Shown here: positions 1 through 64,000 of the stretch, piece by piece
Layout of the letters: each line of letters begins with the position of its first letter
How positions within the stretch are numbered: the stretch's first letter is position 1
Source of the DNA: Helianthus annuus
Lineage: Eukaryota; Streptophyta; Magnoliopsida; Asterales; Asteraceae
Direction of reading: 5' to 3'
Length of the DNA stretch: 64,000 bases
NCBI RefSeq assembly: GCF_002127325.2
Contig: NC_035447.2
Coordinates: forward strand, 32,246,642 to 32,310,641
Notes under the pieces: model-generated
Told to the model about the DNA's origin: nothing
Databases searched by the model: none
What the model saw: the letters and a program-made list of their open reading frames with translations, nothing else
Made by a program: the position numbers and the translations under genes

Positions 1-1821
1 GATTTCCAACTTTCTTCAACCTTTTACACTCGAAACCTTAAAAACCGATAGAAACGGAGCTTGAACCAGCTAACTAATCGTTCTAACAGTTAAGATGTTC
101 AAGATTCGGATTCTATATACAAGGTTCACCGACGATGGGTTAAACTCTAAACCGACGTTCCGAACCATTCACCGGCCGGACTTGGGTGATTCCTGTCCGA
201 GCCGAAGGAACGAGTAGGAACGGAGGATATCATAGTTCAACTCGTTATCAAACTACCTCGATATGACAAGTAATTAAACAGCCAAGAGTTAGACGAAAGG
301 CCGACCAGGTCAGACTTACTTGCCGAGCGGCTAGGCTGTTCAAACAGCCCGGCCGATCAGGCATACCAGCCGATCGACCGGGCCAGCCGATCGGCTAGCA
401 CATGGTCTCACACTTTTAAAACTTTACGAAGTATGCTATTGACGAAGTAATGTTCGATCAAGTATGCTACTCGATTGGTAAACATTACTCTTCGGATCAT
501 GAGATACTATGCTTCAACACTCAAGTGATTTTACAACTCGTTCCTTGTAGGGAATGCCAGCCGATCGAACAGTCTGTTCGATCGAGCGGCATCCTGTTGA
601 GAATCACTTCTAAGGTTCCCAGCCGATCGGTTAAGCCGGCCGATCGAACGGACCGTTCGATCGATCGACCTGAAAGGTAAGGACATTTTTGTGTTCTCAT
701 ATACTACAACGAAAACTTCAAAAGTTCAAATCCTCAAACACAAACACACCAGGGGAAGAAACAATCCACTCGAATGGCCTAGCCGATTGAGCCTACTGGC
801 CGATCGAACAGGACTGTCCAAACGGACATACCAGCCGATCGAACAGCCCGTTCGATCGACCAGCGTATTCGATTCATCCTCATTTGTTTACATTCCCGCG
901 TTACTCATTGTTATGCTATCGAACTATTCAGGCTAACCCTACTCCCAGCGCTCCCTTCAATCCATAATCAATCACTGTGAGTATACTCGATCCCTTTTTG
1001 CTTTTAGTACTTTTGGGTGTTACATACGTTGCTTATATCAAAACACAAACAATCACACTACTCAAACTATTTGAACGCTAACCAATTGCATGTATTATAT
1101 GACGTAATGAATTCTTGTTGATTGTGTTTACACGTGGAATGCTGTCTACCTGCCTTAACGACATAGTACTATAGTTTGGACTCAGCACCCGTTCACACGG
1201 GGGTTGTTAAGGACAATTACTTGCATGGATTACGGTGGTAATCATGTATTGCGAACCGTCTCGGACGGTAAACCCGCAGTCATTGGTATCGATAGGTCCA
1301 TGTCGATAATTAACATGCTTCGTTTTCCTCTGTGTACGTGCTGGTTATGCGTAAACTATCCAAACTCTATATGCTATTATCAAACTTGTATGCTCACCTT
1401 TACATTATATGTATTGACTTTATTTTAACGTATGTGACAGGTATTTAGGATGCTTATTTGCTAGGAAAGCGAGGCTAGAATAAGTTTCTAGAAGCCCCCA
1501 ACAAATGGTTGTCTGCCAAGAACAAGTGTCTGGGGCATAATTGTCTGCAGATCTTGTCCTCTGGCATTACAGCCAGAAAGTCAACAGAATAGGGGTCTAG
1601 AAGCAGATAAACAATTGCTGTAATAATATTTGAATCTGAGTTGTCGGAACAGAATTACTTGTTTGGTTGTTATCTGTAATAATATATATTTGTTTATTCG
1701 GGATACGGTATGGGACGTATCTTTAACTGGATTTTATGAATAGTTGTTATGGAAACTTCTGGACAATCTGTTTCGCTCAGTGCCATGCCCCGATGATTCC
1801 GCCATCGGTTGGGGTGTGACA
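1..1821 (+). repeat. Left LTR of the Tekay element (partial)
   Basis: Position 1 matches about 8672 in the right LTR, so roughly the first 990 bp of this LTR, including its TATA region, are missing from the window. It ends in TGTGACA at 1815-1821, directly before the primer site. The short open frames in it (450-680, 691-936, 1204-1428) recur in the right LTR and are not genes. Compared with the right LTR it keeps about 40 extra bases near 310-355 and lacks a 17-bp duplication near the CGATCG repeats. Confidence 0.92.
310..870. repeat. Cluster of CCGATCGAAC / GTTCGATCG motifs in the LTR
   Basis: The palindromic core CGATCG recurs many times here, usually within CCGATCGAAC or CCGATCGGC and its complement. 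The same cluster appears in the right LTR at about 8225-8330, 8975-9015 and 9180-9490. The copies are irregularly spaced, so this is not a simple tandem satellite. A role in LTR regulation or chromatin targeting is possible but not shown. Confidence 0.75.
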
Positions 1822-1824
1822 GAT

Positions 1825-1836
1825 TGGTATCAGAGC
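1825..1836 (+). other. Primer binding site (tRNA-Met type)
   Basis: TGGTATCAGAGC lies three bases after the left LTR end. It is the usual plant initiator tRNA-Met complement used to prime minus-strand synthesis. The same motif marks the ARID-encoding LTR element and the copia element elsewhere in this window. Confidence 0.95.
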
Positions 1837-2961
1837 CATAACTATAGGGAATTAGGTTAGACACGACCTAGTCCGGGTCGCTGTCTTAGAGACCTAGACT
1901 ATAGTTAGGAACCAACAGACCCAGTTTATGTGCCTTATTCTGCAATTCTTCACTATCACTGCACTCGAATTTTCAATTAAAGTCAGGCGATTCAGTCAGG
2001 AATAGGTGTGAAAACCGCAAACTCCCGACTAAATTGACTGACTTATGATGATTTATCCATTACTCATGCTTATCCTGACATTTTCAATAACATACGAGGA
2101 GAATTATACCAAATCAGGAGTGAAATCCCCATTTTGATGAAAATCCACCTTAGGTTTTCTTAAAAACAAGGAAGAAATTGCTAAGCCAAGGGTGAAACCC
2201 TAACCTTGGCAAATTGTCCGAATATTATTCCATCTCACCAAGGCATTCGACGGACTCCAACGACCTGAACTCACAAGTATGACCTAAGGAATGTGTGTTG
2301 AATGCCCAAGAATCGAGGCAGAAACACGACCCTTAAGGTCGAAAGTGACGACAAGTCCACTGTGAATAGTCGGATTGCTTTGGGCAGTCGATGTCTAGTA
2401 GCCGTAGACAATCTACCTCTCGATTTTATGTGTTTCGATTATGAGAACCGCAACCGTGTACTCTGATGACTCGTTGATTTTTATGTGTTTATGTGTGCTT
2501 TCTCTGTTTTTGTGTTTATATTTTGGGATGTTATTCGATTTTGCTACCATTTCAATCGACACACACGACTCGTACTGTTATTCTATCCCTATTCGAACTC
2601 CAGTTGCTGCAATCTAGACGATATTATGCTATGCTATGCTATACGACTAAGTTAGGCTATACTATACTATGCCACCCGATACACCATGCGCGATCGTTAT
2701 ATGAACGACACTCGACTTGGAAGGATAGGTTTCTGTTTTCTGACTGCCTCTGTGATTAAATGCGTATGTGCCTTTCGTGACTATGTGCTTCTGTGCTCTA
2801 CTTGCTTATGTGCTTCTGTGGTTATGTGGATTTTGCGCTTTTGTGTCTATAAGATTACGTGATATGTGTTTCGACGTGTTCCTAAGCTTTAGCAATCTAG
2901 ACGGGTGAGGTGAGATTCGATTACGTTGTGTTGAGTCCTGTGACGATGTCTATTGCAGACC
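1837..2961 (+). other. Untranslated leader of the Tekay element
   Basis: About 1.1 kb between the primer site and gag has no long open frame. It is pyrimidine-rich near 2500-2900, with many TGTG and CTATG repeats, and I see no other gene in it. It probably carries packaging and translation signals. Confidence 0.7.
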
Positions 2962-3840
2962 ATGTTGTCGTCTGGATCACGTCAATGTCTGACCCGCCAA
3001 GAAAAGAGAGACAGGCGTCTCGCTGCTATCATCTCCAAATCCGTGGCGAAAGCTGTGAGTGAGGTGTATGAAAACGCTAGCAAGTCGTCTGAAGGATCTC
3101 ATGCTGATACCCCTAAAGATTCCAGCAAGACTGCTTTTAGCTTCAAGCAGTTTAAAGCATGCGGACCGAAGGAGTTCACCGGTGAGGATGGCCCTACTGC
3201 CATGTTTCATTGGTTCGACTCGGTCGAACTCACCCTGCGACAAAGCGGATGCCCCGAAAATCTCCGCACTCTCAATGCTACCGGCGTATTCCAGTCCCGT
3301 GCTTTAGACTGGTGGACTGCTGAACGAAACAAGCGTGGGAATGATGCAGCATACGAACTGACATGGGGGGAACTGAAGGCGATTATGATCGATGAATTCT
3401 GCCCTCCTCATGAACGCCAAAAGCTGGAGGATGAATTTTGGGTCATTAAGCAGAAGGATGGAGACAACGCTGCTCTCACCGCTCGCTTCAAGCAGCTCAG
3501 TATCATCTGTCCCGATCAAGTCAAGACCTCAGATCAAGCCATCAAGAAGTTCATTCGAGCCCTGCCCGACTGTGTAGCCGACTTTGTTCACGCCGCCAAG
3601 CCAGCAACGATCAAAGAAACCTACCTACTCGCCGCTGAGATCAATGACAAGCGAGTAAAGTCTGGTTTTTGGGATAAGCAAACCAAGTCTCTGCACCAAG
3701 CCACTGCAACACCCACCGACTCGTCTGCTCAATCCTCCAAGTCATCGAGGAGAAAGAAGAAGCACAACAACAACAGCTCCAGCAACAAGAACTGTGCTGT
3801 GACAACCGATGCTGCTCCTCTACAAGCTGTACCAGCTTAA
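2962..3840 (+). CDS. gag: Tekay Gag, capsid part, ended by an in-frame TAA
   Basis: This encodes the capsid half of Gag, which forms the virus-like particle that packages element RNA. The first true ATG is at 2962; an upstream TTG at 2953 is in frame but is not a likely start. The middle (about residues 50-215) has the retrotransposon Gag pattern, including FSFKQFKACGPKEFTG near residue 53, followed by a lysine- and serine-rich tail. The frame ends at TAA 3838-3840, yet the next frame is in register and continues with glutamine-rich sequence and both CCHC zinc knuckles. The stop therefore splits Gag between capsid and nucleocapsid. One C-to-T change in a CAA codon of the CAG/CAA run would explain it. 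Readthrough is an alternative that cannot be excluded. Confidence 0.88.
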   Translation: MLSSGSRQCLTRQEKRDRRLAAIISKSVAKAVSEVYENASKSSEGSHADTPKDSSKTAFSFKQFKACGPKEFTGEDGPTAMFHWFDSVELTLRQSGCPENLRTLNATGVFQSRALDWWTAERNKRGNDAAYELTWGELKAIMIDEFCPPHERQKLEDEFWVIKQKDGDNAALTARFKQLSIICPDQVKTSDQAIKKFIRALPDCVADFVHAAKPATIKETYLLAAEINDKRVKSGFWDKQTKSLHQATATPTDSSAQSSKSSRRKKKHNNNSSSNKNCAVTTDAAPLQAVPA

Positions 3841-6800
3841 CAGCAGCAACAGCACCGCTCAGCTCCAGTGATCAATGCACCGCCAGCAAAGCGTGCATAC
3901 ACAGGCCCTCACCCACTCTGCCCAACGTGTTCGTATCATCACCCGGTGGGTCTAGCCTGTCTATTTTGCGCTCACTGCAACCTTTACGGTCATTTCACTG
4001 CGAACTGTCGCTATGGTCCCCGTCATGCCCCAGCTCAAGCCACTGTCAACCAAGCTCTACTCCCTGCCCCACAAGGCCAACAAGCAGCTCAAGCACCAGC
4101 AACCAATGTTCGAGTCTGCTTTGCATGTGGTGACCCTAACCACTTTGCAAACAGGTGCCCGAACAGGGTGGTTAAGCAAGAGCCCCAGCAGCAACAGCCA
4201 CAACAGCAGCCTCAGCAACAGCAGCAAGCAGCCCATGCCCGAACCTTCAACATCAATGCCCGTCAGGCTCAGGCGGATAACAACGTGGTTAAAGGTACGT
4301 TCCTTGTGAATGGTATTTATGCATCATGTTTGTTTGATACTGGAGCCGATAACTGTTTTGTGTCGTTTGAATTCGAGAAGCTCCTTAGTCGTAAGCGCTC
4401 TTATCTGTCCTCGTCATTTGAAGTCGAAGTCGCTGCGGGAAGAACTATTGCCATTAATTCTGTACTCCGTGATTGTACTCTCGAACTCAACAATCACATC
4501 TTTCCAATCGACCTTATTCCAATGCAACTCAGAAGCTTTGATGTCATAATAGGCATGGACTTTCTTCGCGAAAACCATGCTGAAGTTGTGTGCTTTGAAA
4601 AGATGATACGCTTCTCGCTCGCGAATGGTGATCTATTATGTGTATACGGTGAAACAGCGTCGAAAGGTCTCAAGCTTATGTCATGCGTCCAAGCTAACAA
4701 GTATCTCCGCAAGGAATACCGAGCTTTCCTGGCCAACATTGTAGTAGCGGAGAAGGAAAAGAAAAAGAAAGTTGAAGTCAAAGACGTTCCAGTGGTTCGT
4801 GAATTTCCTCAGGTGTTCCCTGACGATCTTCCTGGACTACCACCAAGTCGTGATATCGACTTCCGCATCGACCTCATTCCTGGAGCTAACCCCGTTGCCA
4901 AAGCCCCTTACCGACTCGCACCATCCGAAATGAGGGAACTCTCGAATCAACTCCAGGAATTACTCGAAAAAGGCTTTATTCGCCCAAGCACCTCTCCTTG
5001 GGGCGCGCCAGTCCTTTTCGTCAAAAAGAAGGACGGATCGTTCCGGATGTGCATCGACTACCAGGAATTGAATAAGCTAACCATCAAGAACCGATACCCC
5101 TTGCCCCGAATCGACGATTTTTTTGATCAGCTACAAGGTGCATCATGTTTCTCTAAGATCGATCTGCATTCAGGATATCATCAGCTACTGATTCAAGAGG
5201 AAGACATCCCCAAAACCGCTTTTCGAACCCGTTATGGCCATTACGAATTTGTTGTTATGCCCTTTGGTCTAACCAACGCACCCGCGGTTTTTATGGACCT
5301 GATGAATCGCGTGTGTAAGCCTTATCTTGACCGTTTCGTCATCGTGTTCATCGACGATGTCTTGATTTATTCCAAAACGAAAGTCGAACACGCGCAACAT
5401 CTACGTTTGGTTCTCGAGTTACTGCAGGGGAACCGACTCTACGCCAAATTCTCCAAGTGCGAATTCTGGTTGGAGGAGGTTCAGTTTCTGGGTCACATCG
5501 TGAATAGTCAGGGTATCCATGTACACCCCGCGAAGATTGAAGCCGTCAAAAGCTGGATTACGCCTAAGAACCCGTCAGAAGTTCGTTCTTTTCTCGGACT
5601 AGCGGACTATTATCAACGATTCATTGAAGGATTCTCCAAGATCGCTGTGCCACTTACTGCTCTTACTCATAAGGGCAAGCCTTTTGTCTGGGGAAACGCA
5701 CAAGAGACTGCCTTTCAAACCCTCAAGAATATGCTGTGCAACGCTCCGATTCTTACGCTGCCCGACGGAAGCGACAATTTCATTGTCTACTGTGATGCTT
5801 CTAACCTTGGTCTCGGCTGTGTGCTCATGCAGCGAGACAAGGTTATAGCCTACGCATCTCGTCAGCTCAAGATCCACGAGAAGAACTATACAACCCATGA
5901 CCTCGAGCTAGGCGCGGTTGTCTTTGCATTGAAGATTTGGCGACACTACCTGTATGGCACTAGGTGTACGATCTACACTGATCACGGGAGTTTACAACAC
6001 ATCTTTAATCAGAGAGAGCTTAATATGCGTCAACGCCGATGGGTAGAACTTCTCAACGATTACGACTGTGAGATTCGTTATCACCCAGGCAAGGCGAATG
6101 TGGTTGCCGACGCGCTCAGCAGAAAGAGTTACGTGCTCAGTACTCGAAACATCCAAGCCCAGCACAATCTCGAAACCCTTATCCGCGAAGCTCAACATGC
6201 TTGCTTTAACGAGCGTACATTGAAGAAAGAGAGAATCTATCACGATGGAGCTCAGTTAGTAAGCAAATCCGATGGGATATTCTATTATCTGGACCGAATT
6301 TGGATCCCTAAGCGGACCCAATTGCGAAAGATTATCATGAATGAAGCCCACAAATCCCGGTATTCTATTCATCCCGGTGCAGATAAGATGTACCAGGACC
6401 TTCGCTATAAGTACTGGTGGCCGGGCATGAAACGAGATATCGCCCTCTACGTTGGAAGTTGTCTAACTTGCGCAAGAGTCAAGGCTGAACATCAAAGACC
6501 TTCTGGCTTACTCGAACAACCACCGATACCTATATGGAAGTGGGAGAGTATAGCTATGGATTTCATAACAAAACTCCCGCCCATGCCATCAGGTCACGAC
6601 AGTATTTGGGTCATAGTCGATCGTCTAACGAAATCAGCCCACTTTTTACCGATACGAGAAGACTACAAGGTGGAGCGACTAGCCCAAATCTACACCGACG
6701 AGATCATTTGTAATCATGGTACGCCTCGTGACATCATTTCAGACCGTGACGCTCGGTTCACTTCACGTTTGCGGGAAACGTTTCAAGCGGCCCTTGGTAC

Positions 6801-7596
6801 GTCGCTTAATCTAAGTACTGCATTCCATCCTCAAACCGACGGACAGACTGAAAGAACGATCCGTGCTCTTGAAGACATGCTCCGAGCGTGTGTCATAGAT
6901 TTTGGTGGTAGTTGGAACAAACACCTGCCATTGGTGGAATTCTCGTACAATAACAGCTATCATGCCAGCATCCAAATGGCACCTTTCGAGGCTTTGTATG
7001 GTAGAAGATGTCGATCGCCTATTGTATGGCACGAGATCGGTCACTCGCAACTAACCGGTCCCGAGATTCTGCAAGAAACGACTGACAAAATCCAACAGAT
7101 TCGAGACAACTTGGTGAAAGCTCGGAACCGACAGAAAAGTTACGCCGATAAAAGACGCAAGCCCCTTGAATTTGAAGTTGGTGACTACGTACTCCTAAAG
7201 GTATTACCTTGGAAGGGTGTAGTCCGATTCGGCAAGAAAGGGAAACTCGCCCCTCGATATGTTGGACCTTTTAGGATTCTGGAAAGAATCGGAAAAGTCG
7301 CCTACAGACTCGACTTACCGGAGGAACTTAGTAACGTCCACCCGACTTTCCATGTGTCAAACCTTCGAAAGTGCTTAGCTGATCATGATTCAATCATACC
7401 GCTCGACGATCTTCATGTCAACGAAACGTTACACTTCATGGAAAAGCCTGTCGAAATCATGGATCGCCAAACCAAGCAACTCAGGCGCTCTCGCATCCCG
7501 ATCGTGAAAGTCCGATGGGAAGGCAAACGAGGCGCGGAGTTCACTTGGGAACTCGAAAGCGACATGAAGGCCAAGTACCCGCAGTTGTTTAAATAA
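3841..7596 (+). CDS. pol: Tekay nucleocapsid-pol polyprotein (PR-RT-RNaseH-IN-chromodomain)
   Basis: The open frame runs without interruption from the TAA at 3838 to 7596; the first in-frame NTG codon is GTG 3868 and there is no clear ATG start. Counting from 3868, two CCHC knuckles lie at C34-C47 and C84-C97, then a glutamine-rich spacer, the aspartic protease motif DTGA at 157-160, and reverse transcriptase with FIDD at about 494-497. RNase H follows ([17 protein letters not shown]), then an HHCC zinc domain near 825-875 and the integrase DDE triad near D896, D958 and E994. The last 60 residues match a Tekay-type chromodomain ([23 protein letters not shown]), thought to direct integration to heterochromatin. 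All catalytic residues look present. Expression would need to pass the upstream stop. Confidence 0.95.
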
Positions 7597-7671
7597 ATAG
7601 ATCTGAAGCATCAAATTGGTAAATCACAGCGTTGTGTAGCCTTTGACCTAATTTCGGGACGAAATTCCCTA

Positions 7672-7684
7672 AACAAGGGGAGGC
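7672..7684 (+). other. Polypurine tract
   Basis: AACAAGGGGAGGC abuts the first TG of the right LTR. This is the expected plus-strand primer for this element. Confidence 0.85.
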
Positions 7685-8357
7685 TGTAACACCCCGTGTT
7701 TTCGAATGTCAAAGTTAAAGTCCAAGTCAACTTTGACTTTCTTTGACTATAGATAGTCTATATTATGTTTTGGTTGTATTCTGTGGAGTAAGTGTTGTAA
7801 TCAGAAAGAATCGAAGTAATCGAATGTTTAATCAATGCAATCGATTTACGACTGTGAATAGTAGGAAGTAACAATGCGATAAAGTTAATCAATCAATAAT
7901 CAAGTTAATCGATTCATCAATCAAGCTCGAGACTCGAATTATGTGAACTCTGGTATTGTATTACGTGTGTGTGTGCCTTATGTGTTACTTGTGCGTGTTT
8001 TACTTATATGTTTGGTATGGTATTCAAGCAAATCAATCGAAAATCGAATCGAAACTCGGAAAGCAATCGAACTCAATCGAAACTGACAACGAAACGTGAA
8101 ATGTAGATGCTTGTATGTAGATATAGTGATTGGGACTGAAAGTAATTTGACTAGGAACTCTATCGTATTCGTATCATCGTCCATCGAAATCGAAACATCG
8201 CAAATCGTCACGAAGTACTCAAAGTGGGTCGCGGATCGAACAGGAGGCATCCTGATCGAACAGGCCAGCCGATCGGCTAGCATCTTCCTAGCCGATCGAG
8301 CAGCCCATTCGATCGGAGCTCCTGGCCGATCGGCTGCCAATTTCCTCTTTTGGAGCC

Positions 8358-8365
8358 TATAAATA
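8358..8365 (+). promoter_or_regulatory. TATA box of the Tekay LTR
   Basis: TATAAATA sits at the end of the CGATCG-rich part of the LTR, with a pyrimidine-rich probable start region some 30 bp downstream. It is the best candidate core promoter for this element. Confidence 0.7.
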
Positions 8366-9497
8366 GGGCTGTCATTGTCACACTTTCTATTTTTGGAAAG
8401 CTCTGACCGAACCAGCCTTCTTCTTCACCTTTTCTCAGATTTCTCTCAACTCCGGTAAGTTTTCACTCTAATTCTTGTACATTTTTTATCATTGCATGAT
8501 TCTACACCTTTCTATCTTTCGAAACTTGATTTCTAACCGTGAAATCACCAAGATCTAAGTGTTCTTGGGTGATGTCATCATGGTGGCCTCATTCAACCAT
8601 GAATAGCTTAGATCTGACCGGTTTCCACATAAACAAACTAAGATTTGTGAGAATCTTAACATTTTTATGAATTATTTCCAACTTTCTTCAACCTTTTACA
8701 CTCGAAACCTTAAAAACCGATAGAAACAGAGCTTGAACCGGCTAACTAATCGTTCTAACAGTTAAGAGGTTCAAGATTCGGATTCTATATACAAGGTTCA
8801 CCGACGATGGGTTAAACTCTAAACCGACGTTCCGAACCGTTCACCGGCCAGACTTGGGTGATTCCTGTCCGAGCCGAAGGAACGAGTAGGAACGGAGGAT
8901 ATCATAGTTCAACTCGTTATCAAACTACCTCGATATGACAACAAGTAATTAAACAGCCAAGAGTTAGACGAAAGGCCGATCGGGCATACCAGCCGATCGA
9001 CCGGGCCAGCCGATCGGCTAGCACATGGTCTCACACTTTTAAAACTTTACGAAGTATGCTATTGACGAAGTAATGTTCGATCAAGTATGCTACTCGATTG
9101 GTAAACATTACTCTTCGGATCATGAGATACTATGCTTCAACACTCAAGTGATTTTACAACTCGTTCGTAGTAGGGAATGCCAGCCGATCGAACAGTCTGT
9201 TCGATCGAGCGACATCCTGTTGAGAATCACTTCTAAGGTTCCCAGCCGATCGGTTAAGCCGGCCGATCGAACAGACCGTTCGATCGATCAACCTGAAAGG
9301 TAAGGACATTTTTGTGTTCTCATATACTACAACGAAAACTTCAAAAGTTCAAATCCTTAAACACAAACACACCAGGGGAAGAAACAATCCACTCGAATGG
9401 CCTAGCCGATCGAGCCTACCGGTCGATCGAACAGGATTGTCCAAACGGATATAACAGCCGATCGAACAGCCCGTTCGATCGAACCTGCCGTTCGATC

Positions 9498-11971
9498 TGT
9501 AACGCCCGGCTCTTTTGTACTTTCCATTTATAAAAGGTTTTGGTCGTATTTCTATTTTTGGAAACTTTGTAATCCTGTAATCGTTCTCTTCCTTGTAATC
9601 ATTGTCAAACCGAGACTTGGATCATTAATGAAGCTTATATTTTGTTACATCTATGTTAAACGCATTCTAGGTATACTCGTATGTTCGATTTGGTGAATCA
9701 ATCTATGTTTAATCGTGATTCTTGGAAACTATGTGCGAAACTTGTAAATAATCTAAACTTATGCATGGAACGTATTTTGAACGAGAACGACACTTGATTT
9801 GATACTTATACGCGTGATTATACTTGGTTTATACTTCTCATACTTAATCATGTCTTAAACTATGCCTTTATGGCAAATATGGCCCTTAAAATACCCTAAA
9901 TACATCAAATACACAACTTCAGGGGCCAAATTGTAAAAAAATGAAACTTTATCCGGAAACTTGGAGGCTCGCGGCCCGCGTGGACTTACCCTGTCCCCTT
10001 ACGCGGCCCGCATGGGCTTCAGATTCGCAGAAAACACATTCAGCTGCGTTTTGACGCGATTTTTGCACGAAATCCTAAGTTCTAACACTCCCCAATCACC
10101 ATTAAGCCACCTCTAAACACCTCCAATCATGCTCAAACTCTTCCACTATAAATATACACCTTCTCCAAGCATTTCTACACTTTCAACACTCACAAATCAC
10201 TCCAAATTCACTCTCAATTCAGCTGTAAATCTGCATTTTCGGACAGATTCATACTCTTGCACAAAAGTGAGTATAACTTGCTCATTTCTTAACGAAATCA
10301 CTCGATTCTTCTTCCTACTTGCTTGGATAATCATGGGGTTTGATTCCTTGACTTCTCCTTGGAGAAATCAGACCTGGAATTGCTCCGAAATTGTCCACAA
10401 ACTTTCTGTTTTGTTTCAAGTTCTTCAAAAGTTTGTTTAAACTCATCCAACTTGTGTCTAACACATCTCAAGCCTATGTCCTAATGCTTACAACCTCTCT
10501 TATGGTTGGTAAAGCTTAAAAACAAGGTTGAGACACTATAAATCAGAGGTTAAAACCTCAAATACTTTCTGTTTTATTAGGGTATTTCACCCACAAGTCA
10601 TGTTCAAGCTTGGTTCTTGATGAGAAGTGATTATGGAACAACTTGGGTTGTTCCAACATAAAATACTCACATGATTTGATGATTTCTCTTTAGTTAGATT
10701 GTTTGTATTATTGTACTAAACCTAGTTCGTGACCCTCCTTGGTTGTCTTTACGTCAAGTGAAGTGGTGAACATTCAAGGGGTCCCTAAATGGGAGCATGT
10801 TCTTCCTACCCCATACATGACATTCATGAATGACTCGAGGTACCTAAACGAAGATCCTAATCTTCTACCTCCTACTTGAAATATTGAACTTAATAATATG
10901 TAATACTTAAATATATATATAGACACATTCGAACCTTTAATATTAAACTCGTGTTTACATGTTAAAGTAGTAGAATGACATCTAAGACTTAACACTCCAA
11001 GTATGATTCTAATGGGCTTACTACCCATGAAATACAATATAACCCTAGTGGTTACGTAGTGTCATATAAGAGTATAAGTCAAGGATGATTATTTTGATAT
11101 CCTACCTTATGCTATGTTAAACTCCAAATTATAATCTTCCGTTATACGCCAAACTCACACACCTACGTTTCCTCGTGTAGAAGGACAAGGTGCTCCAAAC
11201 TAATTCATCCACCAAACTTGCTCTCGGAACTTCAAGTCAAGACTTGTAAACCGTGAGTATACTCGAACCCATTTTACTTTTAAACACTTTGGGTGCAACA
11301 TGTATTCTATATTAAACGCACGTGACACTTGAAACTTATTTGAAACATGCTCTATCCTTTTAAACATGAAACATGAAACTTGTGATACTTGAGACTATTT
11401 GGTGCTATGTGAACGTTTAATCCTTGTGTGTAGTTCCGCCTTAACAATGGTAGCGCTATAGGGGTAATGCACCTCCCCGTTAGTCTTTGGGGTATTGTTA
11501 GGAGGAGACATATTAACCTCCTGTGAAACTTTGGGTTAGGTACTTTAACGCATTGGAAACTTGGGCTATCACTTGGACTGCGTAAACTAGCATGGTTGAA
11601 ACTATTTTAATATGTTCATGTTGGATACGAGTTTTTATTCTATTATGCTATGTAAACAAACTTGTATACTCGCTCTTTGCTTTTGCATTGAAACTCTATT
11701 TTAATACATGTTGCAGGTTGATTATTGAAGTATGGGTGATTGATGAAACAAGTTTAGGGTGGACTAGTTACACACCTAAATCTATCTATCTTTTGTTGTT
11801 ATGATTTTTGTCGAAACAATGTTGTTATCTCCTTATGAATTTGTATGACATTTAGTATTGCAATGAAATTTGAATTAAATTAAATATTGTCACATAGTGT
11901 TATGACGTCTCTAGCAATCTATACACACTTCGTCTCATCCCGATGTTTCCGCCAACGGTTGGGGTGTGACA
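9498..11971 (+). mobile_element. Solo LTR of a second Tekay-like family, nested in the right LTR
   Basis: The 2474-bp block starts TGTAACGCCCGG and ends GGTTGGGGTGTGACA. It is flanked on both sides by CGATC (9493-9497 and 11972-11976), a 5-bp TSD. It contains no primer site, polypurine tract or coding frame, so it is a solo LTR left by recombination between the two LTRs of a former full element. Its ends and the shared motif GTGAGTATACTCGA (about 11252; compare 976) show it is related to the host LTR. A TATAAATA box lies near 10146. Inside are GC-rich ggcccgc stretches near 9970. Confidence 0.9.
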
Positions 11972-12939
11972 CGATCGACCAGCCTATTCGATTCATCCTC
12001 ATTTGTTTACATTCCCGCGTTACTCATTGTTATGCTATCGAACTATTCAGGCTAACCCTACTCCCAGCGCTCCCTTCAATCCATAATCAATCACTGTAAG
12101 TATACTCGATCCCTTTTGCTTTTAGCACTTTTGGGTGTTACATACGTTGCTTATATCAAAACACAAACAATCACACTACTCAAACTATTTGAACGCTAAC
12201 CAATATGCATGTATTATATGACTTAATGAATGCTTGTTGATTGTGTTTACACGTGGAATGCTGTCTACCTGCCTTAACGACATAGTATTATAGTTTGGAC
12301 TCAGCACCCGTTCACACGGGGGTTGTTAAGGACAATTACTTGCATGGATTACGGTGGTAATAATGTATTGCGAACCGTCTTGGACGGTCAACCCGCAGTC
12401 ATTGGTATCGATAGGTCCATGTCGATAATTAACATGCTTCGTTTTCCTCTGTGTACGTGCTGGTTATGCGTAAACTATCCGAACTCTATATGTTATTATC
12501 AAACTTGTATGCTCACCTTTACATTATATGTATTGACTTTATTTTAACGTATGTGACAGGTATTTAGGATGCTTATTTGCTAGGAAAGCGAGGCTAGAAT
12601 AAGTTTCTAGAAGCCCCCAACAAATGGTTGTCTGCCAAGAACAAGTGTCTGGGGCATAGTTGTCTGCAGATATTGTCCTCTGCATTACAGCCAGAAAGTC
12701 AACATAATAGGGGTCTAGAAGCAGATAAACAATTGCTGTAATAATATTTGAATCTGAGTTGTCAGAACAGAATTACTTGTTTGGTTGTTATCTGTAATAA
12801 TATATATTTGTTTATTCGGGATACGGTATGGGACGTATCTTTAACTGGATTTTATGAATAGTTGTTATGGAAACTTCTGGACAATCTGTTTCACTCAGTG
12901 CCATGCCCCGATGATTCCGCCATCGGTTGGGGTGTGACA

Positions 12940-13967
12940 AGATCATTCAAACCAGAAGGAACATGAACATGTTTCAAACCAGATCATTCAAACCAAAAAG
13001 GAACAGGAACATGTTTCAACCAGAAAGGGACAGTAGCATCATTCAAACCAAATCAAAAAAAATATCAAGAACATACCAAAAATCAACACATCGGGAGGAG
13101 ACCAGGACCTCGGCCGCTCACGGCGGCGCTGCCGCCGGCCCGCCTCCGTCCTCTTTCTCTATCCGACTCTCTAGTGGTGAACATACATGACCTGGTGGCA
13201 CATCTGGCCGCCATTAATTACCCCCAAAATCAAACCCCCAAAACTCAACCCCCTTAAAATCAGCCAAAAAGGTGTGGTGTTTTGGGGTAGCCGACAACAG
13301 GAGTGGGTCGCCGGCCAACAGGGGTGGCACCCACCATCAATCATCATCATCATCATTCCTTGAACAGATCTGCATATATTTGAAAGGTGTACTACCAATC
13401 AGCCACAAAACCACCGTCGGGCCACCGCACCACTGCCATTCAGCACCCACTGTGCACCACCAAACAACCCCTGCCGCCGCCGTCCCCATTCTCCCCACCA
13501 CTGCCACAGTCGCCGTCTTTTGAACCCACCACCGTCTTTTGAACTGCCAAACACCACTCGGTGGTGGTGAGTGACGGCCTACAACGACCAGACATAGAAA
13601 AGGGACGGAGAGAGAGAAACTCGATGAGAGAGAGGGGGTGGCGGAGGAATTGTGCGGCTGCAGCACCGCCGTGTGGACGGCCGGCAGCGACCACCGACGC
13701 CGGCGATGGCGACAGTGATGATAGTTGAAAGAGAGAGAGCGAAACAGGGGGTGAGGGGTTAAAAATGGATAGGTTAGTCTGCATCTTTTAAATTGAAAGA
13801 TAGTAGAGAGGAGAAAGGAGAGAGGGTGTGAATTAAATGAAGAGAGAGGGGTGAGATTAGACATTTAGGGTAAATGACCAAACTACCCTTTTCGTTGGCT
13901 GATTATGATTGGTGGAGAGTGGTTCTCATGGTTCTTACAACTGGAGGTGGTTTTCATTTTAGCGGCT

Positions 13968-13970
<3 letters not shown>
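12940..13970. other. Intergenic repeat-like DNA with a GC- and CCG-rich block
   Basis: 12940-13060 holds imperfect 40-bp units (CATTCAAACCA, GGAACATG). 13090-13860 is rich in CCACCG and GAGAGA. Read on the minus strand it resembles a 5' UTR and start of a plant gene captured by a transposon: CT-rich leader, then a proline/serine/histidine-rich low-complexity frame. The frames overlap one another in several registers and show no domain, so I call no gene. Confidence 0.4.

Positions 13971-14008
<38 letters not shown>
13971..14008. repeat. TA dinucleotide microsatellite
   Basis: Nineteen TA units lie between the GC-rich block and the 3' flank of the Harbinger transposase pseudogene. Confidence 0.95.
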
Positions 14009-14009
<1 letters not shown>

Positions 14010-14133
14010 CTAACAATAAAACAATTAAATTATAAATTATAAATTTCATTTAAATTAAAACATAGTAGTTCAATTAAACATACTAGAAATATTTAAGACT
14101 ACAATAAAAAATAAAAACATACATAAAGAAACT

Positions 14134-15390
14134 CTATTCCTCGTCCGAATTAGGAAATTCCAAGCCTAAAGAACGTACTAGTTCAATTAAATCGTATCTC
14201 AACCGAAAGTGAATTTCTTCATTACGCAAGTCTTGTTGGATATTTTCGGGAAAGTGAACTTGTGTAGGAGGATCCGGCACCCAATCTGGAGATATTGCAC
14301 GTCCGTCTTGTTTGATTAGCATATTGTGCAATATGATACATGCATATACTATGCTATGTATTGATTTCTCATTCATCGCATTAACCGGTCGGCTTAGTAT
14401 GCCCCATCTACCCTTTATAACACCAAAAGCCCTCTCAACGTATTTTCTAACCGATTTTTGCAACTTTTTGAATGCCTTTGCTTTAGCCTCGACAGGAAAT
14501 GAATGAACTTTCACAAAAACAGACTATGATGGGTAGATACCATCAACAAGAAGAAAGCCTCGTCTGTAATATCATCTGTTAACATAGAATGGACAGAAGG
14601 GTGCGCTACCATCCGTTACGGTTTGGAACAACCACGATGTGTGCAAAACATTGATGTCGTTGTTTGAACCTGGAATACCAAAATATGAATGCCAAAACCA
14701 TAAATCATTCGACGTCACCGCTTCAAGTATGATGGTTGGTCTTTTGACGTCACCCCTAACATACGCCCCTCGCAACTCTCTTGAACAATTTCTCCACTCG
14801 ATATGTGTACAACCGATGCTACCGAGCATCCCTGGAAAATGCTATCTAGCCTCATGTGCGGCGTAAATACGTGAGATGTCGTGTCTCGTCGGTTTACGTA
14901 AAAACTCTTTATCATACAATTTAATAACCGCGTTACAAAAAAATTGCAGACACTCACGTGAAGTTCTGTCCGACATAGCTAAGTATTCATCAAATTGATC
15001 GGGAGGGTTACCTGTCGCTAGTTGGCGAACAGCGGAGGTGCATTTTTGTATCGGCGTGAAACTTGGCTTGCCCCTCGCATCGTAACGTTCTTGAAACCAT
15101 TCTTCAGTTGCTTCGATGTCTCCAACAATCTTTAAAAATAATTCTTTTGGTAAACGAAACCGATCTCTAAACGTTTCAGTATTGTAGACCGAATTCTCCA
15201 CAAAATAATCGTTCATTAACACTTCGTTGGCATGTATACGATCACGATCCACATTTTCTTCTTTGGGCGGTTCGACCTTGCTTCAAGTTCGTTATACACC
15301 GACACGAAAAATTCAAGCGTCTCATTGTCGGAACGATTGGCTATCGCTATCGCTGTCAATCGGAAACGACGAAGATGTAGGAAAATCCAT
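14134..15390 (-). pseudogene. PIF/Harbinger transposase (ALP1/HARBI1-like), inactivated
   Basis: The minus strand encodes a DDE_Tnp_4-type transposase of the PIF/Harbinger superfamily. The N-terminal part has RIHANEVLMNDYFVENSVYN and FRDRFRLPKELF, the middle has GMLGSIGCTHIEW (first catalytic region, with C-T replacing the more usual C-x-D context), and the C-terminal part has VERAFGVIKGRWGIL and YACIILHNMLI. The main frame from about 15252 is broken by three in-frame stops, at 14842-14844 (TAG), 14572-14574 (TGA) and 14524-14526 (TAG, in the GIYPS-x motif where tryptophan is usual). The probable start is ATG 15390, but the serine-rich N terminus changes frame twice between about 15325 and 15260. 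The MADF/Myb partner ORF of PIF elements is not visible. Confidence 0.85.
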
Positions 15391-15654
15391 TTGTGACATA
15401 TGTAGAATGTGTGATATGTGTTTGTGTTTTGGTGTGGGTGAAATGGTATAAAAATGTGAAGTATATATAGATTATTTAAAGGTTTTTTTTTAATTATCAA
15501 CGATCAACAAAGCAACGGTAACCAACCAACGTTCGAATTTTGAAAACCATCACGCGTCAAAAATACCACGCGTTGAAAGATTTACGTGTTGTAGATGTTG
15601 GTGGCGGCGGTGTTTTGTTACCCATCACGCGTGACGGGAGGGGCATAATGTACC

Positions 15655-15936
15655 GGCCCGTCCCCTCTTATAGCTCAGTGGTTGGGCAATAATGGTGGCA
15701 AACCCACCGAGGGGGGTTCGATCCTGAGCCACACCCTAGTTTTCATTCGGTTGTTACTTCAGCGTGGCAACTCGTGTGGAGGCGATACAGTTTCCGGAGG
15801 GACGCCTTAACCAAGTTTGACCAACCCAGTATGGGCCTGGTTAAAATAACGTATGTCTAGACAGATCTTGACTAGGATCACTGATTAAACGGTGTGACAT
15901 TGAGTCACTCGAACAAAGTCACCGTTCTAAAAAAAA
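15655..15936 (+). mobile_element. tRNA-derived SINE
   Basis: A pol III A box (TAGCTCAGTGG, 15671-15681) and B box (GGTTCGATCC, 15716-15725) are spaced as in a tRNA, followed by about 200 bp of unrelated body and a short A run at 15929-15936. The region does not fold as a complete tRNA, so it is a SINE and not a tRNA gene. A clear TSD was not found. Confidence 0.72.
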
Positions 15937-16075
15937 GTGTTGTAGCAAGTTGCTAGTAATATATAATGTAACTAATTATAAATGTAATCTTACAACATGT
16001 AATTGTGTTGTCATATCACATAGATATATGTGTTGTGATTTACGTGCATAAATAGCCCTAAATATTTATAGCTTT

Positions 16076-16368
16076 GGGGGATGAGGCGCCCCTTTATGGG
16101 GTGATCGACCACGCGTTATAAGCGTGGAACATCACCGTTGTCGTTTATGATCACGCGTGGATCCTAAAACGCGTTGAACGTTTCACGCGCGCTGAAAACT
16201 TGATGCAATTCATTTTTGTTTTTGTTTTTTTTAATGATTTTGATAGTGTGTGTTGATCTTGACGGACATTTCCACTAAAATCTATCGCTAGTGACGGAAT
16301 AATGCTCAATGACATGGCGGAAATTGATTGGATGTTATGAGTGATGAGTGATGAGCGCCTCTACCCCC
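16076..16368. mobile_element. Harbinger-like MITE, 293 bp
   Basis: The ends form an imperfect inverted repeat (GGGGGATGAGGCGCC at 16076 against the reverse of GAGCGCCTCTACCCCC at 16353-16368). Flanks are TTT and TTA, loosely compatible with a diverged 3-bp Harbinger TSD. It carries several ACGCGT-containing words (16111, 16144, 16169), the same motif found in the leader of the Harbinger pseudogene and in the MITE at 34719-37123. Confidence 0.6.
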
Positions 16369-17084
16369 TTATGAAACCAACAACGTACATTGTACACATT
16401 CTCATTGCTTCATACGCTTGTTACGCAAAACCCAATTTATAATGAAACATAACCTCTTATGATATATTTTATGTTCTTTTATCTATAAATTTGAATAAAT
16501 TGGAGGATTAGTTCATAAAGAGAAGTCCAAGTTGGTTGAACATATTACATATGAGTATAAACCCACAAGAAAAGACAATACTTTATATTTTATGACCGAA
16601 AAAACAGATATCCATTAATTATTCGGAAACTTATAATTAATACTAAAATTTTACAAGTATATATTTTGGAAGAAGATATTTCAAATTTTGAAGAGTAAAT
16701 TTGTTTGTTTATTGGTTCAAGTTATACATATCAAAGAAGAAAAAAATAAATTACTCTCTTAAATGGGTTAGCATATACACTATAAGGATTATTACGAGGT
16801 TACACTCATTTATGATGTATTTTATGGTTTAATTTTTATCTAAACCAACATATTGATGAAAGTAAAGTGATTATAAATTGCAATTAAGCTAACTTACTAT
16901 ATGCTTGTCTATTTATTAATGGATAATGTATATATACATGCCGTTATATGCTTGTCTATTTATTAATGGATAATGTATATATACATGCCGTTTTTTTAAA
17001 TATCTAAAGACCATCTAACATTGCACCTGTAAGAATTTAAACCCATACTATATCTATGGACACTAAGCACCACAACACTTAATA
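16369..17084. other. AT-rich intergenic DNA with a 47-bp tandem duplication
   Basis: Positions 16898-16944 and 16945-16991 are a perfect 47-bp direct repeat. The rest is AT-rich with no gene or repeat family that I recognise. Confidence 0.7.
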
Positions 17085-17942
17085 TCTTACTATATAATAA
17101 AAAAATCACTTTAGGGACACTTGTCATCGTATTAGGTCATCTCTTATAGATACTTATTATTTTAATTTAATATCTTTTAATTAATTATAGATAACCCTCC
17201 TACTAAATATTATTTAATTTAATATCTTATATTATAGATAACTCTTGACTAAATATTATTAGTTTAATATCTTATGGATAATTATTATTTAGTTTAATCT
17301 CTTCCTCATTTATAATATTATTATTTATCATTTATACATTTACGGAGTTTTAAATAAAGGGTTAAATTTATTGAGACTTCATTAACAAATTTTGCAACAA
17401 CAGAATAATCTATTTTATCACGAAAACCAAACTTTTTATTAATATATTAAATATTTTTATTTTCATACAATTACATTTACTCAACCCATGTAACACATGA
17501 GGTTTTTTAAGATATAACTTTTTATTATTTGATATATAAATTTAGATTTATTCAATTCGTACAATACACGACGTTTTTTAAGGATATATATTTTTTATTA
17601 TTTAGTACAGAAAATTACATTTATTCAACCCGTGTAATAAATGAGGTTTTTTAAAGACGTATTATTTTATTATTTGGTAAACAATATTACATTTATTCAA
17701 CCCGTGTAATACACGTGGTTTTAAAGATATAATTTTTTTATTTGGTATATAAAATTACATTTATTCAACCCGTACAATATGGTTCTTAACTTCTTATACA
17801 TATAATTTTTTATTATTTAATATATAAAATTATATTTATTCAACCCGTACAATAAATAAGGTTTTAAAGATATATTGTTTTATTATTTAGTATATAAAAT
17901 TTATTTATCCAACCCCGTGTAATACACGGGGTTATAACCTAG
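17085..17942 (+). mobile_element. Non-autonomous Helitron, 858 bp
   Basis: It begins TCTTACTATATAATAA after an A and ends CTAG before a T, the classic Helitron insertion between A and T. Eleven bases upstream of the CTAG is a perfect 8-bp stem hairpin, CCCCGTGT-AAT-ACACGGGG (17913-17931). There is no RepHel coding. The right half is a degenerate tandem array described separately. Confidence 0.85.
17482..17931 (+). repeat. Seven about 71-bp units, each carrying a degenerate copy of the Helitron hairpin
   Basis: The phrase TTATTCAACCCGTGTAATACACG recurs in degenerate form starting near 17482, 17553, 17625, 17698, 17766, 17841 and 17910, each time followed by a GGTTTT-AAAGATATA-TATTATTT spacer. 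The last unit is the functional-looking terminal hairpin; earlier ones have decayed stems. Confidence 0.85.
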
Positions 17943-19880
17943 TTAAAAATAAAAAAAAAGTCACCTAATAAACCCATTCAATTACAACAAACAAATTTAG
18001 AAGGATGATATAAAAATTACATCGTAACTACTCTATTTCTGAATATTTCTAAATCCTCGTCAATTTCAACTGTTTTTCTTCTATCTACACAAATATATCA
18101 AAAACTTTTATGTGATTCAACAATATGCAAAAAGACATTGTATGTATGAATTTTAAAAGAAGATGAAAAAATAACTAGTGGGTCAACCCAGCCCATGATA
18201 CTTGAAAAATAGCCCATTATGACCGCCTGACTCGACCCACGTTAACCCAATCCTACCCACCCAACTCCACACTAGATTTCTACTTTCACTTTCACATGCC
18301 AAACATACAAGGTATGATACAAGTCATATAACTGTAAACTTATGCATATACATATTATTAGATCATGTCACTTTCACATGCCAAACATACAAGGTATGAT
18401 ACAAGTCATATAACTGTAAACTTATGCAAATACATATTACTAGATCATGTCATGTTTATTATCTAAGTAGTTTTAAAATAACAACAGAAATTGGATTAAC
18501 ATTCAAAGTTTCGTATAGCAAGCGACTCGTACAATACAACGATTGTCATTTGACAAGTTTACCCTATTGGCCTCATGTCTCAAAACCGTTTTTGTTCGTC
18601 CTTTTCATAATGAGTTAAGGTCTTTCTTCCTCTTTGCTTTCAATGCAGTTCTTCTTCGGCTACCCAACTAAAATACCTGGAACCGGGTTTAATCATACCT
18701 GGGCATTCTATACCCAAAACCAAACCTGCCCCTACCCGTAGGGTATAGATAGGATACACATTTTAAGCTCAATTCCCGATAGGATAACCAATAAAATGCC
18801 CGAACCCGGTTATACCTTATAATCAATGCTTGTTTTTTTAATACCTCATAGAATTCTCGATCTTTTAAGTATATTTTTATTTTTACTTTACAACTTTTAT
18901 ATTTGAATTTTCTAAAGATGAATATTATAAAGTAAACAATTTGTACTAAGTGAATTTATGTTATTGTAATAGATTTTAATTCTTTTTACAAAATTTATAG
19001 TAAATTTAATCTTTAAACGACTTTTTTTTTGTAAATTTTTTTTTCAAACCCGAGTATTATTAATACCCGGTTATACCTTAACCCATACGTTGTTCGGTTA
19101 AATCCAAACTCAATCATACCCTACCCGGGTACATAAGATTGTGTTTTCACCTTAATGCCGGACCTAAACCCTATTTGATTTCTCCCAATACCTGATCATG
19201 CCCGAACCAAGTTCCATACCCAAAACCGGGTATTAAAAAAACCCATATGTGCATCTCTATGACTTTGAATCCGTTTTTACGAGTCATTCCAGGCTCGCAA
19301 TTCCTTAGTTTTTTTCTTCCAAGCCCGATTGAATTATGAATTTGTGATCAAAGATGAGCTTCTTGTTTACAACTCACGAAATTCTTATTTATGAGAATAT
19401 TAATTTCTGATAGTCAATTCTTATACAAATATGCTAATGGCTATGTTTTCTCCTTATGTTCTGATTTCATATCATTACAATCAATTTATGTCAAAAGGGG
19501 CGAATAACCTTCTTTTGATCTTGTTTCACCAATTGTAATTGAATAATTTAGAAAAAAAATCTGATATATGCTTTGAGAAGTTATTAGAAATCTGCAATCT
19601 TGAAGAACTAAGGTTTGTTTTACTTTTATGTACCTTTTCTTCATTTTAATGGCCAAGCTTTGTTCACAAGTTAAGGTTACTTAGGTAGGTGGAGGTGTAC
19701 AAACCGGGTATTTTTAATAATTGGTTCTGGATATGGAACTGGTTTCGGTGTCACATTTTAAGGGTTGGAACTGGTTATTGGTATAACCAGTTCGGTTCCG
19801 GATCCAATTATTTAACCAAAAAACTGAACATACATTTTACCAAATGTCCTTTATAGCCTTCAAATTATTAAAAACATTAT
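17943..19880. other. Intergenic DNA with an 82-bp tandem duplication and CCGGGTA repeats
   Basis: 18286-18367 and 18368-18449 are an 82-bp direct repeat with two mismatches. 18660-19260 and 19690-19840 contain many ACCCGGGTATACC-like words in both orientations, typical of an old DNA transposon, but I found no matched ends. No coding region is supported. Confidence 0.6.
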
Positions 19881-22800
19881 CTCTCTTAGACGTTTTACTC
19901 GTGATAATAATGTCTCTGTCGAATTTGACCCTTTTGGTTTTTCCTTGAAGGATCTCAAAACTAAAAGGACTCTTTCTCTCCACAAGAGCACTGGGGACCT
20001 CTATCCGTTACTACACCACAACTACTGCCTTAAGCTTCGTTTATTGCATCTCCCACACTTCCATGGCATGATCGGCTTGGCCATCCCGGGGCACATGTTT
20101 TAGATATTTTAAGTCGTAATTTCAGTTTTTCATGTAATAAAGACAACTTATCTCATGTTTTCAATTCTTGTAAATATTCAAATAGTAAACATTCATGTAA
20201 TAAAGACAACTTGTCTCATGTTTGCAATTCTTGTCAACTTTCAAATAGTAAACAATTGCCTTTTTATTCATCAAATTCCTTTACATTTGCTCTGTTTGAT
20301 ATTACATATTGCGACTTATGGACCTCACATATCACGAGTAAATCCGGGTATAAATATTATGTGGTTCTCATTGATAATTTCTCGCACTTCGTGTGGGCAT
20401 ACCCGCTTAAGTACAAGTCTGAAACTTTCCCAACCTTTGCCAAATTCCACTAACTAATTTTCAAACAACTCAATCAAAAAATTAAAACTTTTCAATGTGA
20501 CTTAGGCAATGAATTTGACAACACTGCATTTAAAAATTTTGCAAACCAACACGGCCTCTTATTTCGTTTTTCATGCCATCAAACCTCATCCTAAAACAGT
20601 CGGGCTGAACATATGATTCGTTGTCCCAACGAAATCATTCATGTACATCTCATTGATGCCAACCTTCTGCCATTGTTTTGGGTGGAAGTTCTCCATACGG
20701 CTGTATACCTTCATAATATTTTACCCACTAAACATCTAAATTTTTACGCACCCACATTTGCTCTATATTTACGTCATCCTGAGTACGACCACTTATGAGT
20801 TTTTGGTTGTGCTTGCTACCCTAACACCTCCGCTACCCAACCACATAAATTACACCCATGGTCCGTGCGGTGCATATTTCTCGGGCACCCTTCGGATTTT
20901 TGGGGGTATAGGTGTTTTGATCCTACAACTGGCAAGGTTAACATCTCTCGTCATGTGACCTTTGATAAGCACACTTTTCCTTACACCATTCCCAACCTTC
21001 TACATCCTACACTTTTTTGGATGATACCCTCCCGCAGGGTTTTCAATTCAACCACCCGACGCTACGGCCCTCAGCCATCGTACCCTACCCGATAACCTAT
21101 TCCCGAAGACTACATCCGCCCACTAGCCCTTATGGGCCTTTAGTTCAGCCCACTGGTCCGTCTCACACGACCGACCAAACTTCTTCATCACCTGTACCGC
21201 CTCCGACCTCCGTAAACTTACATCCCATGACTACCCGTTCCAAGTCTCGCACAAGTTCCAACTTAGCTCTCACCACGCCCACTCTGTCCCTTATACCTAC
21301 TACCTATGCAAAAGGTCTTGCTGATCCGAATTGGTTAAATGCTATGCAAACCGAGTTTACTGCATTACAGGATAATGAAACATGGGAACTTGTTCCTCGA
21401 CCCATGGACCGCCTGGTAATACGTTGTATGTGGATGTTTAGCCACAAATTTAAGTCAGATGGGTGTTTAGAATGATACAAGGCCCGTTTGGTCATTGGCA
21501 GTAATTCACGGACAGTAGGTATTGATTGTGATGACACGTTTAGTCCGGTTGTTAAACCTGCAACTATCCGAACGGTTCTTTCTTTGGCTGTCTCGAGGTC
21601 CTAGCCCATTCATCAGTTGGATGTAAATAATGCGTTTTTACATGGGGATTTACATGAAACAAATAGGAGGTTTCCTAAGCATGTCTGTCATTTGAAGAAG
21701 TTGTTTTACGGGCTTAAAGAGGCTCCCCGTTTGCCCGGTACACCAGATTCGCTACTTTTATCACCTCTCATGGGTTCAAGAGTAGTGTGTGCGATAATTT
21801 ATTGTTTATCTTTAATAGGGATACAGATAACATTGCATATTTACTTCTCTACGTCGATGATATTATGCTCACAGCTTCTAATGACAGCCTGCTACATGAT
21901 TATATTCGCACACTCTCATGAGAGTTTGCCATGACTGATATGGGATGCCTTCACTATTTTTCTGTCTCAGGCAGCTGGGAATTAAGGTCACTCAGCATAC
22001 ACAGGGTATTTTTCTGTCTCAAGCAGTATGCAAAAGATATTATTGCTCGAACATCTACGTGATCTTGCAAACCTTGCACGACACCTGTTGATTTATCTGC
22101 AAACCTTGCATCTATGTGAGCTTGCAAACCTTATTTTCTGAACCTACTTTATATAGAAATCTCGCAGGTGCACTTCAGTATCTCACGTTTACGCGACCAG
22201 ACATTTAATATGCACTTCAGCAAGTCTGCTTGTTTATGCACGAGTCGCTCGATTCACATTTTTCATTTATGAAACGTATAATCAAATATATACAGGGAAT
22301 AGTCAACTATGGCATTTGTATTGTTAAGTCAGCTTCTCATTCGTTGGTGGCCTACTCGGATGCTGGTTGGGGTGGATGCCCGGACGCACGCCGGTCGACA
22401 TCCGGTTATTGTGTGTTTCTTGGTGATAATCTCATCTCGGGTCTTCAAAGTGTCAACCAACAATTTCCAGATCCAACGCAGAGGCAGAATACAGAGGGGT
22501 TGCAAATGTCGTGGCCGAAGGCACCTGGGTCTGGAACTTGTTACTTAAATTATATACACCTTTGCGTCGGGCTTCGGTTGTGTATTATGACAATGTGTCT
22601 GCAGTTTATCTAATAATCCAGTGAACATAAGAGGACCAAGCATATTGAAATCGATATGCATTTTGTTCGTGATAAAGTACGTGTGGGTCATATCCGAGTT
22701 CTTCATGTACCCTCATTTCTTCAGTACGTAGATATTTTCACGAAGGGGTTATCAAGACAGCTGTTTCAATCGTTTCGTTCCAGCTTGAGCGTCTGTCCTC

Positions 22801-22977
22801 TGCCTGCTCAAACTGCAGGGGTGTCTTAGCCAACCGATATTTTAGTATTAGATTACGATTATAAATTAGTCATGTATATTGGTTAATTTAGTCATGTATA
22901 TTGGTTCCTATAATTCGGTTGTACTATTCCCTATTTAAAGGGTTATGATAATCAATACTTATCATTCAGATTTTACA
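19880..22977 (+). mobile_element. Degenerate Ty1/copia retrotransposon, 5' end missing
   Basis: Fragments of a copia polyprotein follow in the right order on the plus strand. There is a GAG-pre-integrase part (VEFDPFGFSLKDL near 19915), integrase core (DLWTSHITSKSGYKYYVV near 20315; FQCDLGNEFDNTAF near 20490), connection (LGHPSDFWGYRCFDP near 20882), and reverse transcriptase (NWLNAMQTEFTALQDNETW near 21328; [14 protein letters not shown] near 21615). RNase H follows (LVAYSDAGWGGCPDARRSTSGYCVFLG near 22340, broken into short frames). Many stops and frameshifts separate them. A 3' LTR remnant, starting after a GCAGGGG tract near 22822, ends in TTTTACA at 22977. No 5' LTR, primer site or protease/gag part is recognisable. 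Confidence 0.85.
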
Positions 22978-23218
22978 CCATAAACATCTTTTAAGTATGT
23001 GACCCTTTAGTATCATACATAATTGGTAATGTTGTCATAAGTTGTTCTCGGGCTTACAAGTTCAACAAGTACATTACACAATCACTTGCTTCGTTTACAA
23101 ACAATAACAGAAACTTGCAATAAATCAATCACAAACACACGAGCACGACATTGGCATATTCCAGTGTTAAAACAAATAACATATATGGAAATTAAACTCT
23201 AGACACCAATATAGTAAG
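22978..23218 (-). other. 3' flank and probable 3' UTR of the annexin gene
   Basis: AT-rich sequence lies between the dead copia element and the annexin stop codon at 23219-23221. No other feature is seen. Confidence 0.5.
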
Positions 23219-26200
23219 CTAGCCTTCCTTCCCAAGCAAAGTGAGAAGAAATCTCTTGTAATGCCCTGATGTTTCCTTGGCAACAGCCTGATCAAGTGGC
23301 ACACTGTTTCTTTTGTAATATTGTTCCATGATCACCTTCAAATCTTTCTCTGCTCTAGTGACGATTACTCGTGTTAAAGCATCTTCGTTCGTCCCACCCT
23401 TTTTTATTGCATTACGAACCACCTACATTTCAAGATGGTAAATGCATACCAATGGGATAGTTCACATTTGTTATAAAAAAAATTACGTAATCCTATTTGA
23501 CACAATAATTATTTATCTGTTCGAATTGTTTTGGATCAATGAAAACGAAGATTACCTTTTCAAAGTACTTAGTAGGGTCACTAATGCATCTAATCGTCGT
23601 ACGAAGAGTTTCAGTGTACGCGTTGCCTGAATCATCCTTCAAGTGCTGTCATGATATTTGAAAGTATAAATTTGAAGATAATATGCTTTTTTTTTTAATA
23701 AAAAGACTTAGAATACCATATTTGATTAGTGATATTTCTATGTACCTTGGTGATGTTACAACCATGTTCATCTTTGTAACTATTCAAAGTAGCCATGAGT
23801 TGTGGCTTGCTTCGAGTAGTGACTATACGAATGATATCTTCGTGGTTATACAACTTTTCTTCGATGGCTTTTCTAAGAACGTTGCACTCCGACTTTCCCA
23901 GTTTCAAGTCTACCTCATTACCTTGATACCTATGTATGCTCACCAACCCAACAAGAAGCTGTAGGATTACATAATTTCATTAGAAAGTTAAACGTAATCA
24001 ATTAAAAGTTATATATTATGTTCCATCTCAATTTTTTTTTCCATTTTTAGCGTAACAGTATAAAGGTGACAATTTCGACCCATTAGTTCAAAAACTAATA
24101 GATTTTGGTTAGTTTTTTCTTTAACGGGTCACATGAGTCGAACAAAAGAGCCGTCAAGTTTGTCACCTTCTAATTAATAAAAATGTAACCAACAAAGTAG
24201 AAGAACTTGCATTTCGGAGATCAGAAGAGGTATGGGAAGCAATATCTTCTTCCAATGAACGCTTATAGCGGCATTGGTAGGCGCACTTGACGGCATAGAG
24301 CTCTTCGGGTGATAGGGTGCATGATAGTTCAATGATCACTCTATAGTCACAGCTTTCTTTACGTAGGGCTACATTTGCTAGCACTGCATTCCGATCTGCT
24401 GGATCCAAATTCCATCTGTAAACTGCTCTCTACATGAACCATCAAAAGTACTTTACTTTGTATACGACACACACATATATATATACACACATACGCGCGC
24501 GCAAATATATATACACACATAAAAATATCTACGCGTGGCATCATGTGAAAGCTAAATATTGAACATAGTCACATGGATCGCGGTTCTCTACAATACGCTG
24601 AACAAAAACCGGTACACGGTTCGTGCATTTTTGGTACGAGGGGTAGGTTCATTCAGAACGCCAATTCAGTACATGGTATGGCGTACCATATAGTTTGGTA
24701 CGTCGTATCATATCCAAAACCGTTTATAATGGATTTTATTAAATAAAATCCAATTTAAAATAACACTTTTTATAATAGATATGTCGTTACTTTTTATAAT
24801 AGATATTTATACATACCCATGTGTGAATTGGCTCCGTTAAAAAACAGCGGAAAAGAAGAGTATGTAACAACTTAATCGAAGAGTTAGATTTTAATTCGCG
24901 TTCCAAAAGTCTAATTACTGGTCCAATTAGCCGTTTCGTTTCCAGTACACGTATTGGAGTGTTCCTGAACATCGAATTAATCAATCGGAAACGTGTTTTA
25001 TATGATTTGGAACGAATTTAGAGACAATCGGGTACGGCCAATTTTTCCGATCTGGATCATGAACCCGTAGCGTTCGGGTCGATTCTGTTCCCGATGAACA
25101 ATGTACAAAGAGATATACATAAGGAAAAACCCAAGATTAATTACCTCAAAGTCACCAGAAAGTTCATGTTCAAGACGCTTCACAAGATCTTCATGAAAAA
25201 GTTCTTGATAAGCGTCCCTTATCAATTTCCTTTGAGTTGCATTTCTATGCCCCAAAACTGATATTACGGTCTTTTCATCAGTCCCCCATCCTTAAACAAA
25301 GGAAAACAATATTAAATTACATAATTAAATTAATTTGAATTTTATGAAAATGTGTTTATCATTAACTTCTAGCTACATTCAGTCGCCTGGATGGGTTTCA
25401 TTTGAAAACTTGAAGTTTTAGGGAAGCTTATCAAAATGGGTTTGGCAAAGTTCGGTATCAGATGAAAGCATGACAAGTTAAAAAGTTTAAAATTGTTTAA
25501 GACATCTTTTTTTAAGTTGGGTCAAGTTGAAGATATCTTCGATATTTTATGCTCAAAAAGATTAGTTTTATTTAGTGACTAATTTACTCCTAAAATATTC
25601 GTGTGTGTATATATATATATATATATAGAAAAAGTATATCATACAATATGGCTTAACGTACATTGCGTACGCAATGATAAAATCGCACGTTATGTAACCA
25701 AAAAATGAAAATCGCATGTGTTAAAGAATCATGAAATCGCATCGCCATAAGGAAAAAACAGGAATCGTATGTTCAAAAAATTGCCTAAAGTCGCATGTAC
25801 AAGGTTGTTTGAAATCGCATGTTTTTATTTTTACAAATCGCATGTTGAAGAATTGAATCGCATGTTGAAAATACAATTGCGTATGCAATGTACCATGTCC
25901 CTATATATATGTATATATCTTGCAGTATTTAAACCTTTCACCTCATGGATACAGAGATAGAAGAGAAACATCTTATCATCATATCCCTTGGCAATAATGT
26001 TGGATCAGTTCTGTTTGGACATAATGGAAAACATGAAAACATACCTGATTGCATCAGCACAAGCCAGCAGAGAATCCAGATGGAGATGTAGCAACAGTGT
26101 TTGACATAGTTGTCAGTTTGGTCTGGTTCCTCCTTAGGGTGCAATCTAATGATGGTGGTATGAGAAACCGATAAAGGGTAATCGGCTGTAGAGAGGAGGT

Positions 26201-29200
26201 CGATTGATGTTATGTGAATTAGTTAGGTTATGTGTCTAACCCTAGAACCTCAACATAAGTCTCCTTATATATGCACCCAGGAGGAAACCCTAATTAGTTA
26301 ATAATGGTAATAAGGCCCATCAACAATTACCAACTAATTATTTAATGGATTGTTATATATTTTGATCCATATAATGTAAATGATTATAATGGCCATATAT
26401 AAATAAATATATTATTTATTTATTCTTACATTCTCCCACTTGGCCGAGTAATCATTTACTATGAGTGTTAGATAAGCCTGATCAGGAGTTAACACTCATT
26501 TTAGCCTTAAACAAGTACTATAGCAGAGAAATACAGTCGTTGAATCATTATGCGACTCAGGACCCCCATTAATCATACTATAGCCTTAATTTAAAACCTA
26601 ATCGTTATGATCAAAATACGCATAAGCTCTTTGTTTGATTTGTAACTTTATTTGTCTATATGCCATTATGTCGACTTGACATATTCTTAGAGACATACAA
26701 AATCAAACTGGTGAGGAAAATTAACTAATACTTAGTCATTCATAGTACGATATGCAATTGCGCACGACCATTAATTAATACCCGTCTATGAGCTCTCTTA
26801 ATAAGACTTATGGGTAATAGCCCTTCAGTTATAGGATCCTTAAGCATATCATGAATGTATTCGATACAAAACTTAGTTTCCTCAATTCGTTCATAAACGA
26901 ATAATTAATTGCGTATCGAAATTTAATGCAGCACCTTTTGAACTGTTACTGTTCAAGGAGTTATGGTAGCTGACTTTATCACACTAAGTCTTCAAAACAT
27001 TATATGGAGTTAATAAACTTATGAGTCCACTGATAAATTTCTAACAACATTTAGTGACTATATTATGTCGTTATAACTTAGGTTGTTGATATCAGTGTAT
27101 TATGACTCCTCCATGAGATAGGTTTTGTCTGCTGACATAAAGATATACCCGAAATTACATTTTTTCATCTTTGAATATCACAAATTTAGAGTAATAAACC
27201 GGTTTTAATTCTCACTTCTTCTTTAAAGTATAGTCTCTCGTTTCTTTTAAAGATATTGTAATACTCCATTAGATGCTTCACATTAATTTAGACATATCTA
27301 GTGTGTTGCAATGTGAGTAATATCTAAACGAGTATAGACTTGAACTTACATAAGGCTTCCAATTAATGAAGCGTAAGGAAATAATTTCATTTGTCCTATT
27401 ATCCTCTAAAGGAGAGCAGTATTTTGTTACATATGTAAGGACCCATTTAATGTTAAACTTCTGGGACGAAACTAATGTCCCATTGGGTCTATCTCGGTAC
27501 GTTATGATACTATTACATAAGAGACATCTCTAAGATCTATTATATCAAAGTTTGTGTTAACAATGCTTTGACTTATGTAACATATACTTGTCAAAAGAAT
27601 ATCATCTATATAGACAAGTTTATCTTAGTTGCTCCCACTCATTTTGAGGTAGGTTCATTAATCCACTTGATTCTTGATGAAAATAATTACGTTAGCTTTT
27701 CATCACATTATGATGTTTGCATTAACCCATACATGGATATTATTGGCTTACAAATAAAGTATTCTTTAACCTTCAGTTTGAAACTTTAGGTTGTTATCTA
27801 ATGAACATGTAAATGTGTCAGCCATTTGTTAGGGAAAATTGTTTTTAATGTTCATCTAATGTAGCTTTAAACCGTTATAAGCTACTAGAACAGTGATGAT
27901 CCTCAAAGAAATCCTTGATAATTTATCTCTTCCTAAGTATAACCTTTGACAATCAATCATGCTTCTTAGTGTCTTAACGCTTATATATCAGGATTTGGTT
28001 TAGTTATGAATACTCTTAGGTAACTCAATCATATCCCAAACGTTATACGAACACATAAAATCAGTTTTACTAGAAAACTGTTTTATTCCATTTAGAAGAT
28101 TGATTGACACTAATGGCTTAATTTGAAGAGATTGGATCAGTAAACTTTTCCATAATCCATTTCAACTTTAGTTAGGGAGGTTATGTAATCATCAAAGTTA
28201 GTAGGCTTTTAAACCTAGATGACCTCCTGAGTTGATTATTGGGTTTTAAAAGTTTCAGCTTTATGGATTAGCTCTTGGTTAGGTTGCTATCTTTTTCATT
28301 CTAAGTTTTGTAAGAGTTGGTGCAGTATGGTGTACAAGAGGTGTAATCGGAGTTAAATTCGGAGTGAAATTTAATGACACTCTTCCCCCCGCTTCTTGTA
28401 TTCCTTACAAATCATGATAAGGACTTTGACTGCTCCCACTAACCTTAGAAAACTTTAGGAACTCAGCATGCTTAGGGTCAATATTTAACGACCAACAAAT
28501 TCTAATAGAGAAACAAGTTAATGACGTTAGTCGTTGTGATTTCTCTTGTTGAGGATTATGTTAGTTTAGGTAAGAAATCTAAGTGTGCCCACAATTAAGC
28601 AACAATGAAACTTTTGTAAGAGTAGCATTAGATTTTAATGAGACAAGTTTTGATAGAACAGTGTCGTGATGGAGCGGTGTCTTATACAAGAGGTGTAAAT
28701 TTAGGTAATGTAAAATTTTTCACTCCCCCACCTCTTGCAATTGTTGCAAGTTATTATTAAGACACTTAATGCTCCCACTGATCTTTAATATCTCTAGAAT
28801 GCTACAAGAGAAGTTTCAATGAGCTATGTGACGTGGGAACCTATCACATATACGTTAGACTTTATTTGACTTCTTTAATGTCCAGATATCATAAGAAACT
28901 TTAGGGACATTTTTAATAGAAATCTTATTAAGTATATATATGAATAGATTTCTTCTAAGACCGTGAGCCATATGCGACAAAATTTAGATACAAGTTGATA
29001 GTCTGTTAAATGATAAATGAATTATGTCTTAATATTCCATTTGGAATAAGTTCCACGAATGTCAATGAATGACTTATGATGGACCCATGCTTATTCCTTA
29101 AGCCAAGTCATATTTTAGGGCTTTAACGTCATGATTTAAAATCACTTAGAATGAGATTAAATGAAAAAATCATCCTCATTAACCATGTCATGATTTCTCA

Positions 29201-32200
29201 TGAATTTTGGTTATAATGGATGAAATTTATAAGTCTCATTTTCCTTTTGTCAAATTCTCATTTGCATGATGACAAAAGTTGTGAAAAAGTAAGGTATCAT
29301 CTAGTTTCATCTTAGTAATGTTTCTATCCAGATATTTAGAACAAATAAGAGGAGAGTTTAAGATAAGTGTGACTTTATGTTGACTATGCAAACCTCACAA
29401 TCCTCATAACATAGCCTAAGTAATGATACTGTATTCTGATTAATCTTCAGAATATGTAAGGTATCGAATAGCGTTATTAGAAGACTGCTTATTATGGTTC
29501 TTATAGTCTTAACATTTAATTTTGTCACTAACTCTCACGTTAGTTATTTGTTGACTTCTGGTAAGGAAACGCTTAAAACTAGAGTCAACTAATCATGTGT
29601 TAATTGGAATATTAAAATTATCAGACTTAAATATCATTATTAAGTGACTATCTAATTAATTTATCCAACTGTTCTTTAGAATAATGGATAGTCTCGTTGC
29701 TTATGTCTAGTCTAATGGCATAATTATGCAATGAGATTTTCCCTTGAAGAACCTTAAAGTTGGAATTAGCACTTGTAATTTGTCTATGGACCTTAGAACA
29801 ATCCTCTCTTAAGGTTTTAGTGGTTGTAAGGTGAATAACATCTTATTTTCCAGTTTCAAACATTTATTTCTTTGTACATATGTTGCTTATCAACACACTC
29901 GTTATACTTTGGTATTTTTGAGTGTTATAGTTGATTTATAAGGCATCAAATTGTACAAATGAAAATCTTAGTATGTAATGTACTGGATAATGTACTTATT
30001 TCCATGCGTAAGCCCTTAGTTTTATGGGTCATGGTATTGTACATTGTTATGTATTCACATATACCACTTAGCTTTATAATTTATAATTTGAAATGAAGGC
30101 ATGCATCTTAGGAGCTCTTGTGATTATTCCACAATTATAGATTAGTCTTAGAAAAGACTTAATCTGGAATAACTTTAGTGATAGCAGTTATGTTAGAGAG
30201 TTCTTGATTATCATAAGAGACATCATGTTCGATTTATCCTAATCATCATGCTCTACTTTTCTTCTGTAGTGCCTTATCAGAAGAGAGCAATACGATTATC
30301 GTGTCTTAAGAGATAATCAAGAATTTAATTTAAGAGCTAATTCTTATAGAGACTTTAAGCAAAACATATTAGATTTAGGAATTAGAGTGGATGAGATATA
30401 GATTTATTCAAGAAAATTATAGTGAGTAAAAAATTATGGGTACTAAGAATAAGGCAGACGAAATGATCATAAAAATTAATTAAGGATCATTAATATAAGG
30501 ATCATTGTGTGAAGAGGTTGTGATATGTCTATTACTAACATCAAAATAATAGACTTATTTAAAATTCTACTTAAACGAAGACAAATCAGCTTTGGCCAAA
30601 AGTGTAATCATTTAAGCATGTGTGCAAAGTAATCGTGACAAATCAGCTTTGGCCAGAAATGAGACAATCACTTTAGTTATGCACTTGTCAAGCATGCTAA
30701 ATATAAATGAATTAAATCAGCTTTGGCCAGAATTAAGACATTTCACTTTTGTAATGCATACTCAACATAGCTTTTATAATACTTGAACAATAAATAGATG
30801 CATCAAATCAGCTTTGGCCAGAAGTGATACATCAGAAGCTCATTCAAGTTAAGCCATTTTGGTTTTGTAAAACATTATTTGATCCTTATTAATTAACTAA
30901 GTATTTACAAAAACCAATTATTTAGTAGCAAACCACCTATTAGCGCTGGGGTTGCAGAGGGGCAGCGTGCCCCCGCACGGGGTTCGGGGCGGAGCCCCGA
31001 GCCAAATCTTAGTTCACATTAAACAGCCTAAAATAATGAAGTTTCGAGTCAGATCTCGACTTAGTTATGAGGTCTCGAGTGAGATCTCGAGTCAAGTCTC
31101 GACTCAGCTTATAACATTATGAGGTCTCGACTCATTAATGGCCTCGAGTCGCAACCTCAGTGTCTCGAGTCGTAATCATGGTCTCGACTGCTGTGAATTA
31201 TGAGATCTCGACTCCTTATGAGGTCTCGAGTCGCAACCATGGTCTCGAGTTGTGACCTTTATGGTCTCGAGTCGCAACCTTATGGTCTCGAGTTGTACAG
31301 ATTTAAGCCCCTAGTCGAAACCTTGGTGGTATCGAGTCGAGACCTTGTGGTCTCGAGTCGAAATCGTTGTCTCGAGTTATGAAGATTTGAGAACACTTAT
31401 GATTTCGAGTAGAGACCTTATGGTCTCGAGTCGAGATCTTGGTCTCGGCTCGTTAAAGGGATCTCGAAACTTCCTGTTAATCAGCTGATTGTGTGATAAG
31501 TTTGAAATTCGAATTTTAAGGGATTTGGTATATTTTATTTCCTATTTTAAAAAGATATTTTATATTTATCCAATAATTTCGAAAATTATATCTAATAACA
31601 TTAACAGATTTTTCGAAATCTTAAGGGATAAAAATTAATCAAATACAGGAAAAACACCTTCTAATCCTTAATTCATTCCAAAATAAGGGAATTTATTCGA
31701 ATTTCACTAAGAACATGAAGAACCCTAATAAATAAAATAATAATTCTGGAACCCGAAACCTGAATTTTTAAGAGTTTTATACAGATTTCGGACAGTTAAG
31801 ATTTACGATTATGATTCCGAGTCATTAAAACATTCTTTTTCCGCGAAACAGTGGACTCGGGTTATGTGACTCGAAACCGGCTATGAATTTAATTAGGCTT
31901 TCAAAATTCCGTTTTCCAGATTTCAATCCCAGAATTAATGGATACGAAAACAGAACTGACTAATCAACATATGCTCTGATACCACATGTTGGATCAGTTC
32001 TGTTTGGACATAATGGAAAACATGAAAACATACCTGATTGCATCAGCACAAGCCAGCAGAGAATCCAGATGGAGATGTAGCAACAGTGTTTGACATAGTT
32101 GTCAGTTTGGTCTGGTTCCTCCTTAGGGTGCAATCTAATGATGGTGGTATGAGAAACCGATAAAGGGTAATCGGCTGTAGAGAGGAGGTCGATTGATGTT

Positions 32201-33026
32201 ATGTGAATTAGTTAGGTTATGTGTCTAACCCTAGAACCTCAACATAAGTCTCCTTATATATGCACCCAGGAGGAAACCCTAATTAGTTAATAATGGTAAT
32301 AAGGCCCATCAACAATTACCAACTAATTATTTAATGGATTGTTATATATTTTGATCCATATAATGTAAATGATTATAATGGCCATATATAAATAAATATA
32401 TTATTTATTTATTCTTACAAATAAAGATTAAATATTTATATAATTATGCAAAGGAGAAAAAGCATAAAATGTAACACACTTTATCGAAAAAAAATATATA
32501 AGTTCTTTTTACGTGTTAAGGTAATTGAACTTTGTAAGATGCCAAGAAGTTTGTATTAGTTTGTATTCAAATAGTGTTAAGATAAAATACAAATATGTTA
32601 AACGTGAGAGGCATACAAATAAGTAGTGTAGTTATGCTAGTAGAGTAACCGCTATACATTTTGCATTAGAGTAATTATTATTGCACAGCTTCATTTGTTG
32701 TAGTCTAATTATTGTAGTTCAAAGTATCGGATGATAATAATTACTCTAGTTATTTACGTATCTCTCGCCCCTACATGTATGTATGTATGTATGTATGTAT
32801 GTATGTATGTATGTATGTATGTATGTATGTATGTATGTATGTATGTATGTATGTATGTATGTATGTATGTATGTATGTATGTATGTATGTATGTATGTAT
32901 GTATGTATGTATGTATGTATGTATGTAGAGAGAGAGAGAGAGAGAGGGGGAACCATGGCAAGCCTTTTTTAGAAGCTCTGCATCGGCAGAAGGAGAAGCA
33001 TCTTCATATGCAACGAGGGTGGCCAT
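23219..33026 (-). CDS. Annexin (RJ4/D8-like), six exons, 314 residues
   Basis: It encodes a Ca2+-dependent phospholipid-binding protein of the annexin family, acting at membranes in the cytosol. Exons on the minus strand are 33026-32954, 25290-25145, 24429-24211, 23958-23746, 23645-23556 and 23422-23219; their lengths sum to 945 nt (314 codons plus TAG) with all junction phases matching. Four annexin repeats are visible. The first holds a type-II calcium loop, G25-W-G-T28, with the acidic partner near E73; the fourth has GGTNED where GxGTDE is usual. Other family signatures are [31 protein letters not shown] and [14 protein letters not shown]. The N terminus ([21 protein letters not shown]) sits alone in exon 1, 7.7 kb from exon 2. 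Length and sequence resemble strawberry RJ4 from memory. Intron 3 starts with GC instead of GT. The gene appears intact. Confidence 0.93.
24209..24210 (-). other. GC splice donor of annexin intron 3 (GC-AG intron)
   Basis: Exon 3 must end after the codon at 24213-24211 to join in phase with exon 4 (CTTCTTGTTGGG). The intron then begins GCAAGT and ends in AG at 23960-23959. No in-phase GT donor lies nearby that would keep the family sequence. Confidence 0.8.
25661..25905. mobile_element. MITE with repeated ATCGCATGT motif, in annexin intron 1
   Basis: The ends carry an inverted repeat (GTACATTGCGTACGCAAT near 25659 against ATTGCGTATGCAATGTACC near 25884). About nine copies of AAATCGCATGT, some decayed, fill the space between. 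It is bordered by ATATAT runs. No coding capacity is present. Confidence 0.65.
25998..26430 (-). repeat. 3' LTR (left) of the copia element
   Basis: TGTTGGATCAG to TTATTCTTACA. On the minus strand the motif CATATATAAGG near 26262-26272 is a plausible TATA box. It appears identical to the right copy. Confidence 0.93.
27575..27650 (-). pseudogene. Copia reverse transcriptase remnant (YxDD motif)
   Basis: The minus strand reads MSGSN, a stop, DK, then [14 protein letters not shown]. The SGS-x-x-x-x-LVYxDDILL pattern is diagnostic of Ty1/copia reverse transcriptase, with isoleucine at the variable position of YxDD. A stop right before the motif and others around it show it is dead. Confidence 0.8.
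30582..30825 (-). repeat. Four spaced copies of AAATCAGCTTTGGCCAGAA
   Basis: Near-identical 19-bp words begin near 30582, 30638, 30714 and 30807, with unlike spacers of about 55-90 bp that also share ATGCA and TCACTTT words. They lie in the interior of the copia element, in the half nearer its 5' LTR. Confidence 0.8.
30950..31460. repeat. GC-rich palindromic patch and CTCGAGTC repeat field in the copia leader
   Basis: 30950-31015 is a GC-rich stretch with internal symmetry (GGGGTTCGGGGCGGAGCCCCGAG). From 31035 to 31460 the word GGTCTCGAGTCG and variants recur about twenty times at roughly 15-30 bp spacing, in both orientations because the CTCGAG core is palindromic. It lies within about 1 kb of the 5' LTR on the minus strand. 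Confidence 0.8.
31973..31984 (-). other. Primer binding site of the copia element
   Basis: The reverse complement reads TGGTATCAGAGC, adjacent to the right (5') LTR, and fixes the element orientation as minus. Confidence 0.92.
31987..32419 (-). repeat. 5' LTR (right) of the copia element
   Basis: Same 433-bp sequence as 25998-26430 by eye, with the TSD AATAA directly to the right. Confidence 0.93.
32773..32946. repeat. ATGT tetranucleotide microsatellite plus AG run beside the annexin exon 1 donor
   Basis: About 38 uninterrupted ATGT units are followed by ten or so AG units. On the minus strand annexin intron 1 opens GTTCCCC, then (CT)n, then (ACAT)n, so the microsatellite starts within ten bases of the splice donor at 32953-32952. 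Confidence 0.97.
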
Positions 33027-34505
33027 CTTTTTTTTTTGTTTTTGTATATGGGTATGGATGGATCAAGGTTGAATTTATAGGGAACGGAAACTAGTTAAAT
33101 TGAAACTAACGCCCATTTGCTTTGGTTTCTTCACTTGCTTTGTTTCTAATTAAATTCTTGTGTTCGTAATTTGCTATCGGTATATTGTTTATTAGTTTAA
33201 AGGACCAATGTGTTGAACTTTTTGTGTATTTTAAATTAAGTTTTATCATAAGATATCATATCTTACTGTGTTTTTAAATTGATGTACGATGAAATAAATC
33301 CCTATTTTTAATGTTTAGTTACTAATGGTATATATGAGTTGGTGTATAAATTAAGCAATAAATGTTAGTATAAAGGTTAAAAACTGGAATCATATAAGGA
33401 TGAGGTGTTATTCTTTATAGACTAATTTATAAGATTGATGGTTTGTTTCAAACTTCATTGATTTGTATGGTTACTTCGTCTCTTAATCTGGCTAGGCCTA
33501 GCCAGAGGGTGTGCAGGTGGTCCAAATGTACATGGCCTAAAAATTTTGGGGTCTAAACAAATTCCTGTTTAAAAGTAAAAATGCATTTTGCGTCCCTGTG
33601 GTTTGATGACAGGATCAACATGTCACCCTCATACTTAATTTTCGTTGTCTGAGTACTCATAGTTGCAAAATGTAAAAACCTACAACCCTGATGTCTACGA
33701 AATATTAGGTTTCATCTAAAAATGTTGTGAAAAGACGAAACTACCTTCTTAGTCTTATAATTTGCGTCTTTTTGCTTTCATTATTATTCCAAATGTTCAA
33801 CAAACTAAAAAATTTCTTTTTCCCTCCAAAATCCATACCCATCTTAACGTTAACAAACCCATTCCCTCCAAACCCAAAATGAATCGGCTAACCATTCCCA
33901 ACATGAATTGGCAACCTTTACATGCATGAAACTAAACGATTTGAACCAATTTTGACACGGTTGAATCATACTAACCATGAAACCAACATGCATGAAACCA
34001 TTTTTCATCCGTTTGAACCATCTTAACCATTAAACCAACATGCCTGAAACCAGTTTTGACCCGTTTGAAATGAAACCAAACCATTTGAACCATACTCAGG
34101 TACTCTCACATGCATACCAACCATGAACCAAACAAACGATGCATGAAACCTAACCATTTCAAACAAACAAACCAAGCCAATTTAACCCATTTGAACGAAA
34201 TAAACAAAACCTGCAAACAAACCTAATCATACTTGGCTACTCATTTGAACCAAACAAACCATTCAGCCTAAAAAAACCATTTTGACCCATTTGACCCAAA
34301 CAAACCACACCAGTTGTATTACACAAACAAACCAAACCATTTACAAAATAACCTAGATAATTATCATTTGGCATCAAAAGTAGTGGGATCAGATGTTAGT
34401 TTGACAAAAGCATATAAAAGCATCTACCTATAATTACATAATTAGGCACCCACACCACCCTATTGGATCCTATCTTTCCTTCCACGTTGAAAGCGGAAAT
34501 CAAAG
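33027..34505 (-). other. Annexin upstream region and repeat-like DNA
   Basis: 33027-33480 is the probable annexin promoter and 5' UTR on the minus strand; a sure TATA box was not picked. 33590-33720 (GCGTCCCTGTGGTTTGATGACAGG and following) resembles a Mutator-type transposon end. 33860-34340 is a field of imperfect AACCATTTGAACC/AAACCAAAC words. I find no gene. Confidence 0.45.
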
Positions 34506-34993
34506 GTCAAGTTCAGGGCCGTCCTCAAAAATCCAAAGGTCTTTTAAGGCCCCGTGCAAGTAGAAAAAAATGAGCCCCTAAGTATAAACTAATATATAAA
34601 AAAATCAATAATATAACAATATATATGACTCCCTAAATGAGCCAAAACTAAACATATTTCGGATCTTAGCGTATTATAATATGTTTTTTTAGTTATGAAT
34701 TAACTTAATTTATATTAAGGGGGTGGGGGTGGTCACTAGTGATAGAATTCTATCACTCACAAGCATCCAATCAACTCCTGCCATGTCATCAGCCACTATT
34801 CTATCACTCACATCCTTTTTGTTAGCATTATAAACTTAATATATTACGTTTATGTATTATATTCAAATTATGTGTATTATGTATACTTAATGTAGAAGAC
34901 AAATATGTAATATGTGAACGGTTATGTGGCAAGGGTTGGCACCGTTTTAAACGGTTGGTTTTCCTTCCAAATTTAACCGCCACCAACCGACAC

Positions 34994-35000
34994 TATATAA
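34994..35000 (+). promoter_or_regulatory. TATA box in the LTR of the ARID element
   Basis: TATATAA lies about 95 bp upstream of ATG 35090, after a pair of GCCGGCAC/GTCCGGCACC-flanking words. The same box is in the right LTR near 36767. Confidence 0.75.
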
Positions 35001-35089
35001 GTAGATGGCCGGCACTTATGTCCGGCACCAAGAGACAATATCGTTTGATCTTGTTCTCCAATAACATTACTTAATATTTCTTGTTAATC

Positions 35090-35938
35090 ATGAATTCCAA
35101 ACTATCAAATGATTCCGCTGCAAGTATACATTCAAATCCAACAAGTGGTATCAGAGCCAGAGCCACTACTGGAAGAGAAGAGATCCCTGCAACAACATCA
35201 ACAACTCTGCCATGCCTGCACTGTTCGTATGAGAAGAAAGAAAGGCGAAGATTTCAAAGGAAGTGTTATTACTGCGATCAATTAGGACATCAGATTGCAG
35301 AGTGCAAGAAGAAAGATGAGGACGAACCCACACAACTCATACGTTTGGCGATTAACACGGGAACTCATTCACAGAAGGAGATCGGTGATGACAGTCAAAA
35401 CGAACGGAGTTCAGAATTCATGGTGACTGGAACAGATGGAAGTTACTGGTTAGATATCTGGTATGTTAGCAAATCGTTTAAACGACACTATTCTGGAAAT
35501 TTAAACATGTTTAAGCGAATTAAACCACTGTTTGATGTTGAAACGAAAACCGGCGAATGTAATTTTTATTTCATCAAAGGAATAGGGGTTGTTGAAATAG
35601 TTTCTGGATCTGAAAAATATCGAATCCAGAGTGTATTTTATACACCAGACATAGATCGAAATGTTCTGAGTTTTGATCAATTGATCACACAAGGTTATAG
35701 AGTGAAGTTTACGGGTGATCAATGTAAAATTTATCCAACATTCAGAATTCCTATATTCAATAAGAGAAATGAAATGTCTGGTTATACACGAGAAGATGAT
35801 ATAGGCAACAAAGAAAAGGAAGAGATGTTGAACTCTGAAACAGAGTATGAAAAATTCAAGAATGATTACTTTAATTCATACTTCGAGAGTTTAAACATAT
35901 CTTCGGAAGAGCCCGATTGGAATGTAATGATATTATAA
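35090..35938 (+). CDS. CCHC zinc-knuckle protein with copia protease-like domain lacking its active site
   Basis: The first ATG (35090) lies inside the left LTR and the frame runs through the LTR end and primer site, giving 282 residues. C59-x2-C62-x4-H67-x4-C72 is a retroviral-type zinc knuckle, with an extra CxxC at 42-45. After an acidic linker, about residues 110-235 match the region of copia polyproteins around the protease and pre-integrase part (YWLDIW, YSGNLNMF, SVFYTPDIDRNVLSFDQLI, GYRVKFTGDQCKIYP). The catalytic D-S/T-G reads D-I-W, so proteolysis is unlikely. The C terminus is charged and glutamate-rich. It ends at TAA 35936-35938, in the same frame as the ARID protein. RNA binding and packaging of the element is a reasonable guess for the knuckle. 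Confidence 0.8.
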   Translation: MNSKLSNDSAASIHSNPTSGIRARATTGREEIPATTSTTLPCLHCSYEKKERRRFQRKCYYCDQLGHQIAECKKKDEDEPTQLIRLAINTGTHSQKEIGDDSQNERSSEFMVTGTDGSYWLDIWYVSKSFKRHYSGNLNMFKRIKPLFDVETKTGECNFYFIKGIGVVEIVSGSEKYRIQSVFYTPDIDRNVLSFDQLITQGYRVKFTGDQCKIYPTFRIPIFNKRNEMSGYTREDDIGNKEKEEMLNSETEYEKFKNDYFNSYFESLNISSEEPDWNVMIL

Positions 35939-35941
35939 GTA

Positions 35942-36565
35942 ATGTCATTCAATGAATTCCAAGACTGCAAGGCCTTATTAGATATGTTGGAAGATGATGA
36001 ATATGTGCAAAGGTACAAGTTCTATATCGAAAAAAAATTCAAAGAAATGGTCGATTGGTTTCTAAAGATTAAGTTAGAAATAAACACTAGACCATTGCCT
36101 GCTTATGCCGAGAACCACAGAAAAGTAAGTCTACTGGAGTTATATTTAGCAGTTAGAAGAGAGGGCGGTCATCGTCGGGTTACAGACAATCATATGTGGG
36201 CAGTAATTTCTAAGGACATGGGCCTCGATTACAATGATGGAGAGTTAATGCGACTTATGTACGCGATGTATCTGGACGTGCTAGTGTACTATTACAAAGT
36301 TAAATCCACTCAACAGACAGCAGCCGGGAAGGAAGTCAAGGAGGACATCGGAGACAAAAGACGGACCAGGAGTATGGAGATGGATGTAGGCACGAGTGAC
36401 CAGTCCAGTGCAGATCAAGGAGGAGCAGAAGACGAGCATTATGTACTCTTTGCGGGAAATGACTGGTATGGAATGAAGAGACTAAAGCAGAGAAAGAAGT
36501 TCGATTTCCGAAGAGCTGAGAAGGCAGTAAATGAGGCGAATGATAGCGTGCAGAAACATTCATGA
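35942..36565 (+). CDS. ARID/BRIGHT-domain protein, 207 residues
   Basis: The ATG lies three bases after the stop of the upstream frame, in the same register. Residues about 38-120 carry the ARID pattern: RPLPAY near the start, VSLLELYLAVRREGGHRRVT (the L-x-x-L-Y-x-x-V...GG...VT core), then MWAVISKDMGL and Y-x-x-YLDVLVYYY. ARID domains bind DNA, often AT-rich, and are normally found in chromatin regulators. The tail is acidic and then basic (RTRSMEMD, KQRKKFDFRRAEK), with no transposase or polymerase motif. Translation could follow readthrough of the TAA or reinitiation at ATG 35942. An ARID domain inside an LTR element suggests capture of a host chromatin-protein exon, or an old retrotransposon accessory gene. 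Confidence 0.82.
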   Translation: MSFNEFQDCKALLDMLEDDEYVQRYKFYIEKKFKEMVDWFLKIKLEINTRPLPAYAENHRKVSLLELYLAVRREGGHRRVTDNHMWAVISKDMGLDYNDGELMRLMYAMYLDVLVYYYKVKSTQQTAAGKEVKEDIGDKRRTRSMEMDVGTSDQSSADQGGAEDEHYVLFAGNDWYGMKRLKQRKKFDFRRAEKAVNEANDSVQKHS

Positions 36566-37280
36566 AAAGGGAATTAAGTTTATGGGGAGTGATTGTTAGC
36601 ATTATAAACTTAATATATTACGTTTATGTATTATATTCAAATTATGTGTATTATGTATACTTAATGTAGAAGACAAATATGTAATATGTGAACGGTTATG
36701 TGGCAAGGGTTGGCACCGTTTTAAACTGTTGGCTTTCCCTCCAAATTTAACCGCCACCAACCGACACTATATAAGTAGATGGCCGGCATTTATGTCCGGC
36801 ACCAAGAGACAATATCGTTTGATCTTGTTCTCCAATAACATTACTTAATATTTCTTGTTAATCATGAATTCCAAACTATCAAATGATTCCGCTGCAAGTA
36901 TACATTCAAATCCAACACTTTTTTAGTGGCAATGGTCATCACTCACAACACCTAACAATAAACCCCCACACCCCCTCACATCCATCATTTTTCACGCGTG
37001 ATAAAAATAACGGACGGTGGACATTTTGAGTTCATCACGCGTTGAACTAATCAGTGGCGGTGGGAATCTTGTTTTTTCCACGCGTGATAAAGGCTATCAC
37101 GGAAGTTTAACGCTGCCACCCCCAGTGGCCTAACTTAAAGTATATTACAGATCTAATTATATAAAACATTTTAAAAAGAACATTTACATAATTAACTAAA
37201 AATAGAAAAGAAAGCTTCTAGGAAATAGAAAAAGAGAATTAAAACCTATAAAAATGGGCTAGTCAAAACCCGAAATTAGG

Positions 37281-37670
37281 TAGACAAGGGGTTAAGCAAA
37301 GAAAAAAAAAAAACAAAAAAACAAAAAAAAAAAAACTAGGGGTTAAGAAATAAAAAAAACTAAAGAAATGAGTCAAGGACAAGTCTCGAACTCATGTGTC
37401 TTCTATAGAAGTAAAGGGGCCTAGGCCACTGGACAATATAATTTTTGTGTTTCATTTGCAGTTCAAAAAATATATGCACACAAAACATATAGACAAGGGG
37501 TTAAGTAAAAAAAAAAAAGCTAGGGTTAAGAAATAAAAAAGAAAACTAAAGAAATGAGTCGAGGACAAGTCTCGAACTCCAGTGTCTTCTATAAAAGTAA
37601 AGGGGCCTAGGCCACTAGACAATATAATTTTTGTGTTTTATTTGCAGTTCAAAAACTATATACACACAAA

Positions 37671-37672
<2 letters not shown>
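37281..37672 (-). mobile_element. Two tandem SINE-like units of about 200 bp
   Basis: 37281-37490 and 37491-37672 are direct copies with different A-run lengths. On the minus strand each has an A-box-like TGTCCAGTGGCCTAGG (near 37420-37436 and 37603-37620) and a B-box-like GAGTTCGAGAC (37383-37393 and 37570-37580), then a T/A-rich tail. The tRNA-like spacing supports a SINE, though no TSD was found. Confidence 0.55.
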
Positions 37673-37704
<32 letters not shown>

Positions 37705-37706
<2 letters not shown>

Positions 37707-37724
37707 GGTAGGGTTCATTTGAGA
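37705..37724. mobile_element. Left tip of a GGTAGGGTTCATTTGAGAAG MITE, cut by the Tat element
   Basis: The first 20 bases of a MITE lie here; its continuation starts at 49745, on the far side of the 12-kb retrotransposon. A second, fuller copy at 49991-50512 shows the uninterrupted arrangement. A TA run precedes it. Confidence 0.75.
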
Positions 37725-38621
37725 AGTGAAGAAACACGGAACTAATTATGAGGCTAATCAGTTGGGTTTATGTTTCTACCATGATGGTTAATCTTCTAAT
37801 GTTTATCTGAGCTTCGTCTTGAATGCCTAATCCTACAAAACAGAACACCGTTACTTGTTAAGAGGGGAATATGGGGGTTTCCCTCTTAACCGGGCTCTGG
37901 CGTGAGAATAAGCGACTGCTTTGAGGAGGATAATTAAGTATTAAGAGTGAGAGTAGAGGGAATGGAATATTTAACCTGTGAACTGAGTTCTCTATTTATA
38001 GCCGGAGAGGTGTAAGAGGATATGGGCTGATGGGCCTTAGGCCGGAAGGCGACAACATAGTGGATATGCTCTTTGTCTCACTGGTGCCGACCGTTAGTGG
38101 CTTCTAGAAGTTTTCCGGCGCTGGCGCGCCTTGAATGGAGCCACGTGTCACTGTTGTCGGCCTTGCTGTCCTTCTGTCATCAGCAGACAAGTGGAGATCG
38201 TGGGACAGATGTCTCTGTCCTCTGATTGGTGCCACATAGGCGTCCTTATGTACTTTTAGTCCTTTGCACCTCAGACGATCGTGGCGCACGATTGAACAGA
38301 GCCTGCAGGATGTTCATTGGCTCCTTTTTCTTGCCACTTGTACCTTTTGTACTTTCCTACTCTGGTCTCGCGCCGCAACCTTTATGTGATTGATGCTGGG
38401 CATGAAATCAGGTTGCGCGGTTTTACAGGTAGTGAAGGCTCTTATCAGATTGCTAAGTGTCGAAATTGCAGTTCTCTTCTGGATTGGGCCTCGCGCCTCT
38501 TCATGGGAAGTGGTGGGACTCGTGCGAGGTTGCCAGTAAGAGAATTGCTGAATAAGGAGTATGGCCTCGCGCGCAACCTTGAAGAAGGTTTGCGCGGCTT
38601 TTTTGGGGCCATACCCCTTCA
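37725..38621 (-). repeat. 3' LTR (left) of the Tat element
   Basis: 897 bp, paired with 48850-49744. On its right side the reversed polypurine tract AGTCCCCCTAGT (38622-38633) confirms the minus orientation. Short frames inside it recur in the other LTR and are not genes. Confidence 0.92.
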
Positions 38622-38633
38622 AGTCCCCCTAGT

Positions 38634-39260
38634 CCAGTGCTGCACCATGCGCAAGGCAAGTGTTTGGAGCTTTGGACTTAGATAAAGAAAATTGCAAAGG
38701 CTGCTCATTTTTTGTTTGTAGGCGCGCGCGTATAGGTGTTGTCAACTGATGTTTTGTCTTTTAGAGATGATAGCGCGCGGATATCCTGGGTACCAGGTAT
38801 ATTGTGCGCCCCTTGGTAACTTCTTTGTTAAGCGTTAGGGAATTTGGGCGGGAAATTCCTCGAAATTTGAATTCTGACGGTTTGGTGAGATTGTCTCTGA
38901 TTGTGACGTTTGAGTTGACTCCTGGAACGGATGCCATCATGCTAGCTCTAACGGTTCCACTTTCCGTCAGGAGAGTGAGGCCCACGCGCACGTGGTAACC
39001 GTCACCCCGGGTTTTACGCATTACGTGGCGTCCTCTCATTGGCCACGTGAACGACAGATGCGACACGTTTACCCATCACATTAATGCGATGGGTATATAT
39101 ATTCGACGAGGTAAGAAGGGCTTACTCGTCTTATACTCTTTCCACCCTTTTCTCTCTAATCATCTTCATCAAATCTTCAAACTTTTATAGCAATTCTTCA
39201 AGTTCTCCTTCATATCTTCAAGTTTGTTCTTGAATATTCAAAGTTTATCCAAGAACGCCG
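38634..39260 (+). promoter_or_regulatory. Promoter and 5' UTR of the antisense gene
   Basis: This is about 630 bp between the retrotransposon 3' end and the antisense start codon. TATATATA at 39094-39101 is followed by a CT-rich leader (39125-39260) with repeated TCTTCAA words before ATG 39261. Several GCGCGC patches lie upstream. It is separate from the LTR promoter and drives the opposite strand. Confidence 0.6.
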
Positions 39261-42200
39261 ATGGCTGAAGAACATATTGAAGATAATCCCGGAGAGGAGG
39301 GGCATGTCCCGGTTCTCCGGTGGGATTTAGGATTGTTTGAGCAGATCGTACGGAGCTTCCGGTTTCCACCGGAATGGGATGCTAGATACCCTGGGCAGAA
39401 TCAAACAGCCGCCGATGCGCCGCCGGGCTATATTACTTTATTTGAAGATTTCTTCCTCCAGGGGAATTTCCGGCTGCCGGCGACACACTTTATGGCTCAT
39501 ATTCTGCATTTTTACGGGTTTCACATTTCTCAGATGAGCCCTCCTGGGATGGTTAGGGTTCGACACTTCGAGTTCCTGTGGAGAAGTTTCGTGCATTTTA
39601 TCAGCTCATCAGGAATATGGGCTTCTTCTCTTTTGCTAGTCGTGGGGCTGCGAGGAAGATATTGCTAAATCCTCCTAAAAGTTTCCATGACTGGAAACCC
39701 AAATTTTTCTTCATTCGTGAGGAGGTGCTCCCGATCGCTATGCCCTTCCAGGAATGGTCTGAACCAATACTGAAAGAAGATCTTCCCATTCCCAAGCATG
39801 AAAGGTGGTATCAACAGCTTACTCCAACCCCTAACCGAGTATTTGGAGAGAATGTCCTCTTTGCTGCACGCATGAGTGACCGATGGTTGCCCGACAGCGA
39901 GGAAGTTCCCATCTTGATGATTGACGATCGAGGTTAATAATTTCCTTGATTTCTTTGATTTCTTGCTTCATAACTTTGTTTATTTATACGATTTGACGTG
40001 TAGAGGCGCACTTGTATCAAGCCGCTTTCTCTACCTTTAGTGGGTCTATGGGCGTGCGCCCGCTCCAGGATGGGGAGGAGTACTGGTATGAGCAAATAAA
40101 GGGCAATTTCATGTACCCAGGTGATGATGCATTCGCCGATCCGCCTACTGCAACTGAAGGTGCGCATATACCTAACCCTCGACCCTTGCGCTCCGTGATT
40201 TCTGCTGGGAAAGAGATTGTCTATCTTTCCAGCGAGGAGTCTGTGGGATCGTCGAATGGAGAGCTAAGCCCGTGCTCTCAAATCTTTGCAGGTGTGTTGC
40301 GCGACTTGGGGATAGACCCTGAAGACAAGAAGAAAAAGCCTATGAAAAAGAAGAAGGTTATCACCTTGGATCCAGAGGTGACCAGCAAGGGAGCCGGTGG
40401 TAGTCGCGTAACCACTGTTGCTGCCGACAAAGGTACTCTCCGCCTTCGTCAAAGTAACCTGGAAGATTACGTTATTATCAGTGATTCATTTGAAGGTTTA
40501 TCGCGTATAGGCGAGAAGAAAATTGGAGCGGGAGGCTCCAAGAGCTCAGGGAGCGCGGGTTCTCGCAACCCGGATGCTGGGACCACCCCGTCCTCTGCTG
40601 CGCAGGAAGGCGGTGATGAAGAAGAAGTGCAGGAAGAGCCTGCAGTGAAGCTGATTAGGAAAAGGAGTCGGGAGGCTGCGCTTGGGGTCACTGTGTTATC
40701 GAAACCGGGCGGTGCTCCTTTGATTGGAAAGAAAAGCAACTTGCGCTTACTTTACAAATTCTCTCCTGGTTAGTATTTTGTTTTCTTGTACTTGTATTCT
40801 CCTTTCTAATATTCTATCTTTGCAGAGGCTGAAAAGAAGAAAACTGATAAGGGCATCACGATCACAGAGCCCTTGGAGCCGGCGCAGAAAAGGCCCAAGG
40901 CTACTAAGGTCGCTATCAAACCGTTCACTGTTTCAAAATCTGCTGAAAAGGAGAAACAGAAGGGTCCTGAGAAACCTGTTCGGGAAAAAGAGATTGAGAG
41001 AGAGAAAGTTGCTGACAAGCCTCCTACTGGGCCTAAGGAGCCCGAGATTACCGCCCCCTTTTCTACTGATACGGCGCAAGGTTCGGGGCCAACTCCCGTC
41101 ACTGGGCTTGACCAGCCCATCGCTGAGAAGGGGAAAAACCTGGAGGTGGAGAAACCTGTTGAGCCCTCGCCGACCGAGTTTCCCGTTCAAACCGGTCCGG
41201 CGACTAAGGAACAGACTACTTCTGCTGCTGGTGGTAGCGCTGCCTTTGCTACTGGCCAAGCTGGCTCGGGAAAACAGGGTGGGATGCTTCACTCTCCTAT
41301 CGGTCCAATGGACACATTAGGAGATGTTTACTACAAGTCCTATACTGAGGAGAGTCGAGGGGACGCGCTGCATCAACCGCCATGGGGCCTGAAACAGAAG
41401 GATACTTTCTTGGAGTTCGCTCCCTGCCGTGATTGGCTTCTTAACTCCATTCCTCCTGGTGAGGTGAACCGTCAAAGGGAACGAACTCACAACGCGCTCT
41501 ATCATGCGTATGTGGTTGGTGAAGCCAACACTCGCGCTGCTAACCATCAGATTGTCCGTGAGTGGCGGACTATGGTTAGCGAAAGGGAAGAGTGGGAGAA
41601 GTATCGTGAGTGGTTGCTGAAGCAAGTGAAAAGCTTTGAAAAGGCGAAGGCCGCTTTTGACGAGGAGAAGGCGAAATTTGAAACGGATAAGAAAGCTGAG
41701 GAGTGGGGTCGTGAAGGCCTTAAAGGCAAACTCTGTGCCGCTGAAGAACTCCTCTCAAAGGAACGTGCCGATTGGAAGGCTATTTGCGCAAAGGATAACG
41801 AGCGCATGTACGCGGCTCGCTCCAAGATCACTGAACTTGAAGGTTAAGTTGCGGAACTGAAGAAGAAGGTGGGGAATGCGCAAGCTGTGAAGGAACAGGC
41901 TGAGGTATGTTAACTGTCCTTTCTTGCTTATGCTTTAGTTTGTAAAAAATTCTTTAGTTTGTAAAAAATTCTCTAACTCTTGCTTTCTGTAGGCTGAGTT
42001 TAAGGCGCAGATTTCTGGCAAGGATAGAGATCTATCTGCCAAGGACGTTGAAATCGCTGAATTGAAGCGTCGTCTGCATGAGCAGATCGAGAGGAGCGAG
42101 TCCTTGGAGATTGATCTGGAAGCCGAGAAGTCAAAAGCTGCCACTGCCGAGGAAGCCAAGCAAAAAGACGAGGAGGCGCGCGCCATTAGTACCACTTCTC

Positions 42201-42735
42201 TCAATGTGGCGCAGAATAATTATTCTGAGGCCCAAGGCATCGTGGATACTTTAGTCGCTGAAGCTGAGTGGTTGCGCGCCCGAGGAATAGCTCTGGTATG
42301 ATTTCTTCTGACTTTGGTTCAATTTATTAAAACTTGTTGTCTTATATGTTGCGTTTATTGTAGATGGCCAACTCCGTCTTGAATGCTGGGGAGCTAGATA
42401 AAGCTGTTGCTACTTTGATAGATGCTTTGCGCGCAGTTGGTCATCGAGGTGGTTACTTGGAATGTGCGCAACATGCTTCAGAGATGTTTGGTCAAGAATT
42501 TGACATTAGTCACTGCTCGGTGACTGATCAAGCTGAGGCCGAGTTGACTCGCGCCGAACATGGTTATGATAACTTGTCTCTACCGGTGATGGACTTGGTT
42601 ATTGAAGCGCTGAAGCATGACGACTAGTGTCATCGGTTAAAGACCATCCTTGATCCACCACAGATGATTGAAGTATCTGATGAAGAGGAGTTGACAGTCA
42701 ATGATGAAGGCGATGATGGTGATCAGCCTGAATAG
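39261..42735 (+). pseudogene. Antisense gene of the Tat element (Transposase_28-like), five exons, broken
   Basis: It encodes the accessory protein called putative gypsy-type transposon (Pfam Transposase_28) in plant annotations; its function is unknown. Exons are about 39261-39932, 40004-40768, 40826-41904, 41993-42295 and 42364-42735, with consistent GT-AG phases. Exon 1 carries the conserved part (GYITLFEDFFLQGNFRLPA; then FRAFYQLIRN and WKPKFFFIREE). A deletion with frame change near 39575 breaks it between FEF and VEKFRAF. Exons 2-3 are low-complexity, basic and acidic; exons 3-5 predict a long coiled coil (EEWEKYREWL, ERADWKAI, EIAELKRRLHEQIE). In-frame stops lie at 41845-41847 (TAA) and 42625-42627 (TAG). 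Intron 4 has an 18-19 bp tandem duplication near 41935-41970. Confidence 0.82.
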
Positions 42736-43196
42736 GAATTGAAGGCTTTGTGCCTTGTTTTGTTTAGTGTTTTGAGTGTCCAGTGTTGTGCAGTCGCGCT
42801 TCACCTAGATCTAATGGATTGCTAGGTTTATGTAACCCTTGCGCATTGCGCTTGTTTGAATATGATGTTTATGTTCACATTTATTCTGACTTGTTACAAT
42901 TATTGCACTGTTGTTTGAAACTTTGGTTAAGTTAGCGCGAATAGATGTAAGTGTAACTCAAGAACTGATAATACGCTGAAGTGTTTTCGTGCTAATCAAA
43001 AGTTTAACATGCATTTGTAACTCATGAAGTACTATGGTAGTAGGGAAACGTATCGTACGCTTTCATTAACTTGGAAAAACAGGCACTTAGGCCAATCGTA
43101 CATCGCGGATGAATAACATATAAGGCGTTTAGTCGACATAGGAAAACAAGTAGATGCGTGGTCCTCATCAGAGGAGTGGCTCACGGCCTAAAACAG
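42736..43196. other. Convergent 3' region between antisense gene and pol
   Basis: About 460 bp without a reading frame. It probably serves as 3' UTR for the plus-strand gene and lies downstream of the integrase stop on the minus strand. Confidence 0.5.
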
Positions 43197-44679
43197 TTAC
43201 ATATAACATTTGCGAAGTTGTTGCGCGTTCCATGTGCGCGGGATGATATGGCCATCCAATGTTCGCAATTTGTATGCCCTTTTCCTAGCACTTCATGGAC
43301 CAAGTATGGGCCTTCCCATTTGGGTGTTAGTTTTCCGGGGCGCTTGGCGTTCGTAGCTTCGTTGTCACGGAAAACGTATTCTCCTGGAGTGAAAGTACAA
43401 ATGCGGATTCTCGCATTGTAGTACCTTTCCAGTTTTGTCTTGTACTTCGCCTCCTTGATACGCGCAATCTCGCATCTTTCCTCCAAGAGTCTAGATTGAG
43501 ACGGCGCTCTGCTTCATTATCAACCGTGTTGACTGCCGTCAAGCGCGGCGAGGGGAGACCAACTTCTGCCGGGATAACTGCTTCCGATCCGTATACTAGG
43601 CTGAAAGGAGTTTCGCCGGTGCTTGTCTTCGGTATGGTTCGGTGAGCCCATAGGATACTTGGGAGCTCATCTACCCAGCCTCTTCGCTTCGTGCCCAGTC
43701 GGGCTTTTATCCCCTCCACGATGCTTTTGTTTACGCTTTCCACTTGACCGTTGCCCTGAGGATGCGCAACGGACGAGAAGGTATGTTCTATCTTCATTTC
43801 CTTCATCCATTTTTGAAGATCTTCTGAGGCAAAATTGGTACCGTTGTCTGTGATGATTTTGAGTGGAAGACCAAATCTGCAAATGATGTGCTCCCAGATA
43901 AACTTGCGCACCATCATGGCAGTGGTTGATGTGAGGGCTTTGGCCTCCACCCATTTGGTGAAACAATCGACAGCCATGATTATAAACTTTACAGCTCCCG
44001 GGGCATCAGGGAAGGGTCCCACCATATCAATCCCCCACTGTTGGAAAGGCCAAGCAGTGGACAATGGGATAAGATCATTTTTGGGGCGCAGGGTCTTTGG
44101 GGAGTGCCGCTGACAGGAGTCGCATTTGCGCAGCTCCTTCAGGGCGTCGACATGCATCCCTGGCCAATAATATCCGGCGTTCATGATCTTCGCCACAACC
44201 ATGCGTGGTCCTGCATGGATACCACAGATCCCCTTATGGATTTCTCTGATTAAGTAATTCGCGTCTTGGGGGTCTACGCAGCGCAATAAGGGACCCAGGA
44301 AGGACCTCCGATACAAAATACCATCATTCATTTCATAATGCAGGGCTTTGTGCTGGATTTTCTTTGCCTCTGCCGTGTTCTCTGGGAGTATCCCTTCCTG
44401 CAGATAGTGGATTATAGGGGTCATCCAGGATGGTTGCCCTATCTCGATCACGTTCACCTGGCGTAGCAGGACTGATGGATTTTTGAGCACTTCAATCCTT
44501 ACCTCCTTTGCAAGATGCTGGAAGGAAGTTGACGCGAGCTTGCTTAAAGCGTCTGCCTGTTTGTTTTCGGAGCGATTGATGTGTACGACCCTGTATGTCG
44601 TGAACTTCTGCAACAGCTCTTTTGCTTGATCCAGATATAAGGCCATAACGTCGCCTTTTGCGTCATAGAATCCGTTGAC
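43197..44679 (-). pseudogene. pol: Tat integrase and end of second RNase H
   Basis: After the end of the archaeal-type RNase H (VVHINRSENKQADALSKLAS) comes an HHCC zinc domain (HKGICGIHAGPRM, then CDSCQRH). The integrase core follows with D in WGIDMVGPFPD, D in ITDNGTNFAS and E in GNGQVESVNKSIVEG. One lost base near 43494 shifts the frame before the C-terminal ERCEIARIKEAKYK part. A second shift near 43250 precedes the true end, reached by a TAA at about 43197-43199. Catalytic residues remain but the reading frame is broken. Confidence 0.85.
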
Positions 44680-46302
44680 TTAGCTGGCGATCAAAAGTGA
44701 ATCAACGTGCGCTTGTAGATTTTTAGCTCCCATTTTAATGGCGAGGCGCAAGCCTGCCAGAAATGCCTCGTACTCTGCTTCATTGTTGGTATTTTTAAAA
44801 TCCAACCTGATAGCGTACGTAAATTCATGCTTTTCTGGGCTCACCAAGCGCAATCCGGCCCCTGAGCCGTCCTCGTTTGAGGCACCATCTGTGTATAGGA
44901 ACCATAGCCCATCTGACGTATCTTTTGTGGGAGCTTCGACGATTTCACAATCTTTGACCTTTTCCGCTGGGACTTCTGTGATAAAGTCTGCAAGGACTTG
45001 ACCCTTGATGGCTGGGCGAAGCCTATACAAAATGTTGTGCCCCCCCAGCTCGATCGCCCACTTTGCTAATCGCCCGGATGTCTCCGATTTCTGTAATATC
45101 GTCCCAATGTGGAAATTGGTCAGTACTGTGATGACGTGGCCTGTGAAGTATCGGCGCAGCCTTCTAGAGGCATGGAGCAGCGCTAGTACCAGCTTCTCCA
45201 TCGTTGAATATCTTGTCTCTGGATCTGTGAGCATTCTACTGACATAGTAGATTGGAGTCTGAACCCCGTTTCTTTCTACAAGCAATACCGAACCCACTGC
45301 CTTGTCTGATGATGATAAGTACAAGATGAGCGGCTCCTTTTCGAACGGTGCGGTCAACGTTGGGAGTTCGATCAAACACTCCTTCATTTGCTGAAAAGCT
45401 GTTTCTGCTTCGGGCGTCCACTTGAACTCTTGCTTTTTTACACAGTTGCACAAGGTACTTATGAAAGGGTACGACTTTGCGGCGTGATTTGACAAGAAGC
45501 GGTTAAGCGCGGCTAGGCGGCCGGCTAACCGTTGCATCTCTTTGATTGTTTTGGGTGATGGCATGCGCTCTATTGCTTGGACCTTTTCTGGATTCACCTT
45601 AAATCCGCCATTGGTGACTATGAAGCCCAAGAATTTCCCTTCCTCCATACCAAAGGAACATTTGGCTGGATTCAATTTCATGTTCACGCTTCTCAGTGAG
45701 TTGAAAGTTTTCCCGATGTCTTTCAGCATTTGGTCCTCTTCGGGACTTTTTACTACCAAGTCATCGATGTAAACCTCAATGTGCTTCCCAATATCCCCAG
45801 CGAAGGTCTTGTCCATCAGGTGCTGGTACGTGGCGCCAGCGTTTTTTAAACCGAAAGGCATCTTTGTATAACAGAAGATCCCGAGATCTGTTCTGAAAGC
45901 TGTCTTGTCTTCGTCTTCGAGCTTCATCTGAACCTGATGGTACCCCTTGTAACAATCCAAGAAGCACTTCCACCTGTATGGCGCGAGGGAGTCTATCTTT
46001 TTGTCAATCTCAGGCAAAGAATAGCAATCCTTAGGGCATGCCTTGTTGAGATCAGTATAATCAACGCACATTCGCCATCCTCCGCTCGACTTTTCCACCA
46101 TTACTGGGTTCGCGACCCAACTTTGATAACGGACTTCCCGCAGGATTCCAGCTTTGAGTAGTTCACATACTTGCTCATTCATTGCTTTTGTTTTGTCTGC
46201 CCCTAAGCTGCGCCTTCTTTGGACCTTTCGTTCAACAGAGGGGTAGGTGCTTAAGCAATGCTCGGTAATGTCGTGCGGGACACCGGTCATGTCTGCCGGG
46301 GT
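44680..46302 (-). pseudogene. pol: Tat reverse transcriptase and RNase H domains
   Basis: A continuous frame of 536 residues (46290-44680) has reverse transcriptase motifs (WRMCVDYTDLNKACPKD, MPFGLKNAGATYQ, VYIDDLVVKS) and retroviral RNase H (SSSDKAVGSVLL). It then has the start of the second RNase H (LYTDGASNEDGSGAGL, NTNNEAEYEAFLAGL). It is bounded by TAG at 46303-46305 and TAA at 44680-44682, both in frame with flanking pol sequence. Each is explained by one G:C to A:T change, from a tryptophan and a glutamine codon respectively by family comparison. Confidence 0.9.
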
Positions 46303-48773
46303 CTAGGCGAAGATATCCATATTCCTGAATAATAGTTGCTTCAGGTGCGTTCTGATATCTGACGAAATGGCGTGGTCTATTGTTACCGTTTGCTCTGGGT
46401 ACTTACGGTTTAACACCCACTTCTCTGGCTCAGTTGTTGAAACTTTCGCCGCTTTCGTTGGGCGCAACTCTTCCGTTGACATTACTTCTTTTTTGGCATA
46501 GATGATCGCCACCCCCGTCTTGGTTGGAAACCCTATCGCTGAGTGGGGGGTGGAAGTTACCATGTTTAGCTCGCCCTGGGTTTCCCTCCCAATCAACACA
46601 TCGTGCCTCGATTTGACAGGCATCACCATGAAGTTTACATTTGTTGTTCTTGAATGCTTTCCGTCAGAGAGTGTGACGGGAAAGCTGATTTGGCCTAGTG
46701 GGAAAACCATTTCGTTGCAAAATCCAGACAACGGATAATCAACAGGCTCGAGTCTTGCTTTGTCATGTTCATCAAACTGGTTAAAACACTGTCCGTAGAT
46801 GATATCAGCTGTGCTTCCTGGGTCAATGAAGACATATTCCGTTTCATAATGGCCGATAATACCGGTAATGACGACGGGTCGAGTGGCGCGAGGACCACCG
46901 CGCACTACCGGGAAAATGACCTGTTGCTCATGCCATGATGGTTCGTAAGGGCGCTTGCCTTTCTCTTTTGCACTGTATCTTGGTCCGTTGACCATATGGG
47001 TTTCAAGGCGCCGGACTTTCTTGTGACTTCCCTCATCGTGGCGTTGAAGCTGTCGAGTTTCTTTTAGCACGTTTTTCACCAGTTGACTCAGCTTCCCGCT
47101 TTTTAGCGCTTTCTCGATTTCCTGACGTAGACTATAGCAGTCGTATGTCAGGTGCCCTGTGTCTCTGTGGAAGTCACAGTACAGGTTGGGGTCCTGCCCC
47201 TTCTTGTTTGTCATAGGCCTTGGAGCCTTGAAATCATGATTCTCCGTCATCAACACCTCTTTTGGTGTTTTTATGAGCGGAGTCCAGTGTCTCTCTCTGT
47301 TATCATCCTTAACTGCTTTTCGGTAACCGATTCTATCAATTGTGTCGCACGCGTCTTTTCTATAGCGCGGCCTTTCGTCATGGCCCCTTGATCTTCCAGA
47401 CTTCCAATCATTACCTTTGTACTTGTTGCGCTTGTTGTGATCGCGCGTGTTCCCTTTGGAAAATCGGTCTTCAGAATAACAATTCTTGTTTCCGGCGAGT
47501 GATTCCTCAGTTTGCGCGACTATCTTTGCGGCTTCCATGAGTTTATCCCATTCTTTGGGCATTCCATCTTTGCCGGTGATAGTTCTGATGAGACTATCAC
47601 AGCGAATGGCTTTCTTGAAATGGCAGCGCATGAGTTGCTCACTTACGCCACCGATTTCCAAACACTCCTTGTTGAAGCGAGTGATGAAATCTTCCAAACC
47701 CTCACCATCTCTACGCCAGATGTCTTCTACCTCAGCTGTGTCGCGCTGGTAGCGTCGTTGTTGGCTGAAGTAACTCAGGAACTGCGTCTTGAAATCTACC
47801 CATGACTTAATCTTTCCCGGAGGAAGGCTGTCGAACCAGGCGCGAGCAGCCCCGGTAAGAGTTTGAATAAACAGATGGCACCACATAGGCATATTCTATC
47901 CTCCCATGCAACCAACACTTGTGAAAGTTCTGACGTGATCATCAGGATCAGTCAATCCGTAAAACTTTCCAACCGTCGGAGGTAACTTCTCTCTTGAAAG
48001 TGGCGCAAGCGCAATTTTTGGGATGAACTTTGAATGTTCCGCAGCTTCAGCTGGCCGATAAGCGAGGCAGAAATCTCTTTCCGCTTCTTCAGTGTACCCG
48101 ATGTGTTATCTGGGTTTGTAGTACTCATGATTTTTCTGCAAGCGATTGAAGACTGACGAACCCTCGTCATCTTCCCAAGTTGGATCGTTCGGGTCAGTCT
48201 CCTCCCATTCATTGTTCATGTTGCGCGGAGTGAGCCGGCTATGAACAGGACCTCTTTGAAGGTGTGACGGATAGTCATAGTAACTTTCCGTTTCTCCCCT
48301 TGTATCGCGCGTATCATGCACGCTTAGTCGCCTGGTGGGGGGAGGCCTATTGATTCTTCCTTGGAGACTTGGCTGTGGGGGTATCTGGCGTGCCCCTGAC
48401 TCTGTGCTTGAGGAGTGACCAAGGACGGTTCTGCCGTTAAGACTGCTTGTTGTGCGATCAGAGATTGATACGCTGCGTTAATGGTTGCAATATTCTTGGC
48501 GTACCATGAGGCTGGAGTTTCGCCCTCTGGTAGCCCTAGTAGCGCCGAAACGTTCTGAGGTGGGGCCGGGTTTGAAGGTCCCTCACCATTGTTTCCTGGG
48601 GTGACCGTCTGAGTAATGCGGGTGATGCTCCCGCGCGGTCCCTCAGTGTTTGTTACTCCGATTTCCCCAATTTCTTCGATGTGCTGGGGTTGGATATTTT
48701 GATTACCCTCGCCCAACACTGTGTTAGAGTTTGCTCCGAAGCCAAACTCGTGAACGATTCCTTGACCAGCCAT
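46303..48773 (-). pseudogene. gag: Tat gag and protease region, multiply broken
   Basis: The likely start is ATG 48773 (MAGQGIVHEFGFG). The N-terminal frame leaves register at a C6 run near 48340, and the continuing frame has stops at 48106-48108 (TAA) and 47896-47898 (TAG) before the long frame 47892-46303. That frame shows the capsid pattern (WCHLFIQTLTGAARAWFDSLP, EGLEDFITRFNKECLEIGG), a zinc-like CDFHRDTGHLTYDC and a protease-like FIDPGSTADI, where proline replaces the usual serine/threonine of the D-S/T-G triad. The basic linker RDHNKRNKYKGNDWKSGRSRGHDERPRYR may bind RNA; it is quoted here only by positions about 47475-47390. Confidence 0.82.
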
Positions 48774-48835
48774 GATCGAAGGAATAAAAACGACGAAAAA
48801 CTCAGAAAAAGAAGATGGAAAGTGATTGTAGAAAA

Positions 48836-48849
48836 TCGGTGGACGCCAA
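48836..48849 (-). other. Primer binding site of the Tat element
   Basis: Read on the minus strand, TTGGCGTCCACCG directly follows the 5' LTR end CTTCA. This resembles the TGGCGCCCACCG-type primer sites of Tat/Ogre relatives more than tRNA-Met. Confidence 0.65.
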
Positions 48850-49744
48850 TGAAGAAACACAGAACTAATTATGAGGCTAATGAGTTGGGTTTATGTTTCT
48901 ACCATGATGGTTAATCTTCTAATGTTTATCTGAGCTTCGTCTTGAATGCCTAAGCCTGCAAAACAGAACACCGTTACTCGTTAAGAGGGGAATATGTGGG
49001 TTTCCCTCTTAACCGGGCTCCGGCGTGAGAATAAGCGACTGCTTTGGGGAGGATAATTAAGTATTAAGAGTGAGAGTAGAGGGAATGGAATATTTAACCT
49101 ATGAACTGAGTTCTCTATTTATAGCCGGAGAGGTGTAAGAGGATATGGGTTGAAGGGCCTTGGGCCGGAAGGCGACAACATAGTGTATATGCTCTTTGTC
49201 TCACTGGTGCCGACCGTTAGTGGCTTCTAGAAGTTTTCCGGCGCTGGCGCGCCTTGAATGGAGCCACGTGTCACTGTTGTCGGCCTTGCTGTCCTTCTGC
49301 CATTAGCAGACAAGTGGAGATCGTGGGACAGATGTCTCTGTCCTCTGATTGGTGCCACATATGCGTCCTTATGTACTTTTCGTCCTTTGCACCTCAGACG
49401 ATCGTGGCGCACGATTGAACAGAGCCTGCAGGATGTTCATTGGCTCCTTTTTCTTGCCACTTGTACCTTTTATACCTTCCTACTCTGGTCTCGCGCCGCA
49501 ACCTTTATGTGATTGATGCTGGGCATGAAATCAGGTTGCGCGGTTTTACAGGTAGTGAAGGCTCTTATCAGATTGCTAAGTGTCGAAATTGCAGTTCTCT
49601 TCTGGATTGGGCCTCGCGCCTCTTCATGGGAAGTGGTGGGACTCGCACGAGGTTGCCAGTAAGAGAATTGCTGAATAAGGAGTATGGCCTCGTGCGCGGT
49701 CTTGAAGAAGGTTTGCGCGGCTTTTTTGGGGCAATACCCCTTCA
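48850..49744 (-). repeat. 5' LTR (right) of the Tat element
   Basis: 895 bp, paired with 37725-38621, with scattered mismatches and the TSD AGAAG to its right. Confidence 0.92.
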
Positions 49745-50512
49745 AGAAGAAAATTTAATCGAGAAGAAAAAGAATAAAGGGTAATTTTGTAAAACATTAA
49801 ATAGTTTTTTCACTTATTTCATTTATTATTATCTTTGACTAATTAATTAGTCATAAAGAGTATTATCCTCCACACTAACTTTTTTTGCCTACACACATCA
49901 AAAGTTATCCTACATATTTTAAAATGTATCCTACACGAAATTTATCCTACATATTTTAAAATTTATCCTACATATATATATATATATATATGGTAGGGTT
50001 CATTTGAGAAGAAAATTTAATCGAGAAGAAAAAGAATAAAGGGTAATTTTGTAAAACATTAAATAGTTTTTTCACTTATTTTATTTATTATTATCTTTGA
50101 CTAATTAATTAGTCATAAAGAGTATTATCCTCCACACTAACTTTTTTTTGCCTACACACATCAAAAGTTATCCTACATATTTTAAAATTTATCCTACACG
50201 TTGAAATTTATCATAAACAACTCGTAATTTATCCTTTTCACCTCATAATTCATCCTACACTTTAAATTATTTTATTTTATTTTTTTGAAAAAAAAAATAT
50301 TTTTTGAAGAAAAGTTACAAAATATTTAATGTAGTTAGCTATTAAAAAGGAAGACTAAAAATCAATGATCTATGTAGATTTACCAATGTACCCTTATAGT
50401 AATATTAAATACTTATATTAAATAAAATAAAATAAGACATTCTTATTGGTTGAAATTTCTTTTTTTTTTCTTCTTACAAAAAATTTCTTCTCATTTGAAC
50501 TCTCCACTATAT
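49745..50512. mobile_element. Two copies of the GGTAGGGTTCATTTGAGAAG MITE
   Basis: 49745-49990 is the continuation of the MITE interrupted by the Tat element and ends early in a TA run. 49991-50512 is a second, full copy, whose right end AAATTTCTTCTCATTTGAACTC is the inverted form of the left end. Both contain TTATCCTACA words repeated several times. The TA-rich borders prevent an exact TSD call. Confidence 0.7.
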
Positions 50513-50649
50513 ATATATACTAGTAGGGTGCCCGCGCGATGCGGCGGGGGCGACGCTTTGCATTGCAAAACTCGTTTCTGGTAGTTTTCTTATTCGTATA
50601 ATATTTATGATAACATTATTGTGGTGGATACATGTCATAAGTTTACACA

Positions 50650-51090
50650 ATATGTAAAAGTTTTGTTCTTTTATAAAAAATAATAACCAAAAGACAAAAA
50701 ATATTGTTTTTTTTTTGTATAAAATTAATAATCAAAAGACAAAAAATAAAAGATAAGTTGTTATAATTGTAAAGTTTGTTTATTTTATTGGTTAAATAAT
50801 AAAGTATAATTTTATTCTTTAAAGTTCATAACTTTTTATAAATAGCCACATAGTACTCATCCAATAAACTTTAAGTTTAAAATTTTCGTTTTTATAAAAA
50901 TAAAAAATAGTATTTGACTCGTAAGTACGTTTTAGAGCTTTAACTTAAATTGTTAAATTTCGGGTTTTTACAAATATAAAAAATTTATATTTTTATAAGA
51001 TTTCATAAACTGTTTTTATAAAAAATAGGATGATAAGAGTTTATATCTTTATTAACTTTATATCATACTAAGTTCAAATTTTTAGTTCCT
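50650..51090. repeat. AT-rich block duplicated at 53380-53740
   Basis: Shared words include CAAAAGACAAAAAATA, CATACTCATCCAATAAACTTTAA, TAAGTACGTTTTA and TTATATCTTTATTAACTTTATATCATA. The copies are in direct orientation, diverged, and both within the Helitron. Another partial copy of the last word lies near 53040. Confidence 0.7.
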
Positions 51091-51139
51091 AACTAATCTT
51101 ATCTATATGAGTCTACTTTTAACTAATAATCCCTAAAAA

Positions 51140-52828
51140 GAGTAAATTACAAGTTTTGTCCTTTATGTTTACATCAAATTGCAGGCGCTGTCCTTTTGGC
51201 TAAAAGTTTACAGGCGGTGTCCTTAATCTTTCAAAATCTTGCACGTTATGTCCTTTAGGCCAAACGCAGTTAGAATTTTTGGTTAAATCTGGTCATGTGC
51301 TTTGCACATGAGGGCGTTATTATAATTTTATCTCTTGAGGGACTATTATGAAAAAAAACTTATGTTTAGAGACTAGTTTGTAATAAATTAAAAAATAATT
51401 AAATAAAATCTCTCTCTCACAATATCTGAAAGTCTCTGTCTCTCTCTCTAACATAACCACCGCCATAGCCCCACCATCACCACCCCCAAATCAGCAACCA
51501 TCGACACACCACCGCCGTTGCCCCACCGTCACCACCCCCAAATCACCAACCACAACTGCACCGACACCCCTGGGATAGGAGACGACGAAACAGATCTGAG
51601 ATCGGAGACGACTGAACAAATCTGAGATCGGAGACGGCGGAGTGTACGGTGGTGGCGTAGTTGTCGGCTGTCGCAGGTCTGATGTCGGAAAATGTTTGTA
51701 GATATGTATACACTCTCTCCTCCCCTTCTCTCTCCCTACCTTTGTAAAATAACCAGCGCCTCCACCTGAAACCACCGTTCCATCCTCATCTGCAGGGCAA
51801 CTACTTAAACTCACCTTCAAATTCTACAAAACCCATATTATAAATGTCGATAAAGATGAAGGTTCTGTTGATTTAGAACACAAGAATAAAAGATGGGTTG
51901 GGGGTTTGCGTAATGTATACCAGGATCAATGGTTGTACTCAGATTAGGGATGAAGCTGCTCTTTTAAAGTTGTTTGACCGGTCAAACATCGAAGTTGTTT
52001 CAACCGACAACGGTGACAAAGATTTGGAATATCATATGCTTGGGTCAGTGAAGGTATCATATAATCAATTTTTGAAGTATGCATAGTTCAAATTTTAAAA
52101 TTGTTTTAAGTGTCTTTGATTATTTTTTATTATTATTTTTATATAGTCTGTGGATTGGAATGATGAAGCAACAGAAGAACAAGGAGGAGCTGAGTCACCT
52201 TCAGTGTTAGTTGACGGTCCCGCTTCCCAAAATTTAGAAAAGAATAGATCCACTGAGTTAGAGGATTTGTGTTCTCGTTTTCCGGCACCCATAACAATAG
52301 ATCCGGTGAGTTCGTGATCTCCAAGGCAGCCAACAACAACGATATCCCCCGTGGTGGATGGTGATAGTTATGGTGATTGTCATGTGACGATTATGATGAC
52401 TGTCGTGTGACGATTCTGGAAGATGAACAAAAAAGGGGGTGAAGTTTGGTTGGTTTTGTTCAGGTTGCCGGAAGTTGCAGGAGGTGACGGTGGTGGGGAG
52501 GATGAGGAGGAGAGAGTCTCTTCTAGATCAGATTAGAGAGACAGGGGGATAGAGAGAGAGAGTTTATATATAGTTTTTTAGTTTTGTATAAAATGGTCCC
52601 TGAATAAAAGTCTTTTACACAATAGCCCCTGTGAAGGTGAAATGACAAGAATGTCCTCATGTGCAAGGCACATGACCATATTTAATCAAAAAATCTAACT
52701 GGGTTAGGGCTAAAGGACATAACGTGCAAGATTTTGAAACATTAAGTACAGAACTTGTCAAGTTTTACGCCAAAGGACAGCGTCTGCAAAATGGTACATA
52801 GATAAAGGACAAAACTTGTAATTTACTC
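51140..52828. mobile_element. Mutator-like element with long terminal inverted repeats (Pack-MULE-like)
   Basis: The inverted repeats extend about 250 bp: 51140-51390 starts GAGTAAATTACAAGTTTTGTCC, and 52575-52828 is its reverse. A perfect 9-bp TSD, CCCTAAAAA, lies at 51131-51139 and 52829-52837. Between the repeats are CT/AG-rich borders and about 1 kb of sequence with gene-like character but no MULE transposase. This is the layout of a Pack-MULE. Confidence 0.9.
51838..52318 (+). pseudogene. Unrecognised gene fragment inside the Mutator-like element
   Basis: Two exon-like stretches are visible: about 51895-52055 (INGCTQIRDEAALLKLFDRSN, then EVVSTDNGDKDLEYHMLGSVK) and 52147-52316 (SVDWNDEATEEQGGAESPSVL, then NLEKNRSTELEDLCSRFPAP). 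A GTATCA donor near 52055 and a TATAG acceptor at 52142-52146 separate them. I do not recognise the family. The phase and codon content suggest captured coding sequence, but no start or domain is certain. Confidence 0.4.
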
Positions 52829-52837
52829 CCCTAAAAA

Positions 52838-54192
52838 TATGCAACACAATCTACTACTATGTATCTAGTCAAGTTGGTAAATAATTATTTTAGAACTGAC
52901 TAATATTATCTATAACAATATAGTTGAACTTATAATTCCTAAAAATTTGGAACCCAGTTTAGAATTTATATAGTAAAGATTGTAAATTTCTGGAGTATTT
53001 TATTTATATTACTTGTTATAAAAATGTTTATAAAATAATTATTTTTTATTAACTTTATATCATAGTAAGTTCAGTTTTTTAGTTTAGCTTTAAAGTTTAT
53101 TACTTTATTACTTTTTAATTAAAAAATGCAAATTATTATATTAATATCCAAGAATAACTGCAATAATTGTTTTTTTATTAGTTAACTTATAATTCCAAAA
53201 ATTTTGGGACATAGTTTACTATTTATCTACTAAATATCGTAAATTAGTATTAAATAATTCCTAAAATTTTGGAACATAGTTTATCTTCTATCTACTAAAT
53301 ATCAAAGTTTTGTTTTGTTATAAAAATTAATAATAAATAAAGTATAGAAAAACTGTTTTAAACATGTAAAGATTCGTTTGTTAATAAAAAATACTAAACA
53401 AATGACAAAAAATAAAAAATAAGTTGCTATCGTTATAAAGTAAGTTTATTTTGTTGGTGAAATGATAAAGTTTATAATTTTATTGTTTAAAATCCATAAC
53501 TTTTTTAAATATGCACATCATACTCATCCAATAAACTTTAATTTTATAATTTTCGTTTTTGAAAAAGTAAAAAATAGTAGGTGACTTGTAGGTACGTTTT
53601 AAACACCTTTAACTAATGTTAAATTTCATTTTTATAAATATTTAAAAAGTCATATTTTATAAAACAATTTTTATAAAAAAAAATAAGATGTAAAAGTTTA
53701 TATCTTTATTAACTTTATCTTTTTATTTAAGAAATACAAATTATTCGAAAAATCTATAATATTATATAATTATTTTTTCATATCTCGTGTCGTCCAACAG
53801 TTTTTTTTTATAGAAGGCACTAATGGATATATACGAAATCCTCGTGAAACATGACTGTTAAATTGAATAAGTTTAGTGTGCTTTGTAAATACAATATTGA
53901 ATTTACTCCAAACCAAGAGGTAGTTTTCATGTTTTGGCCATTCTTGGTAATCGAATTTATCTCTTTGGAAATGATCAAGTACGAACATGTAAATTATATA
54001 ATACGAACATGATTAAGTACTAAAGTATATTAGTTCAATCGAGACGTAAATTATAAGTGCAATAAAATAACACAAAACATAAACTTCAAATATAAAATAA
54101 ACTTTATTATTCATGGGATAGTCTATATCAAACAAAAACAACTGAAAATGAAAAAAACATAAAAAACACTTGATATATTTCATCTAAAATCT
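52838..54192. other. AT-rich Helitron interior
   Basis: Apart from the duplicated block (53380-53740) no feature stands out. A 72-residue frame at 53770-53988 on the minus strand has balanced composition but no recognisable domain and a neighbouring alternative frame; I do not call it a gene. Confidence 0.5.
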
Positions 54193-54838
54193 CTACTTTT
54201 GTGATCCGTTTTTCTTGTTTGTGCTCGAATCAACAGTATCATCTAATTCATCTTCTTTCTCATCGTCCTCAGAATCATCTAAATTTATAACCTCGACCCA
54301 TTTTCATTCAGAGAGTCTCTTAGATCTTTTCTTTTGATTCTCATACTTCTGATCCTTAAAAAACAAAAATTTAATAAAAAGATTAAAAAATGATTAAATA
54401 AATTTAAAAAAAGAACAAATATAGAATAAAAAAATTAAAAAAGATTAAATAAATTTTAAAATTACCTCTTCACTAAATTGACGTTGAAGCTTAGACTTGT
54501 ATGGACTGAACATTGCACCATAAGAAATAATTTCAACACTATTATCACCATCATCCTACAATAAAACACCAAATAATAATATAACGAACTTGTTAATACG
54601 AAAGATTATAGCGAAAATATTACTTAAAAACTAACAAAAGCTTGTTCGACAACTGGGGTGTTTAAATTGGTGTGTTGAATATGAAAAATCAAATAAGTTA
54701 GTATTCACATAAAAGTAAATAAAAGAAAACAATTATTCATTATTGCGATATAACAAAACTTATCATAGAACCGACCTTAGATTTTTCAATATCGCATGCT
54801 TGTTTTTTCGCATCAAGTGAATTCAGAACTGGCTCCAT
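54193..54838 (-). pseudogene. Three-exon small gene fragment within the Helitron
   Basis: Exons 54838-54776, 54555-54466 and 54354-54193 have clean GT-AG borders and matching phases, totalling 315 nt (104 codons). Products are MEPVLNSLDAKKQACDIEKSK, then DDGDNSVEIISYGAMFSPYK, then a lysine-rich stretch with an in-frame TGA at exon 3 codon 17. An acidic tail NLDDSEDDEKEDELDD ends in SSTNKKNGSQK. The acidic/basic tail suggests a nuclear protein C-terminus, but I do not recognise it. It is probably a captured fragment, although a small Helitron-encoded protein is possible. Restoring one CGA-to-TGA change would leave it fully open, which argues for recent coding use. Confidence 0.5.
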
Positions 54839-55586
54839 ATTTTAAATCTGTTTAGCAATAGAAATGTAGAATTGTGAGTGTTTGCTATGTATTTATAGTA
54901 GTCCATTAGGGTTTAGTTTTAGATTGGTCATCCATTTATTTAGGAAGTTTGTTGTGAGTTTTAAGTTTTTAAAATAAGATGCACATATCCTGTTTAGTTT
55001 GTTGTGGCATGTTTAATAAGAAGTTTGTTGTGAGTTTTATCTATACTTACTATATTAAACATGCCACAACAAAATGACTCTGTACAAGTAAAATTAGGGA
55101 ATATTTTAGTTTATTAATGTCGTTCAAAATAAAAACTTGGGTAAAAAACAAATGTTAATGTACGGTAGCTAGGTAATGGTCAAAGCTGGCTTGGGTAGAA
55201 AACAAATGTTGGCTTTAATCAATTGTACATTTACGCATCGGCTATTTGTACTTTATGAACGCACGGCGAAACTAAAAAAGACAACTATCGAAACGTTTAA
55301 AAAAATGCGCCGATCGTCATGGTACCTTCGGATTTTTTTAAAACATTACGGGCTGTAAGATATCGCAGGAATACAATAAAGAATTAAAGGGGGGGGGGAG
55401 TGTAACTAATTACCAATAATTATGTTAAATGTCAAGGATTTAAATGTAATAGATTGAGGGACTAAAAAATAATTATGGTTTAAAAGACCACTTTACCCTC
55501 ATTCTAGGGGTTTATTTATAAATAATGGGGGAAGAAGTTCTTAACTTTTGGGAATCCTTCCCTCATGTATTATAATATAGTATAGA
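54839..55586 (-). other. 5' part of the Helitron
   Basis: AT-rich DNA upstream of the three-exon fragment, with a direct repeat of GTTTGTTGTGAGTTTTA-like words near 54948 and 55023. A run of nine or more G lies at 55389. No gene is seen. Confidence 0.5.
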
Positions 55587-55680
55587 TATATATATATATA
55601 TATAATTTGTGCCCTTTGGGAGGTTGGGCCCTGTGCGGTGGCCCATCTTGTACCTGGCCAAAGTCGGCCCTAGTCAAGTT

Positions 55681-56818
55681 GTTCAAGAACTTCAGAACTA
55701 CCCTTAAGTGGAATACGAGGTGGGTGCCGGTACCATTGACCCTAATGCCAATTACAAATGTTCAAGTAAAGTTATATCATGTTCCAATCTTAATTTTAAA
55801 GTAAACTACACTAACCAAAATCAAATAAAAACGAAGTGAAATCAAAGTAAATAAACGGAGGTTCTTGTATTTACAGTTGACCGTCGATGTATCCATCACC
55901 ACTTGTGGGTGGTGTGGTGCGGTGGTGCGAGGTGGGTCGGAGTTTCGGCGGAGCGATGGTGTTAGCAATGGTGGTGGTGGCGGATCGGTGGTGGGTTTCG
56001 GTATGGTAGGATCTGGTGGTTGGTAGAGCGGTGGGAGCCGGTGGTTGGTGGTGGGTCGGAAGGAAAAGTGTTGTGGTAGTGAAGGTAAGTGGACTCAAAA
56101 GGTTAGGTGGTAATTAACACATGTTTTACATCAATAGAAAACTATAAAAACGAACAGGTACTGATGTTGTTTTGCCGGTATCAATTCGGTTCGTCATATT
56201 ACCAAAAATACTCTATTGTGAATACAACTCCGTTTTCAATGAATTTATGTAGGCGTGTTGAGAAAACCATAAGAACAAATACGGAACCGATACCGATTTT
56301 GTTTCGATAGTATCAGTTTGGTTCGTAATGATAAAGAAAAAAGGTCTACTATATTTAACCCGTTTGAATAAAACTTTTTTATCGAATCATAGATATAAAT
56401 AAACGCGTCGCAGCGATACTATTCAAAATTTTGTAAAAAAGTTATATTATATTACAAAAAATAACGAAAATGCTAAACAGAATCATTTTACTAAAAAAAT
56501 AAAACCACGAGGCTGCTTTGATAAATGTACATTTGTCATTTGTGCTTGAATCACGTGTACATTGCTATTTACAACTCGGTTTTGATTTTTGAGTAAAACT
56601 TAATTGAGAAGTAGATAAAAATAAGCACTTCGCAACGATATACTCAGAATTGCATTGCATATATGTAACATATAATATTACATTCAGCTAACCAAAAAAT
56701 AAATAAATAAACACTAAACACTTATAGTAAGTAGGATATTTGTTAAGCGTAGAAAACAACATTATTTTGTAGATGTTGTATACCGTGTACGTAAATGTCT
56801 TATTTCAAATATCCCAAC
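55681..56818. other. Flank between the hAT stack and the SDR pseudogene
   Basis: 55870-56090 is GGTGGT-rich; the minus-strand frame there is threonine/proline/histidine low complexity, and I reject it as a gene. 56150-56330 contains CCGATACCGATTT-like words typical of old transposons. 56650-56818 matches 62170-62335 (AACACTAAACACTTATAG, GGATATTTGTT, ACGTAAATGTCTTATTT), so the 3' flank of the SDR gene was duplicated with it. Confidence 0.6.
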
Positions 56819-57610
56819 TCAAAGACTATCAGGGTATTGGAACATGTTGAATGATGGATTAACAATACCAAATCCACCATCAATAAACAAGTTTTGTCCG
56901 TTAATGTGCTTTGCCTCGTCGCTCACCAAGAAAATGGCTGCTTTAGCAATATCATTAGCTTTAAGTGTCACACCTTTGAGGTCTGCAAGTAAGTTCGGCT
57001 TGTTCTCCACAGCTTCGCTATCCATCTCCAGAAAATTTGTGCCTATGGGTGTGGCTATTGGTAAGGTGACAAACAATTGACTCGAATGCCAAATTGTCCA
57101 AGCTCTACCGCTAAATTCTTGGTCAAACCAGTTACAACATGTTTTGCACAAGTGTAAGCATGTGTGGCCATACCACCAATATTTGAAGCAACACTAGCCG
57201 TCGATATTATTGAGCCAGCCCGTGCTGGAACCATAACCCTAGCAGCATGTTTCATGCCTACAAAGACGCATGTGATGTTAACACTAAGCTCACGCTCAAA
57301 GTCTGTCTTTTCATTGTCAATGATGCGTTCCTTGTAAAAATCTAATATCCCAGCATTGTTAAACATGATGTTGAGTTTTCCAAAAGTGGTGACTGCAATA
57401 TCCACTGTATTTTTAACATCTTCTTCGTTAGCTACGTCACAATGAATATATATCGAGTTTGATAAACCTATAGGTTCACAGATAGCGTGATCAAGTTGGT
57501 CTTGAATGTCGGCAATGACGATTTTTGCACCATGTTCAGCAAATAGTTTTGCGGAACACTCCCCAATTCCACTTGCTCCTCCGGTTATCAATGCTACCTT
57601 TCCCTCTAGT
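56819..57610 (-). pseudogene. SDR (short-chain dehydrogenase) pseudogene, paralog of 62336-63236
   Basis: Exon 2 of an SDR of the ABA2/secoisolariciresinol dehydrogenase-like group (SDR110C) lies on the minus strand. It keeps TGGASGIG, NNAG, the S...YTCAK active site and the GQNLFIDGGFGIVNPSF end. One base is missing near 57058 compared with the intact paralog, so the frame hits TAG after NCLSPYQ; the downstream part is open in the next frame. The acceptor before LEGKVALITG is present (57614-57611), but a counterpart of the 20-nt first exon was not found upstream. It shares its 3' flank with the intact copy. Confidence 0.9.
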
Positions 57611-58753
57611 CTACATGAATTGTATCAAATGGATTATAATCATAAAATTTAGATACCCATACAAGGATTGATTACACACACTCAAGCAAAAGCATGGTTG
57701 CTTATTTTCAAATTTCACACGATAAATATAATCATAATCGAGAACAATTACTAAAATAAACATATTTATATATTTATTTAGAGAAAACGATGTGCTAAAA
57801 TAACAAAAAACAACAATATTATTATCTATTATCTATTATCTATAAATAACAAAATTCATGTGAATATGAATAGTTTCACTAACTTCCTCTTAATATATAC
57901 AAGGAATGTTCCATTCAGAAGACAAATAAATGAACGGAAATTGCTAAAATAACAAAAAGCTAAATCAAAGAGTGGAACTTTGAAATTGCTAAAATAAACA
58001 ATTGGAGATAAAAGACAAGTAAAATAATGAATTAGGCTGGACGGTATGGGGACCGTCCAGCGCCGTCCTCCGCCCGTCGCCGCTCCCCTCTCCATGCCGC
58101 GGTGCTCCGTCTTCAGCAAGTCCCGTCGCCATCGTCGGAATTCCGACGTCCAGGACGCTCCAAAACAGTGGGCCCCCTCTATTTTGTTTGTTTGTTTGTT
58201 TGTTTGTGGGATTTGTACATTATGCTTTAATACTTGTACATAGTTTTGTGGGGTAGGATCATCTAGCACCATCCTCCCATGCCCCCTAGTTTTGGAGGAT
58301 GATCCATCTTGGGAGGACTATGATGTGTCGCCTACGTGGCGGATCATCCTCCAAGGATGGTCCATCACCATACCATGTAGCCTTATGCTGTGTTCCAGAG
58401 ATCCATTTAACAGGGGGAGGGGAGGGGAGGGGAGGGAAAATGGGGTTTTTTTTGCCTGATAATAGTCTTTCCAATTTGGAAAGACATGGAGGGGAGGGGA
58501 GGGATGGGGAGGGATTTTTAACTCGGGAACACACCCTTAGGGTCATGCTCAGAAAAGAAAAGAAAAAAAAAAGGACAAGTCCCTAAATTTCATAATTATA
58601 AATAATTTTTATAACCTTGGTTAATTTAAGATGGGCCTTCTCACCCTAAACAGATCAGCCCAATAACCCCTAATCTAAAACCCAAGCCCAAATCTCGATT
58701 ATTTTCCATATCGTTGATCTGCACATGATGCACCAGTCGATTCACTCGCAACA
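57611..58753. other. Intergenic DNA with two GC-rich MITE-like blocks
   Basis: 58030-58375 contains GGACGGTATGGGGACCGTCC at one side and paired GGATGATCC/GGATCATCC words. 58380-58550 is G-rich (repeated GGGGAGGGGAGG) between GTGTTCC and GGAACACAC, an inverted pair typical of Tourist-like MITEs (GGGTGTGTTCC). TTTG repeats lie at 58186-58206. 58640-58753 is the PLP3 5' flank. The overlapping ORFs are low complexity and not called. Confidence 0.5.
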
Positions 58754-60539
58754 ATGGGGGACTATCATTTTGTGTACAAAGATGTTGAAGGATCATCAAC
58801 TCAATGGGATGATATTCAACGAAAACTCGGTAACTTGCCTCCCAAACCCCCCGCATTCAAACCCCACCCCTTTACCCCCGCTCAAGACCAACATTACAAA
58901 CCTAATTCGATCGATCACAAAACTCAAGAAGACCTCGAAGATTTCGAAGATGATCCTGACGATCGTCGATTCCTCCAAAAAATAGGGTACTTAGTTCATG
59001 TTGACGATATATATTGTTAGATATAATATATATATATCGTTAGAATTCTTTATAGTTTTCTATAGTATATATTTAGGGTGCTCAACTGTTCATTGTTCAT
59101 ATGTTTGGATTTTTTCGTTTTTGTTTTGGGGGGGTTAATCGGATAAACGTATTTACTTTAATAGCATTTATGGATATTACATTTAAAACAGAGACGATTA
59201 CGGTCTACAGACTAATGGTAGGTAGACGAGCAACAAGTTGCGCCGCTACCCCCGTTTGGAAATCAGTTTATTCGGTTTTTTTCCTTTCTTTCTTGAACCA
59301 AACAGTTATTATTCGATTGAATCCAGTTCAGTTATCCGAATAAGTAAGATATGTGAAACCGAAAACCGAATTCACAATTTGGATACGACTAGGTTTTTTT
59401 CCGGTTACAGATACACGATTCGGGTTTTTCCTGTAATGGATACATTTCGGGTATCCGTCTTTTTTTTTTTTTTGCACAACCATATATTAATATATTTTAT
59501 TTGTAATATATATGTTAGTATTTATTATAATTTGATAGAATGTATTTGTTAAGATTTACTTATTAGGAGATGTTAGTATGTGGATTTTAGTTCTTCATTG
59601 TTGTTCTTGAAGGAGAGAGAGGTTAGCTAAGATGAAGCGAGTTGCGAAAGCTGCAAAGTTTGGTTCAATCATACCGATTTCTGGATCGGATTTTGTGCAT
59701 GAGGTGTCACAAGCTTCATCAGATGTGTGGGTGGTAGTTGTGTTATACAAAGATGGGTAATTAAATACATACTGTAATCTTTTTGGTGATTATGTTAATT
59801 AATCTGTGTTGTTTGTTACTATCAGTTGATTAATAACTGTAGTGGTGTTTAAACAGGTACCCTGAATGTGGTGTTCTAATGCAATGTTTGAAAGAACTGG
59901 CAACAACGTATCCAGCAACAAAGTTTGTTCAAATCGTGTCGACGGATTGCATTCCTAATTACCCGGATCGTAATCTCCCCACTGTGTTGGTTTATAGTAA
60001 TGGTGCTGTGAAGGCAAGTTATGTCGGTTTACATAAGTTTGGTCGAAGATGCACTCCTGAAGGTACATCTAGTATCCATGTTTCAATATAGAAACTATGG
60101 TAAACTTAAATGCTAGAAATACTTTCTTGTTAACTGTGAAAATCCATTACCAGTAAACTTACGGGACCCACCAATACCTCCTGCTAACCAATGAGATAAA
60201 GTATAGCCTAGCTTGTGTTGGACAGATGTCCTTTTGAGGGGGTTAAAGATAGAAAACCAATAGAAGCTGGATTTAAATATGAGACCTTTAGAAACTCGGG
60301 CGCTTACCACTGTGCCACCCCACTAAGGATAAAAGATTACAATTTTGTGTTTTTTTTGTATGGGTTTATGTGTAGGTGTTGCTATGGTTCTATGCCAGTC
60401 AGATCCAGTGCTTAATGATGGGCAGAGCGGAGGTGAAGATTCTAGAGAAGCTGTTCTTGAAGGGGTAAGGAAAAGGTTTATCGAGAAAGTGGTGACATTG
60501 CATGAAAATGATGATAATGATGGGTCTACCAGTGACTAG
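58754..60539 (+). CDS. PLP3: Phosducin-like protein 3 (PLP3/VIAF-type), four exons, 248 residues
   Basis: This is a thioredoxin-fold co-chaperone of the cytosolic CCT chaperonin. In plants and yeast PLP3 proteins promote beta-tubulin folding and microtubule assembly. Exons 58754-58986, 59613-59756, 59857-60062 and 60376-60539 join in phase (747 nt). The N terminus MGDYHFVYKDVEGSSTQWDDI is characteristic, with an acidic stretch EEDLEDFEDDPDDRRF-like near residues 58-73. The thioredoxin-like domain follows (FGSIIPISGSDFVHEV, VWVVVVLYKDGYPECG, STDCIPNYPDRNLPT, GAVKASYVGL), without a redox CxxC, as expected. The C terminus has SDPVLNDGQSG and REAVLEGVRKRFIEKVV. Intron 3 contains a SINE-like insertion. 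All splice sites are canonical and the gene looks functional. Start chosen: first ATG, conserved N terminus. Confidence 0.94.
60135..60330 (-). mobile_element. SINE-like sequence in PLP3 intron 3
   Basis: On the minus strand GGGTGGCACAGTGGTAAGCGCC (60299-60320) is an A-box-like tRNA head and GGTCTCATATTTAAATCC (60270-60287) a B-box-like word. About 130 bp of body with GGTGGGTCCCGTAAG and TTTACTGG near its end follow. The duplicated copy of this gene end (61376 onward) does not carry it next to exon 4, but the duplicated stretch may be too short to tell. Confidence 0.6.
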
Positions 60540-61375
60540 AATCAAGGTCTTGTGAATTTATTGATGTTGAATCTTAGGTTGTTATGGACCCACCCGACTT
60601 TTTGTTTGTTGTTCTGCGAATATATACTTCGTTTTTGGTTATAAAGATATAACATGCGGATATCTACTAATCGACGTGTGTTGCGTGTTGTTTCTATAAC
60701 CAAGATTTGAGTAATGAATAGAATCATTTTCATATCATATAGCCAGGATTATGATTAAATGCTCTAATCTCACTCCTCAGGCCTACCTTAGTTTTGCTAT
60801 TGGTAGTATTTACTGAGTACGATGATGATGATCTTAGGGTTCATTGCTTGTTCAACAAGTCAAAATGATATGTCCAAAACACCTTAAGTATAAATACGAA
60901 AGTAGTTACGATTTAATACGTTGGATCTTTAACAATTATGCATTCCATAAAGGTGAAAAATATGGTGGTAATTGGTTAAAAACTTAAACAATAGATTTGT
61001 AAGAGCTTTCACAAATAAGTTGTAGTTTTGAATTTGAAAAAAAAAAAAGTTTTAATATAAATAAATAAAGATACAATGAAAAGGAAGTTGTAGGTAAAGA
61101 AGGACAATCATTATGTATTTTTAATGGACCACAATCTGTTATTTTCTTTTGTCTTCTGGTTGATGGTTAGGCTTAGAGAATTTCAAATCAATACATAACT
61201 TAACTAAGATAACAGACATTATACTTATAAAATTGTTCTGTATGGTTGTATATAAAATATCCATGACAAAATCTATAGTTCTATTGTTGTAACTATCGTT
61301 GAGTAGAACTTTAATGGTTGTCAGAAAGACTTTATCATCGTCGTCACATAGGGAGTATTGGGACAACCATGTGGA
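60540..61375. other. 3' flank of PLP3
   Basis: AT-rich; the first 150 bp (GGTCTTGTG, TATACTTCGTTTTTGGTTATAAAGATATAACATG, CTACTAATCGA) recur after the exon-4 copy at 61580-61730, which marks the duplication. No other gene is seen; an A run lies at 61037. Confidence 0.6.
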
Positions 61376-61730
61376 AAGACTTTACAATTTTGTGTTATTT
61401 TGAAACGATCTATGTGTAGGTGTTGATATGGTTTTATGCCAGGATCTGATCCGATGCTTAATGATGGGTGGACCGGAGGTGAAGGTTCTAGAGAAGCCGT
61501 TCTTGAAGGAGTAAGGAACAGGTTTATTGAGAAAGTGGTAACATTGCATGAAAATGATGATGGGTCTGCAAGTGAGTAGAATCAGGTCTTGTTTATTTGT
61601 GTTATTTGTTCTGCTTTCTATGGATTTGTGTTGCATATCATTATGGTCCAGCTTTCTGTTTTTGTTATGGAGCTATATACTTTGTTTTGGTGATAAAGAT
61701 GTATAACATGATATTCTACTAATCGAGTTA
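61376..61730 (+). pseudogene. Duplicated last exon and 3' flank of PLP3
   Basis: 61421-61580 matches PLP3 exon 4 with its preceding intron end (TTTACAATTTTGTGTT...ATGTGTAGGTGTTG) and following 3' flank. The encoded frame is shifted near 61440 (CAGGATCTGATCC for CAGTCAGATCC), then regains the sequence of REAVLEGVR...VVTLHEND. Only this exon is present, so it is a fragment left by a segmental duplication, not a retrocopy, because intron sequence is included. Confidence 0.88.
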
Positions 61731-62075
61731 TGGTCATTTCTTGGTGTCCTATTGGTTGACGTCAAACCCACAACCTGGACAAATGGCATGTTGTGCATAT
61801 TTGTTTTGTACGTCGCATTGATCAACAGTACGTGCGGGAATGCACGCCACATATCACTCGAGTGGGGATGAACAAAGAAAAGCTCTGTTACGACATATGT
61901 TTCAGGTTCCTCCCGGGTCTCGTAAATGAAGTGATTGTTATACAACACGGTTTCTAGTGTTTAAATGGGAGTTTGTCCATCTCTCTGTGAGGCTCAAATC
62001 TTCTGCACTGCATTTTGTACGTCTTTCTGAATATAGAAGCTGTCGTGATACTGCTTCCTTATCGTTTGAAAAGAG
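61673..62075 (-). pseudogene. Mutator-like (MULE) transposase fragment
   Basis: The frame at 61948-61730 reads NNHFIYETREEPETYVVTEL, then FFVHPHSSDMWRAFPHVLLI, then NATYKTNMHNMPFVQVVGLT, the first part of the MULE/FAR1 transposase catalytic domain. The first catalytic aspartate of the usual IDATYKTN is asparagine here. Decayed upstream transposase sequence extends to about 62075. The rest of the domain is absent. Confidence 0.82.
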
Positions 62076-62335
62076 AGACCTCTTATAGTTGTTAACGATG
62101 AAGGTTTCAATTAAATTATGTTGAATATTTAATACTTAAATAAGTTACATTTTCAACCCGTGTGATATACGGTATACATAACATAATATATTACATGCAG
62201 CTAACAAAAAAAATAATTTAAACACTAAACACTTATAGAGTAGGATATTTGTTTAGCGTAGAAAACAATATTATTTTCTAGACGTATACATGCGTGTATA
62301 CATGTACGTAAATGTCTTATTTTAAAATTTCCAAT

Positions 62336-63236
62336 TCAAAGGCTTTCGGGGTATTGAAACATGCTGAACGATGGATTAACAATACCAAATCCACCATCGA
62401 TAAACAAGTTTTGCCCGCTAATGTACTTTGCCTCGTCGCTCACCAAGAAAAGGGCTGCTTTAGCAATATCATCAGCTTTAAGCGTCACACCTTTGAGGTT
62501 TGCAAGTAAGTTCGCCTTGTTCTCCACCGCTTCGCTATCCATCTCAAGAAAATTTGTGGCTATTGGTGTGGCTACTGCGTAAGGCGACAAACAATTGACT
62601 CGAATGCCGAATTGTCCAAGCTCTACTGCCAAATTCTTGGTCAAACCAGTTACAGCATGTTTTGCACAAGTGTAAGCATGTGTGGCCACACCACCAATAT
62701 TTGAAGCATTACTAGCTGTCGATATTATTGAGCCAGCTCGTGCGGGAACCATAACCCTAGCAGCATGTTTCATGCCAAGAAAGACCCCTGTAACGTTAAC
62801 ACTAAGCACACGCTCAAAGTCTGTCTTTTCATTGTCGATGATGCGTGCCTTGTAAGAATCTACTATACCTGCATTATTGAACATGATATCGAGTTTTCCA
62901 AAAGTGGCGACTGCAATATCCACAGTATTTTTAACATCTTCTTCATTGGCTACGTCACAATGAACATATATCGAATTTGAAAAACCTATAGCTTCACAAA
63001 CTGCTTTACCAAGTTGGTCTTGAATGTCTGCAATGACGATTTTTGCACCATGTTTAGCAAATAGTTTTGCAGAACACTCTCCTATTCCACTTGCTGCTCC
63101 GGTTATCAACGCCACCTTTCCCTCTAATCTACAACATTTATATCAAATAATAAAAACTCATTTAGGTAAATAGTAACATTCTAAGCATTTAAAGCTTGCA
63201 TAACTAAAAAAATAACCTTTTGGAAGTAGCTGCCAT
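62336..63236 (-). CDS. Short-chain dehydrogenase/reductase (SDR110C, ABA2/SDH-like), two exons, 270 residues
   Basis: This is an NAD(H)-dependent oxidoreductase of the classical SDR fold, probably acting on a plant alcohol or ketone (terpenoid, lignan or xanthoxin-type); the substrate cannot be read from sequence. Exon 1 is only 20 nt (63236-63217, MAATSK plus AG) and exon 2 runs 63128-62336. Seen: TGAASGIG at 16-23 for the cofactor, D41 after strand 2 favouring NAD, NNAG at 91-94. The catalytic tetrad is N118, S146, Y159, K163, and the C-terminal signature GGFGIVNPSF. The frame is intact, unlike the paralog at 56819-57610. A 693-bp MITE separates the start codon from the likely TATA region (CATATAG near 63982-63988), so the native 5' UTR is split. 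The tiny first exon is typical of this subfamily. Confidence 0.93.
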
Positions 63237-63264
63237 AGGCTTCTAAAAACAAAGACGATTGACT

Positions 63265-63957
63265 AGGGCTGTAAACGAACCGAACGAACACGAACAAGCC
63301 ATTGTTCATGTTTGTTCGTTAAGGAAATAAATGTGTTCACGAACGGTTCATGAACACTTACCGAACGAGATTTTATGTTCATGTTCGTTCGTTAAGGAAA
63401 TGAGCGTGTTCGCGAACGGTTCACGAACACAAACGAACACAAATAAATTTGGCGAACGCGGCGAAGGATAAAGATAGATGGCCCAAAGAGTAGCACTCAA
63501 ACTTGAATCCCTTATTGTGGAACAGAGGTCGATCGTATTCGCCGATGTAAATAATGAGAAATGAAAGGCAAATGATGCATAAACAAGGTGAAAGTGGGTT
63601 TCCTAGTTTCATTGTTAGAGTAATAAAATAAATAAAAGTTTAATAATATAAAAAGTATACATAAAATATAAGAAAGTATATAAGAAAGTACAAAGATCTT
63701 CAATTAAAACACAAACATATAACACAAACATATGAACATAAACGAACGCAAATCAACGAATGTTCACGAACACGTTCACGAACACGTTCACGAACACCTT
63801 ACCGAACGTTCACGAACACAATCGAATGAACGAGACCTCTGTTCATGTTCGTTCATTTAACTAATCGAACGAAATTTCTTGTTCATGTTCGTTAAACGAA
63901 CTTCCCGCTGAACGGTTCACGAACTGTTCGCTGAACATTCGGTTCGTTTACAGCCTT
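63265..63957. mobile_element. Mutator-like MITE, 693 bp, in the SDR 5' UTR or promoter
   Basis: The ends AGGGCTGTAAACGAACCGAA and, reversed, AAGGCTGTAAACGAACCGAA form the inverted repeat. A perfect 10-bp TSD, ACGATTGACT, lies at 63255-63264 and 63958-63967; the 9-11 bp length fits Mutator. Both arms are packed with TTCGTGAACGGTTC/GTTCACGAAC words, including three tandem ACGTTCACGAAC units at 63763-63798. No coding sequence is seen. Confidence 0.88.
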
Positions 63958-64000
63958 ACGATTGACTGTTTGAAGTGGCTCTATATGGAAACCAAAGACT

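What the first reader, a model, noticed from the sequence alone, without database searches (positions are those of the whole stretch)
34820..36917. A 2.1-kb LTR element that encodes a CCHC knuckle protein and an ARID DNA-binding protein but no polymerase
Seen: 324-bp LTRs about 98.8 percent identical, a 5-bp TSD, primer site, polypurine tract, and an interior that is nearly all open reading frame. Known: non-autonomous LTR elements (TRIM, LARD) usually lack coding capacity, and ARID domains belong to host chromatin regulators. Inference: this is a parasite of an autonomous copia element that keeps an RNA-binding Gag-like module plus a captured ARID domain, possibly to steer integration or to affect chromatin. 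The frames have stayed open despite lacking enzymes, hinting at selection.
Basis: partly seen in the sequence, partly recalled or inferred. Interest (0 to 1): 0.93.

Follow-up and report, generated by a model that had tools for sequence, protein, structure and literature searches.

The report
Sunflower jumping genes carrying ARID protein
Sunflower chromosomes carry a large family of small jumping genes that cannot copy themselves, yet keep a protein joining a retroviral-type zinc knuckle, a probably dead protease fold and a host-like DNA-binding ARID domain; selection has preserved that protein and some copies moved very recently, so it probably does a job for the parasite.

Summary
In detail: 34820-36917 is a 2,098-bp LTR element with 324-bp LTRs (4 differences), a CTTTT target duplication, a tRNA primer site and an almost fully coding interior. 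Three corrections change its meaning. (1) The two "proteins" are one frame that starts inside the LTR and runs through the primer site; this copy has an in-frame stop, many relatives do not. (2) Between knuckle and ARID lies a retropepsin-like domain (Pol_BBD); the motif D[ST]G[AS] is absent from 74 of 74 relatives of 400 aa or more. (3) It is a large sunflower family: 57 of 88 and 67 of 87 best-scored protein matches have no stop, and five copies on four contigs are nearly identical over 2.1 kb, with 0-1 LTR mismatches and unrelated flanks. The protein is under purifying selection (ML omega 0.088; ARID 0.060). No reverse transcriptase or integrase is encoded, and no larger element with these LTRs appeared among the hits scored. 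Best reading: a recently active, trans-mobilised copia-type satellite whose own RNA/DNA-binding protein helps its replication, probably at a nuclear step. AT-rich targeting is not shown. New variant of the TR-GAG kind.

The parts
34815..34819 (.). target-site duplication, left copy (CTTTT)
34820..35143 (+). 5' LTR, 324 bp, TGTTAG...CCAACA; 4 differences from the 3' LTR
34994..35000 (+). TATA-like box in the LTR, about 96 bp before the ATG
35090..35938 (+). first part of the reading frame (282 aa), from an ATG inside the LTR through the primer site to an in-frame stop at 35936-35938
35146..35158 (+). primer-binding site TGGTATCAGAGCC (initiator-Met tRNA type, assignment recalled), translated as GIRA in this frame
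35258..35311 (+). CCHC zinc knuckle
   Evidence: PF00098
35459..35698 (+). Pol_BBD / retropepsin-like domain without the D[S/T]G motif
35942..36565 (+). second part of the same frame (207 aa), with ARID and conserved C-terminal tail
36014..36307 (+). ARID fold (Pfam match 36089-36277)
36584..36591 (+). polypurine tract (GGGGAGTG)
36594..36917 (+). 3' LTR, 324 bp
36918..36922 (.). target-site duplication, right copy (CTTTT)

Best explanation
SHOWN: the window holds one inactivated copy of a large, recently active family of about 2.1-kb LTR elements in sunflower. Intact copies encode one protein of about 480-550 aa, which starts inside the LTR, reads through the primer site and carries a CCHC knuckle, a retropepsin-like domain lacking the usual active-site motif, an ARID domain and a conserved tail. 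The protein is under purifying selection; no RT, RNase H or integrase is encoded. INFERRED: an unidentified copia element supplies capsid, RT and integrase in trans. INFERRED: because an element that moves in trans keeps its ORF only if the product favours the RNA or DNA that encodes it, the protein acts with cis preference. It probably binds its own transcript by the knuckle, dimerises by the protease fold, and by ARID holds the RNA/cDNA complex or the donor LTR on chromatin, so that the satellite gains a larger share of the partner's machinery at a nuclear step. Which nuclear step (import/tethering, transcription, integration) is open.
For: Family and architecture: (all listed hits Helianthus). 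One frame: 43 of 120 proteins match a pattern across the junction, full-length proteins. Primer site translated as GIRA in 84 of 96 proteins with a CCHC motif; in 96 proteins that pass a looser motif the four residues are identical in 93-96 while neighbours vary. Selection: 14 non-redundant intact frames, ML omega 0.088 overall, knuckle 0.120, BBD 0.076, linker 0.064, ARID 0.060, tail 0.114; close pairs, e.g. 25 synonymous / 13 nonsynonymous and 50.5 / 9.5 changes, p 7e-10 and 6e-26 against neutrality. Recent movement: L072-L076, five loci, LTR mismatches 0,0,0,0,1, target duplications in 4 of 5, unrelated flanks. Stop-free matches: 57 of 88, 67 of 87. Folds.
Confidence: 0.6

Rival explanations
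1. The protein is chiefly a transcriptional or anti-silencing factor: ARID binds the element's own LTR or nearby chromatin and keeps the family expressed, as recalled for proteins such as VANC of plant DNA transposons; the knuckle and protease fold are scaffold.
Against: The knuckle (0.120) and protease fold (0.076) are also constrained, which a purely transcriptional role would not need. No expression data.
Confidence: 0.22
2. ARID steers integration into particular chromatin, like the chromodomain of chromoviruses.
For: Domain logic; integration steering by a chromodomain is published (Gao et al. 2008, seen only as a reference-list entry in PMC9289625). The 21 target duplications are 73.3% AT (no control).
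Against: No integrase of its own; flanks of the same 21 insertions are at background AT content.
Confidence: 0.12
3. Host-domesticated CCHC-ARID genes that have been duplicated, with LTR remnants, and serve the plant.
For: Annotators name them transcription factors; one carries a LOC name with isoform (P0186); GAG-host fusions without LTRs are published in sunflower (PMC9784723, passages).
Against: LTR pairs in 32 of 37 loci, target duplications and near-identical dispersed copies; primer site conserved inside the coding frame.
Confidence: 0.06
4. A passive deletion derivative that happened to capture an ARID, with no function for the protein.
For: Non-autonomous LTR elements commonly arise by deletion (general knowledge); the window copy is itself broken, as are most copies closest to it.
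Against: Purifying selection and many stop-free frames across divergent subfamilies.
Confidence: 0.04

Closest known systems
TR-GAG elements (terminal-repeat retrotransposons with a GAG domain; reported in sunflower, PMC9784723, passages seen)
   Same: Two LTRs, one ORF with a retroelement-derived protein, no polymerase, described as able to move although non-autonomous.
   Different: No copia GAG capsid domain found by Pfam; instead knuckle + protease-like domain without active-site motif + host-type ARID, ORF starting in the LTR. 'ARID' occurs 0 times in that paper's main text.
TR-RT, TR-RT-RH, TR-RH, TR-INT-RT elements of sunflower (PMC9784723, passages)
   Same: Non-autonomous, one retained retroelement protein.
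   Different: Those keep enzyme domains; this keeps none with a recognised active site and adds a host-type domain.
HadGAG1-3, GAG-host protein fusions of sunflower (PMC9784723, passages)
   Same: Retroelement domain fused to a host domain.
   Different: Those loci have no LTRs and 4-10 exons; these are multi-copy mobile elements with one uninterrupted frame.
Gypsy elements of Phalaenopsis with an acquired m6A demethylase domain (PMC9289625, part of the abstract seen)
   Same: Plant LTR elements that acquired and kept an extra domain.
   Different: 25-kb Gypsy elements against 2.1-kb copia-type satellites without polymerase; 'ARID' 0 times in that text.
Bs1 of maize (one passage in PMC7264820)
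   Same: LTR element with transduced host sequence.
   Different: Not compared here by copy number or selection; 'ARID' 0 times in PMC7264820.

Membership tests
LTR retrotransposon | Near-identical terminal direct repeats, short target duplication, tRNA primer site, polypurine tract | tested here: met
   for the window; LTR pairs in 32 of 37 loci, each of these with the primer site; target duplication found in 21 of the 37, of which L031 (T run) and L035 (TA repeat) are weak
LTR retrotransposon | Recent dispersal as near-identical copies with unrelated flanks | tested here: met
   L072-L076
Copia (Ty1) superfamily | Order of integrase before reverse transcriptase in pol | not testable with these tools
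   no integrase or RT encoded; assignment rests on Pol_BBD, the primer site and the 5-bp duplication
Copia (Ty1) superfamily | Pol_BBD domain after a CCHC knuckle | tested here: met
   for the window; Pol_BBD in 11 of 15 members scanned, CCHC by Pfam in only 5 of 15 (P0082, P0095 and P0104 lack that part)
TR-GAG | Two LTRs and one ORF, no RT or integrase | tested here: met
TR-GAG | ORF encodes a GAG capsid domain | tested here: not met
   Pfam scans of the window ORFs (E up to 10) and 15 members (E up to 0.01) give no GAG family; only the knuckle of the GAG end
ARID domain | Pfam gathering score and ARID fold | tested here: met
Active retropepsin | D-[S/T]-G active-site motif | tested here: not met
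   0 of 74 proteins of 400 aa or more, 1 of 254 overall (many of them fragments), match D[ST]G[AS]
TRIM / LARD | No coding capacity | tested here: not met
   conserved frame under selection
Domesticated host gene | Single-copy or orthologous locus without mobility marks | tested here: not met

The most novel reading that the evidence does not exclude
A protein-coding satellite retrotransposon: a lineage that gave up capsid and all enzymes, replaced the rest of pol by a host chromatin domain, and evolved its own nucleoprotein (knuckle, dead protease as dimer scaffold, ARID) to compete for a partner's particles and for the nucleus, surviving long enough for subfamilies to differ by half their residues.
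Probability: 0.4. Interest if true: 0.86.

Novelty: new variant of a known kind. Interest (0 to 1): 0.72.

Why it matters
Non-autonomous LTR elements are usually read as decayed passengers. Here one has kept a protein of its own for a long time, with a host chromatin domain, and is very young in places. That makes testable how a genetic parasite of a parasite obtains cis preference and what a host DNA-binding domain does for it. It also means that many sunflower genes named 'transcription factor ARID' or 'CCHC(Zn) family' are probably mobile elements, which matters for gene counts and expression studies in a crop.

Tried and rejected
AT-rich targeting: 21 insertions with target duplications, flanks 61.5% AT (within 50 bp) and 62.6% (200 bp) against 61.1% for 100-bp pieces of the window. 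The duplications themselves are 73.3% AT, for which I made no control. Two of the 21 (L022, L024) share flanks, so 20 sites are independent. Not shown; small sample, window-only background.

Autonomous partner by LTR similarity: window LTR, best 40 of 85 candidates; L072 LTR, best 40 of 293. In one search, 36 hits form 18 pairs spaced about 1.74-1.75 kb and 4 are single; no wider pair. Only the best 40 were scored in each, so a partner is not excluded.

Relatives outside Helianthus: three protein searches list 120 of 125, 51 of 51 and 120 of 340 hits; all listed are Helianthus. The 5 unlisted hits and 220 are unknown, and the tool needs shared 5-residue words, so absence elsewhere is not shown.

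Host donor of the ARID: a PF01388 scan scored 150 of 1,349 candidates; 88 of the 150 lie in open frames of 400 aa or more. I could not tell the host genes apart and built no donor tree. By sequence profile the best solved matches are SWI1-type ARIDs, too weak for an origin.

Pol_BBD control (do ordinary sunflower copias have the D[S/T]G motif there?): not obtained. The genome search was busy each time, and a motif scan of fetched loci and window printed nothing. That the motif is normal in copia is recalled.

One search failed and was redone. One search stopped on a division error after its set-up; the pair tables were computed. My first LTR/duplication finder missed the duplications of L072-L076 because their LTRs begin TATTAG.

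Literature: searches listed no ARID-bearing LTR element that I could recognise from titles and abstracts. They cover open-licence PMC papers only. PMC8725346, the only paper with all terms, was not opened; of the 558 papers and 29, 20 each were listed. The TR-GAG founding paper is not held.

Full report
WHAT IS THERE. The window lies on contig C15 of a 3.01-Gb assembly. Contig lengths such as 208,320,189 (C4) and 206,736,614 (C16) recur as contigs of Helianthus annuus proteins, so the species is most likely sunflower.

ONE PROTEIN, NOT TWO. ORF1 (35090-35938) and ORF2 (35942-36565) share a frame and are separated by a stop at 35936-35938. Of 120 relatives found with ORF2, 43 match a pattern that spans the junction (many of the others start downstream of it), and relatives with all parts exist as single proteins, e.g. 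412-489 aa and up to about 580 aa (a few longer ones there are joined to other domains). The window copy is therefore a broken member. Pfam gives, in order, CCHC knuckle, Pol_BBD and ARID for the window. Of 15 family members scanned, 11 have Pol_BBD, 11 ARID and 5 CCHC; three of the 15 lack the first two parts altogether.

THE FRAME STARTS IN THE LTR. In 8 of 8 loci examined an in-frame ATG lies 56 or 86 bp before the primer site, i.e. in the LTR; a TATA-like box was found in 5 of these 8. The primer site is translated as GIRA. 84 of 96 proteins with a CCHC motif contain GIRA exactly; of the 12 without, some have near variants and others start downstream. In 96 proteins selected by a looser motif, the four residues are identical in 93-96 cases while the neighbours vary (selecting by the motif favours this). 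I read this as the mark of a primer site kept for reverse transcription.

A LARGE AND YOUNG FAMILY. DNA search with the interior scored 40 of 482 candidates, identities 71-86% beyond the window itself. Protein searches scored 88 matches (57 without stop) from 4,584 first-look candidates and 87 matches (67 without stop) from 15,149. First-look numbers are not copy numbers, and the best-scored rows favour intact copies. By contrast, among the 33 fetched regions of copies closest to the window by DNA (two of them overlapping pieces of one tandem array), 7 hold a complete frame and 26 do not. Five copies, L072-L076, agree over about 2.1 kb with 6 variable positions inside the element (16 further listed columns lie at or beyond its edge). 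Their LTRs differ at 0, 0, 0, 0 and 1 positions, and 4 of 5 have a 5-bp duplication. With a rate of 1.3e-8 per site per year (recalled, from rice) the window copy would be about 0.5 million years old and these five far younger.

SELECTION. One search found 19 intact frames, one of them twice because regions L015 and L016 overlap; 14 non-redundant ones and 441 codon columns were used. Broken copies were left out. IQ-TREE GY+F3X4 gave omega 0.088 overall, knuckle 0.120, BBD 0.076, linker 0.064, ARID 0.060, tail 0.114 (run, last values in the logs read). Pairwise NG86 for the 17 of 91 pairs with usable dS had a median of 0.114. Synonymous sites are saturated in most pairs (56-80% of pairs by segment), so I also counted changes in close pairs: L027-L035 25 synonymous and 13 nonsynonymous; L016-L017 25 and 17; L072-L084 50.5 and 9.5; L081-L082 80.2 and 53.8; all four far from neutral (p about 9e-9 or less). 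Single domains of close pairs are often too short to be significant, for example ARID in L072-L084 (2 and 2, p 0.16). Window ORF1 against L015, L017, L027 and L028 gives 0.055-0.111; for ORF2 dS was saturated in all five comparisons.

MOSAICS. Identity of the window element to L009 falls from 96% to 74% along the element, and L072-L084 differ much more in BBD and linker than in ARID. This looks like recombination between subfamilies, as template switching in shared particles would give (inference).

HOW IT PROBABLY WORKS. No RT, RNase H or integrase is encoded, so replication must be in trans. A product that served all elements equally would not be maintained by selection on the element; the low omega therefore argues for cis preference. 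Knuckle to own RNA, protease fold as dimer scaffold and ARID to DNA or chromatin is the simplest assignment. The nuclear step is undecided. AT-rich targeting is not shown: flanks of 21 sites are at background, while the 5-bp duplications are 73.3% AT without a control. The partner was not found: LTR searches returned mostly LTRs next to members of the same family and a few single LTRs, each with only the best 40 scored.

COMPARISON. TR-GAG elements are closest, but their defining GAG domain is not met here. PMC9784723 (passages) extends the class in sunflower to TR-RT, TR-RH and others, with 0 mentions of ARID. PMC7730604, PMC9289625 and PMC7264820 (two passages each seen) also have 0 mentions. 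I call it a new variant of a known kind. All listed protein hits are Helianthus; saturated synonymous divergence between subfamilies suggests that the fusion is old, so wider searches should find it in other Asteraceae, unless replication raises its mutation rate.

Noticed in passing
G000:C10:9206257-9219993 (loci L015, L016): Eight interiors of this family in head-to-tail tandem, spaced about 1.76 kb, so one LTR lies between neighbours; similar doubles and triples at C9:128598275, C6:55569029 and C14:167083301.
   Followed up: partly
window 34720-34819 and 36923-37130: The element sits inside a sequence whose ends share an inverted TGGGGGTGG, perhaps a MITE-like repeat with CACGCGTGATA motifs.
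   Followed up: partly
P0183, P0184: Annotated sunflower proteins in which the BBD-ARID part is joined to a glucosyltransferase or an inositol-polyphosphate kinase domain; chimeric gene models or real read-through from LTR copies.
   Followed up: no
window 2953-7596: Two neighbouring long ORFs that look like a Gypsy-type element (gag, then protease to integrase, 1242 aa) (naming by eye).
   Followed up: no
window 57055-57591 and 62336-63115 (-): Two similar short-chain dehydrogenase-like ORFs, apparently a tandem duplicate with one shorter (naming by eye).
   Followed up: no
G000:C4:14874871-14875193: LTR 95% identical to the window LTR without a matching neighbour in the list, perhaps a solo LTR.
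   Followed up: no
L028, L030, L038, L040, L072-L076: LTRs of several subfamilies begin TATTAG instead of TGTTAG while still ending in CA.
   Followed up: no
P-family alignments A2, A3, A4: A second conserved pair PCxHC lies before the CCHC knuckle, and a conserved tail (HYA..GNDW..R..FDF) after ARID; the Pfam scans name neither.
   Followed up: no
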